64,000 bases of DNA. Origin: Sphingosinicella sp. YJ22 (GTDB lineage: Bacteria > Pseudomonadota > Alphaproteobacteria > Sphingomonadales > Sphingomonadaceae). Both the position numbers and the translations under genes were made by a program. Below are positions 1 to 64,000 of this stretch, one piece after another; the first letter of the stretch is position 1, and each line of letters opens with the position of its first letter. The notes under the pieces were generated by a model, which was not told the DNA's origin, ran no database searches, and worked only from the letters and a program-made list of their open reading frames with translations. The stretch lies in assembly GCF_011320075.1 (NCBI RefSeq), contig NZ_JAANPA010000001.1, forward strand, positions 1 to 64,000. Reading direction: 5' to 3'.

Positions 1-268
1 TCTCGTCGGCGCGGTCGCGGGCGCGCGGGGCGGTGCCGCTGCGGTCGGGCGACGGCGCGGCAGCATTGCCTTCAGCGGCGGCCGGCATCGACGCCGTGCC
101 GGCGCCCTGGCTGCCGACCACCTCCATCGCGCTGGCGTCGTTGCCCAGCGGCACGCCGCCGGCGGCGTTGAGGTCGGCGCCCGCGTCATTGTTGGCGGTC
201 GTGTCGGAGCCGCAGGCGGAGAGCAGGAGGAGCCCGGCCGCGGCGCCCGCGAACAGCAGTCTCTTCAT
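1..268 (-). CDS. lipoprotein, partial (3' end outside window)
   Basis: The reading frame opens at an ATG with a hydrophobic signal sequence and a lipobox (L-S-A-C, Cys at residue 19), so the product should be lipidated and membrane anchored. The visible mature part is rich in Ala, Gly, Asn and Asp and looks disordered, with no recognisable domain; the C-terminus lies beyond base 1. The next gene on the same strand (388-657) is also a small Asn-rich lipoprotein, but a strong hairpin separates them. Function unknown. Confidence 0.7.
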   Translation of the reverse strand, partial: MKRLLFAGAAAGLLLLSACGSDTTANNDAGADLNAAGGVPLGNDASAMEVVGSQGAGTASMPAAAEGNAAAPSPDRSGTAPRARDRADE

Positions 269-331
269 CGGCTTGGCTCCCATCTTGCCCTTGAAATCTC
301 GCGTCGCCTTACCGCCGCTTGCCCCAACGAG

Positions 332-361
332 AAAGGGCTGCCGGTTGCCCGACAGCCCTTT
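332..361 (-). terminator. hairpin terminator after small lipoprotein gene
   Basis: AAAGGGCTG and CAGCCCTTT form a perfect 9-bp stem around a 12-nt loop, 26 bases past the stop of the lipoprotein gene at 388-657. The A-rich left side gives a T run on the minus strand, as expected for a Rho-independent terminator. Confidence 0.7.
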
Positions 362-387
362 CGAAACATTCGCTGAAAAGCGAAAGC

Positions 388-657
388 TTACATGCCGTTG
401 GTCGACACGTTGCCCGACACGTTGCCGGTCGTGGTGTTGACCGAGATGTTGCCCGACATGTTCGCGTCCATCGTGGTGTTCGCGTCCATGGTGGTGCCCA
501 TGGTGTTCATGTCGCCCATGTTGCCCATGGTGTCGGTGGTGTTGTACTCGCCACCCATGGTGTTGGCGGCGGTGTTGTTGGTGGCCGTCTCGCCGCAGGC
601 GGTGACGAGCAGAGCCGCACCAGCGATCATGGACGCCTTGATGATGATGTCACGCAT
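388..657 (-). CDS. small Asn/Thr/Met-rich lipoprotein
   Basis: An 89-residue protein with a signal sequence and lipobox V-T-A-C (Cys at residue 21). The mature part is strongly biased to Asn, Thr, Met and Gly, with loose repeats such as T-M-G-N-M and T-T-M-D-A-N-T. It has no known domain and is probably an extended, surface-tethered peptide. It stands alone with its own terminator downstream. Methionine-rich segments can bind Cu(I) in other proteins, but nothing here proves that role. Confidence 0.7.
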   Translation of the reverse strand: MRDIIIKASMIAGAALLVTACGETATNNTAANTMGGEYNTTDTMGNMGDMNTMGTTMDANTTMDANMSGNISVNTTTGNVSGNVSTNGM

Positions 658-759
658 TCGAATTGCTCCCTAGATAGAAGATTTGGTCGGGTTGGCCCGT
701 TTCTGCCCAAATCGGTTTGCACACTTATACGGAAAGGAAACCGCTCTCAAGCCCGCTCG

Positions 760-1410
760 TTACGCGGCGAGCATGCCGAGAAAAGCGGCAAAATTGTTCC
801 TGAGCGCCAGGTCCAGCTTCCCCCCCTTGCTCGCGAGCCCGACGTCTTCGAGGCTCGTGACCGGAAATTCGGAAATACCGCAGGGGACGATCCCTGAGAA
901 GTCGGAAAGTTTCGGGGCCACATTGATCGCGAAGCCGTGGGTGGTCACCCAGCGCCGAACGCGCACGCCGATCGCGCCGATCTTGGCCTCGCGTCCCTGC
1001 GCGTCGGTCGTCCAGATGCCGATTCGCTCCGGCACCGCCCACGCCTCGACTCCGACGTCGGCGAGCGAAGCGATCAGCCAGGTCTCGAGCGAATGGACGA
1101 AGCGGCGCACGTCGCGGCCGCGCCTGTCGAGGTCGAGCAGGACATAGCCGACGCGCTGGCCGGGGCCGTGATAGGTGTAGCGGCCGCCGCGGCCGGCGTC
1201 GTAGACCGGGAAGCCCTGCGGGTTGAACAGCTCGGCCGGGTCGGCGCTCGTCCCCGCGGTGAACAAGGGCGGGTGCTCGAGCAGCCAGACGAGCTCGCGC
1301 GCGGTCCCGGCGCGGATCGCCGCGCTGCGCGCGTCCATCTCGGCGAGGGCGTCCGGATAGGGCACCAGCCCGTCCGTCAGCCACCACTCGACATTCTCGG
1401 CAACATCCAT
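760..1410 (-). CDS. lipB: octanoyl-[ACP]:protein N-octanoyltransferase LipB
   Basis: LipB moves the octanoyl group from acyl carrier protein to lipoyl domains of 2-oxoacid dehydrogenases, the first step of lipoate synthesis. The 216-residue product has the family signature [12 protein letters not shown] (about 74-85), the conserved Lys143 in K-I-G-A-I-G and the catalytic Cys177 in V-P-C-G-I. The length is normal. ATG at 1410 was chosen because the family starts just before the W-W-L segment; the frame stays open further upstream without family similarity. It is divergent from the membrane protein at 1495. Confidence 0.93.
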
Positions 1411-1494
1411 GGTCACGCCGCGCCCCGTGCCGAAAAAGCGCGTCCGCTCCAAGCCTTTCTTGCCAGCCGTTCGCAGGCGCGGCAAAGCCGGGCC

Positions 1495-2262
1495 ATGAAC
1501 GCATCGACCAAGACCGACTTCTCCTTCAGCCGCGTGTGGGACGACACGCTGAAGATGCTGGGCGCCAATGCGGGGCTGCTGACCGCGATCGCGGGCGTGT
1601 TCCTGTTCCTGCCCGCTGTCCTGGTCGCGCATTTCGTGCCGCCGCCGGAAGGCGGCACGACCCCGGCCGAGATGATCGAGCTGATGGTCGCCTGGTGGCA
1701 GGGCAATGCCCACTGGATGCTGCTGTCGGCGGTGGTCAACATGGTCGGCCTCATCGCCATCTACCTGCTGCTGCTCGCCGAGCCGCGCATGACGGTGGGC
1801 GGCGCGGTGGCCGCGGCGCTGCCGATCCTGCCTTTCTACCTGCTGCTGACCGTGGTTCTGAACCTGACTCTGGCGATCGGCTTCCTGCTCTTCGTCATCC
1901 CCTTCATCTACCTGCTCGGCCGCCTGTCGCTGGCCAGCCCGGTGCTGGTCGCGGAGAAAAGGCGGGCGCCCTTCGCGGCGCTCGAGCGGTCGTGGGCGCT
2001 GAGCCGCGGCCTCGGCTGGCAGATCGCGCTGCTCGTCCTGCTCGTCTACATCGCCGCTTTGATCATCAACGTCGCGGTGAGCTCGGCGCTTGGCATCGTT
2101 ATCGTGCTTCTGCTCGGCAACGAAGGCGTCGGCGGGCTTCTTCTCGCCATCGTCGGGGCGATCCTGAGCGCCGCCACCACCCTGGTGGCGACGGTTCTGC
2201 TCGCCGCCATCTACCGAGCGCTGACGACTTCGCGCCCGGACCTCGCCAAGCGCTTCAGCTAA
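1495..2262 (+). CDS. multi-spanning membrane protein, GPDPase-membrane-domain-like
   Basis: A 255-residue inner-membrane protein with about six hydrophobic spans (near 29-50, 80-100, 105-150, 180-215, 220-245) and a short charged N-terminus containing a W-D-D-T-L segment. The layout and the central A-x-E-R-S-W-x-L-S-R motif resemble the membrane domain found on some glycerophosphodiester phosphodiesterases and in YciC-like proteins. No catalytic domain is attached. The 3' end overlaps the convergent GNAT gene by 8 bp. Function unknown. Confidence 0.75.
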
Positions 2263-2830
2263 GCTCGACCAGCGGCACCTGCGGGGCGCAGTCGCTCGGC
2301 AGCAGGCCGGCGAGGCGCGGGTCGGGGAAGCTCTCGAACGCGCGCGACACCGCGGTGAAGCCGGCGCTGAGATAGGCCGGCATCGCCGCGGGATGGTCGA
2401 GCGAGCAGGTGTAGAGCTCGACCTGGTCGACCCCGTCGCGCCACGCCAGCGCCAGCGCCGCGCCGACCAGCCAGCGGCCGTGGCCGCGCCCGGTCAGCTC
2501 CGGAACCAGCCCGAGGAAGCGGATCCGGCAGGCGCCGGGCCCCCGCTCCAGCTCGATCATGCCGACCTCGCCGCTGCCGGAGTCGCGAACGACATGGACC
2601 TCGCCGATCGCCGCGCGAAGCTCGGCATCGCTCATCACCAGCCGCGAATACCACAGCCAGCGCGCGCCGATCCGGCGGAACAGCGCCCGGTAGCGGTCCA
2701 GGTCGGGCTCCGCCCAGGGCTCGATTCGCAGCTCGGAGGCGGGCAGCGGGCCCGGCGTGGGGCGCCGCGCCATCCTCAGCGCGGTCACCACCGTGCCGAC
2801 ATGGCCGGGCGGGAGCGATTGGACGGTCAC
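2255..2830 (-). CDS. GNAT family N-acetyltransferase
   Basis: A 191-residue GNAT-fold protein. The acetyl-CoA-binding segment R-G-H-G-R-W-L (about 124-130) follows the strand I-R-F-L-G-L-V-P, and a second strand plus the Y-L-S-A-G-F motif near the C-terminus complete the fold. It begins at GTG with GGGAGC upstream, 13 bases after hemF ends, so the two are probably co-transcribed. The substrate cannot be read from the sequence. Confidence 0.8.
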
Positions 2831-2843
2831 CGCCGCTCCCGCT

Positions 2844-3734
2844 TCAGCTCCACGTCGCCTCGGGCGGAAGGCTCATCAATATGGCGTCGACATTGCCGCC
2901 GGTCTTGAGGCCGAACAGGGTGCCGCGGTCGTAGATCAGGTTGAACTCGGCGTAGCGGCCGCGCCATTCGAGCTGGCGCTGCTTGTCCTGCGGCGTGAAC
3001 TTGGCGCCCATGCGTCGCCGCACCAGGCGCGGATAGACGTCGAGGAACGCCTCGCCGACGTCGCGGGTGAAGGCGAAATTCTCCTCGAAGGTCGCGCCTT
3101 CGCCCGGCCCCACGCATTCGAGATGGTCGTAGAAGATCCCCCCGACGCCGCGGTGAACGCCGCGGTGGGGGATGTAGAAATAGTCGTCGGCCCAGCGCTT
3201 GAACCGCTCATAATAGGTCTGGTCGTGGCCGGCGCAGGCGGCGCGCAGCCGCGCGTGGAAATCGGCCGTGTCATCCTCATAGGGGATCGGCGGGTTGAGG
3301 TCCGCGCCGCCGCCGAACCAGCGCCGCGTCGTCACCAGGAAGCGGGTGTTCATGTGTACCGCCGGCACGTGCGGATTGGCCATGTGAGCGACCAGGCTGA
3401 TCCCGGTGGCGAAGAAGCGCGGGTCGTCCTCGGCGCCGTGGATGGTGCGCGCGAACTCCTCGCTGAAGCGGCCGCCGACGGTCGACACGTTGACCCCGAC
3501 CTTCTCGAACACATTGCCCTTCATCACGCCGCGGACTCCGCCGCCGCCGGGCGCTCCGTCGGGATCGAGCCGGTCCCATTCGACGAACTCGAAGCGGGCG
3601 TCGCTTCCGGCCTCGCGCTCGATCGCCTCGAACTCGGCGCAGATCCGGTCGCGCAGCGATTCGAACCAGTCGCGCGCCGCCTGCTGCTGGTCGTCGAGGG
3701 CCAGCGGGCTGTCCTGCTCGATCGTGTCGCTCAT
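2844..3734 (-). CDS. hemF: oxygen-dependent coproporphyrinogen III oxidase
   Basis: HemF oxidatively decarboxylates coproporphyrinogen III to protoporphyrinogen IX in haem synthesis, using O2. The 296-residue product has the conserved K-G-x-V-F-E-K-x-G-V-N block, H-x-N-x-R-F with W-F-G-G-G-A-D-L, and the C-terminal F-N-L-I-Y-D-R-G-T-x-F-G-L segment. ATG 3734 is the usual start; another in-frame ATG lies at 3743. The frame continues open upstream into sequence resembling the end of a SpoU methyltransferase (see the adjacent pseudogene entry). Haem supply suits the cytochrome bc1 genes nearby. Confidence 0.95.
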   Translation of the reverse strand: MSDTIEQDSPLALDDQQQAARDWFESLRDRICAEFEAIEREAGSDARFEFVEWDRLDPDGAPGGGGVRGVMKGNVFEKVGVNVSTVGGRFSEEFARTIHGAEDDPRFFATGISLVAHMANPHVPAVHMNTRFLVTTRRWFGGGADLNPPIPYEDDTADFHARLRAACAGHDQTYYERFKRWADDYFYIPHRGVHRGVGGIFYDHLECVGPGEGATFEENFAFTRDVGEAFLDVYPRLVRRRMGAKFTPQDKQRQLEWRGRYAEFNLIYDRGTLFGLKTGGNVDAILMSLPPEATWS

Positions 3735-3821
3735 CCGGGCCATCCTTGTTTGCCGCAACGCCTCGACGAGCGCGATGCCTCCCGCGACGGCGATATTCAA
3801 GGACCGGGTGGGGAAAGCCCC
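3735..3821 (-). pseudogene. relic of a TrmL/SpoU methyltransferase C-terminus
   Basis: Directly upstream of hemF and in its frame lies coding-like sequence reading P-T-R-S-L-N-I-A-V-A-G-G-I-A-L-V-E-A-L-R-Q-T-R. This is motif 3 of SpoU/TrmH-family RNA methyltransferases and closely matches the C-terminus of the intact trmL at 6470-6946 (R-S-L-N-I-A-V-A-A-G-I-A-L-A-E-A-I-R-Q-T). Nothing upstream encodes the rest of the enzyme; a stop occurs about 40 bases further out. It is probably a leftover of an ancestral trmL-hemF junction. Confidence 0.65.
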
Positions 3822-3863
3822 GCCCGCTTTCCTATTCGTTCTTTCTATGTTCTACACTCGGCG

Positions 3864-4637
3864 ATGAACAGGGAATACGAGCCGCGCCGCATCGGCGATT
3901 CCGCCAGGGCGGCGTTCCTCGCCGCCCTGCGGCGCGGCGCTCGGCGCGAGGATGCCGCGGCCGAGGCCGGCTTCAGCCTGATGGGCTTCTACGGCGCGCG
4001 CCGCCGCGATCCCGTCTTCGCCGCCGCCTGGACCGAGGCGCTCGCTTCGTCCCCCGCCGCCGACCGGCGAACGCGCGCTTATTCGGAGCGCGGGGAGGTC
4101 CGCCTCGCTTCGGCCAACCGCCGCCTCTGCCAGCGCCGCCGCCGCCACGTCCGCTTCGACGCGGAGCGCCAGGCGGCGTTCCTCACCGCCTTCGCCGCGA
4201 CCTGCGACACCAAGGCGGCGGCCGCTTCCGTCGGAGTCTCGCATTCCACGGTCCACCTCCATCGCCGCACCGACCGCGCCTTCGCCGCGGCCTATCGCGA
4301 GGCGCTCGCCGAAGGCTATGTCCGGCTCGAGGCCGAGGCGGTCCGCCTCGCTCTCGCCGCGCAGCGCCGGTTCCGCGCCGCGGTCGAGGCGGCCGACGAC
4401 GGGGAGGGGGTGGCGGGCGCCCGCTGCCCAACCTGCGGCCGAAGCGCCGACCGCGACGCCGAATTCCACCATGTCATGAAGCTCCTCGCCCGCTGGGACC
4501 GCAGGCCCCGCCGAGTCGACAGCCGCTTCGCCCCCGGCGGCCGCCGCCAGCGCTGGACCTTCGAGGAGGCGATGACCCTGCTCGACAAGCGCATGCGCGC
4601 CCTCGGCCTGCGAAGCACGCCGGCGGAGGGGGAGTAG
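3864..4637 (+). CDS. HTH protein with duplicated terminase-small-subunit-like motif
   Basis: A 257-residue basic protein with two related helix-turn-helix-like units: about 11-60 (A-A-A-E-A-G-F-S-L-M-G-F-Y) and about 95-150 (A-A-A-S-V-G-V-S-H-S-T-V-H). Each ends in D-x-x-F-A-A-A-x-x-E-A-L. This pattern recalls phage terminase small subunits and transposase-type HTH domains. A C-P-T-C-G motif near 192 may bind metal. It is divergent from hemF and lies at the edge of the small-gene patch. No nuclease or ATPase domain is present; it is probably DNA binding, role unknown. Confidence 0.65.
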   Translation: MNREYEPRRIGDSARAAFLAALRRGARREDAAAEAGFSLMGFYGARRRDPVFAAAWTEALASSPAADRRTRAYSERGEVRLASANRRLCQRRRRHVRFDAERQAAFLTAFAATCDTKAAAASVGVSHSTVHLHRRTDRAFAAAYREALAEGYVRLEAEAVRLALAAQRRFRAAVEAADDGEGVAGARCPTCGRSADRDAEFHHVMKLLARWDRRPRRVDSRFAPGGRRQRWTFEEAMTLLDKRMRALGLRSTPAEGE

Positions 4638-4668
4638 GGCGGACATCGGTGAAACGGGCTCGGAACGG

Positions 4669-5058
4669 TTACCCTGCGGGTGTCGAACCGCACTCGAGGA
4701 CGCTGACAACCCCGTTCCAGTGTATCTGCGCCGTCTCGCTGCGGCGGCTGACCATGATGGAGAGCGTGGAGGTCTCCGCTTCATTGGCCGGGCCCTCCCG
4801 CTGCATCAGGCTTTGCAGGAATCGCACCCCCGAGCGCTCGTGGTCGAAGTCGATCCGGCCTTCCCAGCACGCCGAATATGCGCACAGGGAGAGTGAGGCG
4901 CCGACGCGTGTGAGCCGCATGGGGGTGAAGTTATCCGTCTCCACAAGGCAGGAAGTGCCGTCGCATTGGATTTCCGCAGCCTTGTTGGTGCAGGAGAAGT
5001 CTTGCCCCCAAGCAGGCATGGGCGCCGCCAGAAGCGCCAGGAATGTGGCAGCCGCCAT
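4669..5058 (-). CDS. small secreted cysteine-containing protein
   Basis: 129 residues from the chosen ATG (5058), which gives a clean signal peptide ending near A-W-G-Q. The frame is open for 26 more codons upstream, but those fall in an intergenic palindromic repeat and are unlikely to be translated. The mature part has six cysteines spaced as likely disulfide pairs (F-S-C, I-Q-C, T-S-C, S-L-C-A-Y-S-A-C, L-E-C). No family recognised. It lies in a lower-GC patch. Confidence 0.55.
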   Translation of the reverse strand: MAAATFLALLAAPMPAWGQDFSCTNKAAEIQCDGTSCLVETDNFTPMRLTRVGASLSLCAYSACWEGRIDFDHERSGVRFLQSLMQREGPANEAETSTLSIMVSRRSETAQIHWNGVVSVLECGSTPAG

Positions 5059-5107
5059 TCTCACACACGGAGTAGAACCGAAGGAGCACCATTGCGCAAG
5101 CGTGGCG

Positions 5108-5137
5108 AATGTCCGCTTTCGACCCATTGCGGACATT
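5108..5137 (+). repeat. palindromic intergenic repeat, copy 1
   Basis: AATGTCCGC, a 12-nt spacer reading TTTCGACCCATT, then GCGGACATT: a perfect 9-bp inverted repeat. Further copies lie at 5452, 5784 and, in opposite orientation, 6364. It overlaps the upstream extension of the small secreted protein frame. Confidence 0.85.
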
Positions 5138-5200
5138 GCTGGAGACTGTCAGGCACGCATGGCACTCGCGAACAGGAGCAGCGCTTAGTAATGGGGCCAG

Positions 5201-5434
5201 ATGAATCGGTATTACGAAACCCGGATCAGACACGCTAAGCGCATTACGATCGCGGTAGCCGCTCTGTCGGTTTGGGCAATCACAAGCGCACTGCTTGATC
5301 GCTACGTTGGGATCAGCGTCGGCTTTTCTGCCGATGCGATTGATGAAGCCTTGATCGTTCTCGCCGGGACCTTGCTCACGTACTTTTTCGTCCGAACTAT
5401 CATCAAGGTGACCGCCGCGTTCTTTCCTTGGTAG
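5201..5434 (+). CDS. small membrane protein with two spans
   Basis: 77 residues: a basic N-terminus, a hydrophobic span at about 15-33 and a second at about 48-68. Lower GC than neighbouring genes. It is bracketed by two copies of the AATGTCCGC palindromic repeat, suggesting a gene carried in with, or inserted among, these repeats. No recognisable family. Confidence 0.5.
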   Translation: MNRYYETRIRHAKRITIAVAALSVWAITSALLDRYVGISVGFSADAIDEALIVLAGTLLTYFFVRTIIKVTAAFFPW

Positions 5435-5451
5435 CGAGGGGCGCTTCGGCT

Positions 5452-5479
5452 TGTCTGCTTTCGACCCATTGCGGACATT
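5452..5479 (+). repeat. palindromic intergenic repeat, copy 2
   Basis: Same spacer and right arm as the copy at 5108 (CGACCCATT then GCGGACATT), with one changed base in the left arm (TGTCTGC). Confidence 0.8.
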
Positions 5480-5504
5480 GCGCATCGGCCCTTAGGACTG
5501 TTGC

Positions 5505-5768
5505 ATGAAGAAACGGCATGGCTTGGCGCGGGCAGTCCTGCCCATGGCTCAGCAAGAGCTTGAAGCCTTGTCCATTGGCGCCCTACTTGCCCGGTTGCAG
5601 CGTTTGCGTTGGTGTGAGGACAGCCGAGCGGAAAGCGATCTCTCCGACGAAGAAGTCCGCTCCGCGGCAGGCTCGATCCTCTTCAAGGAAGATGCGGCCT
5701 GGCGAGCCGCCTATACAGATCTGAAGGAAGTGCTGGCTAACCGCGAGCATCTCGAAAACAAGCCGTAA
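5505..5768 (+). CDS. hypothetical small cytoplasmic protein
   Basis: 87 residues, charged and helical, without signal or membrane segments. ATG 5505 has no clear Shine-Dalgarno; an in-frame ATG 14 codons later is an alternative start. It sits between repeat copies 2 and 3. The central acidic part (S-D-L-S-D-E-E-V) and the C-terminal A-A-Y-x-D-L-K-E-V-L look like a folded helical domain. Function not recognised. Confidence 0.5.
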   Translation: MKKRHGLARAVLPMAQQELEALSIGALLARLQRLRWCEDSRAESDLSDEEVRSAAGSILFKEDAAWRAAYTDLKEVLANREHLENKP

Positions 5769-5783
5769 CGTGCCGAGTGACCA

Positions 5784-5813
5784 AATGTCCGCTTTCCACC
5801 CCAAGCGGACATT
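5784..5813 (+). repeat. palindromic intergenic repeat, copy 3 (variant loop)
   Basis: AATGTCCGC and GCGGACATT are conserved but the loop reads TTTCCACCCCAA. A half copy (GGTGGAAAGCGGAC) follows at about 5855-5869. Confidence 0.8.
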
Positions 5814-5869
5814 CCGGGCGGGCGCCCGCGAGATCCAGGCGAACCCTCGTTAAGGGTGGAAAGCGGACG

Positions 5870-6340
5870 CTATGCCGAGCGCTGTGGCGCCGCGAGCTGT
5901 GCAAAAAGTCCTAGCACATACCTCTTGTAGATTGGCACGACCGCCTCTGCGAACCAGCCGTCCTCCACAGGCACGACGTAGCGTGCGGTGGCTGCCCGAA
6001 GGAATTCTTCGATGTCGGGGAAAAATCGTAGCCGCCCGACTTCAAGTGCATCTTGATAGCGCGTGCAAGAGTCGGCGGGTAGGTAGAACTCGTTGCACCA
6101 AACGTCATAGAACTCACAAACGATAGCAATTGCGCTGCCGGCGCGGAGTAGGTCTATGTCTATATAGTAGGCTTTTGGGTCCCTCTCGGCGTCTATGAAT
6201 TTCAGGGGGTCGAAGCGCACGTTCATATTTACCGCATGGCCGAACCCGCCATAGTCAGTCGTCATTTCGTAATACATCAGGAGGATGTCTCGAAGGGCAT
6301 CGAGTGCCTCCGCGTGATTGTCGTTCGTAATCTGGTGCAT
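5870..6340 (-). CDS. hypothetical protein
   Basis: 156 residues, rich in aromatic and acidic residues (M-Y-Y-E-M-T-T-D-Y-G-G-F-G-H near 24, Y-Y-I-D-I-D-L-L near 56), with no signal or membrane span. ATG 6340 follows a GTG that could also serve as start. GC is visibly lower than the rest of the window. It lies between repeat copies 3 and 4. The fold resembles small immunity-type or SUKH-like proteins only in general character; no assignment is made. Confidence 0.55.
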   Translation of the reverse strand: MHQITNDNHAEALDALRDILLMYYEMTTDYGGFGHAVNMNVRFDPLKFIDAERDPKAYYIDIDLLRAGSAIAIVCEFYDVWCNEFYLPADSCTRYQDALEVGRLRFFPDIEEFLRAATARYVVPVEDGWFAEAVVPIYKRYVLGLFAQLAAPQRSA

Positions 6341-6363
6341 CACGCGAAAGTAACGAGGTCTCC

Positions 6364-6392
6364 AATGTCCGCAATGGGTCGAAAGCGGACAT
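6364..6392 (-). repeat. palindromic intergenic repeat, copy 4 (inverted)
   Basis: The same unit as at 5108 in reverse orientation (AATGTCCGC, AATGGGTCGAAA, GCGGACAT). It closes the lower-GC patch on the trmL side. Confidence 0.85.
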
Positions 6393-6469
6393 AGCCAAGC
6401 TGGCTGAGCGAACGTTCGGATTCAGCCCAGCGAGTGCGGCCCAGAGCCGAGATGGGCGCAACGCGCCGT

Positions 6470-6946
6470 TCAGGCAGCGGAGATCGAACCCTGATCGCCG
6501 GGCCACCCGCCGGTCTGCCTGATCGCCTCGGCCAGTGCGATCCCCGCCGCGACCGCGATGTTGAGCGAGCGCGTTCCCGCGGCCTGGGGGATTCGCACCC
6601 GCAACGCGGCGGCCGCATGGACCAGCTCGGAAACCCCCGAGCTCTCCGAGCCCATCAGCAGGATGTCGCCCGCCCCGAACCGGGCTTTGGGCAGCGGAGT
6701 CGCGCCCTTCGTCGTCAACAGCACGATGCGAGCGCCGGCGCGCGCCGCCGCGAACGCATCCCAGTCCGCATGGCGGGTGACCTGGGCGATCTCGGCATAG
6801 TCCATTCCGGCGCGCCTCAGCGCCTTGTCGCTCCACGGGAAGCCGCACGGCTCGATGATGTCGACCGGCACTCCGAGGCAGGCGGCGAGGCGAAGGATGG
6901 TGCCGACATTGCCGGCCTGGTCGGGCTGATAGAGGGCGAGGCGCAT
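6470..6946 (-). CDS. trmL: tRNA (cytidine(34)-2'-O)-methyltransferase
   Basis: TrmL uses S-adenosylmethionine to methylate the wobble ribose of tRNA-Leu. The 158-residue product shows the SPOUT trefoil-knot motifs in order: G-N-V-G-T-I-L-R (12-19), L-L-M-G-S-E-S-S-G-V (about 96-105) and R-S-L-N-I-A-V-A-A-G-I-A-L (about 126-138). The length is typical. A fragment of a second copy of its C-terminus remains next to hemF, 2.7 kb away. Confidence 0.9.
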   Translation of the reverse strand: MRLALYQPDQAGNVGTILRLAACLGVPVDIIEPCGFPWSDKALRRAGMDYAEIAQVTRHADWDAFAAARAGARIVLLTTKGATPLPKARFGAGDILLMGSESSGVSELVHAAAALRVRIPQAAGTRSLNIAVAAGIALAEAIRQTGGWPGDQGSISAA

Positions 6947-6955
6947 GGGCAGGCC

Positions 6956-7115
6956 TTATCCTCCCCGGCATTTGCCGGGGAGGGGGACCATGCGCAGCAT
7001 GGTGGAGGGGCGCCGCCTCAGGCGGCGTTCTTCTCCGTCGAGAATTCCACGCCTCCGGCGCGGCCCCTCCACCGGCTTCACCGGTCCCCTCCCCGCGAAA
7101 ACGCGGGGAGGATAA
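6956..7115. repeat. TCCTCCCCG palindromic element, copy E1
   Basis: A 160-bp element with perfect 12-bp terminal inverted repeats (TTATCCTCCCCG / CGGGGAGGATAA). Inside each end is a smaller hairpin and an arm containing GGTGGAGGGGC or its complement. It separates trmL from the DUF3592 gene and carries no gene. Confidence 0.9.
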
Positions 7116-7185
7116 GTTGCAGCGGCGATTGCCGTGCTGCCCAGTCTGTGTTTCCTGGGGGCAGGGCAGGGGAGGAAGGGGAGCC

Positions 7186-7686
7186 ATGGCCAGGAAAGCC
7201 GATGAACGGCCCGCGGACTCAGCCAGGGCTCGACGGATCGTCTTCCTGATGATCGGCGCGCCGTTCATGATCGCCGCCCTGGTCTGGTACGTCTGGGCCG
7301 CCTGGACCGAAGGCGCGGCGCGGGACTGGCCAACGACGGCCGGCCAGGTGGTGGAAACCAGCGTCGCGACGGTGTCGGGCCGCACCACCGCCTATGCGCC
7401 GGTCGTCCGCTACCGCTTCGAGGTCAACGGGACGATCTACCGCAACAGCAAGATCCTGCTGACCGACCACCCCAATTTCGACGCGGCGAGCGAGGCGGAG
7501 GCCTATGCCGCGGCCTATCCGGTCGGAAGCCAGGTCAGCGTCCATTACGATCCCGCCAACCCGCAGCGGGCCGCCTTGTCCGTGACGAGCGATCGCACGG
7601 CCATCTATATCCTCGCGGCGGTCGGTCTCCTGATCGCCTGCCTCGGGCTGATCCCGCAACGGTGGGCGCGCCAGTGGGGATTGTGA
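7186..7686 (+). CDS. DUF3592 membrane protein
   Basis: 166 residues with a transmembrane span at about 20-40 and another at about 138-156, enclosing a periplasmic or extracytoplasmic domain of the DUF3592 type (W-P-T-T-x-G-Q-V, Y-x-P-V-V-R-Y-R-F-x-V-N-G, then Y-P-V-G-S-Q-V-S-V-H-Y-D-P-x-N-P). ATG 7186 has a GGAGGAAGGGG Shine-Dalgarno region. Role unknown. Confidence 0.85.
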   Translation: MARKADERPADSARARRIVFLMIGAPFMIAALVWYVWAAWTEGAARDWPTTAGQVVETSVATVSGRTTAYAPVVRYRFEVNGTIYRNSKILLTDHPNFDAASEAEAYAAAYPVGSQVSVHYDPANPQRAALSVTSDRTAIYILAAVGLLIACLGLIPQRWARQWGL

Positions 7687-7877
7687 CGGGCGCGCTTCGT
7701 CATCCCTTCGGTCAAAATCCATGTTGGCAAAGCGCCGCGCTCGCGGCTATCAGGCCGGCGAGCCGCAGGGTTGCGGCCTTGTTCGCGTGGCGTCGCTCCC
7801 ACCGGAAGTTCCGGCATGGGGGCGGTTTCGTGCATCCAGTACAAACTCCCTTCTGGGGTGGGCGCTGAAGGTAGAAT

Positions 7878-8447
7878 ATGGCGACTCTCGATAAGACCGG
7901 ACCCGGGCCGGAGGACGCGCCGCATGACGGCGTTCGGCGGCGGGACTTCATCAACGTCGCGGCGGTGAGCTTCGCAGGCGCCGGCGCGGTGGCGGTTCTC
8001 TACCCGTTGATCAACCAGATGAACCCGTCCGCGGACGTGCTCGCGCTCGCGTCGATCGACGTCGACGTGTCGGGCATCGAGGCCGGCCAGGCGGTCAAGA
8101 CCGAGTGGCGCAAGCAGCCGGTGTTCATCCGTCACCTCACCCCGGCCGAGATCCAGGCGGCCAACGCCGTCGACCCCGGCTCGCTTCGCGACCCGCAGAC
8201 GCTCGCCGAGCGAACCTCGGAAGGTCGCCCTCAGTGGCTGATCACGATGGGCGTGTGCACCCACTTGGGCTGCGTGCCGCTCGGCGCCGCGGAAGGCGAG
8301 AACAAGGGCGAGTATGGCGGCTATTTCTGCCCCTGCCACGGCTCGCACTACGACACCGCGGGCCGAATCCGCAAAGGTCCGGCCCCGATCAATCTCGAGG
8401 TGCCGGAATATGAATTCACTTCCGATACCGCCGTCCGGATCGGCTGA
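7878..8447 (+). CDS. petA: ubiquinol-cytochrome c reductase Rieske iron-sulfur subunit
   Basis: The Rieske subunit takes an electron from ubiquinol at the Qo site and passes it to cytochrome c1. In 189 residues it has a twin-arginine-like N-terminus (R-R-R-D-F-I) with one membrane anchor, and the 2Fe-2S ligand boxes C-T-H-L-G-C (about 133-138) and C-P-C-H-G-S-H-Y-D (about 154-162). It is the first gene of petABC, 14 bases before petB. Confidence 0.97.
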
Positions 8448-8461
8448 GGGAGACCAGTAAG

Positions 8462-9790
8462 ATGAGCTTCCCCTGGGCACAGCATTACGAGCCCAAGCAC
8501 CCCGTCATGAAGTGGCTCGACGAGCGTCTGCCGCTTCCGCGCCTCATCCACGGCGCCGTCGGCCCGGGCTATCCGGTTCCGAGCAACCTCAACTATTTCT
8601 GGAACTTCGGCGTTCTCGCCGGGGTCGCGCTGGCGATCCAGATCGTCACCGGAATCATCCTGGCGATGCACTATCGTGCCGACGCCGCGATCGCGTTCCA
8701 GTCGGTCGAGCACATCATGCGCAACGTGAACCAGGGGTGGTTCCTGCGCTATGCCCACGCCAACGGCGCGAGCTTCTTCTTCATCGCCATCTACGTCCAC
8801 ATGGGACGCAATCTCTATTACGGCTCCTACAAGGCGCCGCGCGAGATGGTGTTCATGCTCGGCCTGGTCATCTTCCTTCTGGCGATGGCGACCGCGTTCA
8901 TGGGCTACGTCCTTCCGTGGGGCCAGATGAGCTTCTGGGGCGCCAAGGTCATCACCGGCCTGTTCGGAGCGATCCCGCTGGTCGGCGAGCCTCTGCAGAT
9001 CTGGCTGCTCGGCGGCTACGCGCCCGACACGGCGTCGCTGAACCGCTTCTTCTCGCTCCACTATCTGCTGCCGTTCGTGATCTTCGGCGTGGTCATCCTG
9101 CACATCTGGGCGCTTCACATCCCGGGATCGGGCAACCCGACCGGCGTGGACGTCAAGGCTCCGCAGGACACGGTGCCGTTCCACCCCTATTACACCGCCA
9201 AGGACGGCTTCGGCCTCGGCGTGTTCCTGGTGATCTTCTCGATCATGGTGTTCTTCCTGCCGAACTATCTCGGCCACCCGGACAACTACATCCAGGCGAA
9301 CCCGCTCTCGACTCCGGCGCACATCACTCCGGAATGGTATTTCTGGCCGTTCTACGCGATCCTTCGCGCCTTCACGGTGGACTTCATCCTGCCCGCCAAG
9401 CTGTGGGGCGTGATCGCGATGTTCGCGTCGATCCTGGTCATGTTCTTCCTGCCCTGGCTCGACACGTCGCCGACCCGCTCGGCCAATTACCGCCCGCTGT
9501 TCCGGATCTTCTTCTTCATCTGGCTCGCGGTTGTGGTGGTGCTCGGCTATTGCGGCGGCCTGCCGGCGGAGGAGCCCTATGTGCTCATCAGCCAGCTCGC
9601 CACGATGTACTATTTCGCCTTCTTCCTGATCATCATCCCCATCCTCGCCAAGGTCGAACGGACCAAGCCGCTGCCGAACTCCATCTCGGAGAGCGTGCTC
9701 CATGGCGAAGCTCAGGAAGCCTCACCCGCGGGGATGCCGACCGGGTCCAAGCCCGGGGCCGGCGACGCCCAGCCGCAGCCTGCCGAATAA
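8462..9790 (+). CDS. petB: cytochrome b of the bc1 complex
   Basis: Cytochrome b is the membrane core of complex III and carries the two b haems and both quinone sites. 442 residues with about eight transmembrane helices, paired histidines on helices B and D (for example H-M-G-R near 117 and H-Y-L-L near 200), and the Qo motif P-E-W-Y near 295. The C-terminus has a Pro/Gly-rich tail. It is followed after 12 bases by petC. Confidence 0.97.
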
Positions 9791-9802
9791 GGGAAAGCAC
9801 CC

Positions 9803-10648
9803 ATGGCACGTCTCATCGCCATCCTGATCGGCCTCGGCTTCGTCTTCGTCGCCGGAGTCTCGTTCATCACCGGCCTGTTCACCTGGTTCACGGCCGAGGA
9901 AGGAGCGAGCAGCCACGCCGCCTACGAGCATCCGCGGTCGATCGGCTTCACCTTCAACGGCCCGTTCGGCAGCTATGACGAACGCCAGCTGCAGCGCGGC
10001 TTCCAGGTCTACAAGGAAGTCTGCGCGGGCTGTCACAGCCTGAACCTGGTCGCGTTCCGCAACCTCGCCGAGCTCGGCTACAGCGAGGCGGAGGTCCGCG
10101 CGATCGCCGACCAGTGGCCGATCCAGGTCCCCTCGGTGAACCCCGACACCGGCGAGGCGGCGACCCGCAAGGCCGTGCCGGCCGACCGTTTCCCGAGCCC
10201 CTATGCCAACGAGACGGCGGCGCGCGCGGCCAACAACAACTCCAACCCGCCCGACCTGTCGCTGATGGCGAAGGCGCGTCCCGACGGCGCCGCTTATATC
10301 GCCTCGCTGCTCACCGGCTATCGCGAGGCGCCGCACGGCCATGAGACCCCGGAGGGGCTTCACTACAACGCCTACTTCCCGAACCTCGACATCGCGATGC
10401 CGGCGCCGATCACCGCGGACGGCCAGGTCAGCTATGCCGACGGCACCCAGGCGACCCGCGACCAGATGGCGCAGGACGTCGCGGCCTTCCTGATGTGGAC
10501 CGCCGAGCCGAACCTCGAGAAGCGCCACCAGATGGGCCTCGCGGTGGTGATCTTCCTGCTGTTCGCGACGGTTCTGGCCTATTTCGCTTACCGCAACGTC
10601 TGGGCCGACCGGAAGGTCAAGAAGGGCAAGACGTCGGTCGCGGTCTGA
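9803..10648 (+). CDS. petC: cytochrome c1
   Basis: Cytochrome c1 accepts the electron from the Rieske protein and reduces soluble cytochrome c. 281 residues: signal/anchor segment at the N-terminus, haem-binding C-A-G-C-H (about 74-78), a methionine-containing P-x-L-D-I-A-M-P axial ligand region near 195, and a C-terminal membrane helix near 248-265. It is the last gene of the operon; a strong terminator follows. Confidence 0.97.
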   Translation: MARLIAILIGLGFVFVAGVSFITGLFTWFTAEEGASSHAAYEHPRSIGFTFNGPFGSYDERQLQRGFQVYKEVCAGCHSLNLVAFRNLAELGYSEAEVRAIADQWPIQVPSVNPDTGEAATRKAVPADRFPSPYANETAARAANNNSNPPDLSLMAKARPDGAAYIASLLTGYREAPHGHETPEGLHYNAYFPNLDIAMPAPITADGQVSYADGTQATRDQMAQDVAAFLMWTAEPNLEKRHQMGLAVVIFLLFATVLAYFAYRNVWADRKVKKGKTSVAV

Positions 10649-10670
10649 CCAGTCCATCGCAGTCAAAAAC

Positions 10671-10704
10671 GGGGACCTCGGCCACGTGCCGGGGTCCCTT
10701 TTTT
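10671..10704 (+). terminator. Rho-independent terminator of petABC
   Basis: GGGGACCTCGGC, a short loop and GCCGGGGTCCC form a GC-rich hairpin followed directly by TTTTTT, 22 bases past the petC stop. Confidence 0.9.
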
Positions 10705-10770
10705 GTCTCAAATGTCCTGCTTTGAGGCGCGCGTTCACCGGCGGTTCATTCCGCAAGGGAAACCTTCAAC

Positions 10771-10788
10771 CCGTTGGTTTACCAACGG
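10771..10788. promoter_or_regulatory. perfect palindrome upstream of Gly/Tyr lipoprotein gene
   Basis: CCGTTGGTTTACCAACGG is a perfect inverted repeat with 8-bp half sites and a 2-bp centre, 65 bases before the ATG at 10854. It has no T tract, so it suits a dimeric-regulator operator better than a terminator. Binding partner unknown. Confidence 0.4.
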
Positions 10789-10853
10789 TTAACACCGACG
10801 CTTGCCCACTTTGGTGGGGCGGGCGGGCGTCTCTCTCCAGGGGAGACTTACCG

Positions 10854-11408
10854 ATGGCTCGACGTCGCGTCCTGACGCTGCTCCTGCCGCTGTCCCTGCT
10901 CGGGCTGGCGGGCTGCTCCGATTATTATGGTGACGGCTATGGCTACGGCTATGGCGGCGTGTCCGTCGGTTACGGCCGGCCCTATTATGGCGGCTATTAC
11001 GGCAACCCCTATGGCGGGGGCTATGGTGGCTATGGCGGCTATTATGGCGACCCCTATTGGGGCTGGTATGACGGCTTCTATTATCCCGGCACCGGCTTCT
11101 ACATCTACGACCAGTGGCGCCGGCCGCACCGCTGGAACGACAACCACCGCCGCTTCTGGGAGGGCCGCCGCGACCGCTGGCGCGGCGACCGCCGCGACTG
11201 GCGCGACAATTGGAACGATTTCCGGCGCGAGCGGCGCGACGACCGCCGCGAGTTCCGGCGCGACCGGCGCGAGCTGCGCCGCGACTTCCGTGACGGCGAC
11301 CTGACGCGCGAGCAGTTCCGCGACCGGCGCCGCGACCTCAGGCGCGACTATCGCCAGGATCGCCGCGAGGATCGCCGCGAGCGGCGCAGGCGGGACCGGC
11401 GGAATTGA
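10854..11408 (+). CDS. lipoprotein with Gly/Tyr-rich and Arg/Asp-rich halves
   Basis: 184 residues. Signal peptide with lipobox L-A-G-C (Cys near 21), a Gly/Tyr repeat region (about 24-75; Y-G-G-Y-Y-G-like units), then a highly charged helical tail of R-R-D-R/R-R-E-F-R-R units (about 100-184). The start has a clear GGGGAGA upstream. The tail would be strongly basic and may bind nucleic acid, LPS or peptidoglycan; this is inference. Flanked by petC's terminator and a hairpin. Confidence 0.7.
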   Translation: MARRRVLTLLLPLSLLGLAGCSDYYGDGYGYGYGGVSVGYGRPYYGGYYGNPYGGGYGGYGGYYGDPYWGWYDGFYYPGTGFYIYDQWRRPHRWNDNHRRFWEGRRDRWRGDRRDWRDNWNDFRRERRDDRREFRRDRRELRRDFRDGDLTREQFRDRRRDLRRDYRQDRREDRRERRRRDRRN

Positions 11409-11413
11409 GGCGT

Positions 11414-11439
11414 TCCTCCCCGAGAGTGCTCGGGGAGGA
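11414..11439. terminator. hairpin between convergent genes (solo arm of TCCTCCCCG repeat)
   Basis: CCTCCCCGAG and CTCGGGGAGG form a 10-bp stem with a 4-nt loop, six bases past the stop at 11408 and just before the convergent stop at 11442. The ends match the palindromic element family, so it looks like a single arm used as a bidirectional terminator. Confidence 0.6.
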
Positions 11440-11441
11440 CG

Positions 11442-11888
11442 TTAGTTCGGGCGCCGCGCGACGAGCACGATCGAGGTGAAGCGGGCGACCGGTTCGTCAT
11501 GCTGGTTGAACACGGTGACGTTCGACGTGAACGAGCCGAATTCCGGGCGGCTGTTCGACGGCCGCACCTCAATGATCTCTGTCTCGACCGACAGGGTGTC
11601 GCCCGGGAAGACAGGCTTTAGCCAGCGAAGCTCGTCGACCCCCGGCGAGCCGAGGCCGGCAAAGGGATCGCGGCGTCCTTCCTCGACGAGCATCGACATG
11701 GTCATCGCGCAGGTGTGCCAGCCGCTCGCGGCGAGCCGGCCGAAATGGGTCTTGGCCGCTGCCTCGTCGGACAGGTGGAAAGGCTGCGGATCGTAGCTCG
11801 TCGCGAACGCGATCACCTCCTCGCGGGTCACTTGGTAGGCGCCGAAGCGCTTCTTCTCGCCGACCTTCAGGTCTTCCCAGAACTTCAT
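11442..11888 (-). CDS. MaoC-like dehydratase domain protein
   Basis: 148 residues with a hot-dog fold of the (R)-enoyl-CoA hydratase/MaoC type. The catalytic pair region reads Y-D-P-Q-P-F-H (about 32-38), and the R-W-L-K-P-V-F-P-G-D-T-L block is diagnostic of the family. It probably acts on acyl-CoA thioesters. ATG 11888 lies 5 bases after the stop of the upstream phosphatase gene, so the two are co-transcribed. Confidence 0.88.
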   Translation of the reverse strand: MKFWEDLKVGEKKRFGAYQVTREEVIAFATSYDPQPFHLSDEAAAKTHFGRLAASGWHTCAMTMSMLVEEGRRDPFAGLGSPGVDELRWLKPVFPGDTLSVETEIIEVRPSNSRPEFGSFTSNVTVFNQHDEPVARFTSIVLVARRPN

Positions 11889-11893
11889 ACCAT

Positions 11894-13444
11894 TCACCCC
11901 TGAACCAAATCCGGCCGGCCGTGCGGCACGGTCCAGCTCGCCCGCTTGCTGATCGCGCCGTCCGGCGTTCGGACCCGGTCGAGGACCATGAAGTCGGCGC
12001 TCACCCTCTCGGCATTGACGTCCATCACCGCATAGCCGCGCTGGTCGTTGACCCATTTCAGCTGCGGGTTGTTGGCGAGGATGGTGTCGCTTCCGCGGCG
12101 CAAATCCTGGCCGTCGCCGCCGCTCGAGGCCGAGGTGACGACGAGCTCCGCGGCCACCGGCCGGTCGCGGTCGTCGAGGAGCAGGCCCGCCCAATTCTGG
12201 TGCTCGTCGCCGGTCAGCACGACGACATTGTCGAGCCCGCGCATGCGCGCGAGCAGCCGCTGGCGCGGCACTTCATAGCCGGCCCAGCTGTCGAGGTTGA
12301 TGACCTTGGACGGCGCCTCGTCCGGCGTGCGGCGGCGGTCCAGAGACATCATCATCACCTGCTGGGCGATGACGTTCCAGCGGGTGTCGCGGCTGGCGAG
12401 GTTGCGGCCGAGCCACGCTTCCTGCTCGGCGCCGAGCACCTGCGCATTCGGCGCGTTCACCTCGAGGCAGGCCGGCTTGAAGCCGTCGTCGCACGGCTGG
12501 TCGGTGCGGAACTGGCGGGTGTCGAGAAGGTCGATCTCGGCGAGATTGCCCCATTTCAGCGAGCGGTGGAGCGCCATCGCGCCGCCGCGCGGAAGCGACG
12601 AGCGGCGCACCGGCATATGCTCGTACCAGGCCTGGAAGGCGTGGGCGCGCTTCAGAGCGAAGACCTCCGGCGGCACGTCCTCCTCGGATAGGTCGCCAAC
12701 CCAGTTGTTCTGAACCTCATGATCGTCGAGCGCCATCAGGAAGGGATGGGCGGCATGAGCGCGCTGCAGGTCGGCATCCATCTTGTACTGGGCGTAGCGC
12801 TGCCGATAGTCGGTGATGTTGTAGAGGTCGCGGCGGCCGGAATGGAGGCGGACCGGCTCGAACAGGTCGCCGCTGCGGTTCACCCGCGGGAAGTCGCCGC
12901 CATATTCGTAGATATAGTCGCCATAGTGATAGACGAAGGCGACGTCCTCGCGCGCGAGGTGTCGGAAGGCAGTGAAATAGCCGTCCTCATAATGCTGGCA
13001 GCCGGCGACCCCAAAACGCAGCGAGGCGGGCGTGGCGCCGGCCGCGGGCAGGGTGCGCGCGCGGCCGCGCAGCGAGCGCTCGCCGAGGATCTCGAAGCGG
13101 TACCAATAGGGCCGGTCGGGCTGCAGGCCGGTGACCTCGACATGGACCGAGTGGGCGAGCTCGGGCCGCGCCAGCGCCTCGCCGCGCGCGACGACCTCGC
13201 GGAAGCGGTCGTCCGAAGCCACCTCCCATTTCACCGGCGCGTTGCCGATGCCCATGCCGCCGTCGGATGCCATCGGCTCGGGCGCGAGCCGGGTCCAGAT
13301 GACGAAGCCGTCGGGCGCCGGGTCGCCCGAGGCGACGCCGAGGCTGAACGGATAGGTGCGCCACAGCGACTGGGCCTTGAGGATGGCAGGCGCGGCGAAC
13401 AGGCTCGCGGCGCTGCCGGCGACGAAATGGCGGCGGCTGATCAT
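11894..13444 (-). CDS. PhoD-family alkaline phosphatase, Tat-exported
   Basis: 516 residues. A twin-arginine signal (S-R-R-H-F-V-A-G) precedes an N-terminal domain with G-V-A-S-G-D-P and W-T-R, and a metallophosphatase domain with G-D-Y-I-Y-E-Y, L-D-D-H-E-V-Q-N-N-W and V-L-T-G-D-E-H-Q-N-W. The family hydrolyses phosphodiesters/monoesters in the periplasm using Ca2+ and Fe3+. It could be a phospholipase D-like member; substrate not determined. Confidence 0.9.
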   Translation of the reverse strand: MISRRHFVAGSAASLFAAPAILKAQSLWRTYPFSLGVASGDPAPDGFVIWTRLAPEPMASDGGMGIGNAPVKWEVASDDRFREVVARGEALARPELAHSVHVEVTGLQPDRPYWYRFEILGERSLRGRARTLPAAGATPASLRFGVAGCQHYEDGYFTAFRHLAREDVAFVYHYGDYIYEYGGDFPRVNRSGDLFEPVRLHSGRRDLYNITDYRQRYAQYKMDADLQRAHAAHPFLMALDDHEVQNNWVGDLSEEDVPPEVFALKRAHAFQAWYEHMPVRRSSLPRGGAMALHRSLKWGNLAEIDLLDTRQFRTDQPCDDGFKPACLEVNAPNAQVLGAEQEAWLGRNLASRDTRWNVIAQQVMMMSLDRRRTPDEAPSKVINLDSWAGYEVPRQRLLARMRGLDNVVVLTGDEHQNWAGLLLDDRDRPVAAELVVTSASSGGDGQDLRRGSDTILANNPQLKWVNDQRGYAVMDVNAERVSADFMVLDRVRTPDGAISKRASWTVPHGRPDLVQG

Positions 13445-13551
13445 GCCAGCGGGTCTAGAGGGCGACGCGGACGGATTGAAGACGCATTCGCCCGTGCTTG
13501 TCGCGCGTGCCGCAGGTGCCTAGTCTTCATCGTTCATTGCGGAGGGGAGCG

Positions 13552-14037
13552 ATGAGGAAAGCATTGATCGGCGCGCTGGCCCTGGCGAGCGCGGGATGCT
13601 CGGCGGGCAGCGATATCGCGACGGTCGAACGCGAGGTCGAGCGCTTCCACGAAATGGCTGCCGACCGGGAAGTCGACCGCCTGTACGACCAGTCCACCGA
13701 CGAGTTCAAACGCGCCGCGACGCCGGAGCAGTTTCGTGCGCTCCTGGACGTGATCGACGAGCGCCTCGGCGACGTGCGGCGGACCAACCGCCAGGGATGG
13801 CACGTCAACTATACGAATGCCGGCACGGTCGTCACGCTCACTTACGACACCCAGTTCGAGCGGGGGCGGGGGACGGAGCGGTTCGTTTATCGGGTCGACG
13901 ACGGTGTCGCACGATTGCTCGGCTTTCACGTCAATTCCGACGCGCTGAACGCGCGTCCAGCGGGCCGCGAGGAACGGGAGGACGCCGACGCCGATGCCGA
14001 TGGCAGCGTCAGGATCGTCCGTCCTCCGGCCGAATAG
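13552..14037 (+). CDS. lipoprotein with DUF4019/NTF2-like domain
   Basis: 161 residues with a signal peptide and lipobox A-S-A-G-C (Cys near 16). The mature part is a small alpha+beta domain: V-E-R-F-H-E-M-A-A-D-R-E, then L-Y-D-Q-S-T-D-E-F-K-R, L-G-D-V-R-R-T-N-R-Q-G-W and beta strands ending F-V-Y-R-V-D-D-G. This matches DUF4019-type NTF2-like proteins in general pattern. The C-terminus is acidic (D-A-D-A-D-A-D). GGAGGGG precedes the start. Confidence 0.75.
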   Translation: MRKALIGALALASAGCSAGSDIATVEREVERFHEMAADREVDRLYDQSTDEFKRAATPEQFRALLDVIDERLGDVRRTNRQGWHVNYTNAGTVVTLTYDTQFERGRGTERFVYRVDDGVARLLGFHVNSDALNARPAGREEREDADADADGSVRIVRPPAE

Positions 14038-14132
14038 GATCGTGCCGCGGCGGGGCGTCGGCTGCCCCGGCTGTGCCGCGTTGGAACGGCACGGAGGCCT
14101 CGTTAACCATTTGATCCCGCAGGATTCCGTCA

Positions 14133-14148
14133 TGGCCCGCTTCTTGCC
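14133..14148 (+). promoter_or_regulatory. sigma-54-like promoter
   Basis: TGGCCCGCTTCTTGCC matches the -24/-12 consensus TGGCacg-N4-TTGC with the GG and GC dinucleotides at the correct spacing. No protein gene starts nearby; a hairpin terminator follows about 100 bases later. Confidence 0.4.
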
Positions 14149-14158
14149 TGCATAGACC

Positions 14159-14285
14159 CTCGACGAGTCGAAGCGCGATCTCCCGCGCAGACATTCGCCT
14201 GCGGCTTCCCGCCATGTCGTGGGGGTTGGGCACCGCGATCCAGGGGCCGGGCGCCGCGTAGAGTGCGCCCGGCTCCTTCCTTTTT
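14159..14285 (+). ncRNA. candidate small RNA or leader RNA
   Basis: About 127 bases between a sigma-54-like promoter and a strong Rho-independent terminator, with no convincing open reading frame, 28 bases before the enoyl-CoA-hydratase-like gene. It could be a free small RNA or an attenuated leader of the downstream gene. The 5' end is inferred from the promoter only. Confidence 0.35.
14246..14285 (+). terminator. Rho-independent terminator
   Basis: GCCGGGCGC and GCGCCCGGC form a perfect 9-bp stem with a 10-nt loop, followed by TCCTTCCTTTTT. It lies upstream of, and on the same strand as, the gene at 14313. Confidence 0.75.
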
Positions 14286-14312
14286 GGCCCTATGCGCGGC
14301 ATTGCGTCGACC

Positions 14313-15065
14313 ATGATCAGGATCGACATCGACGGACCCACCGCCTGGCTTCGGCTCGACCGGGCGCAGGCCCGCAATGCGCTCACCATGGACGCCTTCG
14401 AGGAGATGGCGCGGCGGCTGGACTCGCTCGCCGGCTCCGATGCGCGGCTGCTGATCGTCGCCGGCGAGGGCAGCCATTTCTGCGCGGGCGCCGACCTCGC
14501 CGAATTCGCCGAGCTTCAGGCGAGCGAGGCGGCGCGGCGCCGCTTCCGCACCGCCATCCGCGCCGCTCTGGACGGCTTCGCGCGCCTGCCGATCCCGGTG
14601 CTGGCTTATGTCGAGGGCGCCTGCTTCGGCGCCGGCGTTGCACTCGCCATGGCGGCCGACATCCGCTTCGCCGCTCCGGACGCGCGCTTCGCGATCACGC
14701 CCGCCAAGATCGGCATCGGCTATCCCCAGGAGGACGTGCATCGGCTGGTCGCGCTGGTCGGCCCCGGCCATGCGGCGCGGCTGCTCTACACCGGCATGGC
14801 GATCGAGGCCGAGGAGGCGCTTCGGATCGGTCTCGTCGAGACGATCGGCGGGCCGCAGGAGCTGCTCGCTTCGATGGACGCCTTGCTCGCGTGCGACCCC
14901 GGAAGCATCGCCATGCTCAAGCGCGGAATCGGCCTCGCCGCCGCCGGCGTGCGCAGCGACGACGAGCAGGACCGCGCGTTCGAGGACCTGCTCCATTCGC
15001 CGGCGGCGGTGGAGCTGTTGTCCCGCGCCCGCGCCGCCCGGCGCTTGCCACCCTCGGAAGCTTGA
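14313..15065 (+). CDS. enoyl-CoA hydratase/isomerase family protein, atypical active site
   Basis: 250 residues of crotonase fold. The oxyanion-hole segments are present (F-C-A-G-A-D-L-A-E-F and G-A-C-F-G-A-G-V-A-L-A-M). The two hydratase glutamates are not: the C-E-L position reads V-A-L and the P-E position reads T-P-A-K-I-G-I. It is therefore probably an isomerase or another crotonase reaction. ATG 14313 starts the usual M-I-R-I-D; ATG 14292 is an in-frame alternative. A lipoprotein gene follows after 15 bases. Confidence 0.82.
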   Translation: MIRIDIDGPTAWLRLDRAQARNALTMDAFEEMARRLDSLAGSDARLLIVAGEGSHFCAGADLAEFAELQASEAARRRFRTAIRAALDGFARLPIPVLAYVEGACFGAGVALAMAADIRFAAPDARFAITPAKIGIGYPQEDVHRLVALVGPGHAARLLYTGMAIEAEEALRIGLVETIGGPQELLASMDALLACDPGSIAMLKRGIGLAAAGVRSDDEQDRAFEDLLHSPAAVELLSRARAARRLPPSEA

Positions 15066-15080
15066 TCCACAAGCCGGCCG

Positions 15081-15473
15081 ATGCGCGCAGCCCTGTTCCT
15101 CACGCTCCTCGTGCCGCTCGCCGCCTGCCAGCCGGCGGACCCGCAGAATGCGACGCTCGAGGCGGACGGCCGTATCGACTGCCGGATCGGCAATGACGAC
15201 CAGTATCAGCGTTTCTGCTCGGTCGAGCGCGAGCGCACCGATCAGGGCCTACTGCTCACCGTGCGCAAGCCGGACGGCGGCTTCCGGCGCCTGATCGCCA
15301 CCCGCGACGGCCGCGGCGTCGTCGCCGCCGACGGCGCCGAGCCGGCCGAGGTCACCATCATCGGCGAGAATTTGATCGAGGTCGCCATCGCCGGCGACCA
15401 TTTCCGGCTGCCCGCGCAGGTCGGGCCGGTCCCCCAGGATTCCAGCTCGGCGGCATCCGCCGCAGGCCAGTGA
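15081..15473 (+). CDS. small lipoprotein
   Basis: 130 residues with a signal peptide and lipobox L-A-A-C (Cys at 16). The mature part has two further Cys (D-C-R-I-G, F-C-S-V-E-R) and beta-rich sequence. Unknown family, seen here as a translationally coupled partner: its TGA overlaps the GTG start of the Nnr gene. Confidence 0.7.
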   Translation: MRAALFLTLLVPLAACQPADPQNATLEADGRIDCRIGNDDQYQRFCSVERERTDQGLLLTVRKPDGGFRRLIATRDGRGVVAADGAEPAEVTIIGENLIEVAIAGDHFRLPAQVGPVPQDSSSAASAAGQ

Positions 15474-16855
15474 CCCGCTTCATCCTGACCGCCGACGAGA
15501 TGCGCGCCGCCGAGGCCGCAGCGATCGCCGCCGGCACCCCTGCCTACACGCTGATGGAACGTGCCGGGGCAGGGGCGGCGGAGGCGATCTGGCGCTTCGC
15601 CGGGCCGATGCCGGCGCTCGTCCTGTGCGGGCCCGGCAACAATGGCGGCGACGGCTATGTCATTGCTCGGCTGTTGCGCGCGCGCGGGCTCCAGGTGACC
15701 GTGGCGGCGCTGGCCGAGCCGAGGAGCGACGACGCCCACACCGCTCGAGCGGCGTGGGATGGACCGGTCGTGGCGCTCGCCGACGCGCACCCGGCGCCGC
15801 TGCTGATCGACGCCCTGTTCGGGACCGGCCTGACGCGCGGCCTGGACGCCGAGGTCCACGGCGCCCTGACCCGCCTCGCGAGCGCGGCGCAGATTCGCGC
15901 GGCGATCGACCTGCCGAGCGGCGTCGCGACCGACGACGGCAGGGTCCTGTCGCCGGTGCCGGACTGCGAGCTCACCGTGACGTTCGGGGCAATGAAGCCT
16001 TCCCATCTGCTCCAGCCGGCGGCGCGGCACATGGGGCGCGTCGTCGTCGCCGACATCGGCATCGAGGCGGCGAGCCGGCTGATCGAGGTCGCGCGCCCGC
16101 GCCTGCGCAGCCCAGGCCCGGACGACCACAAATATACCCGTGGGCTGGTGACGATCATCGCCGGCGCGATGCCGGGCGCTTCGATTCTGGCGGCGACGGC
16201 GGCGGCTCGGGCAGGGGCGGGGGCGGTGCGGCTGCAGGCGGAAACGGTGGTGCCCGGCGTGCCCGCTGCGATCGTCCAGAACGGCAAAGGCCCGCTCGAC
16301 CGGCTCGACGACCCGCGCATCGGCGCTCTGCTCGCCGGCTGCGGCCTTCCAGCCGACAAAGGGGGACGGCGGCTGCTCGACGCCGCGCTCGCCACCGGGC
16401 GGCCGCTGGTGCTCGATGCGGGGGCCCTGCAGATTCTCGCCGACGGCGGGCTGGAGCGGCTCGCCGACCAGCCTCGCCGGCCGATCCTGACTCCCCATGA
16501 CGGCGAGTTCGCCAAGCTGTTCGGCGAAGGCGCCGGGAGCAAGGTCGAGCGCGCCCGAGCCGCGGCGGCGGCGATCGACGCCGTGGTGGTCTACAAGGGC
16601 GCCGACACCGTGATCGCCCACCCCGACGGCCGCGCCGCGATCTGCCGCGACATGTCGAACTGGCTGGCCAGCGCCGGCACCGGCGACGTCCTCGCCGGCA
16701 TCATCGCCGCGGTGCGCGCCGCCGGGCTTCCGGCGTTCGAAGCCGCCCAGGCCGGCGTCTGGCTCCAGGGCCGTGCCGCCGAGCTCGCCGGGCCGGCCTT
16801 CATCGCCGACGATCTCGTCGCTCACTTGCGTCAGTCCTATTCCGAATGCGTTTGA
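15470..16855 (+). CDS. nnr: bifunctional NAD(P)H-hydrate epimerase / ADP-dependent dehydratase
   Basis: Repairs damaged NAD(P)H hydrates: the N-terminal domain epimerises the R form and the C-terminal domain dehydrates the S form with ADP. 461 residues. YjeF_N domain to about 205 with G-P-G-N-N-G-G-D-G-Y (54-63); carbohydrate-kinase-like domain from about 215 with T-P-H-D-G-E-F-A-K-L and the anion-hole G-T-G-D-V-L-A-G near the C-terminus. It starts at GTG, overlapping the preceding lipoprotein stop by 4 bases. Confidence 0.93.
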   Translation: MTRFILTADEMRAAEAAAIAAGTPAYTLMERAGAGAAEAIWRFAGPMPALVLCGPGNNGGDGYVIARLLRARGLQVTVAALAEPRSDDAHTARAAWDGPVVALADAHPAPLLIDALFGTGLTRGLDAEVHGALTRLASAAQIRAAIDLPSGVATDDGRVLSPVPDCELTVTFGAMKPSHLLQPAARHMGRVVVADIGIEAASRLIEVARPRLRSPGPDDHKYTRGLVTIIAGAMPGASILAATAAARAGAGAVRLQAETVVPGVPAAIVQNGKGPLDRLDDPRIGALLAGCGLPADKGGRRLLDAALATGRPLVLDAGALQILADGGLERLADQPRRPILTPHDGEFAKLFGEGAGSKVERARAAAAAIDAVVVYKGADTVIAHPDGRAAICRDMSNWLASAGTGDVLAGIIAAVRAAGLPAFEAAQAGVWLQGRAAELAGPAFIADDLVAHLRQSYSECV

Positions 16856-16862
16856 GCTGCCG

Positions 16863-18050
16863 ATGAGCGAGAAGATTGTCCGACTGGCCGCGCGCGGCGA
16901 TGGAGTGACCGAGAACGGGCGCTTCGTGCCGTTCGCAGCACCGGGGGATCTCGTCGACGACGCCGGCGCTGTCACACCCGGCCCGCATCACGCGACCCCG
17001 CCGTGCCGCCATTTCCCCGAGTGCGGCGGCTGCCAGCTGCAGCATGTCGATGACGCGGCCTTTGCCGTGTTCATCCAGGACCGCGTCGCCTCCGCCCTCG
17101 CGGCGCAGGGGCTGGCCGCGGCGGACATCCGTGCGCCACACATCTCGCCGCCGAACAGCCGGCGCCGTGCCGCGCTCAAGGTCGAGCGGCGCGGTGAGAC
17201 GGTGCTTCTCGGCTTCCACCAGGAAGCGAGCCACCGCATCATCGACATGCGCGAATGCCATATCCTGAGGCCGGAATTGTTCGCGCTGGTGGCGCCGCTG
17301 CGCGGCCTGCTTCGCCGACTGCTCGGGCCGCGCTCGAGCGGCGGCGTGCGCCTGGCGCTGACGGACCAGGGCGCGGACGTTCTGGTCGAGGGCGGCCGTG
17401 CCGACACGCTGGATGCCAGCGAGGCGGTCACCGCCTTCGCCCAACAGCATGGGCTTGCCCGTCTCAGCCTCGACGACGGCTACGGCCCCCAAACTTTATG
17501 GGAGCCGGACCCGGTCACGGTGACGCTGAGCGGCATCGCCGTGCCGCTGCCGCACGGCGCCTTCCTTCAGGCGACCGCGGACGGAGAGGCGGCGCTGGTC
17601 GCCGGGGTCCAAGCGGCGGTCGGTGATGCGGCGATGGTCGCCGACCTGTTTGCCGGTCTCGGCACGTTCGCCTTGGCGCTCCCGGGCCGGGTCTATGTCG
17701 CCGAGGGCGCGCGCGGCGGCGCCGCTTCACTGAAGGCTGCGGCCAACCGCGCCCAGCGCCAGGTTTTCGTCGATCACCGCGACCTGTTCCGGCGGCCGCT
17801 CACCACGGCCGAGCTCGACCGCTTCGACGCGATCGTCCTCGATCCGCCGCGCGCCGGGGCCAAAGAACAGGTCGAGCAGCTCGCCGCTGCGAAGGTCGGC
17901 CGGGTCGCCTATGCGAGCTGCAACCCCGCGACCTTCGCCCGCGACGCCAAAGCGCTCGTGGAGGGCGGCTTCCGGCTCGACTGGGTGCAACCGGTCGGCC
18001 AGTTCCGCTGGTCGACCCATGTCGAGCTGGTCGCGGGGTTCAGCCGCTAG
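16863..18050 (+). CDS. RlmD/TrmA-family RNA (uracil-5-)-methyltransferase
   Basis: 395 residues. It makes 5-methyluridine in rRNA or tRNA using SAM. Iron-sulfur ligands C48, C54, C57 and C132 (C-R-H-F-P-E-C-G-G-C and E-C-H-I-L) identify the RumA/RlmD branch. The Rossmann domain has D-L-F-A-G-L-G-T-F, D-P-P-R-A-G and the catalytic S-C-N-P motif. The N-terminal TRAM domain is short. The target base is not determined by sequence alone. It ends 4 bases into the convergent L,D-transpeptidase gene. Confidence 0.9.
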   Translation: MSEKIVRLAARGDGVTENGRFVPFAAPGDLVDDAGAVTPGPHHATPPCRHFPECGGCQLQHVDDAAFAVFIQDRVASALAAQGLAAADIRAPHISPPNSRRRAALKVERRGETVLLGFHQEASHRIIDMRECHILRPELFALVAPLRGLLRRLLGPRSSGGVRLALTDQGADVLVEGGRADTLDASEAVTAFAQQHGLARLSLDDGYGPQTLWEPDPVTVTLSGIAVPLPHGAFLQATADGEAALVAGVQAAVGDAAMVADLFAGLGTFALALPGRVYVAEGARGGAASLKAAANRAQRQVFVDHRDLFRRPLTTAELDRFDAIVLDPPRAGAKEQVEQLAAAKVGRVAYASCNPATFARDAKALVEGGFRLDWVQPVGQFRWSTHVELVAGFSR

Positions 18051-18637
18051 CCGTTGGAGGCAAGCTCGGCATGCTCGTCGGGGGCCATGGTGCGCCCGAT
18101 CGCCAGCGCCTGCTCCGCCGAGGCGAAAGACGCATCAACGATATGGACGCGCGTGCCGAGGCCGGTCGCGCCGAACAACGTCCGCGCGAACGCCATCGGA
18201 AGGCGGACGCAGCCGTGCGAGGCCGGGGTGCCGGGGATCTGGCCGGCATGGAGCGCGATTCCGTCCCAGGTCAGCCGCTGCATGAACGGCATCGGCGCGT
18301 TGTCGTAGAGGTTGGAGAAGTGGGTGCGCCGCTTCTGGAGGATGGTGAAGGTGCCGGTCGGCGTGTCGTGCCCGGGCATGCCGGTGGACACGGTCGAGGC
18401 CCCGATCAGCTGGCCGCCGCGATAGACGTAGGCGAGCTGCATCGGGATCGACACGACGATCTCGATCGGACCCTCCGGAGCTCCTGCCGGATTCCACACG
18501 TACTCGCCGGGATCGAGCGAAGTCGACCTTTGCTCGATCCCGGCGGAATCCATGGCATAAGCGGAAGAAATGGGCGCGGCGGCAAGCAAAAGAGCAATAC
18601 CCGTCCCGCGCGCCAGGCGGTAAGCCGAACGCAACAT
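18047..18637 (-). CDS. L,D-transpeptidase (YkuD domain)
   Basis: 196 residues with a signal peptide (cleavage near A-Y-A). The YkuD domain (about 57-165) carries H130-A-G and the active-site S-H-G-C143-V-R. These enzymes cross-link peptidoglycan (3-3 bonds) or attach proteins to it, in the periplasm. The C-terminal 30 residues are an acidic extension. Overlaps the RNA methyltransferase stop by 4 bases, convergent. Confidence 0.92.
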   Translation of the reverse strand: MLRSAYRLARGTGIALLLAAAPISSAYAMDSAGIEQRSTSLDPGEYVWNPAGAPEGPIEIVVSIPMQLAYVYRGGQLIGASTVSTGMPGHDTPTGTFTILQKRRTHFSNLYDNAPMPFMQRLTWDGIALHAGQIPGTPASHGCVRLPMAFARTLFGATGLGTRVHIVDASFASAEQALAIGRTMAPDEHAELASNG

Positions 18638-18789
18638 TGTGGTTTATCCTGTCCCTGTCAGGCCGGACTCGAGCGAGTGGCCGCGACATCGCGCCGTGCT
18701 CTTGCCCTTCCTGGGTTTTGACCGATAAACGCACTTGACAGAAATTTGTGCCGCGCCTGCCGCGACTTATGAGCGAGTCGTGCCCGCGG

Positions 18790-19428
18790 TCAGCAGCGCC
18801 GCCCCAATCCGCCCGGGTCCGCGTTGCGGCCACTGTCGCTGTCGGAGCAGGTCCTGCGCCCGCGACCGCGACCGATCGGGTCGGCGAAGCGCCCGGTGTC
18901 GCTGTCGGTGACCCCGCCGCGTCCGTGGCCGGGAGGATCGGCGTTGCGACCGCGATCATTGTCGGTCACTCCCCCGCGGCGGCCGCGCCCGCCATTGGCC
19001 GGATCGGCATAGCGCCCCCTATCGCTGTCGGTGACGCCGGTGTAGCGCCCGCGGCCGTTGCCTGCCGGGTCGGTCGGGTCGCGGTCGGTGACGCCGTTCT
19101 GCCCGCGACCGCCGCGTCCCTGGCCGACCGGATCGGACGGGTCGTTGTCGGTGCGACCGCTTTGCCCCCAGCCGCCGCGGCCGTTGCCCGACGGGTCGGT
19201 GGGGTCGTTGTCGGTGACTCCGCTGCGGCCCCAGCTGCCGCGTCCCTGGCCGACCGGATCGGTAGGATCGTTGTCGGTGGCGCCGCCGCGTCCCTGTCCG
19301 GCGGGATCGTAGGGATCGCTGTCGCTGACCTGGGCGGCGTGGGCCGAGCCGGAGGCGAAGGCCGCCGCGCCGGCGCCGGCGACGGTGGCGAGGAACGAAC
19401 GACGGCTGACCTTGCGACGCGGCTTCAT
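18790..19428 (-). CDS. Tat-exported protein with nine D-x-D repeats
   Basis: 212 residues from ATG 19428; a further in-frame start lies 17 codons upstream. A twin-arginine signal (S-R-R-S-F-L-A-T) is followed by nine repeats. Five are short (T-D-N-D-P-T-D-P-V-G-Q-G-R-G type) and four long (D-x-D-x-G-R-x-A-D-P-x-G-x-G-R). Asp-x-Asp pairs recall calcium-binding loops, but no known fold is present. A homologous protein is encoded at 28977-29591. Cys flank only the last repeat. Function unknown. Confidence 0.75.
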   Translation of the reverse strand: MKPRRKVSRRSFLATVAGAGAAAFASGSAHAAQVSDSDPYDPAGQGRGGATDNDPTDPVGQGRGSWGRSGVTDNDPTDPSGNGRGGWGQSGRTDNDPSDPVGQGRGGRGQNGVTDRDPTDPAGNGRGRYTGVTDSDRGRYADPANGGRGRRGGVTDNDRGRNADPPGHGRGGVTDSDTGRFADPIGRGRGRRTCSDSDSGRNADPGGLGRRC

Positions 19429-19505
19429 CTGCGCGACTCCCTTCCCATCCGTACGCGAGCGTAACGAATGTTGCGACAAGCGAACATGAACGAAGGTGAC
19501 AGGAT

Positions 19506-20042
19506 ATGTACAGAATGGGACCGACGCTCGAGACCGAGCGCCTGCTGCTCCGCCCGACCGCGGCGGAGGATCTCGATGGCTGGGCCGAGCTGATGGGCGA
19601 TCCCGAAACCGCGCGCTTCATCGGAGGCGTCCAGCCGCGCGCCGCCTGCTGGCGCGGCATGATGGCGATGGCCGGGTCCTGGGCCTGCTACGGCTTCGCG
19701 ATGTTCTCGGTGATCGAGAAGGACAGCGGCCGCTGGATCGGCCGCATCGGGCCGTGGACGCCCGAGGGCTGGCCCGGAACCGAGGTCGGCTGGGGGCTGA
19801 TCAAGGCGGCGAGCGGCAAGGGCTATGCCTATGAGGCTGCCGTCGCGAGCATCGACTGGGCGTTCGACCATCTCGGCTGGAGCGAGGTCATCCACTCCAT
19901 CGATCCGGACAACGCGCCCTCGATCCGTCTCGCCGAGCGGCTCGGTTCCGTCCATCGCGGCCCCGGCAAGCTCCCCGCGCCGTTCGAACATTATCCGGTC
20001 GAGATCTGGGGCCAGAGCCGGGAGCAGTGGCAGGCGCGCTGA
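19506..20042 (+). CDS. GNAT N-acetyltransferase, RimJ/RimL type
   Basis: 178 residues. Starts with the family pattern L-E-T-E-R-L-L-L-R-P, then E-V-G-W-G-L and the CoA-binding loop A-S-G-K-G-Y-A-Y-E-A, and ends with N-x-P-S-I-R-L-A-E-R-L-G. Members acetylate ribosomal proteins or small amines; substrate unknown. Divergent from the Tat-exported repeat protein gene. Confidence 0.85.
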   Translation: MYRMGPTLETERLLLRPTAAEDLDGWAELMGDPETARFIGGVQPRAACWRGMMAMAGSWACYGFAMFSVIEKDSGRWIGRIGPWTPEGWPGTEVGWGLIKAASGKGYAYEAAVASIDWAFDHLGWSEVIHSIDPDNAPSIRLAERLGSVHRGPGKLPAPFEHYPVEIWGQSREQWQAR

Positions 20043-20083
20043 TAGACATCGTCCGCCCGACCGTCAGATCGACTCTTCGCGAC

Positions 20084-20623
20084 TCACGCTTCGATCGTCA
20101 CGCGGCCCGGATCGCCGATGAAGTCGCGCATGATGTCGACCGTGACCTCATAGTGGCGCTCGTCGCCGTCGTTGCCGACATGGACCGCGCCGATCTTCTC
20201 GAAGAAGCGCCAGGCCCTCTCGTTGGCCTGGCGCGTGAAGAAGCGGCCGCCGACCAGGTTCGAGTGCAACGCGAAACCATAGACGAGCACGGCGACCTCA
20301 ACCGCGGTTCCGGGCGGCGCGTCGGTGGCGACGATCAGCGAATGGGCGCCGAAGCGCGCGTCGTCCTCGACGACCAGGCGGATCGCGCCGAGCGGCGCGC
20401 CCTGGGGATCCTCGATGACATAGTAGCTTCGGTTGGGCCGGGTCGAGTCCGCCTTCATCCAGGCGACCTGGGCGTCGAGGTCCGGACCGGTCGGCGCGAG
20501 ATGCCGGTTGCGCTCCGGGTCGAGGCGCAGCGACAGGATGAAGGCGGCGTCGTCGGTGGTTGCGGCGCGCAGGCGCAGGCGATCGGTCGCGATCAGGCGC
20601 GGGAGTCGTGAGGCTGTCGTCAT
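20084..20623 (-). CDS. GNAT-like acetyltransferase
   Basis: 179 residues of RimJ/RimL-like fold: T-D-R-L-R-L-R-A-A near the start and N-x-x-A-W-R-F-F-E-K-I-G-A late. The CoA-binding loop is degenerate (G-T-A-V-E-V-A), so activity is uncertain. ATG overlaps the glycosyltransferase stop (ATGA), so the two are translated together; it may modify a sugar or lipid in the same pathway. Confidence 0.75.
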   Translation of the reverse strand: MTTASRLPRLIATDRLRLRAATTDDAAFILSLRLDPERNRHLAPTGPDLDAQVAWMKADSTRPNRSYYVIEDPQGAPLGAIRLVVEDDARFGAHSLIVATDAPPGTAVEVAVLVYGFALHSNLVGGRFFTRQANERAWRFFEKIGAVHVGNDGDERHYEVTVDIMRDFIGDPGRVTIEA

Positions 20624-21615
20624 GCGCGTCCCGTCAGCTGCTTCTGGAGCGCGAGGAAGCGCTGGCCGAACAGGCGCGGCAACATCCAGCGAAGCTGTGC
20701 CGGCGAGCGCGCCCAGCGCAAGGCGCCGAGCCGCCGCGCCGGGCTCAAGCGGGACCAGCCGGCGCGCGCCTCGTGGAACGCCGCATCGGCGCGCAGCCGG
20801 CGCAGGTCGACCCGGATGGGCCGGCCATGACCGGGGTCGCAATGCCGCCCGTTCGTCGCGGCGTCCTCGGCGTGGCGAAGGAGCCGCGCCGCCCGCGCGG
20901 AATGGCGCTCGATCGCGTATTCGGCGGCGGCCAGGGTCGCGGCGGCGGCGACGGGGTTGCTGAGCGCCTTGTCGTGGAGGCGATAGCGGACGAGCGGCTC
21001 GTCGAGATATTCGAAGCGCGCACCGCGCAGACCCAGCATCAGCCCGAAGAACATGTCCTCGCTCATCACATCGAAATCCGGCGGCGCCAAGGCTTCCAGG
21101 GCGCGCCGGTCATAGGCCGCGGCCGCGCCGTGGACATGGAAGGCGTGGCTGTCGGGGAAATAGCGCGCGACGTCATGCACCATGTCGCGCCGGCCGCGCG
21201 TGGCCAGGACCCGCCCGTCGGAGTCGATGGTCTCGCTTGCGGAGCACAGGATGGCGGCGCCGGTCGAGCGCCAGCGCGCGGCGAGCCGCGACACCCGGTC
21301 GGGGCGGGAGACGTCGTCGCCCGAGGCGCCGACGATCAGCCCGCCCGAGCTTCGCGCCAGCGCGTCATAGACGTGGCCGAGCACGCCGCCCGGCGCGTCG
21401 CTGCGGTTGAGGATGACCCGATGCGGCCCCGAATATCCCGCCACGAGTTCCTCGAGGATGGCCAGTGTCCCGTCGCTCGAACCATGGTCGCTGAAGACCA
21501 GTTCGAGGTTCGGATAATCCTGGGCGAACGCCGAGCGCGCCGCTTCGGCGACGTAAAGCTGCTGATTGAAGGTCAGCAGGATCAGGCTGACCCGCGGCAG
21601 CTCGGCTCCATCCAT
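20620..21615 (-). CDS. family 2 glycosyltransferase
   Basis: 331 residues. GT-A fold with V-S-L-I-L-L-T-F-N-Q (about 9-18), S-D-H-G-S-S-D-G-T (42-50) and G-D-D (about 99) for nucleotide-sugar and metal binding, and a later S-E-D-M-F acceptor-loop motif. The last 100 residues are a helical extension without membrane span. It transfers a sugar to an unknown acceptor, probably in envelope polysaccharide synthesis. Confidence 0.85.
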   Translation of the reverse strand: MDGAELPRVSLILLTFNQQLYVAEAARSAFAQDYPNLELVFSDHGSSDGTLAILEELVAGYSGPHRVILNRSDAPGGVLGHVYDALARSSGGLIVGASGDDVSRPDRVSRLAARWRSTGAAILCSASETIDSDGRVLATRGRRDMVHDVARYFPDSHAFHVHGAAAAYDRRALEALAPPDFDVMSEDMFFGLMLGLRGARFEYLDEPLVRYRLHDKALSNPVAAAATLAAAEYAIERHSARAARLLRHAEDAATNGRHCDPGHGRPIRVDLRRLRADAAFHEARAGWSRLSPARRLGALRWARSPAQLRWMLPRLFGQRFLALQKQLTGRA

Positions 21616-21675
21616 AGGTGCCCAGCAGTAGGGAAGGGGCCGCAGCGCGTCGACTCCCGACTGCTTTGATCGACG

Positions 21676-22086
21676 TCAGTCGACCGACAGCTCAAGCGCG
21701 CTGCGGTACCAGCCCGGACCGCCGCTCGGACGATATTCGCGCAGGTCGGCCAACCGCTGGACGGCGCGGCCCAACAATGTCTCGAGCTCGGGGCAGCCGA
21801 TGTCGCGAAGGACGATACGCTGGACTCGCTCCGCGTCATCGAACTCCAGGACGAACGGCACCGTCAGGTCGACGCTGTCGCGGCCCAGCCCGGAGACCTG
21901 GCAGGAGCGTTCGCGGCCGATCCGCGCCACCTCCTCGGCGACTGCGCTTCCGACATGGACGTTGCCGATCACTCGCGCCTCGGGGAGTGCGCTCCAATTG
22001 CCGGTGCCGACGTCGACAGTCGGGCCCTGAGCCTGGACCGTTGCCGTTCCGAAAGCGATGATTGCCAGGGCCGCAAGCTTCAGCAT
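21676..22086 (-). CDS. secreted hypothetical protein
   Basis: 136 residues; ATG 22086 with GAGGAG upstream and a signal peptide ending near V-Q-A. The mature protein has two Cys (S-C-Q-V, I-G-C-P-E) likely forming a disulfide, and a V-P-F-V-L-E-F-D-D strand. No family recognised. It lies 43 bases after another secreted protein gene on the same strand. Confidence 0.65.
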   Translation of the reverse strand: MLKLAALAIIAFGTATVQAQGPTVDVGTGNWSALPEARVIGNVHVGSAVAEEVARIGRERSCQVSGLGRDSVDLTVPFVLEFDDAERVQRIVLRDIGCPELETLLGRAVQRLADLREYRPSGGPGWYRSALELSVD

Positions 22087-22129
22087 CGTCGTCTCCTCTC
22101 CTGCCGATCCGATCTTCAACCTAAGCAGT

Positions 22130-23047
22130 TCATGCGGGGGCCGCGCAGCGCAGGGTCATTCGGCGCTCGTTATTGTCCCACGTCAAGCTGCTGCAGCTGC
22201 TCAGCCAGTCGAGACCGAGCGAGACCAGGAAGCGCGCCGGCTGGCGCTGGATCTGCGCCGTCACCACCACCTCGTCAGGGTCCGCCGGTGCGTCGGCGGG
22301 CAGGCTGAGCATGCCACGATGGTCGCGGGTCCGGACGAGCAGGTCGGTGATCGGCTGCCCCGCTAGCAAGGCAGGCAGATCAAGCCTGATGGGCCGGACC
22401 GGGCGGTCGACGCCATATTTGATCGTCATACTGCGCGCTTCCCCATCCCATCCGCCGCCGAACTCCTGCACCAGCAAGGCGCCCGCCGCGGCGGTGGCGA
22501 GACTGGCACTCCGGCTTGTCGAGACCCGGACGTGGACCATGCCGGATCGAAGCCGAAGGGAGTGGAACAGGCCAAGGTCCCGGCCGAAGCGCATGGGGAA
22601 TTCGAACTCCTGCTCGTCCGCGGCGGGGGCTCGGAACCGCAAGGTCACGCGGTCGTACGGCAGGTCGGCCGGGCTGATCACTCCGTCGGCGCCGTCGACG
22701 ACGGTGCGATCGGTCCACACCACCCGGCGGATCCCGCTGATTCCGCCGACCGTCACCGGCGTGGGACGGCTGGCGCCTTCGACCCGCACCGGGCCGATGA
22801 TGGCTGCGGCGGCACGCGTGGTCGGGAACAGGCGCAAGCGAAAGGCCGCATCGCCGTTCAGGATGACATGACCCGGCGTTTCCGGGTCGACTCGAAGCCG
22901 CACGGGATGGTGGTTGACCCGCCCTTCGACGACATGGCCGCCCTCGGGGCCCAGCACCAGCTCCGACGCCAGGGCTGGCGCGGGGGCGGTTCCGAGCCAG
23001 AGCGCGAGTGCGATCGTCAGCCGGCGGCGACGGTCCCCCTTCGGCAT
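22130..23047 (-). CDS. secreted hypothetical protein, possible retropepsin-like fold
   Basis: 305 residues with a signal peptide (cleavage near A-L-A-S). The mature part is beta-rich with two similar halves: R-L-R-V-D-P-x-x-P-G-H-V-I-L-N-G-D and later A-D-G-V-I-S-P-A-D-L-P-Y-D. The pattern recalls pepsin/retropepsin folds with D-x-G replaced, so it is probably non-catalytic. The C-terminus has two Cys (S-S-C-S-S, L-R-C). Role unknown. Confidence 0.6.
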   Translation of the reverse strand: MPKGDRRRRLTIALALWLGTAPAPALASELVLGPEGGHVVEGRVNHHPVRLRVDPETPGHVILNGDAAFRLRLFPTTRAAAAIIGPVRVEGASRPTPVTVGGISGIRRVVWTDRTVVDGADGVISPADLPYDRVTLRFRAPAADEQEFEFPMRFGRDLGLFHSLRLRSGMVHVRVSTSRSASLATAAAGALLVQEFGGGWDGEARSMTIKYGVDRPVRPIRLDLPALLAGQPITDLLVRTRDHRGMLSLPADAPADPDEVVVTAQIQRQPARFLVSLGLDWLSSCSSLTWDNNERRMTLRCAAPA

Positions 23048-23180
23048 TGCCTGCCTCCCAAGCCTCGAAGGGGCAGCCTAGGACATCGGCGCGCATTGCG
23101 GAAGCGCGCTGGTTTCGAGCGTGGAAGCGGGCTATGGTGCTTCAGCCCCTGTCTTTGCGGCTTTGCGACCGAGGGAGGAC

Positions 23181-23507
23181 ATGATGCGCGCGCGCCCGAT
23201 GCGGTTGATTCTCATCTTCGCTGTCACGGCCGGCCCGGCGATGCTGGTGTCGACGCCGCTCAACGCCGCTGGCGCCCTGCTGCAGCAGCAGCCGACCAGC
23301 ACGATCCGGGTGACCGCGCCGGGCTCGAACCGCCAGATCTGCACGACCGAGCGGCCCACCGGCTCCCGCTTCGCGCGGCGCGTCTGCCGCTCGCAGGCGG
23401 ACCGCGAGGCCGATCGTCAAGCGCAGCAGGACAGCACGCGCGAGTTCCAGACGGACGGGTTCGTGTCGCCTGGCGACACCGCGGCCAGCGTCGGCGGCCC
23501 GCAATAA
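23181..23507 (+). CDS. small secreted protein
   Basis: 108 residues with a signal peptide (to about residue 29). The mature part contains a C-x(14)-C pair inside I-C-T-T-E-R-P-T-G-S-R-F and V-C-R-S-Q, a pattern often seen in short sphingomonad secreted proteins, followed by a hydrophilic tail. Good GAGGGAGG ribosome site before tandem ATGs. Confidence 0.65.
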   Translation: MMRARPMRLILIFAVTAGPAMLVSTPLNAAGALLQQQPTSTIRVTAPGSNRQICTTERPTGSRFARRVCRSQADREADRQAQQDSTREFQTDGFVSPGDTAASVGGPQ

Positions 23508-23554
23508 GCCTGAGGTTCGGGCCTCCTCCGGAGGCCTGGCTGGAGGGCAAAGAA

Positions 23555-23582
23555 AAACCCCCGCCGGTGAGGGCGGGGGTTT
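23555..23582. terminator. bidirectional hairpin terminator
   Basis: AAACCCCCGCC and GGCGGGGGTTT form a perfect 11-bp stem with a 6-nt loop, between the convergent stops at 23507 and 23589; A and T runs on both sides suit termination on both strands. Confidence 0.85.
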
Positions 23583-23588
23583 CGCGTC

Positions 23589-24641
23589 TTAGTCGAACAT
23601 CGCGCCGTAGCGCTTGGCCTCGCGGTCGCGCCAGTGGCCACGGTGGTAGGCGTCGCTGGCGAGCAGCGGCAGCACGGTGGTCGCCTCGGCGAACACCATC
23701 TGCTCCATCGCGGTCGACACCTTGCCCCAGCTCGCCGCCTCCTGGAGGGTCGAGGAGGAGCAGGCGCCGTCGCGCACGTCGGCGACGGTGATCTGCACCG
23801 CGTACTTATGAACCTCGACATCGTCATGGCCGAGGATCTCGGCGCACACGACGGTGTCCTGGATGAAGTTCTTGGGAACGCCGCCGCCGATCATCAGCAG
23901 GCCGGTGGTGCCGGCCTTGATCTTGATGTCGGTGAGCTCGCGGAAGTCCGCGATGCTGTCGATGGTGAGGTAGGCCTTGCCCTCCTTCATCCGGTCGACC
24001 TGGTGCTTGACGAGGCCGAAGCCGGCCGAGCTGTCGGTGAAGGCCGGGCAGAAGATCGGCACGTCATGCTCGTAGGCGAGCTTGACCAGGCTGTTCTCCT
24101 TCTTGCCGTTCTCGACCAGCCACTTGCCCATCTCGCGGATGAAGGCGCGCGACGAATAGGCCTTGGGCTCGAGGCCGTTGGCGATGTCGCCGATCGTGTG
24201 ATCGGTCTGCTGAAGCTTCTCTTCGTCGATATAGGTGTCGTAGATCCGGTCGATGTAGAGCGAGCGAAGGGTGTCGTCGTCGGGGATCTCGAGCGCCTGA
24301 TAGTGCTTGTGGCCGAGCGCCTCGAAGAAATCCATGTCGACGATGGTCGCGCCGGTGGCGACGATCATGTCGACCATGTTGTTGCGCACCAGATCGGCAT
24401 AGAGGTCCATGCAGCCGCCGGCCGAGGTCGAGCCCGCGACGACGAGCGCGATCGAGCAATCCTTGTCGGCGAGCATCATGTTGTAGATCTCGGTCGCGCG
24501 GCCGGTGTCGCGCGAGGAGAAGCTCATCTTCTTCATCGCATCGACGATGGGGCGGGCGTCGAAGCTCTTGATGTCGATATGCTCGACCTCGTTCGAGAGC
24601 AGCTCGGCCTTGCGCTTGTCGTTGATCAGGGTGTCGGTCAT
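23589..24641 (-). CDS. deoxyhypusine-synthase-like enzyme (probable homospermidine synthase)
   Basis: 350 residues of the DHS family, which forms an enamine on a lysine while moving an aminobutyl or related group via NAD+. Conserved segments: V-A-G-S-T-S-A-G-G (68-76), T-G-A-T (about 96), F-C-P-A-F-T-D-S-S (about 192-200) and G-G-G-V-P-K-N-F (K is the expected catalytic lysine). Bacteria lack eIF5A, and the next gene is ornithine decarboxylase, so a role in homospermidine or a related polyamine is inferred. It is downstream of odc in the same direction. Confidence 0.85.
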   Translation of the reverse strand: MTDTLINDKRKAELLSNEVEHIDIKSFDARPIVDAMKKMSFSSRDTGRATEIYNMMLADKDCSIALVVAGSTSAGGCMDLYADLVRNNMVDMIVATGATIVDMDFFEALGHKHYQALEIPDDDTLRSLYIDRIYDTYIDEEKLQQTDHTIGDIANGLEPKAYSSRAFIREMGKWLVENGKKENSLVKLAYEHDVPIFCPAFTDSSAGFGLVKHQVDRMKEGKAYLTIDSIADFRELTDIKIKAGTTGLLMIGGGVPKNFIQDTVVCAEILGHDDVEVHKYAVQITVADVRDGACSSSTLQEAASWGKVSTAMEQMVFAEATTVLPLLASDAYHRGHWRDREAKRYGAMFD

Positions 24642-24755
24642 CGTCTGTCCATCACTTCCACTATGAACCGCCGTCGTTCATGGGGACGCGGAAACCCGTT
24701 CATATCCGCCCCGGGCGTGCCGGAGCGGGGAGCCAGGCATGGCCTGGTGAGGAGG

Positions 24756-24781
24756 TCCTCCCCCAGCATGCCGGGGGAGGA
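24756..24781. terminator. hairpin between polyamine genes (solo repeat arm)
   Basis: TCCTCCCCC and GGGGGAGGA flank an 8-nt loop. The ends match the palindromic element family at 6956 and elsewhere. Located between odc and the DHS-like gene, it may attenuate read-through. Confidence 0.5.
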
Positions 24782-24795
24782 ATAACAATCGCTCG

Positions 24796-25983
24796 TTACA
24801 GCGTGACGACGTTCGACGGGACGGCGCGTTCCGCCGGCACGCCGTAGAGCGTCGCCATCGGCTCGTCGGTCGCCTCGACGGTGAGGCCGGCGCCGAACCC
24901 GTTGAAGCGGGTCCGCATCGCGGTGCCGTAGGCGCCGAGCATGCCGATCTCGATATAGTCGCCGGCATCGACGTCGGCCGGGAGCATGAACGGCCCCGCC
25001 ATATGGTCGAGGTCGTCGCAGGTCGGACCGTAGAAGCTGAACGCCATGTCCCTGGCGTTCGACGCCTTGTCGCGGACCAGCTCGACCGGGAAGCGCCAGC
25101 CGACATGCGCCGCATCGAACAGCGCGCCATAGGCGCCCTCATTGATGTAGAGTTGGTCGCCGCGGCGCTTCTCGACGCGCACAAGGACGCTGGCATATTC
25201 GGCGCACAGCGCCCGGCCGGGCTCGCACCACAGCTCCGCCGAGTAGGACACCGGCAGGTCCTCGAAGGCGCGAACGATCACCTCGAAATAGGTCTCGAGG
25301 GGCGGGGGCTCCATGCCCGGATACCAGGACGGGAAGCCGCCGCCGACATCGACGATGTCGACCGTCACCGCAGCGCTGACGATCGCCGCGCGAACCCGCT
25401 CCATCGCCTCGCCATAAGCGGCCGGGGTCATCGCCTGGCTGCCGACATGGAAGCAGATGCCGAGCGCGTCGGACGCCTGACGGGTGGCGATCAGAAGCTC
25501 CTTCACCTCGTCCGGCGCGGCGCCGAACTTCGAGGCGAGGCTGAGCTTCGAATGGTCGGAGCTGACGCGGATGCGGACGCACAGGTTGAGGTCGGTCGCG
25601 CCCTTGGTGGCGCGGACGATCTTCTCGAGCTCCTCCATCGTGTCGAGGGAGAAGGTGCGGACATTGTGCTGGAAATACGCCTCGGCGATGGCCTCCTCGG
25701 CCTTCACCGGGTGCATGAAGCACAAGGTCGCTTCCGGAAGCGTGGTCGCGACCAGCCGCACCTCGGCGAGCGAGGCGACGTCGTAATGCGTGATTCCGCT
25801 GTCCCACAGCACCTGGAGCAGGGCCGGATCGGGATTCGCCTTGACCGCATACATCGACCGGCCCGGAAACTTCTCGGCAAAGAAGCGGGCGGCACGAGCG
25901 GCGGCGTGCGGACGAATGAGCGTGACCGGTGCGTCCGGTCGCAGGGCGGTCGCTAGCCCCAGCGCGCTATGATGCTTGTGCAA
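24796..25983 (-). CDS. ornithine (or lysine/ornithine) decarboxylase, fold III
   Basis: Makes putrescine from ornithine with PLP; lysine may also be used. 395 residues from a TTG at 25983 that sits 9 bases after a GGAGG sequence; no upstream ATG gives family similarity. Motifs: Y-A-V-K-A-N (PLP lysine), H-V-G-S-Q (about 225), G-G-G-F-P, C-E-P-G-R-A-L-C and G-P-T-C-D-D-L-D with the substrate-binding Cys. The leader has a promoter and an SD-pairing helix, so translation is probably controlled. Confidence 0.92.
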   Translation of the reverse strand: MHKHHSALGLATALRPDAPVTLIRPHAAARAARFFAEKFPGRSMYAVKANPDPALLQVLWDSGITHYDVASLAEVRLVATTLPEATLCFMHPVKAEEAIAEAYFQHNVRTFSLDTMEELEKIVRATKGATDLNLCVRIRVSSDHSKLSLASKFGAAPDEVKELLIATRQASDALGICFHVGSQAMTPAAYGEAMERVRAAIVSAAVTVDIVDVGGGFPSWYPGMEPPPLETYFEVIVRAFEDLPVSYSAELWCEPGRALCAEYASVLVRVEKRRGDQLYINEGAYGALFDAAHVGWRFPVELVRDKASNARDMAFSFYGPTCDDLDHMAGPFMLPADVDAGDYIEIGMLGAYGTAMRTRFNGFGAGLTVEATDEPMATLYGVPAERAVPSNVVTL

Positions 25984-26058
25984 TTCAAGGGACCTCCAAG
26001 TGGGTAGTTCGGCGGAAAGTGCAGCCTTGCGGTTATTGGAAGTCCCCTTGGGGCTGCG
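25984..26058 (-). promoter_or_regulatory. odc mRNA leader with Shine-Dalgarno-sequestering helix
   Basis: The leader RNA contains GGGACUUCCAA (minus strand of 26036-26046), which can pair over all 11 positions (one G-U) with UUGGAGGUCCC (25989-25999), the sequence holding the odc Shine-Dalgarno. Competing structures are visible: CCCCAAGGGG, and GCAGCC with GGCUGC (26052-26057 and 26021-26026). Alphaproteobacterial odc genes are known to have a leader motif (speF); whether this is that family or a different one is not decided here. Confidence 0.6.
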
Positions 26059-26065
26059 GAGGCGC

Positions 26066-26094
26066 GATATATGAGGGGGGTCCCCCCATGTAAA
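26066..26094 (-). promoter_or_regulatory. probable sigma-70 promoter of odc with palindromic spacer
   Basis: On the minus strand TTTACA (26094-26089) and TATATC (26071-26066) are separated by exactly 17 bases. The spacer contains GGGGGGACCCCCC, a perfect palindrome placed where a repressor would block polymerase. Predicted start near 26058. Confidence 0.55.
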
Positions 26095-26221
26095 GTCCCG
26101 GAATCGCGGTGAACCGAAGCGATCCGGCGGCGAACGAAGCAACGCCGCTAAAGTGTTGGTTCAATGGGACGAATTGCGGCTCTCGATACAATCGAAAATG
26201 CGTCGAAGCGAAGCGAGGTGG

Positions 26222-26262
26222 CGTCGCGGATTGCTTCGTCGCCCCGCTCCCCGCAATGACGG
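26222..26262. repeat. dispersed repeat (GATTGCTTCGTCGC...CGCAATGACGG type)
   Basis: Matches the widespread proteobacterial intergenic repeat that reads CCGTCATTGCG...GCGACGAAGCAATC on the other strand. It lies just before the PLP-dehydratase gene and carries no gene. Confidence 0.55.
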
Positions 26263-26265
26263 CCA

Positions 26266-27231
26266 ATGACAGAGAATCGGGAAGCCCCCACGCGCGAGGG
26301 AGTCGAAGCCGCCGCGCGCCGCATCGCCGGATGGGTTACAAGAACGCCGCTGCTGCCGTTTGAATGGCGCGGGCGACGGCTGTGGGCGAAGGCGGAATGC
26401 CTGCAGCAAGGCGGCGCGTTCAAGCTGCGCGGGGCGACCAACCGTCTGCTCCAGCTTACCGACGCAGAGAAAAGGCACGGGGTCGTCGCCTTCTCGTCGG
26501 GCAATCACGCCCGCGGCGTCGCCATCGCCGCGCGCCGGCTCGGAATCGCTGCCACCATCGTCATGCCGTCCGACGCGCCTGTGGTGAAGCGCGAGGCGAC
26601 CGCGGCCGAGGGCGCGGCCATCGTCCTGTACGACCGGATGAATGAGGACCGCATCGCCATCGCCGGGCGCATCTCGCAGGAAACGGGCGCGATCGTGGTG
26701 CCGTCGTTCGACGACGTCGACATCGTCGAAGGGCAGGGGACGGTCGGCATCGAGATCGGCGAGCAGCTCGGTCGCGAGCCGCCGTTGGTGGTCGTGCCGT
26801 GCGGCGGCGGCGGCCTGTCCTCGGGCATCGCCCTGGCGCTGCCCGGATCGAGGGTCGTCCCGGTGGAGCCGGCCGCCTGGGACGACATGGCCCGGTCGCT
26901 GGAGCGCGGCGAGATCGTCCCGGTCGGCGCGGACGCCCCGCCGACCAGGCTGGACGCGCTGCAGACCCCGGTCGTCTCGCCTTATACGTTCGGCGTGCTC
27001 CACGCCCGCGGCGTGCGCGGCCTCGCGGTCAGCGACGTGGAAGCATTCGCGGCGATGCGCTTCGCTTTCGACAGCTTGCGGCTGGTGGTTGAGCCGGGCG
27101 GCGCGGCGGCGCTGGCGGCGGTGCTCGCGGACAAGGTCGCCGACGTGCCCGAGGGCAGCGTCGTCGTGCTGTCCGGAGGCAATGTCGATCCGGGGTTTTA
27201 CGCCTCGGTTCTGAACGGCTCGGCGGCGTAG
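26266..27231 (+). CDS. threonine/serine dehydratase-like PLP enzyme
   Basis: 321 residues of fold-type II. G-G-A-F-K-L-R-G-A-T-N (about 44-54) holds the PLP lysine; S-S-G-N-H-A-R-G-V-A (about 75-84) binds the cofactor phosphate region; C-G-G-G-G-L-S-S-G is the glycine loop. No C-terminal regulatory ACT domain. Likely a catabolic threonine/serine dehydratase; serine racemase or hydroxyaspartate dehydratase are alternatives. The 3' end overlaps a convergent small gene. Confidence 0.88.
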   Translation: MTENREAPTREGVEAAARRIAGWVTRTPLLPFEWRGRRLWAKAECLQQGGAFKLRGATNRLLQLTDAEKRHGVVAFSSGNHARGVAIAARRLGIAATIVMPSDAPVVKREATAAEGAAIVLYDRMNEDRIAIAGRISQETGAIVVPSFDDVDIVEGQGTVGIEIGEQLGREPPLVVVPCGGGGLSSGIALALPGSRVVPVEPAAWDDMARSLERGEIVPVGADAPPTRLDALQTPVVSPYTFGVLHARGVRGLAVSDVEAFAAMRFAFDSLRLVVEPGGAAALAAVLADKVADVPEGSVVVLSGGNVDPGFYASVLNGSAA

Positions 27232-27440
27232 CTCACGGGCATCGTCGCCTCGACCATCGCAGTGAGGCTGGACAGCTGGCGGGCCAGCTCGCGCAGCTCC
27301 GCCGCCTTCGTCTCCGCATCGACGCCGGGATTGGCCGACGCCGCGGTGTCGATCATTCGGGTGAGCGAGGGAAGCACCGTGCTTTCGATGGCCTCGAACG
27401 CGGCGTCGACGGCGATCTGCCGGAAATCCTGATGTATCAT
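27198..27440 (-). CDS. small helical hypothetical protein
   Basis: 80 residues, ATG with GAGGGGGCGGG upstream. Predicted all-helical and soluble (A-A-F-E-A-I-E-S-T-V-L-P-S-L; L-R-E-L-A-R-Q-L-S-S-L). Its 3' end overlaps the convergent PLP-dehydratase by 34 bases. No family recognised. Confidence 0.5.
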   Translation of the reverse strand: MIHQDFRQIAVDAAFEAIESTVLPSLTRMIDTAASANPGVDAETKAAELRELARQLSSLTAMVEATMPVSYAAEPFRTEA

Positions 27441-27510
27441 GCCCGCCCCCTCATGTTGCGGTGGAAGGAAAGGCTAGGCTTGGAGGGTTAAGCGGCCGTA
27501 AAGAGCCGGC

Positions 27511-27678
27511 ATGACCGGCCCGTCCTCCCTGATCATGTCGCTGCTGATGCTCGCGGGCTTCGCGCTCGCCGCCGGCGGCGTTTACCTGATCGCGAAGCGG
27601 AAGGATCGCCGCCGTGGCCTGCTGATGCTGGTCGCCGCCTTCGTCATGTGGGGCAATGTCGCGATCCTGTCGCTGTGA
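27511..27678 (+). CDS. 55-residue membrane protein
   Basis: A short open frame from ATG 27511 to TGA: two hydrophobic helices (about 7-27 and 36-55) joined by the basic loop K-R-K-D-R-R-R. Such two-helix peptides are common in the group. Coding potential is supported by the hydrophobic pattern with positively charged inside loop, but no strong ribosome site is visible. Confidence 0.45.
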   Translation: MTGPSSLIMSLLMLAGFALAAGGVYLIAKRKDRRRGLLMLVAAFVMWGNVAILSL

Positions 27679-27711
27679 AGAACGGTGAGACTGGCGCGGA
27701 TTGCGCCGGAA

Positions 27712-27891
27712 TCATCGCGGCGCCGCGTCTTTCCTGTCGCGGATACCGTCGCGCGGCCGGAAGATCATGCGCATCGGGCGGGTCTCCTCGCGGCGCCTGC
27801 GATAGGCGCGTACCGCAAGCAGCAACAAGGCCAGGACGAGGATGGCGATCAGGCCGATCCCCGTTTCGACGCGTACGCTGGAAATATCCAT
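27712..27891 (-). CDS. 59-residue single-span membrane protein
   Basis: ATG 27891 preceded by a strong GGGGAGGGGG ribosome site. One transmembrane helix (about 10-28), then a basic tail (R-R-R-R-E-E, R-P-R-D-G). No known function. Confidence 0.5.
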   Translation of the reverse strand: MDISSVRVETGIGLIAILVLALLLLAVRAYRRRREETRPMRMIFRPRDGIRDRKDAAPR

Positions 27892-28097
27892 CGTCCCCCT
27901 CCCCAGAGCGACCGGGCGGCACCAAGGCATTGAGCGTCAAATGGAAATATACTCCATTTGGCGCCTCGGAGCGAGACAGGAGTTGTCTGGCCCCCAAAGA
28001 TCTTTTCGGCTCCGGAACAGTCTCGGTTTTCGAGGCGTTGAGAGCCCGGTTCAGTCGATGCCCGGTCGGGAAGGGACCGGGCGAGGCGGCTGCGGAA

Positions 28098-28129
28098 GCC
28101 TGGCGGCGCGTCGCGTATCGCCGCCAGGC
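28098..28129. terminator. strong GC hairpin, possible terminator
   Basis: GCCTGGCGGCG and CGCCGCCAGGC form a perfect 11-bp stem with a 10-nt loop, 24 bases past the stop of the minus-strand gene at 28153. The T-tract is weak on both strands. Confidence 0.45.
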
Positions 28130-28152
28130 TTCGTTTCCGCGAGGCTGCGGCT

Positions 28153-28653
28153 TTACCGGCACCTGACCTCCTGGCGCTCGACCTCGCGGCCGAGCAGGGC
28201 GCCGAGCGCTCCGCCGATCAGCGTGCCCGCGGTGCGGTTGCGGCCGCCGTCGATGACGTTGCCGAGCAGGCCGCCGGCGGCGCCGCCGATGATGAGGCCG
28301 GTCGTGCCGTCGCTGCGCCGGCAATAATAGCGCCCGTCGGAGCCGCGATAGACCTGGTCGTTGGCCCCCAGCACGCGCTCGCGGTAGCGCGGGTCGTCGC
28401 GATAATAGCGGGCCGCGTCATAGTCGGTGGCGTAACGGTCGTCATAGTCGCCGTAGCGCCGGCCGCTGGACGGATAGCGGCGGCGTGCTTCCTCATAGCG
28501 GTCGCGCTCGCGCTCGTAGATGGCGCGCTCCTGGTCGAAGCGGCGCTGCGCCTCCTCCCAGCGCTGCTCGTCGGCGCGGGTCTGGGCCTCGGCCGGAACG
28601 GCGACAACGGTGGTTGCGGCGGCGAGCGCCAGGGCGATCAGATGCGTCCTCAA
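28153..28653 (-). CDS. secreted glycine-zipper protein
   Basis: 166 residues from a TTG start with GGGAGGG seven bases upstream. A signal peptide (to A-E-A-Q), then a charged coiled-coil-like region (about 26-65, R-R-F-D-Q-E-R-A), a Tyr/Asp-rich linker, and a glycine-zipper 2TM domain near 117-155 (G-L-I-I-G-G-A-A-G-G-L-L-G-N and G-T-L-I-G-G-A-L-G-A-L-L-G). Such domains sit in the outer membrane or periplasm; role unknown. Confidence 0.75.
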   Translation of the reverse strand: MRTHLIALALAAATTVVAVPAEAQTRADEQRWEEAQRRFDQERAIYERERDRYEEARRRYPSSGRRYGDYDDRYATDYDAARYYRDDPRYRERVLGANDQVYRGSDGRYYCRRSDGTTGLIIGGAAGGLLGNVIDGGRNRTAGTLIGGALGALLGREVERQEVRCR

Positions 28654-28976
28654 TGGCTTCCCTCCCGGTGAGAAACGGGTCGTTACGCCGTGGCACGGGG
28701 CGCCGAGCGCAGGGAAGGGAACGGCGACGAAACGACTCCTTTGCGCGTCGGAGTTGCAGCGGGGCGAGCAGCGGTCGCGGTCGATGGACGCGCGCGCCGT
28801 TTTGCGTTAACCTTTTCGGACCACGGCGCGGGGGCCAAGGATCGGCTGCCAGCGTTGGGTGCCGGGCATCCAGGTCGCCGGCCCCCGACCTTTCCCCTCA
28901 CTTCTGGCTCGGGAGGCGTGCGCGCCGCACGCCCCGATACGGAGCAGGTCGTCAAGACCGCGATGGGGAGCAGGTA
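28654..28976. other. 323-base divergent intergenic region
   Basis: Lies between the divergent glycine-zipper gene and the Tat-exported repeat-protein gene and must hold both promoters. Scattered A/T-rich patches (for example GCGTTAACCTTTT near 28803) are the only promoter-like features. No gene, clear palindrome or repeat element seen. Confidence 0.6.
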
Positions 28977-29591
28977 ATGAAGCCACAACGTCCCGTCACT
29001 CGCCGTTCCTTCTTCTCTCTGGTCGCCGGAGGCGCCGCGGCGGGGTCGCTCGGCCTCGTCAGCGGCAGCGCGTCGGGCGCGCAGGGCTGCTCGGACACCG
29101 ACCCGCTGTCGCGCGGCGGCGACCCCGGCGGGCGCGGCGTCCGCTGCCAGAACCAGCCCCAGACGGGCTGCAGCGACAGCGATCCCACCGATCCCGGCGG
29201 ACGCGGCCGCAACTGCCAGAACCGTCCGCAGACCGGGTGCAGCGACACCGACCCGACCGACCCGGTCGGGCGCGGCCGCACCTGCGCCGATCGGCCGCAG
29301 ACCGGCTGCAGCGACCGCGACCCCACCGATCCCGGCGGGCGCGGCCGCAATTGCGGCGGGCGCGGCGACGTCTACGAGACCGGCCGGCGCGAGCGGCGCT
29401 ACGAGGTGTGCTGGGTCGACCATCCCAGTCGAACCGACGACGAGTGCAACATCCAGACCTATACGGAGTGGGCGATCACCTTCTCCGACGGCCACACAGA
29501 ATATGACACGTTCGAGTCGACGCGGCGCCGCGCGGAGATGGAGCGGCTCGGCTATACGGCACGCTGGCACCGGATGATCGTCGACTGGTGA
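28977..29591 (+). CDS. Tat-exported protein with four Cys-bracketed D-x-D repeats
   Basis: 204 residues. A twin-arginine signal (T-R-R-S-F-F-S-L) is followed by four repeats of the form C-S-D-S-D-P-T-D-P-G-G-R-G-R-N-C, each with a Cys at both ends, joined by Q-N-R-P-Q-T-G. The C-terminal 70 residues form a separate mixed domain with two Cys (E-V-C-W-V-D-H; D-D-E-C-N-I-Q-T-Y). The repeats match those of the protein at 18790-19428. Disulfide-closed Asp loops suggest metal binding; not proven. Confidence 0.75.
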   Translation: MKPQRPVTRRSFFSLVAGGAAAGSLGLVSGSASGAQGCSDTDPLSRGGDPGGRGVRCQNQPQTGCSDSDPTDPGGRGRNCQNRPQTGCSDTDPTDPVGRGRTCADRPQTGCSDRDPTDPGGRGRNCGGRGDVYETGRRERRYEVCWVDHPSRTDDECNIQTYTEWAITFSDGHTEYDTFESTRRRAEMERLGYTARWHRMIVDW

Positions 29592-29775
29592 CGCGCCTTA
29601 CCGAGTTGCCGCTGAGTTCAAACGTCGGCTGTCGAGCCTTGCGGGCGCGTGAGCCTGGACCGCGACACTGTGTTCGCCGACAACAGGCGCGCGCAGACGC
29701 TGGCAATGAGCCGCGATCCGCGGCAGGGGTTCAGGAGCGCGGCGACATTCGGACCGACGGCGCGCTACGGAGCCA

Positions 29776-30168
29776 ATGTCGGGGCGTGAGCGGATTGCGT
29801 TGAGCTATTTTCTGGTTTTCATCGGCGCCGGCATCGGCGGTGCGCTTCGCCATGGCGTCAACCACCTGTCGTTGGCCTGGCTCGGGCCGGGATTTCCGTG
29901 GGGGACGCTGTTCGTGAACCTCGCCGGCGGGCTGCTGATCGGCGCGGTTGCCGGCCTGCTGGCGGAGAAGATCACCGGCTCGTATGAGCTGCGCCTGTTC
30001 CTCACCGTCGGCATTCTCGGCGGCTTCACCACCTTCTCCGCCTTCAGCCTGGAAGTCGCCCTGATGTGGCAGCGCGGCGAATATGGCGCGGCGCTGGCCT
30101 ACAGCCTGGCGTCGGTCATCGTCTCGGTCGGCGCGGTGTTCGCCGGGCTGGCGATCGCCTCGCGCTGA
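29776..30168 (+). CDS. crcB: fluoride exporter CrcB/FluC
   Basis: Fluc channels export fluoride as dual-topology dimers. 130 residues with four helices and the signatures G-A-L-R-H-G-V-N (21-28), G-T-L-F-V-N-L-A-G (about 43-51) and G-G-F-T-T-F-S-A-F-S-L-E with the Phe box. A single full-length copy. No fluoride riboswitch was recognised in the 184 bases upstream. It ends 5 bases before the convergent thiolase. Confidence 0.93.
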   Translation: MSGRERIALSYFLVFIGAGIGGALRHGVNHLSLAWLGPGFPWGTLFVNLAGGLLIGAVAGLLAEKITGSYELRLFLTVGILGGFTTFSAFSLEVALMWQRGEYGAALAYSLASVIVSVGAVFAGLAIASR

Positions 30169-30172
30169 GGCG

Positions 30173-31369
30173 TCAGTCGAGCAGCTCCACCGCCATCGCG
30201 GTCGCTTCGCCGCCGCCAATGCACAGGGTGGCAAGGCCGCGCTTGCCGCCGGTGGTCTCCAGAGCCGAGAGGAGGGTGCACAGGATTCGCGCGCCGCTGG
30301 CGCCGATCGGGTGGCCGAGGGCGGTGGCGCCGCCGTGGATGTTCAATTTGTCGTGGGGGATTCCGAGGTCGCGCATGGCGATCATGGCGACGCAGGCGAA
30401 CGCCTCGTTGACCTCGTAGAGATCGACATCGTCGACGCTCCAGCCGGCGCGGTCGAGCGCCTTGCGGACGGCGGGGACGGGGGCGGTGGTGAACTGGCTC
30501 GGCTCGGCGGCATGGGCGGCATGGGCGACGATGCGGGCGACCGGCTTCACGCCCATGCGCTCGGCGACGCTGGCGCGGGTGATGACCAGGGCCGCGGCGC
30601 CGTCGCTGATGCTGCTCGCGTTGGCGGCGGTGATGGTGCCGTCCTTGGCGAAGGCGGGCTTCAGCTGCGGGATCTTCTCGGGATTGGCCTTGCCGGGCTG
30701 CTCGTCGACGGCGACGGTGACCTCGCCCTTGCGGCTCGTCACGGTGACCGGGACGACCTCGCGGTCGAAGGCGCCGGAGGTGATGGCGGCGTTGGCGCGG
30801 CGCAGGGACTCGATCGCGTAATCGTCCTGGGCGGGGCGGGTGAACTGATATTCGCGGGCGCTGTCCTCCGCGAAGGTGCCCATCGCGCGGCCGCTGTCAT
30901 AGGCATCCTCGAGGCCGTCGAGCATCATGTGGTCGTAGACCGTGTCGTGGCCGATTCGGGCGCCGGAGCGGTGCTTCTTCATGAGATAGGGGGCGTTGGA
31001 CATCGACTCCATGCCGCCGGCGACGATCAGGTCGGCGCTTCCCGCGGCGATCATGTCGTGGGCGAACATCGCCGCCTGCATGCCAGAGCCGCAGACCTTG
31101 TTGACCGTCGTCGCCTCGACCGACTTGGGCAGGCCGGCGCCGAGCGCCGCCTGGCGTGCAGGGGCCTGGCCGAGGCCGGCGGGGAGGACGCAGCCCATGA
31201 AGATCTTGTCGACCTGGTCGCCCTCGATCCCGGCGCGGTCGATGGCGCCCTTGACCGCGGCGGCGCCGAGCTCGGTGGCGCTGAGGCCGGCGAGGCTGCC
31301 CTGGAACGAACCCATCGGGGTGCGGGCGTAGGAGAGGATGACGATCGGGTCGGCGGGGGCGGTGGCCAT
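30173..31369 (-). CDS. acetyl-CoA C-acetyltransferase (thiolase)
   Basis: 398 residues of thiolase fold: condenses or cleaves acetoacetyl-CoA. Catalytic Cys in N-K-V-C-G-S-G-M-Q-A (about 94), G-G-M-E-S-M-S, H352-like in N-x-H-G-G-A-T-A-L-G-H-P-I-G-A-S-G-A, and the late C-I-G-G-G. ATG 31369 follows the family start; upstream in-frame sequence is a repeat element. In context it can finish leucine breakdown (acetoacetate to acetyl-CoA). Confidence 0.92.
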   Translation of the reverse strand: MATAPADPIVILSYARTPMGSFQGSLAGLSATELGAAAVKGAIDRAGIEGDQVDKIFMGCVLPAGLGQAPARQAALGAGLPKSVEATTVNKVCGSGMQAAMFAHDMIAAGSADLIVAGGMESMSNAPYLMKKHRSGARIGHDTVYDHMMLDGLEDAYDSGRAMGTFAEDSAREYQFTRPAQDDYAIESLRRANAAITSGAFDREVVPVTVTSRKGEVTVAVDEQPGKANPEKIPQLKPAFAKDGTITAANASSISDGAAALVITRASVAERMGVKPVARIVAHAAHAAEPSQFTTAPVPAVRKALDRAGWSVDDVDLYEVNEAFACVAMIAMRDLGIPHDKLNIHGGATALGHPIGASGARILCTLLSALETTGGKRGLATLCIGGGEATAMAVELLD

Positions 31370-31385
31370 GGGTAAATCCTTCTTG

Positions 31386-31500
31386 TCCTCCCCGGCACGG
31401 GGAGGTGGCAGCGCGAAGCGCTGACGGAGGGGCTGCTCCGCGCTCGGCGCCAGCCCCTCCACCATGCTTCGCATGGTCCCCCTCCCCGTACCGGGGAGGA
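31386..31500. repeat. TCCTCCCCG palindromic element, copy E2
   Basis: 115 bp with 10-bp ends TCCTCCCCGG / CCGGGGAGGA, inner hairpins CAGCGCGAAGCGCTG and ATGCTTCGCAT, and a central stem AGGGGCTG / CAGCCCCT. It lies between the divergent thiolase and cytochrome genes. Confidence 0.9.
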
Positions 31501-31569
31501 TTTTCTGGGGCGCACATAAGTCCTTCCGGGGGCGTATTCAAACGCATCCGGGCTTGTTACGCTGGCCGC

Positions 31570-31986
31570 ATGATCAGCCGTCTCGCTCTCTCCGCCGCGG
31601 CCATCGCTTTGGCCGGTTCCGTCGCTTTCGCCCAGCCCGCGGCCACGCCGCCGCCGCCCGAGCGCAACCTGCAAGTGCTTCCGCGCGACATCGCCCAGCG
31701 CGACCTGATCAACATCATGCAGTCGTTCAACCGCGCGCTCGGCGTGGAGTGCAGCTATTGCCACGTCGCGGGCAATTTCGCGTCGGACGCCAACGGCCAC
31801 AAGAACATCGCGCGCGGGATGCTGCGCCTGACCCAGCGGCTGAACCGCGAGCTTTTGCCCGAGATCCAGGGGCTCGGCGAGCCGCGCGTGAGCTGCTTCA
31901 CCTGCCACCGCGGCGAGGCGCAGCCGGCGACGGCGCCCGGCGCTCCGCCAGCGGCGCCCCATACCCATAGCGGAGAGCGCGGCTAG
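31570..31986 (+). CDS. periplasmic dihaem c-type cytochrome (photosynthetic-RC-cytochrome-like)
   Basis: 138 residues: a signal peptide (to A-F-A-Q) and two haem motifs, C-S-Y-C-H (61-65) and C-F-T-C-H (109-113). The segment N-L-Q-V-L-P-R-D-I before them matches the short proteins related to the photosynthetic reaction-centre cytochrome subunit that occur in non-phototrophs. It probably carries electrons in the periplasm. It is 57 bases upstream of isovaleryl-CoA dehydrogenase, but direct involvement is unproven. Confidence 0.82.
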   Translation: MISRLALSAAAIALAGSVAFAQPAATPPPPERNLQVLPRDIAQRDLINIMQSFNRALGVECSYCHVAGNFASDANGHKNIARGMLRLTQRLNRELLPEIQGLGEPRVSCFTCHRGEAQPATAPGAPPAAPHTHSGERG

Positions 31987-32043
31987 GCTCTCCTTGTCGG
32001 CGCGTTTCCGGCTCTGCTAGGGGCGCGCCAAAGGGAGATAGAC

Positions 32044-33198
32044 ATGTCCGACTACGGGCTCGACTTCGCGCTCGGCGAGATGGCCGACACGATCCGCGAC
32101 ACCACCCGCCGCTTCGCCGAGGAGCGGATCGCGCCGCTCGCCGCGAAGATCGACGAGGAGGACTGGTTCCCGACCGAGCTGTGGCCCGAGATGGGCGTGC
32201 TCGGCCTCCATGGCATCACCGTCGCCGAGGAGGATGGCGGGCTCGGCCTCGGCTATCTCGAGCATGTCGTGGCGCAGGAGGAAGTGGCTCGGGCTTCGGC
32301 CTCGATCGGCCTCAGCTACGGCGCTCACTCGAACCTCTGCGTCAACCAGATCCGCCGCTGGGCGAACCCGGAGCAGAAGGCGAAATATCTGCCCAAGCTG
32401 ATTTCGGGCGAGCATGTCGGCTCGCTCGCCATGTCCGAGGCGGGGGCGGGCTCGGACGTCGTCTCGATGAAATTGAAGGCCGACAAGGCCGATGGCGGCT
32501 ACGTCCTCAACGGCACCAAATTCTGGATCACCAACGCGGCCTATGCCGATACGCTCGTGGTCTACGCCAAGACCGGCGAGGGCAGCCGCGGGATCACCAC
32601 CTTCATCATCGAGAAGGACATGCCGGGCTTCGCCATCGGCCAGAAGCTCGACAAGATGGGCATGCGCGGCTCGCCGACCGCGGAGCTGGTGTTCAACGAC
32701 TGCTTCGTTCCCGACGAGAACGTGATGGGCCCGGTCAACGGCGGCGTCGGCGTGCTGATGAGCGGGCTCGATTACGAGCGCACCGTGCTCGCCGGGATCC
32801 AGCTCGGAATCATGCAGGCCTGCCTCGACGTGGTCCTGCCCTACGTCCGCGAGAGGAAGCAGTTCGGCAAGCCGATCGGCGCCTTCCAGCTCATCCAGGC
32901 CAAGGTCGCCGACATGTATGTCGCGCTCAATTCGGCGCGGGCCTACGTCTACACCGTCGCCAGGAACTGCGATGCGGGCAAGACCACCCGTTTCGACGCC
33001 GCTGGGGCGATCTTGCTGGCGTCCGAAAGCGCCGTGAAAGTCAGCCTCGAGGCGATCCAGGCCTTGGGCGGCGCCGGCTACACCAAGGACTGGCCGGTCG
33101 AGCGCTACATGCGCGACGCCAAGCTCCTCGACATCGGCGCGGGCACGAACGAGATCCGCCGGATGCTGATCGGGCGGGAGCTGATCGGAGCGGCTTAG
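32044..33198 (+). CDS. ivd: isovaleryl-CoA dehydrogenase
   Basis: FAD enzyme oxidising isovaleryl-CoA to 3-methylcrotonyl-CoA, the third step of leucine degradation. 384 residues, acyl-CoA dehydrogenase fold; A-M-S-E-A-G-A-G-S-D (about 123-132), W-I-T-N-A and the typical IVD block S-G-L-D-Y-E-R-T-V-L-A (glutamate base on helix G). It shares a cluster with both methylcrotonyl-CoA carboxylase subunits. Confidence 0.92.
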   Translation: MSDYGLDFALGEMADTIRDTTRRFAEERIAPLAAKIDEEDWFPTELWPEMGVLGLHGITVAEEDGGLGLGYLEHVVAQEEVARASASIGLSYGAHSNLCVNQIRRWANPEQKAKYLPKLISGEHVGSLAMSEAGAGSDVVSMKLKADKADGGYVLNGTKFWITNAAYADTLVVYAKTGEGSRGITTFIIEKDMPGFAIGQKLDKMGMRGSPTAELVFNDCFVPDENVMGPVNGGVGVLMSGLDYERTVLAGIQLGIMQACLDVVLPYVRERKQFGKPIGAFQLIQAKVADMYVALNSARAYVYTVARNCDAGKTTRFDAAGAILLASESAVKVSLEAIQALGGAGYTKDWPVERYMRDAKLLDIGAGTNEIRRMLIGRELIGAA

Positions 33199-33199
33199 G

Positions 33200-33454
33200 A
33201 TGAGCGGCGCATCGGCCATTCCCGGCGGTATCGTGCACGATCTGCCGGACGAACTTGAAACGGCCCTGCGCGGCGATCCGAAAGCGCTCGCGACATGGCA
33301 GGACATCAGCCCGATCGCCCGCAACGAATGGATCTGCTGGATGACGTCCGCGAAGAAGGAAGAGACACGGCGCAAGCGTCTCGACTGGGGCCGATCGAGC
33401 CTCAGCGAGGGGAAGCGCCGGCCATGTTGCTGGCCGGGCTGTCCCCACCGCTGA
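33200..33454 (+). CDS. YdeI/OmpD-associated C-terminal domain protein
   Basis: 84 residues. Starts right after the dehydrogenase stop. The pattern I-A-R-N-E-W-I-C-W-M-T-S-A-K-K-E-E-T-R-R-K-R corresponds to the C-terminal domain of YdeI/OmpD-associated proteins; the usual N-terminal domain is absent. The end C-C-W-P-G-C-P-H-R could bind metal. Role unknown. Confidence 0.7.
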   Translation: MSGASAIPGGIVHDLPDELETALRGDPKALATWQDISPIARNEWICWMTSAKKEETRRKRLDWGRSSLSEGKRRPCCWPGCPHR

Positions 33455-33466
33455 GCTGCGGCTCGG

Positions 33467-35539
33467 CTACCAGATCCGAACCCTCTGCTCCGGCGGCAGG
33501 AACAGGCGCTGGCCCTGCTGGACGTTGAACGCGCTGTACCAGGGGTCGAGGTTGCGCACCGTCAGGGCGCGGAACTGGCCCGGGGCGTGGACTCCGGTGG
33601 CGATGCGCTGGCGGAGCGCCTCGTCGCGCATCTTGGTCGCCCAGGCCTGGGCGAAGGCGATGAAGAAGCGCTGGTCGCCGGTCATGCCGTCGATCACCGG
33701 CGCCTCGCGGCCGTTCAGCGACGCTCGGTAGGCGTCATAGGCGGCGGCGAGTCCGGCGACGTCGGCGATGTTCTCGCCCAGAGTCAGGCGGCCGTTGACG
33801 TTGAGGCCGGGAAGCGCCTCGTATGCGTCATATTGGGCGGCGAGGGCGTTGCCGGCCTGCTGGAACCGCTCGAAATCCTGCGGCGTCCACCAGTTTCTGA
33901 GGCGGCCGGTGGAGTCGAACAGCGCCCCGTTATTGTCGAAGCTGTGGCTGATCTCGTGCCCGATCACCGAGCCGATCGCGCCATAGTTGAAGGCGGCGTC
34001 GGCGGCGGGGTCGAAGAAAGGCCGCTGCAGAATCGCCGCGGGGAAGTTCAGGGCGTTCTGCACCGGCAGGTTGACCGCGTTGACCAGTTGCGGCGGCATC
34101 CACCATTCGTTGCGGTCCATCGGCCGGCCGATCTTGGCGATCTGGTGGCGATATTCGGCGAGGCCGGCGTTGCGCTGGTTGGCGTAGGGATTGTCGGCGG
34201 TGATCTGCACGTTCGAGTAATCGCGCCAGCTGTCGGGATAGCCGACTCCGACGACGATCGAGCGGACCTTGCGCAGCGCCTCTTCCTTGGTCGACGGCGC
34301 CATCCAGTCGATCGCCTCGACCCGGCGGGCGAAGGCGGCCTTGATGTTCTCGACCATCCCCTGGACCTCGGTGCGGGCCGAGGCCGGGAAGTAGCGCTCC
34401 ACATAGGCCTGGCCGACCGCGTCCTGGAGCGCGGAGCTGACCGCGTTCAGGGCGAGCTGGTCGCGCGGGCGCTGCTGCGGGGTGCCGCTGAGCGCTGTGC
34501 CGTAGAAGGCGAAGTTGGCGTTGCGGATCGGCGCCGGCAGGACGTTGGCCTGCTGGTTGAGGGTGTGGAAGACGAGCCATTCCTTCCACGCCTGCAGCGG
34601 CTCGGAGGCGACCAGAGCCGACAGCTGCGGGATGGCGCCGGCGTGATAGGCTTGAAAGCGCGGCGCATTTGCGAGGCCGGCGGCGCCGAGCAGGGCGCCC
34701 CAGTCGATGCCCGGAGCGCGCTGCTCGAGCTCGGCCCGGGTCCACACCGTTGCGCCGCGGGCGAAGTCCTCGCTCTCCTCGCGGGTGGCGTGGGCGCGGG
34801 CGATCTTGGTCTCGAGGTCCATGATGCGGCCGGCCGCGCCCTGCGGGTCGGAGATGCCCGCGTTCTGGAGAACCGTGGTGATGTAGGCGCGATACTGGTC
34901 GCGGATGCCCGACATTTGGGCGTCGCCGGAGATGTAATATTCGCGCTCCGGAAGGCCGATTCCGCCCTGCATCAGATAGGGCAGGGTCTCGCCGGGCGTG
35001 TTGAGGCCCTGGGTGACGAAGATGCCGAACAAATTCTCGGTCTGGAAATTGGTGGCGTTGAGCGGGTCGGTGTCGGCCCGCAGAGTCCGGCCGATCGCCT
35101 CGCTCAGCTGGCGGACGTCGCCGATTCCGGCGATGGCGCGAATGTCGCCCTGGGCGGGTGCCATTCCGGCGCGGTCGATCGCCGCGGTGTCGAGATAGGC
35201 GCGGTAGTAATTGGCGATCCTCGCCTCGTTGCTGCCCTCCGCTGGGCTCGACTCGAGGATCCCGTTGAGAAGCTCGCGGGTCTGCTGCTCGCGCTGCTGG
35301 TCGGCGATGAAGAAGCCGCCGATCGACGAGCGGTCGGCCGGGATCTCGGTGTTCGCGACCCAGCGGCCGTTCGCGTAGCGGAAGAAGTCGTCCCCCGGAC
35401 GCACCGAGGTGTCCATCGACGCCGCGACGATTCCGGCCTGCGTGCCCTGCGCCTGCTCATTCGTCTGATTGTCGACCGCGGCGTTGCAGGCGGAAAGGGC
35501 GAGCGCCGACGCGAAGAACAGCAAGCGGGGGAGTTTCAT
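33467..35539 (-). CDS. M13-family zinc metallopeptidase lipoprotein
   Basis: 690 residues. A lipobox S-A-C (Cys near 18) is followed by a neprilysin-like M13 domain. The zinc motif I-G-H-E-I-S-H lies near 528 with the third ligand in E-N-I-A-D about 60 residues later, and the C-terminal V-R-W sequence common to the family reads R-V-R-I-W. It cleaves oligopeptides in the periplasm. It interrupts the leucine cluster on the opposite strand. Confidence 0.93.
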   Translation of the reverse strand: MKLPRLLFFASALALSACNAAVDNQTNEQAQGTQAGIVAASMDTSVRPGDDFFRYANGRWVANTEIPADRSSIGGFFIADQQREQQTRELLNGILESSPAEGSNEARIANYYRAYLDTAAIDRAGMAPAQGDIRAIAGIGDVRQLSEAIGRTLRADTDPLNATNFQTENLFGIFVTQGLNTPGETLPYLMQGGIGLPEREYYISGDAQMSGIRDQYRAYITTVLQNAGISDPQGAAGRIMDLETKIARAHATREESEDFARGATVWTRAELEQRAPGIDWGALLGAAGLANAPRFQAYHAGAIPQLSALVASEPLQAWKEWLVFHTLNQQANVLPAPIRNANFAFYGTALSGTPQQRPRDQLALNAVSSALQDAVGQAYVERYFPASARTEVQGMVENIKAAFARRVEAIDWMAPSTKEEALRKVRSIVVGVGYPDSWRDYSNVQITADNPYANQRNAGLAEYRHQIAKIGRPMDRNEWWMPPQLVNAVNLPVQNALNFPAAILQRPFFDPAADAAFNYGAIGSVIGHEISHSFDNNGALFDSTGRLRNWWTPQDFERFQQAGNALAAQYDAYEALPGLNVNGRLTLGENIADVAGLAAAYDAYRASLNGREAPVIDGMTGDQRFFIAFAQAWATKMRDEALRQRIATGVHAPGQFRALTVRNLDPWYSAFNVQQGQRLFLPPEQRVRIW

Positions 35540-35782
35540 GCGGGGAGCTCCGTGGGTTCAGCTGTCTGGTGTGGTGGCGCGCTAGCACGGCGCGGCGGCT
35601 TTCGACAAACCGCGCGCACCTTTCGGCGAACGACCCCATGCTTTTCATCAACGCCCGACATGGCTAGGCGGGGGGCGCTCGAGGGAGATCGATTTCGCCT
35701 ATGGAACAAGCGTCCGCCTGCATGTTTGAAGCCGGGTCCTCAATGCGCCCGGCGTCCGCCGGGCTGATCCCGAAGGTGGCGG

Positions 35783-36046
35783 ATGACCTTGATCGAAGCG
35801 CTCGAATGGTATGGCGCCGCGGCCGGCGCTCTGGCGGCCCTGATCGTCTCGCTGGATCTCGGGCGGCGGGCGACCGGATTCGCGTTCGTGATCTTCGTGA
35901 CCAGCTCAATCGCTCTGATCGCCTGGGGCCTGCTCGGGCAGGAGAGCGAGGGGATCGGCTACCAGAACATGATTCTGTTCGCGATCAACTGCGTCGGCGT
36001 CTATCGCTACCTGATCCGCAAGAAGCCGGTGCTCGCGGCGGACTGA
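35783..36046 (+). CDS. small three-span membrane protein
   Basis: 87 residues with helices at about 9-27, 32-50 and 60-77, short loops and a basic C-terminus (R-K-K-P). Typical of small sphingomonad membrane proteins next to metabolic genes; 19 bases before the methylcrotonyl-CoA carboxylase beta gene, so co-transcription is likely. Function unknown. Confidence 0.6.
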
Positions 36047-36065
36047 CGTTCAGGGGAGCTGCAGC

Positions 36066-37661
36066 GTGACTCAGCTCACCAGCAAGATCGACACGTCTTC
36101 AGATACTTACCGCGCTTATGCTGCGCACAATAAAGGCCTCGCCGAGGAGCTTCGCGAGCGGGTTGCCAAGGCGGCGCTCGGCGGCAACGAGAAGTCGCGT
36201 GAACGCCACACGGCGCGCGGCAAATTGCTTCCGCGCGACCGCGTCGAGCGGCTGCTCGATCCGGGTTCGCCCTTCCTCGAGATCGGCCAGCTCGCCGCCT
36301 GCGACCTCTATCATGGCGAGGTGCCCGGCGCGGGCATGATCGCCGGCATCGGCCGGGTGTCGGGCCGAGAGGCGATGATCCTGTGCAACGACGCCACGGT
36401 CAAAGGCGGCACCTACTATCCGATGACGGTGAAGAAGCATCTCCGCGCCCAGGAGATCGCGCGTGAGAACCGGCTTCCCTGCGTCTACCTGGTCGACAGC
36501 GGCGGCGCGAACCTGCCGCATCAGGCGGAGGTGTTCCCCGATCGCGAGCATTTCGGGCGGATCTTCTACAACCAGGCGCAGATGTCGTCCGAAGGGATCG
36601 CGCAGATCGCCTGCGTGATGGGAAGCTGCACCGCGGGCGGCGCTTACGTCCCGGCGATGTCGGACGAAAGCGTCATCGTAAGGAACCAGGGCACGATCTT
36701 CCTTGGCGGCCCGCCGCTGGTGAAAGCGGCGACGGGCGAGGTGATCTCGGCCGAGGATCTCGGCGGCGGCGATCTCCATGCGCGCAAGTCCGGCGTGGTC
36801 GACCATCTCGCCGAGAATGACGAGCATGCGCTGACCATCGTCCGCGACATCGTCGACCGGCTCAACACGGTGAAGAACGTCGACATCGACCTCGCCGAGC
36901 CGCGTCCGCCGAAGTTCGATCCCGAGGAGCTTTACGGAGTCATCCCGGACGACGTGCGCACGCCCTACGACGTTCACGAGGTGATCGCCCGCATCGTCGA
37001 CGGGTCGGAGCTTCACGAGTTCAAGCCGCTCTACGGCTCGACCCTGGTGTGCGGCTTCGCGCGCATCTGGGGCATCCCGGTCGCGATCCTGGCGAACAAC
37101 GGCATCCTGTTCAGCGAGAGCGCCCTCAAAGGCGCGCATTTCATCGAGCTGGCCTGCCAGCGGCGCGTGCCGCTGCTGTTCCTCCAGAACATCTCCGGCT
37201 TCATGGTTGGCGGCAAATATGAGGCCGAGGGGATCGCCAAGAACGGCGCCAAGCTCGTCACCGCAGTGGCGACTGCGAGCGTTCCGAAGATCACCGTGCT
37301 GATCGGCGGAAGCTTCGGCGCGGGCAATTACGGCATGTGCGGGCGGGCCTATTCGCCGCGCTTCCTGTTCACCTGGCCCAACAGCCGAATCAGCGTGATG
37401 GGCGGCGAGCAGGCGGCGTCGGTGCTGGCCACTGTCCACCGCGACGCCGACAAGTGGACAGCTGAGGAAGCCGAGGCGTTCAAGGCGCCGGTCCGCCAGC
37501 GCTATGAGGACGAGGGCAATCCCTATCACGCGACCGCGCGGCTGTGGGACGACGGGATCATCGACCCCGCGCAGACCCGCGACGTCCTCGGCCTCGCCTT
37601 TGCCGCCACGCTGAACGCGCCCATCCCCGAGCGGCCGCAGTTCGGCGTGTTCAGGATGTGA
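36066..37661 (+). CDS. mccB: methylcrotonyl-CoA carboxylase, carboxyltransferase (beta) subunit
   Basis: Transfers CO2 from carboxybiotin to 3-methylcrotonyl-CoA. 531 residues from a GTG start with AGGGGAG upstream. Carboxyltransferase motifs: [32 protein letters not shown] (beta-specific) and [15 protein letters not shown]. Leucine pathway partner of the biotin subunit at 38158. Confidence 0.95.
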
Positions 37662-37663
37662 CG

Positions 37664-38161
37664 ATGGGGATCGCGCCTTCAAATCCTCCCCGGAACGGGG
37701 AGGGGGACCGCTCGCCGCAGGCGAGCGGTGGAGGGGGCCCCAAGGTCCTCGCGTCCCCGATCAAGGTGGTGAAGCGCGCCCGCAGGCTCCGCAAGGAAAT
37801 GAGCCTGCCGGAGGTTCTGCTGTGGAGGGAGCTCCGCAAGCGGCCGGGTGGCTACAAATTCCGGCGACAGTTTCCGCAGGCGGGCTATTCCCTCGACTTT
37901 GCCTGCCTCGAAGCGAGGCTCGGGATCGAAGTGGACGGCGCGTCGCACGACTGCGGCGACAATCCGTTGCGAGATGCGGTGAGGGACGAGCGGCTTGCCT
38001 CGGCTGGCTTCGCGATGCTCCGCATTCCCGCTCGCGAAGTGCTTTCTGATTTAGACGGTGTGATCATGGGAATTGCCGCGCGTTGCTCGGAGCTGGGCCC
38101 CCTCCACCACCGGCCTGCGGCCGGCGGTCCCCCTCCCCGTTCCGGGGAGGATTTGCGGTGA
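37664..38161 (+). CDS. DUF559 endonuclease (Vsr-like PD-(D/E)XK) carried by a repeat element
   Basis: 165 residues. The core (about 32-140) has E-V-L-L-W-R-E-L-R-K-R, K-F-R-R-Q-F-P, L-D-F-A-C and I-E-V-D-G-A-S-H, the DUF559 pattern of very-short-patch-repair-like nucleases, with R-D-x-x-R-D later. The first 26 residues and the last 20 are encoded by the arms of an inverted repeat and are low-complexity. It starts 2 bases after mccB stops, and its TGA overlaps the GTG of mccA. The catalytic residues look intact. Confidence 0.85.
   Translation: MGIAPSNPPRNGEGDRSPQASGGGGPKVLASPIKVVKRARRLRKEMSLPEVLLWRELRKRPGGYKFRRQFPQAGYSLDFACLEARLGIEVDGASHDCGDNPLRDAVRDERLASAGFAMLRIPAREVLSDLDGVIMGIAARCSELGPLHHRPAAGGPPPRSGEDLR
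37681..38154. mobile_element. nuclease-bearing inverted-repeat element, copy E3
   Basis: Two 60-bp arms (37681-37740 and 38095-38154). The outer 29 bases are a perfect inverted match and most of the rest follows, including internal hairpins (GCTCGCC/GGCGAGC). The arms have the same sequence as the gene-less elements elsewhere, but here they enclose a DUF559 nuclease gene. No target duplication is visible. Confidence 0.75.
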
Positions 38162-40098
38162 TTGCTTCCCTTCTCATTGCCAACCGGGGCGAGATTGCGT
38201 GCCGGATCATTCGGACGGCGCGTCGGCTCGGGATCAGGACGGTCGCCGTCTATTCGGACGCGGACGCCAAGGCGCTGCATGTGCGCGAGGCGGACGAGGC
38301 GGTGCATATCGGGCCGAGCCCGGCGCGGGAGAGCTATCTCGTCGGCGAGAAGATCATCGCGGCGGCCAAGGCGACCGGGGCGGAGGCGATCCATCCGGGT
38401 TATGGCTTCCTGTCCGAGAATGCCGAGTTCGCCGAGGCGGTCGAGGCGGCGGGGCTGGTGTGGGTTGGGCCGAAGGCGGCGTCGATCCGGGCGATGGGGC
38501 TCAAGGACGCCGCCAAGAAGCTGATGCAGGAGGCGGGGGTTCCGACCACGCCGGGCTATCTCGGCGAGGGCCAGGCGCCGGAGCGGCTCCAGGCCGAGGC
38601 GGACGGGATCGGCTATCCGGTGCTGATCAAGGCCGTCGCGGGCGGCGGCGGCAAGGGCATGCGCAAGGTCAACGCGGCCGGCGAGTTCGCGGAGATGCTG
38701 CTGTCGTGCAAGCGCGAGGCGGCGTCCTCGTTCGGCGACGACCGCGTGCTCATCGAGAAATATGTCGAGCGGCCGCGACACATCGAGGTTCAGGTGTTCG
38801 GCGACACCCATGGCAACGTCGTCCATCTGTTCGAGCGCGACTGCTCGCTCCAGCGCCGCCACCAGAAGGTGATCGAGGAAGCGCCGGCGCCGGGAATGGA
38901 CGAGGCGACCCGCGCCGCGGTGTGCGAGGCGGCGGTCAAGGCGGCGCGCGCGGTCGACTATGTCGGCGCGGGGACGATCGAGTTCATCGCCGACGCCAGC
39001 GAAGGCCTCCGCGCCGACCGCATCTGGTTCATGGAGATGAACACGCGTCTCCAGGTCGAGCATCCGGTGACCGAGGAGATTACCGGCCAGGATTTGGTCG
39101 AGTGGCAGTTGCGCGTCGCGAGCGGCGAGCCTCTGCCGTTGAGGCAAGAGGAGCTCAGCATCAACGGCTGGGCGATGGAGGCCCGGCTTTATGCGGAGAA
39201 TCCCGCTGCCGGCTTCCTGCCGAGCACCGGGCCGCTGAAGTATTTCGGATTGCCGTCCCGCAAGAGCCGGGATGGGCGGAGCTTGCGCGTCGAGACCGGG
39301 GTTTGTGAAGGAGACGAGATCTCGAGCTTCTACGATCCTATGATCGCAAAGATCATCGTGCTCGCGAAGGACCGAGAACAGGCTGCGCGCAGCCTCGCGC
39401 TTGATTGTAGCTTCGTCGACAGTTGGCCGGTGAAGACCAATGCGCGGTTCCTAGTCGCGGCGCTCGAAGATCCTGATTTCGTTTCCGGCAATGTCGATAC
39501 CGGTCTGATCGCGCGCAAGCTCGATGAACTGGTTCAGCCCGACGAACCGACACAGAATGCACTTCAGTCCGTCGCGCATATGGTGACCGACCGTTTGAAG
39601 GGCGGGCGATCCGAAACCATTCGCGACACCTACCTGAGCCAGGAACCAGGCCCTTGGGCGCAGCAATGGGGCACCCGACTCAATCGCGATCCCGCTCCGG
39701 CGGTGGTACGTCTGACGGATGGGCGCACAGTTTTCGAATTCGAATTCAACCATCAAGAAATCAATTCGTCGCGGTGGGTCGAGCGCGTCGACGAAGGATA
39801 TCTGGTCAAGGACAACGGCAGCAACTTCATCCTGACCGAAGCGCGAGCGGGCGGGGCTGCAGGTGGAACAGAAGCCGACGGCGCGCTGATTTCGCCGATG
39901 CCGGGGAAGATCATCGCAGTCGAAGTGCGACAAGGGGACAGCGTGGCCAAGGGGCAGAAGCTGGTGACTCTCGAGGCGATGAAGATGGAGCACAGCCTCG
40001 TCGCGCCGTTCGATGGCGTGGTCGCGGAGCTGAACGCGGCCGAGGGCGGGCAGGTGAGTGAAGGCACCCTGCTGGCTCGGATCGAGAAGGGGGAATAG
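38158..40098 (+). CDS. mccA: methylcrotonyl-CoA carboxylase, biotin-containing (alpha) subunit
   Basis: Carboxylates biotin with bicarbonate and ATP and holds the biotin. 646 residues: biotin carboxylase domain to about 445 (L-I-A-N-R-G-E-I-A-C-R; K-A-V-A-G-G-G-G-K-G-M; E-M-N-T-R-L-Q-V-E-H) and a biotinyl domain at the C-terminus with E-A-M-K-M-E-H near 609. Start is GTG 38158; the codons before it belong to the repeat arm. GC is locally lower around 39340-39900. Confidence 0.94.
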   Translation: MIASLLIANRGEIACRIIRTARRLGIRTVAVYSDADAKALHVREADEAVHIGPSPARESYLVGEKIIAAAKATGAEAIHPGYGFLSENAEFAEAVEAAGLVWVGPKAASIRAMGLKDAAKKLMQEAGVPTTPGYLGEGQAPERLQAEADGIGYPVLIKAVAGGGGKGMRKVNAAGEFAEMLLSCKREAASSFGDDRVLIEKYVERPRHIEVQVFGDTHGNVVHLFERDCSLQRRHQKVIEEAPAPGMDEATRAAVCEAAVKAARAVDYVGAGTIEFIADASEGLRADRIWFMEMNTRLQVEHPVTEEITGQDLVEWQLRVASGEPLPLRQEELSINGWAMEARLYAENPAAGFLPSTGPLKYFGLPSRKSRDGRSLRVETGVCEGDEISSFYDPMIAKIIVLAKDREQAARSLALDCSFVDSWPVKTNARFLVAALEDPDFVSGNVDTGLIARKLDELVQPDEPTQNALQSVAHMVTDRLKGGRSETIRDTYLSQEPGPWAQQWGTRLNRDPAPAVVRLTDGRTVFEFEFNHQEINSSRWVERVDEGYLVKDNGSNFILTEARAGGAAGGTEADGALISPMPGKIIAVEVRQGDSVAKGQKLVTLEAMKMEHSLVAPFDGVVAELNAAEGGQVSEGTLLARIEKGE

Positions 40099-40107
40099 CC
40101 GGCAAGC

Positions 40108-40193
40108 GGCTTGCCTGAGCTTGTCGAAGGCCTTTCCTTCTTCTTCGCGCTCGGCAAAGTGAAGGAGAGGGCTTCGACAAGCTCAGCCAAGCC
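40108..40193. repeat. inverted repeat (CTGAGCTTGTCGAAG type)
   Basis: GGCTTG..CCTGAGCTTGTCGAAGG is mirrored by CTTCGACAAGCTCAGCC..AAGCC across about 40 bases. This is a widely dispersed proteobacterial intergenic repeat, located between mccA and the MaoC gene. Confidence 0.8.
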
Positions 40194-40208
40194 GGAACGG
40201 GGCCAGTT

Positions 40209-40658
40209 ATGCCAGGCAGATATTTCGACGAATGGACAGTGGGCGACACGGTCGACCATCAGCCGCACCGGACGGTGACGGAGACGGACAATCTCCTCAT
40301 CTCCACACTGACCCACAATCCGCAGCCGCTTCACCTCGACGCGGACTATGCCGCCGCGACCGAGTTCGGGCGGATCGTCGTCAACGGGACTTTCACGTTC
40401 GCTCTGCTCGTGGGGCTCAGTGTCGGTGACACCACCCTGGGAACGCTGGTCGCCAACCTCGGCTACGACAAGGTGCGGATGCCCAAGCCGGTGTTCGTCG
40501 GCGACACGCTTCGCGCGTCGACCGAGGTGATCGCGTTGAAGGACAGCAAGTCGCGCCCCGACGCGGGCATCGTCACCTTCAAGCACCTGATGCACAACCA
40601 GCGCGGCGAACTGGTCTGCGAGATGGAGCGCACCGCGCTGATGCGGCGCCGGCCCTAA
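40209..40658 (+). CDS. MaoC-family acyl-CoA hydratase
   Basis: 149 residues of hot-dog fold. Conserved D-N-L-L-I-S-x-L-T-H-N-P-Q-P-L-H (catalytic N/H region) and G-x-F-T-F-A-L-L-V-G-L-S-V. This subtype (mesaconyl-CoA or beta-methylmalyl-CoA hydratase-like) is often found with a CitE-like lyase, as here. It could supply the hydratase step near the leucine genes, but 3-methylglutaconyl-CoA hydratase is normally of the crotonase fold. Confidence 0.85.
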   Translation: MPGRYFDEWTVGDTVDHQPHRTVTETDNLLISTLTHNPQPLHLDADYAAATEFGRIVVNGTFTFALLVGLSVGDTTLGTLVANLGYDKVRMPKPVFVGDTLRASTEVIALKDSKSRPDAGIVTFKHLMHNQRGELVCEMERTALMRRRP

Positions 40659-40678
40659 GGCGGCTTCGCCACCTATAT

Positions 40679-40776
40679 TTTCACGCGGAGGCGCGGAGGA
40701 AGAAAGGGAGACGCGGAGGGCTCGTTGCGGTTTCCTTCTCCGCGCCTCTCCTTCTTCTCCGCGCCTCCGCGTGAAA
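40679..40776. repeat. inverted repeat (TTTCACGCGGAGGCGCGGA type)
   Basis: 19-bp perfect inverted arms (40679-40697 and 40758-40776). A related direct unit, TTCACGCGAAGGCGCGAAGGCGCG, follows at about 40787-40811. It carries no gene. Confidence 0.85.
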
Positions 40777-40850
40777 TCATTTTCTTGTTCACGCGAAGGC
40801 GCGAAGGCGCGAAGAAGGGGAATGCCGCTTCGCGGCGGGGAGGGGGCTTC

Positions 40851-41693
40851 ATGAAACTGCGCAGCTTGCTGTTCGTGCCGGGGGACCGGCCGGACCGGAT
40901 GCAGAAGGCGTTCGCGGCGGGGGCGGATGCGCTGATCCTCGACCTCGAGGACGCGGTTGCGCTCGAGCGCAAGGCCGAGGCGCGGCGGCACGTCGCGGAC
41001 TTCCTCCGCGCGGTCGGCGGCAACCAGATCTGGGTGCGAGTCAACCCGCTCGACAGCGGGGAGAATCAGCGCGACCTCGACGGCGTGCTCGCCGCGCATC
41101 CGCACGGGCTGGTGCTGCCCAAGGCGGAAGGCGGCCGCGACGTCGACGAGCTGGCGCGGCGGCTGACCGAGCGCGGCAACGCCACCGCGCAGATCCTCGC
41201 CATCGCGACCGAGACCCCGGCGGCGATCTTCGGGCTCGGCTCCTATGGCGGCGCCAAGCGGCTCGCCGGCCTCACCTGGGGCGCGGAGGACCTGCCCGCG
41301 GCGATCGGCGCCGCGACGAGCCGCGAGGAGGACGGAAGCTTCACCGCGCCCTACGAGATCGCCCGCTCGCTGTGCCTGTTCGGCGCTGCAGCGGCCGGCG
41401 TCGCGCCGATCGAAACGGTCTATCCGAACTTCAAGGACGTGGACGGACTCGCGACCTATGCGGCGCGGGCGCGGCGCGACGGTTTTACCGGGATGATGGC
41501 CATCCATCCGGCGCAGGTCGCGGTGATCAACGAAGCCTTCTCGCCGAGCGAGACGGAGATCGCCCACGCCCGGGCGGTGGTGGCCGCGTTCGATGCGCAG
41601 CCGGGGGCGGGGGCGCTGTCGCTCGACGGCAAGATGATCGACCGGCCCCACCTCGTGCAGGCCCGCCGAATCCTGGACTCCGCCGGGCGATAA
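40851..41693 (+). CDS. HpcH/HpaI (CitE-like) CoA-ester lyase
   Basis: 280 residues of TIM-barrel fold: R-S-L-L-F-V-P-G-D-R-P-D-R (start), D-L-E-D-A-V, K-A-E-G-G-R-D, T-E-T-P-A-A and the Asp/Glu metal ligands W-G-A-E-D-L. Family members cleave (S)-citramalyl-CoA, malyl-CoA or related beta-hydroxy acyl-CoAs. With the MaoC enzyme upstream it may form a hydratase-lyase pair. The exact substrate is not decided. Confidence 0.88.
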   Translation: MKLRSLLFVPGDRPDRMQKAFAAGADALILDLEDAVALERKAEARRHVADFLRAVGGNQIWVRVNPLDSGENQRDLDGVLAAHPHGLVLPKAEGGRDVDELARRLTERGNATAQILAIATETPAAIFGLGSYGGAKRLAGLTWGAEDLPAAIGAATSREEDGSFTAPYEIARSLCLFGAAAAGVAPIETVYPNFKDVDGLATYAARARRDGFTGMMAIHPAQVAVINEAFSPSETEIAHARAVVAAFDAQPGAGALSLDGKMIDRPHLVQARRILDSAGR

Positions 41694-41697
41694 GCCC

Positions 41698-42495
41698 GTG
41701 GCACCCTTGTTCGCTTCCATGCCCGTCCCGTTGGTGGCCATCGCCGGAGCGGTCCTCGGTGCCATCGTCGGGAGCTTCGTCGCGGCGCTGGTGATCCGCT
41801 GGCCGCGGGGGGAGAGCGTCGTCGGTGGGCGGTCGCGGTGCGACGCCTGCAGTGAGACGCTTCGGGCTTCGGAGCTGGTGCCGCTGATGTCGTACCTTCT
41901 CCAGCGCGGACGATGCAGGCGGTGCGGCGCTCGGATCGATCCGAGGCATCCCGCGGTGGAGCTGGCGGGGGCGCTGATCGGTGTCGTGGGCGTCCTCGCG
42001 CATCCCCTGCCGCTGGCGCTGGTCACTGCGGCGCTGGGCTGGTGGCTGCTGGCAACGGCGACGATCGATGCCGAGGAGCATTGGCTCCCTGATGCGTTGA
42101 CTCTCCCGCTCGTGCCTTTGGGACTACTCGCCGCCTGGGCCGGGTTCGGGCCGCCTCTGCTCGACCGGGCAATCGGCGCGGTCGTCGGTGGTCTTGGGCT
42201 GGCCCTGCTCGCCTGGTTCTACCGCGTCCTTCGCGGTCGGGAAGGGGTGGGCGGAGGCGATCCCAAGTTGCTTGCCGGTATCGGCGCCTGGCTCGGCGTG
42301 CTGCAATTGCCGTTCGTATTGCTTGGTGCCGGACTGGTCGGGCTCGCCGCAGCGCTCGCACTGGCGGCGCGAGGCAAGGAGGTCAGCGCCACCACGCGGC
42401 TGCCGCTGGGGGCGCTGATGGCGGTCGCCGCATGGCCGCTGTGGATCCTGTCGGCGGGGAACAATTCAGCTGCCATCCATCTTTATCCGTTATAG
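41698..42495 (+). CDS. gspO: prepilin peptidase GspO
   Basis: Cleaves and N-methylates pseudopilins of the type II secretion system. 265 residues with eight hydrophobic spans. The cytoplasmic loop has C-D-A-C and C-R-R-C (zinc-type pairs), and the two catalytic Asp lie in T-I-D-A-E-E-H-W-L-P-D and G-G-G-D-P-K-L-L. GTG 41698 gives the full N-terminus; ATG 41719 is possible. It leads into the gsp cluster. Confidence 0.92.
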   Translation: MAPLFASMPVPLVAIAGAVLGAIVGSFVAALVIRWPRGESVVGGRSRCDACSETLRASELVPLMSYLLQRGRCRRCGARIDPRHPAVELAGALIGVVGVLAHPLPLALVTAALGWWLLATATIDAEEHWLPDALTLPLVPLGLLAAWAGFGPPLLDRAIGAVVGGLGLALLAWFYRVLRGREGVGGGDPKLLAGIGAWLGVLQLPFVLLGAGLVGLAAALALAARGKEVSATTRLPLGALMAVAAWPLWILSAGNNSAAIHLYPL

Positions 42496-42751
42496 AATTT
42501 CCAAGGGCGGCGTTTTCCCTAGAGGCGCCGCCCGACCCTTCCCGACATCGCGATCCGGCCGCCGCTTTCCGGCTTGCGAGTCCGCGCATAACCTGTGACA
42601 CCTCAAGGCGATGGAGGCGGGCGCTTGGGGGCGCTGCAGCCGCCCCGTGCCGGGACGGTCGTCACTCAGCTCTCCACTCTCTGTCGCAATAGCGTCACAT
42701 GCCGCGCATAGCTGGCACGGGATGGCCGGGAGGGGATTCGAAGCAGGTTCC

Positions 42752-43390
42752 ATGGCGGTGGCACTGAACCCGCGCGCGGAGCGACTCCTCGCCCGCCTGC
42801 CGCGCCTGACCGTCTATTCGGCCGGCGAGCTGCTGCTGCTCGTGCTCGTCGCGGTGCAGGCGGCGCGCTTGTTCTGGGCGTTGCTGACACCGCTGGGGCC
42901 GGTCGGGGAGTATCGCGCGCTCAACACCGCCATCCCGCTCCAGCAGAGCGTCGGAACGCTCGCCAGCTTCGATCCCTTCTTCCGCCAAGTCGCCGGCGCC
43001 GCGCCGGTAGTGGTGACCGCGCTCGACATCCGCCTCTATGGCACCCGCGAGGACCGCGCCACGGGCCGCGGAAGCGCGATCATCGGCACTCCGGACGGCC
43101 GTCAGACCAGCTTCATGGTCGGCGAGGAGATCCTGCCGGGCGTGGTTCTGACAGCCGTAGCCTTCGACCATGTCACGGTGACTCGAGGCGGAGTCGCCGA
43201 GCAATTGTTCCTCGACCAGTCGCCGGCGCCGACCGGCCCCGCCAGGCCTGGTGTTCCGTCAGCCCCTCAGAACCCGGCAATGATGACTCCGCCGCAGCAG
43301 GTCCCGGTGGTGCGCGCTCCGCCGCCGCAGGCGACACCGCAACCCATGCAGCCTTCAAACACGACGCAGCCGATGAGAGTGAATCAGTGA
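42752..43390 (+). CDS. gspC: type II secretion inner-membrane protein GspC
   Basis: 212 residues: one membrane helix (about 27-49) and a periplasmic HR domain (about 95-150; A-I-I-G-T-P-D-G-R-Q, G-V-V-L-T-A-V) that contacts the secretin. The C-terminal PDZ or coil domain is replaced by a Pro/Gln-rich tail. The stop overlaps gspD's GTG start. The preceding 256 bases hold no gene. Confidence 0.85.
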   Translation: MAVALNPRAERLLARLPRLTVYSAGELLLLVLVAVQAARLFWALLTPLGPVGEYRALNTAIPLQQSVGTLASFDPFFRQVAGAAPVVVTALDIRLYGTREDRATGRGSAIIGTPDGRQTSFMVGEEILPGVVLTAVAFDHVTVTRGGVAEQLFLDQSPAPTGPARPGVPSAPQNPAMMTPPQQVPVVRAPPPQATPQPMQPSNTTQPMRVNQ

Positions 43391-45642
43391 AGCGTATCCT
43401 TATCGCCCTCATGCTGGCCGGCGCGCCGATCGCCTTTACGGCTCCGGCCCATGCCCAATATGTCCTCAACCTGCGCGACGCCGACATCCGTGCCTTCATC
43501 CAGGACGCGGCGCGGGTCACGGGCCGGACGTTCATCATCGACCCGCTGGTGCAGGGCCGGGTGTCGGTGGTGACCGAGCGGCCGCTGTCGCGATCCGAAT
43601 ATTTCGAGCTGTTCCTGTCGACCCTTCGCGCCAACGGCTTCGTCGCGGTGCCGGCGGCGGGCGGGGCGCTGCGCATCCAGCCCGCGGCGGGCGCGGCCTC
43701 GTCGGCCCCGGTCGGCGGCTCGGCACGGCGCTCGGCGAGCGGCTTCGTCACCGAGATCTTCCGGGTGCGCAACATCGAGCCGTCCTCGGCGGTGGAGACT
43801 CTTCGGCCGCTGGTCAGCGCCAACGGCTCGATCACCGCGAGCCGAAGCTCGATCGTCGTGTCCGACTTCGCCGACAATGTCCGGCGCGTGCGCCAGGTGC
43901 TGGCGCAGATCGACGTCGGAGTCGACCGAAGCTCGACCCGAGTGATCGGAGTCGAGAATATCGGCCCGCGCGAGCTCGCAGCGGCGCTGAGCGCGCTGGC
44001 GGGCGAAGGCGTGTCGGTGGTGCCGATCGACAGTGCCAATTCGATCGCGCTGCGCGGCGACGCTCAGACCCTGGCGCGGCTGGCGGGCGTCGCCGCCGAG
44101 CTCGACCAGCGCGCGGCGCGCGGCACCGACGTGCGGGTGGTGTTCCTGGAACATGCCGACGCCGCTCAGCTGCTGCCGGTGCTTCAGACGCTGCTCGGCC
44201 AGACTCCGACCTATTCGCAGCCGCTCCAGAACAGCCGGTTCGCCAACAGCGGCACCGGCGGGGCCGACGCCGCGGGCCGAATGGGCGGCGGCACGCTGCA
44301 AGCCAATACGCGGGTCCAGACCGCGCCTCAGCAGCAATCAGCGGCCGGGGGAGCGCCGGCGTCGCAGGCCGATCTGCCGCCCGCCTATCGCAACGCGGTG
44401 GTGACCCGCTTCGAGGGCGCCAACGCCATCGTCATCTCGGCGACGCAGGACGTCCAGCGCATGCTGAGCGAGGTGGTGCGTCAGCTCGATGTGCGCCGCG
44501 AGCAGGTGCTGGTCGAGGCGATCATCGTCGAGATTTCCGACCAGGCCGCGCAGCAGATCGGCGTGCGCCTGTTCCTCGCCGGCCTCAACGGCTCCGCGGT
44601 GCCGTTCGGAATAACCAATTATTCCAGCCTGCAACCCAATCTCGGCACCCTCGCCGGCACCGCGGCGGCGATCGAACTGGGGCTCGGCCAGCGCACCGAC
44701 ACCGACGGCGACGGCGACATCGACAATGACGATTCCCCGCCGGTCAGCGATCAGCTTGTCCGCGATGCTGCAAACGCCCTCTCGGGGATCCAGGGCGGCC
44801 TCGTCGGCATCGGGCTGCGCGCCGGCGACGTGCTGTTCGGCTCCATCCTCAACGCGGTGCGCTCGGACAACCGCTCCAATATCCTGTCGACCCCGTCGAT
44901 CATGACCTTGGACAACCAGGAAGCGCGAATCTTGGTCGGCCAGGAAATCCCGATCACCACCGGCGAGGCGCTTAGCCCCAATTTCGACAACGCCTTCCGC
45001 ACCGTGCAGCGCCAGAATGTCGGAATCACGCTCCAGGTTCGGCCGCAGATCAATGCGGGCGGATCGATCAAGATGGACCTGCGCGTCGAGGTGAGCTCGA
45101 TCGCCGGGCCGGTGTCGTCGAGCTTCCAGGACCTCATCCTCAACAAGCGCGAGATCGAGAACACGATCACCGTCGACGAGGGCGAGATCGTCGGCATCGG
45201 CGGCCTTCTCGACGACAATGAGCGGCGCACGATCGAGCGCATTCCGCTGCTCGGCGACATCCCGATCATCGGCGAGCTGTTCCGCTCACGCGGGCGGGCG
45301 CGGCAGAAGACCAACCTGATGATCTTCATCCGCCCGACCATCCTTCGCTCGGCGGCGGACGCTCGGGCGATCGCGGCGCGGCGCTACGATTATGTCCGCG
45401 ACCAGCAGCTCGCGATCAACCCGACCCGCGAGCCGACCATCGACGAGCTGGTGCGCGACTATCTCGGCACCGTCCCGCCGACCGCTCCGCCCGAGCTGAC
45501 GCCGACCGACATCGTCGTCGATCCGCGGCTTCTGCCCAATGTCGGCGGACCGGAGTCCGCGCCGGCAGCGCAGCCCACGCCGGTCCAGGCCGAAGTCCCC
45601 ATGCCGACCGACGCGCCGCGGAGGCGGGAGCCGCGGCGGTGA
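43387..45642 (+). CDS. gspD: type II secretion secretin GspD
   Basis: Outer-membrane channel. 751 residues: signal peptide, N0 domain (Y-V-L-N-L-R-D-A-D-I-R-A-F), N1-N3 repeats, then the secretin core with V-E-A-I-I-V-E, S-N-I-L-S-T-P and the C-terminal G-G-L-L-D-D-N. An insertion at about 437-452 reads D-T-D-G-D-G-D-I-D-N-D-D, which looks like a calcium loop. A Gln/Ala/Pro-rich C-terminal tail would bind a pilotin if present. Confidence 0.95.
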   Translation: MKRILIALMLAGAPIAFTAPAHAQYVLNLRDADIRAFIQDAARVTGRTFIIDPLVQGRVSVVTERPLSRSEYFELFLSTLRANGFVAVPAAGGALRIQPAAGAASSAPVGGSARRSASGFVTEIFRVRNIEPSSAVETLRPLVSANGSITASRSSIVVSDFADNVRRVRQVLAQIDVGVDRSSTRVIGVENIGPRELAAALSALAGEGVSVVPIDSANSIALRGDAQTLARLAGVAAELDQRAARGTDVRVVFLEHADAAQLLPVLQTLLGQTPTYSQPLQNSRFANSGTGGADAAGRMGGGTLQANTRVQTAPQQQSAAGGAPASQADLPPAYRNAVVTRFEGANAIVISATQDVQRMLSEVVRQLDVRREQVLVEAIIVEISDQAAQQIGVRLFLAGLNGSAVPFGITNYSSLQPNLGTLAGTAAAIELGLGQRTDTDGDGDIDNDDSPPVSDQLVRDAANALSGIQGGLVGIGLRAGDVLFGSILNAVRSDNRSNILSTPSIMTLDNQEARILVGQEIPITTGEALSPNFDNAFRTVQRQNVGITLQVRPQINAGGSIKMDLRVEVSSIAGPVSSSFQDLILNKREIENTITVDEGEIVGIGGLLDDNERRTIERIPLLGDIPIIGELFRSRGRARQKTNLMIFIRPTILRSAADARAIAARRYDYVRDQQLAINPTREPTIDELVRDYLGTVPPTAPPELTPTDIVVDPRLLPNVGGPESAPAAQPTPVQAEVPMPTDAPRRREPRR

Positions 45643-47141
45643 CCGCGCCCGAAGAGGATGCCGTCCTCGCGCCGGCGCGCATTCCCTACGCCTTCGCGCG
45701 GCGTCATGGCGTCGTCCTCGCCGGCGGCGATAACAGCAAGCCGACCGTCGCGATGCGCGAGGGCGCCGACCCGCAGGCGCTGGTCGAGCTTCGCCGCTGG
45801 CTGGCGCGGCCGTTCGCTCTGGAGTTCGTCGCGGCCGACGCCTTCGACCGGCTGCTTTCCGACCACTATGCGATGAGCGGCGAGGCGGCCGCGGCCAATG
45901 CCGGCGATCTCGGCATCGGCGAGGATCTCGGCCATCTCGCCAGCGACATTTCCGCCGAGGATCTGCTCGACACCTCGGACGACGCGCCCGCCATCCGGCT
46001 GATCAACGGCCTCCTCGCCGACGCGGCTCGGCAGGGGGCGAGCGACATCCATATCGAGCCCTACGAGACCGGCATGGTCGTGCGCATGCGCATGGACGGC
46101 GTGCTTCGCGAGGTGCTGCGCATGCCGGCCCACGTGGCTCCGGTGGTGGTGAGCCGCATCAAGGTGATGGCGCGGCTCGACATCGCCGAGCGGCGGCTTC
46201 CGCAGGACGGGCGCATCGGGCTGACGCTCGGCGGCAAGCTCATCGACGTCCGCGTGTCGACGCTTCCGAGCCGGGCGGGCGAGCGGGTGGTCCTGCGCAT
46301 TCTCGACAAGGACAATGCCGGGATCGACCTCGAGATGCTCGGCATGACCCCGAATATCGAGGCGTCCTATCGCGAGGCGCTCGGCGAGCCGAACGGAATC
46401 GTCCTGGTCACCGGCCCGACGGGTTCGGGCAAGACGACGACGCTCTATGCGGGGTTGAAGCTGCTCAACGACGGAAGCCGCAACATCCTCACAGTCGAGG
46501 ACCCGGTTGAATATGCGATGGACGGGGTCGGGCAGACCCAGATCAACCCGCAGGTCGGCCTGTCCTTCGCGACCGGGCTTCGAGCGATCCTTCGCCAGGA
46601 CCCGGACACGGTGATGGTCGGCGAGATCCGCGACCGCGAAACCGCGGAGATCGCGGTGCAGGCGGCGCTGACCGGCCACCTGGTGCTGTCGACCGTCCAC
46701 ACCAATGACGCGGTCGGAGCGATCACGCGGCTTCGCGACATGCGGGTCGAGCCGTTCCTGATCGCCTCGACGGTGCGGATGGTGATCGCCCAGCGGCTGG
46801 TGCGGCGGCTGTGCCCGGCGTGCCGGCAGCCGGCGCAGGCGGCGGGATCGCTGGCGGATTCCCTCGGCATTCCGGCGGGCACGCCGATCCATGAGGCGAA
46901 GGGCTGCGCGGAGTGCGGCCAGACCGGCTATAAGGGGCGGATCGGCCTGTTCGAGGCGGTGAAGGTGGACGAGACGATCCGGCGTCTGGTCAACGCGGGC
47001 GGCGACGAGGCCGAGATCGCGGCGCATGCCTTCCGGAGCACGCCGAATTTGAGCGCCGCGGCGCGACGGCTGGTGCTCGACGGTGCGACCACCGCTGAGG
47101 AAGCGGTGCGCGTGTCGCGTCACGAGGGCGGCAATGCCTGA
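45639..47141 (+). CDS. gspE: type II secretion ATPase GspE
   Basis: Cytoplasmic motor. 500 residues: N1E-type domain, then the RecA-like core with Walker A G-P-T-G-S-G-K-T-T-T (about 259), Asp box, His box and C-P-A-C...C-A-E-C zinc element (about 392-428). It starts at GTG overlapping the gspD stop and overlaps gspF by 8 bases, indicating tight coupling. Confidence 0.96.
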   Translation: MTAPEEDAVLAPARIPYAFARRHGVVLAGGDNSKPTVAMREGADPQALVELRRWLARPFALEFVAADAFDRLLSDHYAMSGEAAAANAGDLGIGEDLGHLASDISAEDLLDTSDDAPAIRLINGLLADAARQGASDIHIEPYETGMVVRMRMDGVLREVLRMPAHVAPVVVSRIKVMARLDIAERRLPQDGRIGLTLGGKLIDVRVSTLPSRAGERVVLRILDKDNAGIDLEMLGMTPNIEASYREALGEPNGIVLVTGPTGSGKTTTLYAGLKLLNDGSRNILTVEDPVEYAMDGVGQTQINPQVGLSFATGLRAILRQDPDTVMVGEIRDRETAEIAVQAALTGHLVLSTVHTNDAVGAITRLRDMRVEPFLIASTVRMVIAQRLVRRLCPACRQPAQAAGSLADSLGIPAGTPIHEAKGCAECGQTGYKGRIGLFEAVKVDETIRRLVNAGGDEAEIAAHAFRSTPNLSAAARRLVLDGATTAEEAVRVSRHEGGNA

Positions 47142-48369
47142 TTACGCCTATCTCGGGGTGGACCCGGCCGGGCGCGAGCGGCGCGGGCGGGTCCATGCCG
47201 ACAGCCCGGAGCTCGCCAAGGCGCAGCTTGCCGCGCGCCGGCTCTATGTGGTCAAGGTCGAGCCGGCGGCGACCGGCGACGCTGCGCCGCCCTTGCTGTC
47301 GCGCGGGCTCATCCAGCGCAAGAAGCTGACCAACAAGCAGCTCACCCTGTTCACCCGCCAACTGGCGACGCTCATCCAGGTGTCGCCGCTCGAGGAGGCG
47401 CTGCGCACCGTGTCGCGCCAGTCGGAGCGGGAGGAAGTGCGCACGATCCTCGGCAACGTCCATTCGGGCGTGCTCGAGGGCCGGCGGCTCGCCCACGCGA
47501 TGGCGCGCGAGCCGAAGAGCTTCCCGCCGCTCTATCGGGCGATGGTCGCCGCGGGCGAAAGCTCGGGTACGCTGCCGCCGATCCTCGAGCGGCTCGCGTC
47601 CCTGCTCGAGCGGCAGGCGCAGGTGCGCGGCAAGATCATCTCGGCGCTCGCCTATCCCGTGGTGCTGAGCTTCGTCGCGGTTTTCGTCGTGTTCGCTCTG
47701 ATGATCTATGTCGTCCCCAAGGTGGTCGAGCAGTTCCAGGACGTGGGACAGGAGCTGCCCTGGCTGACCCGGGCGGTGATCGGGGTGTCGAATTTCCTTG
47801 CGAGCTATTGGTGGCTGCTGCTGATCGGCCTCGCGCTTTCCATCTTCCTGTCGGGCCGGGCGCTTCGCGAAGAGAATATCCGGCTGACCTTCGACCGTTT
47901 CCTGCTGCGCCTGCCGCTGCTCGGCCGGCTTCAGCGCGACCTCCACGCGGCTCGGCTCGCACGGACCCTGTCGACGATGATCGCGAGCCGCTTGCCTTTG
48001 CTCGAAGGCCTCAGGCTCACCACCCAGACGGTTCACAACCGCGTGCTTCGCCAGGCCTCGGCCGACATCGCCGAAGCGGTGCGCACCGGCGGCAGCCTTT
48101 CGGGCGCTTTGAAGCGCGCCGGGGTGTTTCCGCCGTTGCTCGTCTATCTCGCTGCCTCGGGCGAGGCGTCGGGCCGGCTCGACGTAATGCTGGAGCGGGC
48201 CGCGGACTATCTGGAACGCGAGTTCGACAGCTTCACCGCCACCGCGCTGGCGCTGCTCGAACCCGCCATCATCATCGTCATGGGCGTGGTCGTGGCTGTG
48301 ATCGTCCTGTCGATCCTGCTGCCGATCCTCCAGCTCGACACCCTCGCCAGCGGAATGGGCCAAGTATGA
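47134..48369 (+). CDS. gspF: type II secretion platform protein GspF
   Basis: 411 residues with two cytoplasmic GspF domains (about 70-190 and 270-395) and three membrane helices near 172-193, 220-240 and 375-396. P-P-L-Y-R-A-M-V-A-A-G-E-x-S-G and F-P-P-L-L-V-Y-L-A-A-S-G-E are the duplicate signatures. ATGA overlap with gspG. Confidence 0.96.
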   Translation: MPDYAYLGVDPAGRERRGRVHADSPELAKAQLAARRLYVVKVEPAATGDAAPPLLSRGLIQRKKLTNKQLTLFTRQLATLIQVSPLEEALRTVSRQSEREEVRTILGNVHSGVLEGRRLAHAMAREPKSFPPLYRAMVAAGESSGTLPPILERLASLLERQAQVRGKIISALAYPVVLSFVAVFVVFALMIYVVPKVVEQFQDVGQELPWLTRAVIGVSNFLASYWWLLLIGLALSIFLSGRALREENIRLTFDRFLLRLPLLGRLQRDLHAARLARTLSTMIASRLPLLEGLRLTTQTVHNRVLRQASADIAEAVRTGGSLSGALKRAGVFPPLLVYLAASGEASGRLDVMLERAADYLEREFDSFTATALALLEPAIIIVMGVVVAVIVLSILLPILQLDTLASGMGQV

Positions 48370-48785
48370 AAGCGATCCTGAAGATGCTTCGCCGCAAGAA
48401 CTCCGACCGTAGGAAGCGCGAGGAGGGTTTCACCCTCGTCGAGATGATGGTGGTGCTGGTGATCATCGGGCTTCTCGCCACGGTGGTGATCATCAACGTG
48501 ATGCCGGCGACCGACCGGGCGGCGCGGACCCGGGTCCAGGCGGACCTGTCGACGCTGGAGCAGGGGATCGAGATGTATCGCCTGGAGAACATGCGCTATC
48601 CGACGACCGAGGAGGGGCTGGCCGCGCTGACGCCGAACTACATCAGGCGGCTGCCCAACGATCCGTGGAATTCGCCCTACGTCTACGTCGCGCCCGGGGC
48701 GAACGGGGCGCCGTTCCAGATCGCCTCACTGGGCGCCGACAAGCGCGAAGGCGGCAGCGGCGAGAATGCCGACATCACCAACTGA
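48366..48785 (+). CDS. gspG: major pseudopilin GspG
   Basis: 139 residues. A prepilin leader ending in E-E-G followed by F-T-L-V-E-M-M-V-V-L-V-I-I-G, cleaved by GspO before Phe. The C-terminal D-P-W-N-S-P-Y and S-L-G-A-D-K loop are the calcium-site features of GspG. The next gene is gspL 30 bases on; gspH, I, J and K are not here. Confidence 0.95.
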   Translation: MKAILKMLRRKNSDRRKREEGFTLVEMMVVLVIIGLLATVVIINVMPATDRAARTRVQADLSTLEQGIEMYRLENMRYPTTEEGLAALTPNYIRRLPNDPWNSPYVYVAPGANGAPFQIASLGADKREGGSGENADITN

Positions 48786-48815
48786 TCGGCGCGTGAGGGG
48801 GCGGACAAAGCAATC

Positions 48816-49859
48816 GTGAGCGTCGAGGACAGCCTTCTGGTCTTTGCCGATGCGGCCGGAGTGCCGCGGCGCTGGCGGCTTCTGTCCGGCGGCGCCGTCG
48901 TCGGGCGCGGCGACGAGGTCGCCGAGCTGCCCGAGGCGCGGCCGTGGGTGCGGGTGGTGCTCGCGGTGCCGGGCACCGACGTCACGCTGCACTGGCTGGA
49001 GCTGACCGAGAATCTGACGGCGGTGCAGGCCGCGGCGGCGGCGCGGCTGCGCATCGCCGAGGACGCGCCCGAGCCGGTGGGCGACCTCCATGTCGCCGCG
49101 GGACGGGCCGAGCGCGGCCTGACCTGCGTCGCGGTCGTGCCGGCCGACCGGATGAGCGGGTGGATCGCGGCGGCAAAGGCGCTCCGGGTCGAGCCGGACA
49201 TCGTCCTGCCCGCGCCGCTGCTGCTGATGGCGCCGGGCGAGGGGCTGGTGCGCTATGCCGGCGGCCCGGTTCCGGACTATCGCGGCGTCGCCCGCGCGTT
49301 CAGCCTGGAGGACGAGCTCGCGTCGGTGCTGGTCGGCGACACCCCGGTGGCCGAGATCGACGATGCGGCGCGCGAGGCGGGATTCGGCCCGGCCCTCGCC
49401 TCGCCGCCGATCAACCTTCGACAGGGGGTGTTCGCCAGGCGCCGCGATTGGGCGATCGACTGGCCGCGGGTGCGCCGGATGGCGGCGCTCGCCGCGGTGC
49501 TGCTGCTCCTCAGCCTCGCCATCCAGCTCGTCACGATCATGCGCACGACCTTCGCCGCCGACCGGGTCCAGGCCGAGGCGACGGAGCTTCGCCGGGCGAC
49601 TCGGGGGACGGCACGGCTGGACTATGCGCCGGTCGCCGGCGTGCTGTTCGAGGCGGTGCGCGACACGCCGAACGTGACCCTGACCCAAGTCGTCTACCAG
49701 CCCGATGGGTCGTTGCGCGCGAGCCTGCTCGCCGACACGCCCGCCACGATCGATCTGGTGCGCGGGCGGGTCGAGGCACGCGGCCTTTCCGCGGTCGGAG
49801 CGCTGCCGACCGATCTCGGCGGGCGAGCCGCGCTCCAGCTGACGATAAGGCGGCCCTGA
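48816..49859 (+). CDS. gspL: type II secretion protein GspL
   Basis: 347 residues, GTG start. N-terminal actin-like cytoplasmic domain (about 1-225), one membrane helix (about 228-250), and a short periplasmic ferredoxin-like domain. It links GspE to GspM. Sequence conservation is low but the position and architecture fit. Confidence 0.85.
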   Translation: MSVEDSLLVFADAAGVPRRWRLLSGGAVVGRGDEVAELPEARPWVRVVLAVPGTDVTLHWLELTENLTAVQAAAAARLRIAEDAPEPVGDLHVAAGRAERGLTCVAVVPADRMSGWIAAAKALRVEPDIVLPAPLLLMAPGEGLVRYAGGPVPDYRGVARAFSLEDELASVLVGDTPVAEIDDAAREAGFGPALASPPINLRQGVFARRRDWAIDWPRVRRMAALAAVLLLLSLAIQLVTIMRTTFAADRVQAEATELRRATRGTARLDYAPVAGVLFEAVRDTPNVTLTQVVYQPDGSLRASLLADTPATIDLVRGRVEARGLSAVGALPTDLGGRAALQLTIRRP

Positions 49860-50357
49860 ATGGCGAAAGTGGCGATCCCGACGCGGCCGGCCTGGTGGGA
49901 GGCGCGAAGCGCCCGCGAGAAAAGGCTGCTGTTGGTCATGGCGGCGCTGCTCGCATTGCTGCTGGTCTGGCTGCTCATCATCAGGCCATTGAACGACGCC
50001 CGCGCCAATGCAGAGCAAAGGCTCGACGCGGCGGTGGCGGAGCTCGGCAAGGCGCGCGCGGACGCGGCGGCGCTGCGTCAGCTCGGCGCACGACCGGCCG
50101 GCGCCCAGCCGGTGCCGAGGCCGCTCGACGGCTTCCTCATGCAGGCGGGCGGCGAGGCGGGGTTCGGCAACTTGAACGTCATCGCCGACGGCGCCGCGCG
50201 GGCGACGATTAGCGTGGCGAGCGCTCGGCCCCAGGCGTTCTTCGGCTGGCTTTCGCAGCTCGAGCGGCGCGGAGTGGTTGTCGAGAGCATGAGCGCGCGG
50301 GTGAATGCCGACCAGACCATCGCCGTCGAGGCGGTGCTTCGCGCGGGGGACAGCTGA
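49860..50357 (+). CDS. gspM: type II secretion protein GspM
   Basis: 165 residues: short cytoplasmic N-terminus, one membrane helix (about 20-42), a coiled-coil (about 45-80) and a ferredoxin-like C-terminal domain. Directly abuts gspL, its known partner. Confidence 0.88.
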   Translation: MAKVAIPTRPAWWEARSAREKRLLLVMAALLALLLVWLLIIRPLNDARANAEQRLDAAVAELGKARADAAALRQLGARPAGAQPVPRPLDGFLMQAGGEAGFGNLNVIADGAARATISVASARPQAFFGWLSQLERRGVVVESMSARVNADQTIAVEAVLRAGDS

Positions 50358-51080
50358 ATGCGCTTTCGACTTCCCATTGGGCGCACCCTGTTCTTCCTCG
50401 CCGCCTTCCTGGTGGCCTTGCTCGCGCTGCTGCCGATGCGCCTCGGAATCGACTGGCTCGGGCTCTCAACCCGCGGCCTCGCGGCGCGCGAGGTCGCCGG
50501 GAGTATCTGGTTCGGGTCGCTGAAGGAGGCGCAATATGGCAGCGTCGGCATAGGCGACGTCCATGCCGGGCTGCGTGGCCTGCCCCTGCTGCTCGGCCGC
50601 GCACGGGTGGCGATGGAGCGCGACTCCGGCACGCCCGCCGACGCCTTCGACGGGGCGGCGACCGTGACCCGGCGCGGCTTCGGCTTCGACGATGTCGACG
50701 GCCGCCTCCAGCTCGCCGGCGCGCTCGGGCCGTTGCCGCTGACCCAGGTCGATCTCGGCGACGTCAGCGTGCATTTCGCCGACGGCCAGTGCCAGCGCGC
50801 GTCGGGAACCGTGCGCGCCGCGGTCGCCGGCGACATCGCCGGGATCTCGCTGCCAGGAGGGCTCACCGGTATTGCGCGCTGCGACGCCGGCGCGCTGCTG
50901 CTGCCCCTGGTCAGCCAGGCGGGGAGCGAGACGCTCAACCTCAGGCTGTTCGGCGACGGCCGCTACGAGGCGCAGATAGTCATGCGCGGGGCCGATCCGA
51001 CGCTCGCGCCGCGCTTCGCCGCCGCCGGATTTGCGGTGACTCCTGCCGGATATGCGCTGACCGTCGGCGGCGAGCTCTGA
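50358..51080 (+). CDS. gspN: type II secretion protein GspN
   Basis: 240 residues: one N-terminal membrane helix and a beta-rich periplasmic domain containing G-S-I-W-F-G-S-L-K-E-A and a pair of cysteines (G-Q-C-Q-R, A-R-C-D-A). The last gene of the cluster. GspN is non-essential in many systems. Confidence 0.85.
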   Translation: MRFRLPIGRTLFFLAAFLVALLALLPMRLGIDWLGLSTRGLAAREVAGSIWFGSLKEAQYGSVGIGDVHAGLRGLPLLLGRARVAMERDSGTPADAFDGAATVTRRGFGFDDVDGRLQLAGALGPLPLTQVDLGDVSVHFADGQCQRASGTVRAAVAGDIAGISLPGGLTGIARCDAGALLLPLVSQAGSETLNLRLFGDGRYEAQIVMRGADPTLAPRFAAAGFAVTPAGYALTVGGEL

Positions 51081-51177
51081 CGAAGGATCATTAGCGGCTG
51101 ATCTGCGTTAACCGGCCCACATATACACTGCTGTGCGAGCGGGCGGGCTTTCGCCGGCATTCCGAAAGGAGGCCGGG

Positions 51178-51198
51178 ATGAAACGGAGGCCATTGTGA
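51178..51198 (+). CDS. six-codon leader ORF coupled to the next gene
   Basis: ATG-AAA-CGG-AGG-CCA-TTG-TGA with a near-consensus AAAGGAGG ribosome site six bases upstream. Its TGA overlaps the GTG start of the secreted protein gene (51195), so translation could be coupled or regulated. Its own CGGAGG also acts as the ribosome site of the next gene. Confidence 0.4.
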   Translation: MKRRPL

Positions 51199-51932
51199 AA
51201 TCGATTCTTTTCGGCGCGACTGCGCTGCTTCTCAGCGGCTCGGCGATGGCCGCGTCGGCTCCCACCGTCGCGACTTACAATATGGGCACCTATTCCTGGA
51301 CGGCCGCGCCGCAGCTCGCCCAGGCGGCGTGGACCGGCGCGATGACTTATGACGAGGCGGCGGCGTGGACGGCGGACAAGCCGATGGCGCTGACCGACGC
51401 CCAGATCGCGGAGAAGGAGGCGTGGGTCGCCGCCAATCCGATGGCGGCGTCAACCGATGTCGCGGCCAAGCTGGACAACAAGCCAATGGAGAGCGCCGAC
51501 GGCCAGGGCGGCCCATATGAGCCGGTGGCCAACGCCAACATGAGCTCGTGGCCGGCCTGCGATCCGGGCCCGGGCGACGACCGCTGCATCCAGCTCTACG
51601 AGCCGGGCGTGCGCGGCGCCTATGCGCAATGGTCCGCGGGCCGCGAGCGCATGGCGATGGGCGGACCCTATGAGCCGGTGACGTCCGACAAGGCTGCAGT
51701 CGGCGCCGAGCCGACGACCGAGCCGACCGGCGTCCGTGTCGCCAAGGCGGATATGGCGATGGACCATGCCAATATGGTCAGCGACACGCGCACCGCCGAG
51801 GAGATGCAGAACGCGTCTGTCTACGGAAAGGTCGACGAGACCCATACCGGCGTCGGCGGCCCGCTCGAGGAGGTCCGCGACTATCCGCGCTGCCGCAGCC
51901 GCAGCGACGACCGCTGCCAGCAGGGCAGCTGA
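51195..51932 (+). CDS. secreted protein with G-G-P-Y-E-P-V repeats
   Basis: 245 residues with a signal peptide (to A-M-A-A). The mature part is Ala/Met-rich; G-G-P-Y-E-P-V occurs twice (about 105 and 156) and a third variant G-G-P-L-E-E-V near 222. Two similar Cys motifs close the protein: C-D-P-G-P-G-D-D-R-C and C-R-S-R-S-D-D-R-C. No known family. GTG start after a coupled six-codon ORF. Confidence 0.65.
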   Translation: MKSILFGATALLLSGSAMAASAPTVATYNMGTYSWTAAPQLAQAAWTGAMTYDEAAAWTADKPMALTDAQIAEKEAWVAANPMAASTDVAAKLDNKPMESADGQGGPYEPVANANMSSWPACDPGPGDDRCIQLYEPGVRGAYAQWSAGRERMAMGGPYEPVTSDKAAVGAEPTTEPTGVRVAKADMAMDHANMVSDTRTAEEMQNASVYGKVDETHTGVGGPLEEVRDYPRCRSRSDDRCQQGS

Positions 51933-51941
51933 GGCGCTAGC

Positions 51942-52388
51942 CTAGTCCGAAGGCGTCGGCGGGGTTTCGGCCTTGTCGGCGGCTTCGTCCTTGGCGGACA
52001 GCCATTCCTTGAGCTTGTCGATGCTGCGCTCCATCGCCGAGATGACGCAGCGGATTCGCTCGGGGTCCTCGTCGGCGAGCGCGATGTCGGACAGCCACCA
52101 GGTCTGCGACAGCCATTCGCTGCCGTCCTCGCGGTCGCGCACATTCATGGACAGATAGGCCTCGTCGGCCGGGACCAGTTCGGCGCCTTCATATTCGAGG
52201 CCGTGCAGCGCCACGCGGGCAGCCCGGATGTCATCGCCGCACATGGCACGCGCGGCCTTGAGCAGCGGCGCGACCTGGTGCCATTCGAGCTTGGTCTGCG
52301 ACAGCGCCTCGACCGCCGCCGTGACGAGGTGGTGCTGCACGTCATCGTGGAAGTTCGAGCTGGTATAAGGCGGCGGCTGGTCGTCCAT
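51942..52388 (-). CDS. hypothetical cytoplasmic protein
   Basis: 148 residues, acidic and helical, no signal. Tryptophan-rich W-L-S-Q-T-W-W-L-S-D-I near 93 and a coiled C-terminus. ATG 52388; 31 bases after the BrkB-like gene ends, probably the same transcript. Unknown family. Confidence 0.6.
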   Translation of the reverse strand: MDDQPPPYTSSNFHDDVQHHLVTAAVEALSQTKLEWHQVAPLLKAARAMCGDDIRAARVALHGLEYEGAELVPADEAYLSMNVRDREDGSEWLSQTWWLSDIALADEDPERIRCVISAMERSIDKLKEWLSAKDEAADKAETPPTPSD

Positions 52389-52419
52389 CGCATCTCGCTG
52401 GCCCGCGCGGCGGGCGAGG

Positions 52420-53451
52420 TCAAGCGGCGCGCTTGCCGCCGCGCCGCGCGCCAAGCAATGTGACGACAACGGACGCCGCCGCGAAGCGGGCGGCGAGCGA
52501 CCCGGCGGAAGCCGGCTCAGGCCCGCGCTTGGCCAGGTCGGAAGGCGCCGCGGCGTCCGGCGCGGGCTCGGGATCGGCCGCTGCGGGAGCGGCGGCGACG
52601 TCCTGCTCCAGCACCGCGTTCAGCTCGGCGCCCAGAAGCACGATATAGGCGCTGAGATAGAGCCAGGTGAGGAACACGATCACCGCGCCGAGCGAGCCGT
52701 AGGTCGCGTTGTAATTGCCGAAATTGGACACGTAGAAGCCGAAGCCCAGGGTCGCGGCCAGCCACACGATCGTCGCCAGGATCGAGCCGGGTGTGATCCA
52801 GCGCCACTTGGCGTTCGGCCGGTCGGGGCCGTAGCGGTAGACCACCGCGAGCAGGCCGATCACCGTGGCCGCCGCCAGCGCGAAGCTCAGTGCCTGGACC
52901 AGGAATTGGCCGACGCCGCCCATGTCGGGGAGCAGCTCCTCAACCAGCGCCATCGCCGAGAAAGCGAGGATGGCGAGCAGCATCACAACCACCGCGCCGG
53001 CGACCATCGCGATCGCCATCAGCGTGCGGGTCACGAAGCCGCGCGTCTCCTCCGTGTCATAGGCGATGTTGAGCGCCGTCATCACCGAGGTCGCGCCCTT
53101 GCTTGCGCCGTAGAGGGCGATGGCGAGGGCGAGGACCAGCGCGAAGCCGGTCTTGGTTCCGGCGCTCTCGGTCATGTTCTGGAGCTGGTCGCCGATGATC
53201 GCGGCGCTGTCGCGCGGCATGACGCTGGTCAGCGTGGTCATATGCTGAACGACCGACGACGGCTCGGCGACGAGGCCGTAGGTGAGCACAAGGGCGGTGA
53301 GCAGCGGCACCAGCGCCGCGAACGCGTAGAAGGCGACCGCCGCGCCGAGCATCTCGAGATGATCCTTGCCCGATTCCGTCCAGGCGCGCTTCAGCACCTG
53401 CCACCAGCCTTGCGCTGGGATGTCGGTCGGTTTTCGCGCCCGATGCGCCAT
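52420..53451 (-). CDS. YihY/BrkB-family inner-membrane protein
   Basis: 343 residues with six helices between about 38 and 290. Family blocks: G-A-A-V-A-F-Y-A-F-A-A-L-V-P-L, Y-G-A-S-K-G-A-T-S-V-M-T-A-L-N-I-A-Y, and the P-G-S-I-L-A-T-I-V-W-L-A and Y-x-x-Y-G-S-L segments. The Pro/Ala-rich C-terminus is variable. GGAGCG precedes ATG 53451. Function of the family is not established. Confidence 0.9.
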   Translation of the reverse strand: MAHRARKPTDIPAQGWWQVLKRAWTESGKDHLEMLGAAVAFYAFAALVPLLTALVLTYGLVAEPSSVVQHMTTLTSVMPRDSAAIIGDQLQNMTESAGTKTGFALVLALAIALYGASKGATSVMTALNIAYDTEETRGFVTRTLMAIAMVAGAVVVMLLAILAFSAMALVEELLPDMGGVGQFLVQALSFALAAATVIGLLAVVYRYGPDRPNAKWRWITPGSILATIVWLAATLGFGFYVSNFGNYNATYGSLGAVIVFLTWLYLSAYIVLLGAELNAVLEQDVAAAPAAADPEPAPDAAAPSDLAKRGPEPASAGSLAARFAAASVVVTLLGARRGGKRAA

Positions 53452-53510
53452 GCTCGCTCCTCGCTGCTGCCGGAGCGATAAGCGTAAGGAAGGCGAGGGG
53501 TTCCCATCTC

Positions 53511-53594
53511 CTGTCATTCCCGCGAAAGCGGGAATCCAGCTGCCCTTGCGGCGCCGGAGAAGAAGCTGGATCCCCGCTTCCGCGGGGATGACAG
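53511..53594. repeat. palindromic repeat (CTGTCATTCCCGCG type)
   Basis: 84 bp with outer arms CTGTCATTCCCGCG / CGCGGGGATGACAG and inner CCAGCTG...AGCTGGAT. A dispersed repeat found in many proteobacteria. Lies before the 5-oxoprolinase gene. Confidence 0.85.
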
Positions 53595-53612
53595 AGGGGT
53601 TAGCTTGACGAA

Positions 53613-56600
53613 ATGACCGGCGCGGACTGGACCTTTTCGATCGACCGCGGCGGCACCTTCACCGACATCGTCGCGCTCGGCCCGGACGGACGGCGGCACG
53701 TGCGCAAGCTGCTGTCGGACAATCCCGGCCAATATGACGACGCCGCCACCGCGGGCATCCGGGCGATTCTCGCGGAGCATTGCGGCGGCCGCGCCGCGAC
53801 GGTGAAGATGGGCACGACGGTCGCGACGAACGCGCTGCTCGAGCGCAAGGGCGAGCGGGTTGCGCTGGCGATCACCGCCGGCTTCGGCGACGCTCTGCGC
53901 ATCGGCTACCAGTCGCGGCCCGACATCTTCGCGCGTAAGATCGTGCTTCCGGAGCCGCTCTACAGCCATGTGATCGAGGTCGACGAGCGCGTAACGGCGG
54001 ACGGCGAAGTGCTTCGCCCGCTCGATCTCGCGGCGGCGGAGGCAGGGCTGCAGGCGGCCGTCGACGAGGGCTATCGCGCCCTGGCGATCGTGCTGGTGCA
54101 TGGCTGGCGCTGGACCGCTCACGAGGCGGCGCTGGCCGAGGCGGCGCGGCGGATCGGCTTCACCCAGGTCTCGGCGAGCCACGAGGTCGAGCCGCTGATC
54201 AAGCTGGTCGGTCGCGGCGACACCAGCGTGGTCGACGCCTATCTGTCGCCGGTGCTGCGCCGCTATGTCGATCGCGTGGTGGCCGGCATCGGTTCGGGAC
54301 CGCGCCTGTTCTTCATGCAGTCGAATGGCGGCCTCACCGACGCCGCCGCCTTCCGCGGCAAGGATGCGATCCTGTCGGGGCCGGCAGGCGGCATCGTCGG
54401 AATGGCGCGGACAGCCGAGGAAGCGGGCTTCGGCCATGTCATCGGCTTCGACATGGGCGGCACCTCGACCGACGTGTCGCATTTCGCCGGCACCTACGAG
54501 CGGACCAGCGAGCGGGCGGTGGCGGGCGTCCGGGTGCGCGCGCCGATGCTCGAGATCCACACCGTCGCGGCGGGCGGCGGCTCGGTCTGCCACTATGACG
54601 GCAGCCGCTTCCGGGTCGGACCGGACAGCGCCGGAGCGGTGCCGGGCCCGGCCTGCTACCGGCGCGGCGGGCCGCTCACCATCACCGACTGCAACGTCGT
54701 GCTCGGCAAGATCCGGCCGGAGCATTTCCCCGCGGTGTTCGGACCGGGCGGCGACGCGCTGATCGACGCGGAGGCTTCGCTGGCGCGGGTGAACGAGATC
54801 GCCGGGCCCGCCGGGATGGAGCCGCGCGCGGTGGCGGAGGGCTTCGTGCGAATCGCGGTCGACAACATGGCCAATGCGATCAAGCAGATCTCGATCGCCC
54901 GCGGTCACGACGTCACCCGCTACACCCTGCAATGCTTCGGCGGCGCGGGCGGCCAGCATGCCTGCCTCGTCGCGGACGCGCTCGGGATAGAGCGGGTGAT
55001 GATCCATCCGCTCGCCGGAGTGCTCAGCGCCTACGGCATGGGTCTGGCGGACATGGTCGAGCTGAGGCAGCGCACCGTCGCCGGCGCGGCGCTGGAGACC
55101 GTGCTCGGCGAGTTGGAAAGCGAGGCCGTGGCGGCGCTCCAGGCGCAAGGTGTCGAGGCGCCCGAGGTCCGGCGCCGCGCCGCGCTTCGCTACGAGGGCA
55201 GCGACACCGCGCTGGAGGTGCCGGTCGGGGAGGGCATGGAAGCGGATTTCGTTGAGGCGCACCGCACCCGCTTCGGTTTCGTCTCCGACGCTCCGGTGGT
55301 GGTCGAGACGGCGATCGTCGAAGTCGTTGGGAAGGGTGAGCACTCATCCTCCCTGTCGCGAAGCGATGGGGAGGGGGACCATGCGCAGCATGGTGGAGGG
55401 GCTGTTCGAGACCCGCGCCAACGCCCCTCCACCGCCTTCGGCGGTCCCCCTCCCCATGAGGCTTCGCCTCACAGGGAGGATGAAGTGCTGCAGCGGGATG
55501 CGCTCTCCCCCGGCGCCGTCATCTCCGGCCCCGCAATCATCATCGATCAGGCCGCGACCACCGTGATCGAGCCCGGCTGGCAGGCCGAGGTCGATGCGCA
55601 CGCCAACCTCATCCTCACCCGCGCGGTGCCGCGCGAGAGCGCGCCGGCGATGGGGACGGAGGTCGACCCCGTCACCCTCGAGGTGATGGGCAACCTCTTC
55701 ATGGCGATCGCCGAGGAGATGGGCGTCGCGCTGATGAACACCGCCTCGTCGGTGAACATCAAGGAGCGGCTCGATTTCTCCTGCGCGATCTTCGACCGCG
55801 GCGGCGCCCTGATCGCCAACGCGCCGCACATCCCGGTCCATCTCGGATCGATGGGCGACAGCATCCGGACGATCATCGAGGCGCGCGGTGATCGGCGCGA
55901 CGGGCGCGGCATGAAGCCGGGCGACGTCTATGTCCTCAACGCGCCCTATCGCGGCGGCACGCATTTGCCCGACATCACCGTGATCATGCCGGTGTTCGCC
56001 GACGAGGGCGACGCGGAGCCCGCCTGGTTCGTCGCCGCGCGCGGCCATCATGCCGATATCGGCGGGATCAAGCCGGGGTCGATGCCGCCGAACAGCCGCG
56101 ACGTGCACGAAGAAGGCGTGCTGATCGACAATATGCTGCTGGTGGATGCCGGCCGATTCCTCGAAGCAGAGATGCGGGCCTTGCTCGCGGAAGGCCGCTG
56201 GCCGGCGCGCAACCCCGACCGCAACATCTCCGACCTCAAGGCCCAGATCGCCGCCTGCGCGCGCGGCGCGAGCGAGCTGAGGCGCATCGCCGCGGAGAAG
56301 GGGCGGGCGTTCGTCGACGCCTATATGGGCCACGTCATGGCCAATGCCGAGGAGGCGGTGCGGCGGCTGATCGGCACTCTGAAGGACGGCCGCTTTGCTT
56401 ACGAGATGGACAACGGCGCGGTGGTTTCCGTGACGGTCACCGTGGACCGCGAGGCGCGCTCGGCGGTGGTCGATTTCGCCGGGACGAGCGGCCAGCTGCC
56501 GGACAATTTCAACGCGCCTTATTCGATCTGCCGCGCCGCGACGCTCTACGTGTTCCGAACCCTCGTCGACGACTCGATCCCCATGAACGACGGGTGCATG

Positions 56601-57209
56601 CGGCCGATCGAGCTTCGCGTCCCGGAAGGCTCGATGCTCAACCCGCATTATCCGGCCGCGGTGGTGGCGGGGAATGTCGAGACCAGCCAAGTCGTCACCG
56701 ACTGCCTGTTCGCCGCGGTCGGAGCGCTGGCGCCGAGCCAGGGGACGATGAACAACTTCACCTTCGGCAACGCGGCCCACCAATATTACGAGACGATCGC
56801 CGGCGGTTCCGGCGCCGGCCCGGGCTTCGACGGTGCGAGCGCGGTGCAGACCCACATGACCAACAGCCGCCTCACCGACCCCGAGATATTGGAGACGAGG
56901 CTGCCGGTGCTTCTCGAGAAATTCGCGATCCGGCGCGGGTCGGGGGGCGCGGGCGCGAGCCGCGGCGGCGACGGGGTCGAGCGCGTGGTGCGCTTCCTGG
57001 AGCCCATGACGGCGAACATATTGTCCAACCGCCGCCGCGTCGCGCCGAAGGGGCTGATGGGCGGAAGCGACGCCGCGGCCGGGATCAACAAGGTGGTGCG
57101 GGCGGACGGAAGCGAGGAAATGCTGACTGCGACCGCCTCCGCCGAAATGGCCGAGGGCGACGCTTTCGTCATCCTGACGCCAGGGGGAGGGGGATATGGT
57201 GAGGGGTAA
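53613..57209 (+). CDS. 5-oxoprolinase (HyuA-HyuB fusion) with an in-frame repeat insertion
   Basis: ATP-dependent hydrolysis of 5-oxoproline to glutamate. 1198 residues: hydantoinase A part (about 1-575; [19 protein letters not shown]) and hydantoinase B part (about 650-1190; [17 protein letters not shown]). Residues 577-624 are encoded by a palindromic repeat element that lies in the linker between the halves. Next come DUF969/DUF979 transporter genes, supporting 5-oxoproline as substrate. Confidence 0.93.
55344..55483. repeat. palindromic element E4 inside the 5-oxoprolinase gene
   Basis: 140 bp with perfect 13-bp ends TCATCCTCCCTGT / ACAGGGAGGATGA. It is read in frame as a low-complexity stretch ([13 protein letters not shown] and [11 protein letters not shown]) at the HyuA/HyuB domain junction, without a stop codon. 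Confidence 0.9.
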
Positions 57210-57211
57210 GA

Positions 57212-57345
57212 TCCTCCCTGCCGCGAAGCGGTGGGGAGGGGGACCATGCGAAGCATGGTGGAGGGGCTGTTCGAGCCTCGCGCCGAAGCCCCTCCACCGC
57301 CTGCGGCGGTCCCCCTCCCCATGCAGCTTCGCTGCACAGGGAGGA
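57212..57345. repeat. palindromic element E5
   Basis: 134 bp with 9-bp ends TCCTCCCTG / CAGGGAGGA, inner ATGCGAAGCAT and arms GGTGGAGGGGC. Sits 2 bases after the 5-oxoprolinase stop and 5 before the DUF969 start. Confidence 0.9.
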
Positions 57346-57350
57346 ACTTA

Positions 57351-58145
57351 ATGCTGGAATATTTCCCGCTCCTCGGCATTCTGATCGTCGTCGTCGGCTT
57401 CGCTCTGAAGCTCAATCCGATGATCGTGGTGACGGTGTCGGCGCTCGCGACCGGGCTGCTCGCCGGCATGGACCTGCGCGAGGTCATCGAGACGCTCGGC
57501 AAGGCGTTCAACGACAACCGAATCATCGCGATCGTGTGGATCGTGCTGCCGGTGATCGGGCTGCTCGAGCGCTATGGCCTCCAGCAAAGGGCACGGGCAC
57601 TGATCGCCGGCTTCCGCAACGCCACCGTCGGGCGGCTGCTGATCCTCTACCTCATCTACCGCCAGATCACCGCGGCGATCGGCCTCCATTCGACCGCCGG
57701 CCACCCGCAGACGGTGCGGCCTTTGGTCGCGCCGATGGCGCTGGCCGCCGCGGAGAAGCAGGGGCCGGTCGACGAGGCCCGCGAGGAGAAGGTCAAGGCC
57801 TATGCCGCCGCGACCGACAATGTCGGCCTGTTCTTCGGCGAGGACATCTTCTTCGCGATCGGCTCGATCGTGCTTATCCAGGCGACCCTGGCGACCTACG
57901 GGATCGAGCTGACCCCGCTTCAGCTGGCCTTGTGGGCGATCCCGACCGCGGTGGCGGCGTTCGTCATCCATGGTTCCCGGCTGCTGTGGCTGGATCGGCG
58001 GTTCAAATTCTCCCCGTCGCGGAGCGATGGGGAGGGGGACCATGCGAAGCATGGTGGAGGGGCCATCCCCGCGCCGAGCCCCTCCACCGCCTTCGGCGGT
58101 CCCCCTCCCCATGAGCCTTCGGCTCACAGGGAGGATCCCAAATGA
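57351..58145 (+). CDS. DUF969 membrane protein (5-oxoproline transporter subunit candidate)
   Basis: 264 residues. About six membrane helices to residue 215, with R-Q-I-T-A-A-I-G-L-H and G-L-F-F-G-E-D-I-F-F as DUF969 blocks. From about 219 on, the protein is encoded by a palindromic repeat element ([13 protein letters not shown]...), which supplies the stop region. ATGA overlap with the DUF979 gene. DUF969/DUF979 pairs are commonly linked to pyroglutamate metabolism. Confidence 0.88.
   Translation: MLEYFPLLGILIVVVGFALKLNPMIVVTVSALATGLLAGMDLREVIETLGKAFNDNRIIAIVWIVLPVIGLLERYGLQQRARALIAGFRNATVGRLLILYLIYRQITAAIGLHSTAGHPQTVRPLVAPMALAAAEKQGPVDEAREEKVKAYAAATDNVGLFFGEDIFFAIGSIVLIQATLATYGIELTPLQLALWAIPTAVAAFVIHGSRLLWLDRRFKFSPSRSDGEGDHAKHGGGAIPAPSPSTAFGGPPPHEPSAHREDPK
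58009..58135. repeat. palindromic element E6 forming the DUF969 C-terminus
   Basis: About 127 bp; the left end is one base shorter than usual (TTCTCCCCG), the right ends CACAGGGAGGA. It encodes the last 40-odd residues of the DUF969 protein, ending 6 bases before the DUF979 ATG. Confidence 0.85.
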
Positions 58146-59092
58146 TCACCATGCAGTGGATCTACACCCTGGTCGGCGTCATGTTCGCGGCGTTCGCGCT
58201 GCTGAGCGCCCTCGACCGCAGCAACGGCAAGCGCTTCGGCAACGCCGCTTTCTGGGGGCTGATGGCGCTGAGCCTGCTCGCCGGCTCATGGCTCGGCGAC
58301 TTCGCCAACGGCCTGCTCGTGCTCGGCCTCGCGGGTCTCGCCGGCTTCGGCTTCATCGGCCGCTCCAACCCGCCGACCACCAGCGACGAGGAGCGCGCCG
58401 CCTGGTCCGATCGGCTCGGCAACAAGCTGTTCCTGCCGGCGCTGATCATCCCGGTGACCGCCATCGTCGGGACCTTGCTCTACACCTATACGCCGCTGAA
58501 GGACGCCGGCCACTTCGAGGCCAAGCGCGAGACCTACATGTTCCTGGTCATCGGCGTCCTCCTCGCGCTTGCCGTCATTTTCGCCTGGCTGAGGCCGCCC
58601 GCCTCGGCGCCTTTGCAGGAAGGCAGGCGCCTCATCGACGCGATCGGCTGGGCGGCGGTGCTGCCGCAGATGCTGGCCGCGCTCGGCGTGGTGTTCGCGG
58701 CGGCCGGCGTCGGCGAGATCATCGGCGGCGCCACCCGCGCGGCGATCCCGGAAGGCAGCATCTTCCTTACCGTCGCGGTGTTCGGCATCGGCATGGCCCT
58801 GTTCACGATGATCATGGGCAACGCCTTCGCCGCCTTCCCGGTGATGGTGGCGGCGATCGGCGTGCCCTTGCTCATCCAGACCTATGGCGGCGATGCCGCG
58901 GTGGTCGGCGCGATCGGCATGCTCGCCGGCTTCTGCGGGACGCTGATGACCCCGATGGCGGCCAACTTCAACATCGTGCCGGCGGCGCTTCTGGAGCTCA
59001 AGGACCGCAACGGGGTGATCAAGGCGCAGATCGGCACCGCGCTTCCGCTTCTCGCCGTCAACATCCTCTTCATCTGGTGGTTTGCCTTCTAA
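58142..59092 (+). CDS. DUF979 membrane protein (5-oxoproline transporter subunit candidate)
   Basis: 316 residues with nine to ten hydrophobic helices and the DUF979 blocks G-F-G-F-I-G-R-S-N-P-P, G-E-I-I-G-G-A-T-R and G-N-A-F-A-A-F-P-V-M and C-G-T-L-M-T-P-M-A-A-N-F-N-I. It pairs with DUF969 to form one permease. Ends 1 base before the next palindromic element. Confidence 0.9.
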   Translation: MITMQWIYTLVGVMFAAFALLSALDRSNGKRFGNAAFWGLMALSLLAGSWLGDFANGLLVLGLAGLAGFGFIGRSNPPTTSDEERAAWSDRLGNKLFLPALIIPVTAIVGTLLYTYTPLKDAGHFEAKRETYMFLVIGVLLALAVIFAWLRPPASAPLQEGRRLIDAIGWAAVLPQMLAALGVVFAAAGVGEIIGGATRAAIPEGSIFLTVAVFGIGMALFTMIMGNAFAAFPVMVAAIGVPLLIQTYGGDAAVVGAIGMLAGFCGTLMTPMAANFNIVPAALLELKDRNGVIKAQIGTALPLLAVNILFIWWFAF

Positions 59093-59093
59093 G

Positions 59094-59212
59094 TCCTCCC
59101 CGGAACGGGGAGGTGGCAGGCCGAAGGCCTGACGGAGGGGCTACGCTGACGTTCGTGCCAGCCCCTCCACCACCGCCCTCGGCGGCGGTCCCCCTCCCCG
59201 TGCCGGGGAGGA
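59094..59212. repeat. TCCTCCCCG palindromic element, copy E7
   Basis: 119 bp, ends TCCTCCCCGG / CCGGGGAGGA. The right end is nearly identical to that of the nuclease-bearing copy E3. Between DUF979 and DUF2891 genes. Confidence 0.9.
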
Positions 59213-59229
59213 TTTGATAGGCGCACACC

Positions 59230-60228
59230 ATGACCCACGAACTCACCCTCGCCGCCGCAGAGCGGTTCGCCGAGGCAGCGCTCGGCCACGTCACCCGCGA
59301 ATATCCGCACAAGCTCGACCATGTCATGGACGGCCCGGAGGACGTGCGCGGGCCGCGCGATCTCCACCCGATCTTCTTCGGAAGCTTCGACTGGCACAGC
59401 TGCGTCCACGGCTACTGGCTGCTGATGCGTCTTCGCCGGCTGTTCCCCGACATGGCCCAGGCGCGCCGCATCGACGGCCTGTTCGAGGAGATGCTGACCG
59501 AGGACAATGTCGCCGGCGAGCTCGCCTATCTCGACCGCGCTTATTCCGGCGGCTTCGAGCGGCCCTATGGCTGGGCGTGGCTGATCGCGCTTCACCGCGA
59601 GGCGCAGGAGCGGCCGGACATGCCTTATGCGGACATCCTGCAACCGCTCGCCCGCGCCTTCGCCGACCGCTTCCTCACCTATCTGCCCAAGCTGACCTAC
59701 CCGATCCGCGTCGGCGCCCATTACAACACCGCCTTCGCACTGATCCTCGCGCTGGCTTGGGCGGAGACGAACGATGCCGATCTCGCCGCTTTGGTCCGCG
59801 CCCGCGCCTCCGATTATTATTCAGGCGACCGCGACTGCTCCGGCTGGGAGCCGGGGGGCGACGAATTCCTCTCGGCGGCGATGGTCGAGGCTCTGCTGAT
59901 GCGCCAGGTCCTCGGCGAGGCCGAGTTCGCCGGCTGGTTCGATGCCTTCCTTCCGCGGCTCGCGGAGGGCGAGCCGGCGAGCCTGTTCACGCCGGCCTTC
60001 GTCTCCGACCGAAGCGACGGCAAGATCGCCCATCTCGACGGCTTCAACCTGACCCGCGCCTGGTGCTGGCGCGGAATCGCCGACCGGCTCGAGCCGCATC
60101 TCGCCGACCGTGCGCGCGCGACGGCCGAGGCGCATCTCGAGGCGAGCCTGCCCTATGTCACCGGCGATTATATGGGCGAGCATTGGCTGGCCACCTTCGC
60201 CCTGCTCGCGCTGGAGCAACCCGCCTGA
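59230..60228 (+). CDS. DUF2891 protein
   Basis: 332 residues, soluble, all-helical (alpha/alpha barrel expected). H-P-I-F-F-G-S-F-D-W-H-S-C-V-H-G-Y-W (about 50-67) and R-P-Y-G-W-A-W-L are the DUF2891 signature; G-D-Y-M-G-E-H-W-L-A is near the end. Function unknown in the family, but the operon with 5-oxoprolinase and its transporter suggests a linked hydrolytic role. Confidence 0.88.
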   Translation: MTHELTLAAAERFAEAALGHVTREYPHKLDHVMDGPEDVRGPRDLHPIFFGSFDWHSCVHGYWLLMRLRRLFPDMAQARRIDGLFEEMLTEDNVAGELAYLDRAYSGGFERPYGWAWLIALHREAQERPDMPYADILQPLARAFADRFLTYLPKLTYPIRVGAHYNTAFALILALAWAETNDADLAALVRARASDYYSGDRDCSGWEPGGDEFLSAAMVEALLMRQVLGEAEFAGWFDAFLPRLAEGEPASLFTPAFVSDRSDGKIAHLDGFNLTRAWCWRGIADRLEPHLADRARATAEAHLEASLPYVTGDYMGEHWLATFALLALEQPA

Positions 60229-60300
60229 TCCCATGCCACCTGTCGGCATGGTTTACAAAACCCTAACGAGGGATTCCAGAAAACCGCGGAAATCCGCCAT

Positions 60301-60316
60301 TGGCCCGGCTCTTGCT
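60301..60316 (+). promoter_or_regulatory. sigma-54-like promoter before small membrane protein
   Basis: TGGCCCGGCTCTTGCT fits -24/-12 spacing and bases. The predicted start falls at about 60327, immediately before ATG 60328, so the transcript would be leaderless or the real start is downstream. A palindrome GCGGAAATCCGC lies directly upstream (60286-60297). Confidence 0.4.
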
Positions 60317-60327
60317 CTGGTGCGGGC

Positions 60328-60597
60328 ATGTTGAAGAAGATCGGCCGCCTGTTCGTCATCAAGACCCGCTTCGAGGCCTGCGCGGTCATCTACGCGCTCG
60401 CGGTCGGGGCGATGACCCGCGGCATGCAATATCTCGAAATCTATCCCGGACTGCCCGGCTACCTGTTCGTCGCCGCGGCCGTTGGCGTGGTGTTCATGGC
60501 CGGCGCCAAGCTGATGGAGGCGACCCGCCCCGACGCCGGCCACCGTCGCCGCAAGGAAGATTTCGACCAGTTCGGAACGGCGATCCGCGCTCGCTGA
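60328..60597 (+). CDS. small membrane protein upstream of psp operon
   Basis: 89 residues: basic N-terminus, two hydrophobic segments (about 16-32 and 43-62) and a charged C-terminus (H-R-R-R-K-E-D-F-D-Q). ATG 60328 has no ribosome site; ATG at 60412 is an alternative. Close to the psp operon and behind a sigma-54-like box, so possibly part of the same stress response. Confidence 0.55.
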   Translation: MLKKIGRLFVIKTRFEACAVIYALAVGAMTRGMQYLEIYPGLPGYLFVAAAVGVVFMAGAKLMEATRPDAGHRRRKEDFDQFGTAIRAR

Positions 60598-60630
60598 GCG
60601 CGCCGCACGGCGCAGCTCACCTCCCTTTAA

Positions 60631-60666
60631 GTCATCCCCGCGACATCCCGCTTCCGCGGGAATGAC
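60631..60666. repeat. degenerate CTGTCATTCCCGCG-type repeat
   Basis: GTCATCCCCGCG and CGCGGGAATGAC flank a short centre. A shortened relative of the repeat at 53511. Confidence 0.75.
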
Positions 60667-60773
60667 GGGCGCCTTCCATAAGTTGGTGTAAATTCCCAAC
60701 AGGTGGCGACGCGTCGAGCCGCCAATTCCAGCCTCACAGTCAAAAACCGCGATTTTCCGCGGCCCTCCGCGTT

Positions 60774-60789
60774 TGGCACGCCTCCTGCA
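60774..60789 (+). promoter_or_regulatory. sigma-54 promoter of the psp operon
   Basis: TGGCACGCCTCCTGCA agrees with TGGCACG-N4-TTGCA at all key positions except one T. Phage-shock operons are classically driven by sigma-54 with PspF. A palindrome CCGCG-N6-CGCGG (60747-60762) lies just upstream and resembles the one before 60301. No pspF gene is present in the window. Confidence 0.6.
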
Positions 60790-60830
60790 AAGTTCCTGGC
60801 GTCGCAATGGTGCGACAGGAATTTGGGAGA

Positions 60831-60992
60831 ATGAACGTGAACATCCGCTCTGAGAACATCCGGCGCAAGTCCGCTTCCGCGGCCGCCGCCCTGGTCGTTT
60901 CGGCCTTCTTCATCAGCGCCGCGGTCGGTCCGGCGATCTCGACCTCCACCATCCAGACCGCGTCGACCCAGTCGGTGGTTCGCGCCGCGTAA
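60831..60992 (+). CDS. 53-residue exported or membrane peptide at the head of the psp operon
   Basis: A basic N-terminus (R-S-E-N-I-R-R-K), one hydrophobic helix (about 15-36) and a Ser/Thr-rich tail (S-T-S-T-I-Q-T-A-S-T-Q). ATG 60831 lies very close to GGGAGA; GTG 60837 would have better spacing. First gene after the sigma-54 promoter, 41 bases before pspA. Not a known Psp component. Confidence 0.55.
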   Translation: MNVNIRSENIRRKSASAAAALVVSAFFISAAVGPAISTSTIQTASTQSVVRAA

Positions 60993-61033
60993 CGGCGGCG
61001 CCGACCATCCAGACCACCCAGGAGTTTGTACGA

Positions 61034-61696
61034 ATGAGCATCTTTTCCAGGGCCCGCGACATCATCGCCGCCAACGTCACCGATCTCATCGATCGTGCCG
61101 ACGACCCGGCGAAGACGATCCGGGTGATCATCATGGAAATGGAAGAGACGCTCGTCGAAGTTCGCGCCGCTGCCGCGCGCTCCATTGCCGACAGCAAGGA
61201 GAAGCAGCGCCAGGTCGCGGTCATCGGCAATTTGCAGGCGAGCTGGACCGACCGCGCCGAGCTCGCGCTGGAGAAGGACCGCGAGGACCTCGCGCGCGCC
61301 GCTCTGGTCGAGAAGGAGAAGCTCGCCGGCATGGCCGATGAGCTGAACGAGGAGATGGCGGCGATCACCGCAACCCTGAAGGCGGCGGAAACGGACATTG
61401 CCAAGCTCGAGGCGAAGCTCCGCGAGGCGCGCAGCCGCCAGGCGGCAATCGCCAGCCGGATGGAGAGTGCCCAGCACCGCGTGCGGATGCGGGAAATGTA
61501 TGCCGGGCAGCGCACCGAAGCGGCTTTCGCCAGCTTCGACCTGCTCGAGCGGCAGGCTGATTTCGCGGAAGGCCAGGCCGAAGCGCTCGCGCTCGCCGCC
61601 CCGCGCAGCCTGGAGGAAGAGATTGCCGAACTGCGCGTCGCCGAACGGGTCGACGCGGAGCTCGAGGCGATGAAGGCGGCGCGTAAGGCCGCCTGA
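61034..61696 (+). CDS. pspA: phage shock protein A
   Basis: 220 residues, a long coiled coil of the PspA/IM30 (ESCRT-III-like) family: M-S-I-F-S-R-A-R-D-I-I-A-A-N at the amphipathic N-terminus, then helices with D-P-A-K-T-I-R. It binds stressed inner membranes and in enterobacteria inhibits PspF. Followed by pspC. Confidence 0.95.
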   Translation: MSIFSRARDIIAANVTDLIDRADDPAKTIRVIIMEMEETLVEVRAAAARSIADSKEKQRQVAVIGNLQASWTDRAELALEKDREDLARAALVEKEKLAGMADELNEEMAAITATLKAAETDIAKLEAKLREARSRQAAIASRMESAQHRVRMREMYAGQRTEAAFASFDLLERQADFAEGQAEALALAAPRSLEEEIAELRVAERVDAELEAMKAARKAA

Positions 61697-61732
61697 CGGA
61701 AGACATAGGGAAACAGGGACCAAGAGGGAGCA

Positions 61733-62095
61733 ATGCAAATGTCTCGCGGGAAATTCAGGCTGAACCGGCACGACGGCAAGATCATGGGCGTGTGCGCCGG
61801 CCTGTCGGACCATTTCGACATCGACGTGACGCTGGTGCGGGTGGCCATGGTGCTGGCGCTGATCCTCACATTCCCGGTGGCGGGCTTCGCCTATCTGGTC
61901 ATGGGCCTCGTCGCCGACCGCGGCGGATACTCGGCCCGCTTCGATGAGGACGGTCGCGCGCCGCGGCTCAGCGCCCAGTCGGTCGCCGAGACCCGCGCCC
62001 GGATGCGCGACATCGATGCCCGCATGCAGGCGATCGAGACCCATGTGACCAGCTCGAACGTGATGCTGGCCAAGGAAATTGACGAGCTGCGCTGA
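61733..62095 (+). CDS. pspC: phage shock protein C
   Basis: 120 residues: PspC domain (L-N-R-H-D-G-K-I-M-G-V-C-A-G-L-S-D-H-F, then one membrane helix about 38-60) and a C-terminal coiled coil (A-R-M-R-D-I-D-A-R-M-Q-A-I-E). A sensor of membrane stress that recruits PspA. ATG 61739 has better spacing from GGGAG than 61733. Confidence 0.92.
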   Translation: MQMSRGKFRLNRHDGKIMGVCAGLSDHFDIDVTLVRVAMVLALILTFPVAGFAYLVMGLVADRGGYSARFDEDGRAPRLSAQSVAETRARMRDIDARMQAIETHVTSSNVMLAKEIDELR

Positions 62096-62124
62096 CGCCG
62101 CGGTAGAAGCAGGGAGGCAGGACG

Positions 62125-62349
62125 ATGGTCGAGAGCATGGCGCCGGCGGTCTTCATGGCGGGGTTCGGGTTCGCCGCGGTCGCAGCGACTTTGATGGTGA
62201 CGTTGCGGATGTGGCAGGGCTGGCTCGACCTCAAGCGCGCCGAGCTCGACCGCCGCGCGCCGCCCCAGGGCGAGGAGCGCGTCGAGATCGCCGAGCTCCG
62301 CGCCCGGGTGAAGCAGCTTGAGGCCATCGCCGCCTGCGTCGATCTCTAA
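62125..62349 (+). CDS. PspB-like small membrane protein
   Basis: 74 residues: one N-terminal helix (about 8-28), then a short coiled coil (E-I-A-E-L-R-A-R-V-K-Q-L-E-A-I). This is the PspB layout, although the sequence is divergent; AGGGAGG precedes the ATG. Last gene of the operon. Confidence 0.7.
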   Translation: MVESMAPAVFMAGFGFAAVAATLMVTLRMWQGWLDLKRAELDRRAPPQGEERVEIAELRARVKQLEAIAACVDL

Positions 62350-62354
62350 CGAAC

Positions 62355-62466
62355 TCCCCTCCCGCTCGCGGGAGGGGCCGGGGGTGGGGAGGCCGGTGAA
62401 CAGTCACAGCCCCCGGTGAAGCTTCCAGGTCACCCCATCCCCAACCCCTCCCGCACGCGGGAGGGG
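62355..62466. repeat. CCCCTCCCGC...GCGGGAGGGG palindromic element
   Basis: About 112 bp with hairpins at both ends (CCCTCCCGCTCGCGGGAGGG and CCCTCCCGCACGCGGGAGGG) and an inner GGGGGTGGGGA/TCCCCAACCCC. A different family from the TCCTCCC elements. Lies between convergent genes and probably ends the psp transcript. Confidence 0.8.
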
Positions 62467-62471
62467 TTTTC

Positions 62472-64000
<1,529 letters not shown>

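What the first reader, a model, noticed from the sequence alone, without database searches (positions are those of the whole stretch)
37664..38161. DUF559 nuclease gene enclosed by the arms of a dispersed palindromic element
The 60-bp inverted arms (outer 29 bp perfect) have the same sequence as gene-less elements at 6956, 31386, 57212 and 59094, yet here they enclose an intact Vsr-like nuclease. The nuclease frame runs through both arms. This suggests an autonomous repeat-nuclease unit with short derivatives, comparable in logic to REP/RAYT or to homing elements. It also sits between two subunits of one enzyme without breaking either.
Basis: partly seen in the sequence, partly recalled or inferred. 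Interest (0 to 1): 0.82.

Follow-up and report, generated by a model that had tools for sequence, protein, structure and literature searches.

The report
Nuclease gene inside its palindromic repeats
A small gene for a DNA-cutting enzyme of unknown role sits between two mirror-image folded DNA repeats that match it in kind, while short copies of such repeats without the gene are scattered over the chromosome, which points to a little-known enzyme-and-repeat partnership resembling, but not belonging to, the known REP/RAYT system.

Summary
Confirmed and much broader than the finding. The window's DUF559 nuclease (PF04480) is enclosed by 61-nt, 92% inverted arms. All six DUF559 genes found in this genome are enclosed this way, each by its own arm pair. 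Among 109 testable loci of the order, 94 beat every control placement; by genomic site, 38 of 45. Arm architecture follows the nuclease tree: 28 of 29 members of one clade carry double-hairpin arms, 0 of 65 outside it. Genomes with full DUF559 genes are mostly rich in such palindromes and those without mostly are not (28/38 against 11/106 in the class; 12/20 against 5/116 elsewhere in the phylum). No RAYT-type transposase was found in this genome. Two orthologous junctions show empty, gene-less and gene-bearing states. The arms resemble in build the E. coli BoxC/PIT 'intrastrand triplex' repeats; I found no partner gene for those in the papers I could search. Best reading: a REPIN/RAYT-like partnership built on a PD-(D/E)XK, homing/Vsr-like nuclease. 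Cleavage and movement are inferred. The gene itself seldom moves.

The parts
37680..37740 (+). left arm: head hairpin TCCTCCCC-GGAAC-GGGGAGG, second hairpin, purine tail GGTGGAGGGG towards the gene
   Evidence: as single strand two hairpins, 0 of 200 shuffles fold as well
38095..38155 (-). right arm, inverted copy of the left arm; second-hairpin stem differs but still pairs
   Evidence: 2 of 200 shuffles fold as well
37664..38161 (+). open frame of the DUF559 nuclease; GTG codons at 37766 and 37769 lie just after the left arm
37769..38086 (+). DUF559 (PF04480) core, PD-(D/E)XK fold
6956..7116 (.). gene-less inverted pair, sub-type like the arms of another DUF559 copy (L005)
31386..31500 (.). 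gene-less inverted pair, same sub-type as the unit
55348..55479 (.). gene-less inverted pair (head coordinates), not in the finding; sub-type like L002
57212..57345 (.). gene-less inverted pair, sub-type like L002
59094..59212 (.). gene-less inverted pair, same sub-type as the unit
62358..62464 (.). gene-less inverted pair (head coordinates), single-hairpin CCCCTCCC/GGGAGGGG type, not in the finding
36066..37661 (+). upstream neighbour, carboxyltransferase-domain subunit
38158..40098 (+). downstream neighbour, biotin carboxylase / biotin carrier subunit; its GTG start overlaps the DUF559 stop

Best explanation
The unit is a nuclease gene plus its cognate pair of structured palindromic arms. 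The single-domain PD-(D/E)XK nuclease recognises and cuts or nicks the folded arm (hairpin plus purine tail able to form an intrastrand triplex), most easily when replication exposes one strand. Repair or copying then places a folded arm pair at a new intergenic junction. Short gene-less pairs (about 110-150 bp) are the usual product and spread. The gene-bearing unit rarely inserts and is mostly inherited, lost, or replaced by another lineage. Shown: enclosure, matching arms, nuclease-arm co-variation, conserved arm structure, co-occurrence of gene and repeats, and empty/gene-less/gene-bearing alleles. Inferred: recognition, cleavage and copying of the arms by the nuclease.
For: Own genome: 6 of 6 DUF559 genes found are enclosed, each by its own arm pair. 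Order: 94 of 109 loci above the maximum of 176 control placements; 38 of 45 sites. Class: 18 of 29 loci above the maximum of 145 controls. Arm similarity is 0.68 within a locus and 0.30 between unrelated loci; Mantel rho 0.60 over 39 sites, 0 of 200 permutations reached it in each of 20 resamplings. Double-hairpin arms: 28 of 29 in one nuclease clade, 0 of 65 outside. At one junction two unrelated nucleases each carry their own arm type. Second stem pairs in 46 of 47 arms with 21 stem sequences. The tail tends to be the mirror of the head purine strand: 0.824 observed, 0.790 the largest of 200 permutations. Gene and repeat co-occur. No Y1 transposase match in the own genome. Empty and gene-less alleles at two sites. 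Fold nearest to a Neisseria endonuclease-like protein and to homing endonuclease I-Bth0305I.
Against: No insertion was caught between near-identical strains, and no target-site duplication could be read. Units at shared sites are old, and within-genome copies are diverged, so present movement of the gene is unproven. Linkage alone can produce arm-gene co-variation. Exceptions: 11 of 106 class genomes without full DUF559 are repeat-rich, and 10 of 38 with it are not; G314 (83 matches, 21 control) and G342 (101 against 6) are rich without it. The reversed control pattern also rises with DUF559 count (0.68), and with heads divided by control the correlation falls from 0.89 to 0.60. The genome search can miss genes: E. 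coli YcjD is a strong PF04480 match (167 bits), yet the tool's control set, which includes an E. coli, did not ring there. The own-genome head-to-arm match is weak (p 0.045). E. coli ycjD has one good repeat beside it, a degenerate second head and no scored arm pair.
Confidence: 0.6

Rival explanations
1. Homing-type element: the nuclease cuts alleles or gene-less pairs that lack the gene, and repair copies the gene between existing arms. The arms are landing pads; the gene moves between arm pairs and the arms spread by other means.
For: Nearest solved relatives include homing endonuclease I-Bth0305I. At two junctions a gene-less pair occupies the place where a relative has arms plus gene. At one junction two unrelated nuclease lineages occur.
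Against: Arm architecture follows the nuclease clade (28 of 29 against 0 of 65), and at the shared junction both arms differ along with the gene. Free homing into ready-made arms would break that link unless the target is equally specific.
Confidence: 0.2
2. Structural maintenance: the nuclease is a repair enzyme that trims or protects hairpin/triplex-forming repeats (Vsr-like upkeep) and keeps such repeats tolerable; the repeats spread by replication slippage or other enzymes.
For: A Caulobacter DUF559 protein, VsrA, is reported to cause a DNA damage response in cells lacking a cytosine methylase and is proposed to act in mismatch repair (PMC12907096, passages). Repeat number rises with DUF559 number (Spearman 0.89 over 41 relatives).
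Against: Does not explain why each gene lies inside a matching arm pair, nor why arm type follows nuclease clade.
Confidence: 0.12
3. Hitchhiking: palindromes accumulate at gene ends, and small non-essential genes such as DUF559 sit in the same permissive junctions; arms match by gene conversion.
For: A gene-end junction in this genus carries several kinds of palindrome in different species, and E. coli repeat pairs can collapse by deletion between short repeats.
Against: None of the other ORFs of the window's greedy set is so enclosed (best 38 against 76). Enclosure is usual for DUF559 in the order, and genomes without it mostly lack the repeats.
Confidence: 0.05

Closest known systems
REPIN / RAYT (REP-associated tyrosine transposase) system
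   Same: Inverted doublets of palindromes; a nuclease gene flanked by them; cognate co-variation; genes mostly inherited, short pairs numerous; orphan repeats after gene loss (PMC3686654 and PMC3733652, passages).
   Different: PD-(D/E)XK nuclease instead of HUH Y1; no Y1 match in this genome; the arms add a purine tail or second hairpin.
BoxC / PIT / TM intrastrand-triplex repeats
   Same: Head CCCTCNCCC-GGGNGAGGG followed by a GGGNGAGGG tail; in E. coli K-12 five inverted A+B pairs; more than 260 genomes (PMC4666352, abstract, passages and three sections). 15 of 188 DUF559 arms, in 13 of 94 loci, match the published consensus letter for letter.
   Different: That text has no occurrence of nuclease, ycjD, DUF559 or Vsr and reports no association with mobile elements. 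The window's own arms are a variant with a shorter head and a second hairpin.
I-Bth0305I and other Vsr-like homing endonucleases
   Same: Fold (3r3p, Foldseek E 9e-5; profile E 6.5e-5).
   Different: No intron, intein or split gene here; the gene lies between structured repeats at intergenic junctions.
DUF559 / YcjD / VsrA family
   Same: Same Pfam family; YcjD was placed in the PD-(D/E)XK superfamily (PMC1189080, passages).
   Different: No repeat link was seen in the paper lists obtained, some of them capped.

Membership tests
REP/RAYT | HUH Y1 transposase (PF01797) | tested here: not met
   0 matches in the own genome; Y1 count against repeat count Spearman 0.30, p 0.06
REP/RAYT | palindromes in inverted doublets, gene flanked by them | tested here: met
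REP/RAYT | repeat class co-varies with the nuclease | tested here: met
REP/RAYT | GTAG/GGAG-type tetranucleotide tag | not tested
   no systematic test was made
BoxC/PIT/TM repeats | published consensus of head plus third-strand tail | tested here: inconclusive
   15 of 188 arms match it exactly; the window's arms do not; mirror head-tail covariation 0.824 against permutation maximum 0.790
BoxC/PIT/TM repeats | forms a triplex | not testable with these tools
   needs CD, NMR or chemical probing
DUF559 (PF04480) | profile score above the curated cut-off | tested here: met
   87.7 bits, cut-off 20.6
Vsr mismatch endonuclease | match to the Vsr family model | tested here: not met
   no TIGR00632 hit for the window protein at E 0.01; one of four proteins (L003) reaches 20.3 bits, cut-off 97.85
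homing endonuclease | cuts alleles that lack its gene | not testable with these tools
   fold similarity only
DDE-type insertion sequence / MITE | target-site duplication | tested here: inconclusive
   none evident by eye at two junctions compared between diverged species

The most novel reading that the evidence does not exclude
DUF559 nucleases are the long-missing partners of BoxC/PIT-type intrastrand-triplex repeats across Pseudomonadota: a second, independent kind of 'nuclease plus palindromic repeat' partnership in which the enzyme reads a hairpin-with-third-strand DNA structure and disperses gene-less copies of it.
Probability: 0.5. Interest if true: 0.9.

Novelty: new variant of a known kind. 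Interest (0 to 1): 0.8.

Why it matters
BoxC/PIT/TM repeats have been known since the 1990s without a known maker (PMC4666352, passages), and DUF559 is a widespread family with little assigned function. Tying one to the other gives both a testable role, suggests that the REPIN/RAYT logic arose with a different nuclease fold, and offers a candidate enzyme that reads a DNA triplex or hairpin.

Tried and rejected
E. coli fabI-ycjD-sapF as a strain-level empty site: rejected. The three strains looked at that lack the full match carry an efflux operon beside fabI. Strain variation of E. coli repeat pairs: the few alleles read show deletions, one of them exactly between CCCTCTCCC repeats, or unrelated replacement sequence; no clear insertion seen. 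Own-genome heads against own arms: weak (p 0.045). Arm-through protein as a conserved feature: rejected. Phylum-level loci: against that call's control maximum of 71 only 7 of 26 pass (family 2 of 3, class 4 of 11, outside the class 1 of 12). Three of its 130 control placements exceed 37: two overlapping ones on a repeat pair in L196 and one in L202. At the threshold of 37 used for the class loci, 6 of 12 outside the class pass (scores). Defence role: no PADLOC hit for the window protein.

Rows dropped: 6 of 115 loci with under 150 bp on a side; 3 of 48 sites with only such loci. Of the 130 DUF559 matches, 15 of the weakest or partial ones were not fetched for the enclosure test (one of them came later and is in the tree). 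Matches with E above 1e-20 were counted as 'without full DUF559'; G029 and G037 were treated likewise. At the carboxylase junction 19 of 22 loci were readable; at the L002 junction 20 of 24.

Full report
Observation. The two arms (37680-37740 and 38095-38155) are a 61-nt, 92% inverted pair, the longest within 1 kb in the window, and enclose a DUF559 gene (PF04480, E 5.7e-25). Each arm folds as single-stranded DNA into a head hairpin and a second hairpin. By one rule applied to a greedy set of 59 ORFs of the window, the best scores 38; the DUF559 ORF from 37664 scores 76 (the set contained the DUF559 frame only with an earlier start). The window also holds six gene-less inverted pairs, 107-152 bp from head to head.

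Own genome. Six DUF559 genes were found. All six lie between inverted palindromic arms, and each pair has its own sequence (E 7e-22 to 7e-9). A general head pattern occurs 132 times against 16 for its reversed control, or 191 against 29 with longer loops. No Y1/RAYT transposase match is found in this genome.

Relatives. DUF559 matches occur in 32 of 41 genomes, 130 in all. I read 115 loci: 6 own, 29 returned by the search and 80 fetched. Of the 109 with at least 150 bp on both sides, 94 exceed the maximum (36) and 98 the 99th percentile (31) of 176 control placements in the same loci. Because many loci are orthologous, I grouped them by homologous flanks into 48 sites: 38 of 45 testable sites have at least half their members enclosed. 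Among the 11 loci at or below the 99th percentile, several have a gene-less pair or single heads on one side. In the class, 18 of 29 loci exceed the maximum (37) of 145 controls. In the phylum sample the control maximum was 71, set by a repeat pair in one control stretch, and 7 of 26 loci exceed it; outside the class that is 1 of 12, or 6 of 12 at the threshold of 37, which 3 of 130 control placements also exceed.

Cognate pairing. Over 94 enclosed loci the two arms of a locus are 0.68 alike, arms of the same site in other genomes 0.53, arms of other sites in the same genome 0.29, unrelated arms 0.30. Arm similarity follows protein similarity (Mantel rho 0.60, 39 sites, 0 of 200 permutations in each of 20 resamplings). 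In the nuclease tree one clade of 35 (SH-aLRT 99) has double-hairpin arms with a GGTGGAGGGG-type tail in 28 of 29 enclosed members, against 0 of 65 outside; by site 15 of 16 against 0 of 24. At one junction (site 6) the window's species carries a unit of that clade with that arm type, while three relatives carry an unrelated nuclease with single-hairpin arms. Linkage alone could give such co-variation, but it shows that the arms belong to the gene.

Arm structure. In 47 double-hairpin arms from 15 sites the second stem pairs (at most one mismatch) in 46, with 21 different stem sequences. The tail tends to be the mirror image of the head's purine strand, as an antiparallel purine triplex needs: own stem on own tail 0.824, permuted 0.766, maximum of 200 permutations 0.790 (36 sites). 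This is modest: 133 of 173 arms do better than the average of others' stems. The build is that of BoxC/PIT/TM repeats of E. coli (PMC4666352; abstract, passages and sections 12, 15 and 18 read); 15 of 188 arms, in 13 of 94 loci, match its consensus exactly, the window's arms not. That text does not contain the words nuclease, ycjD, DUF559 or Vsr, and says the motif was not found with transposons, phages or plasmids. In K-12, TM number 9 of its table (1351204-1351239) lies 167 bp from the 3' end of ycjD, an E. coli DUF559 gene (PF04480, 167 bits), which has no scored arm pair.

Co-occurrence. Over 41 relatives full DUF559 count and head count correlate (Spearman 0.89); heads exceed 3 times control in 28 of 30 genomes with and 1 of 11 without. 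Y1 count gives 0.30, p 0.06. The reversed control pattern also correlates with DUF559 (0.68), and heads divided by control give 0.60 (p 4e-5), so base composition and genome size explain part. In the class 28 of 38 genomes with full DUF559 are enriched against 11 of 106 without (Fisher 5e-13). Outside the class it is 12 of 20 against 5 of 116 (Fisher 1e-8). Contrasts within a genus: 177 (control 5) with four genes and 2 (control 5) without (G262, G266); 54 (0) with and 4 (2) without (G052, G167). Exceptions: G314, G342, G230 and G060 are rich without a full gene; G243 and G116 have the gene without enrichment. These tests are not phylogenetically corrected. The gene search misses some genes: its control set includes an E. 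coli, which did not ring for PF04480 although YcjD of K-12 is a strong match, so some 'without' genomes may hold an unseen gene.

Alleles. At the carboxylase junction 19 of 22 loci were readable: six have the unit in one orientation (own genome included), two in the other, one only a gene-less pair, two remnants of one arm, six other sequence without heads, and two are empty (8 and 13 bp). At the L002 junction 20 of 24 were readable: the unit only in the own genome, a gene-less pair in G016, single heads in two, none in 16, including G013, where the flanks abut. No target duplication was evident by eye. Within a genome the nuclease genes are at most 68% identical in DNA, so recent multiplication of the gene was not seen. 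Cores are open in 110 of 115.

Protein. The model of the core (pLDDT 86.5) is nearest to 3hrl, a Neisseria endonuclease-like protein, and to 3r3p, the catalytic domain of homing endonuclease I-Bth0305I; Vsr is weaker. Invariant residues over 56 sequences include D43, D56 and H60, with E54 nearly so.

Comparison. In logic this matches REPIN/RAYT (PMC3686654 and PMC3733652, passages seen): inverted palindrome doublets, a flanked nuclease gene, cognate classes, orphan repeats. It is not a member, since the enzyme is not HUH. I found no paper linking DUF559 to palindromic repeats: DUF559 with 'repetitive extragenic palindromic' gave 0 papers; DUF559 alone gave 14, seen as titles and abstract starts, one of them also by passages; wider searches gave capped lists in which none stood out. 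The library lacks most subscription journals and preprints.

Judgement. That nuclease and arms form one cognate unit is close to established (my estimate 0.9). That the nuclease makes or spreads the repeats is the best reading (0.6) and needs biochemistry.

Noticed in passing
window 5107-6400: Several inverted copies of AATGTCCGCTTTCGACCCATTGCGGACATT-like sequence, another repeat family (I4, I8, I14).
   Followed up: no
window 40107-40194: Inverted repeat with a 20-bp gap just downstream of the biotin carboxylase gene (I6).
   Followed up: no
L230, L231, L232, L243: At the L002 junction other species carry GTCATCCCGG-type or GTCACCCTGAA-type palindromes, apparently other REP families, so this gene-end junction attracts several kinds of repeat.
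   Followed up: partly
L154, L158: DUF559 lies in the opposite orientation at the carboxylase junction in two species (G001, G020); inversion between the arms is one possible cause.
   Followed up: partly
L117, L118, L119: Three E. coli strains looked at carry an RND efflux operon beside fabI; 2,045 of 5,375 matching genomes have no place covering 80% of the fabI-ycjD-sapF query.
   Followed up: no
L198, L200, L221: In three phylum-sample loci the purine tail lies on the outer side of the arms, the opposite of the window's layout.
   Followed up: no
The genome search control set: The PF04480 search did not ring in its control E. coli although K-12 YcjD matches PF04480 with 167 bits: the whole-genome family search has false negatives or that control genome lacks the gene.
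   Followed up: partly
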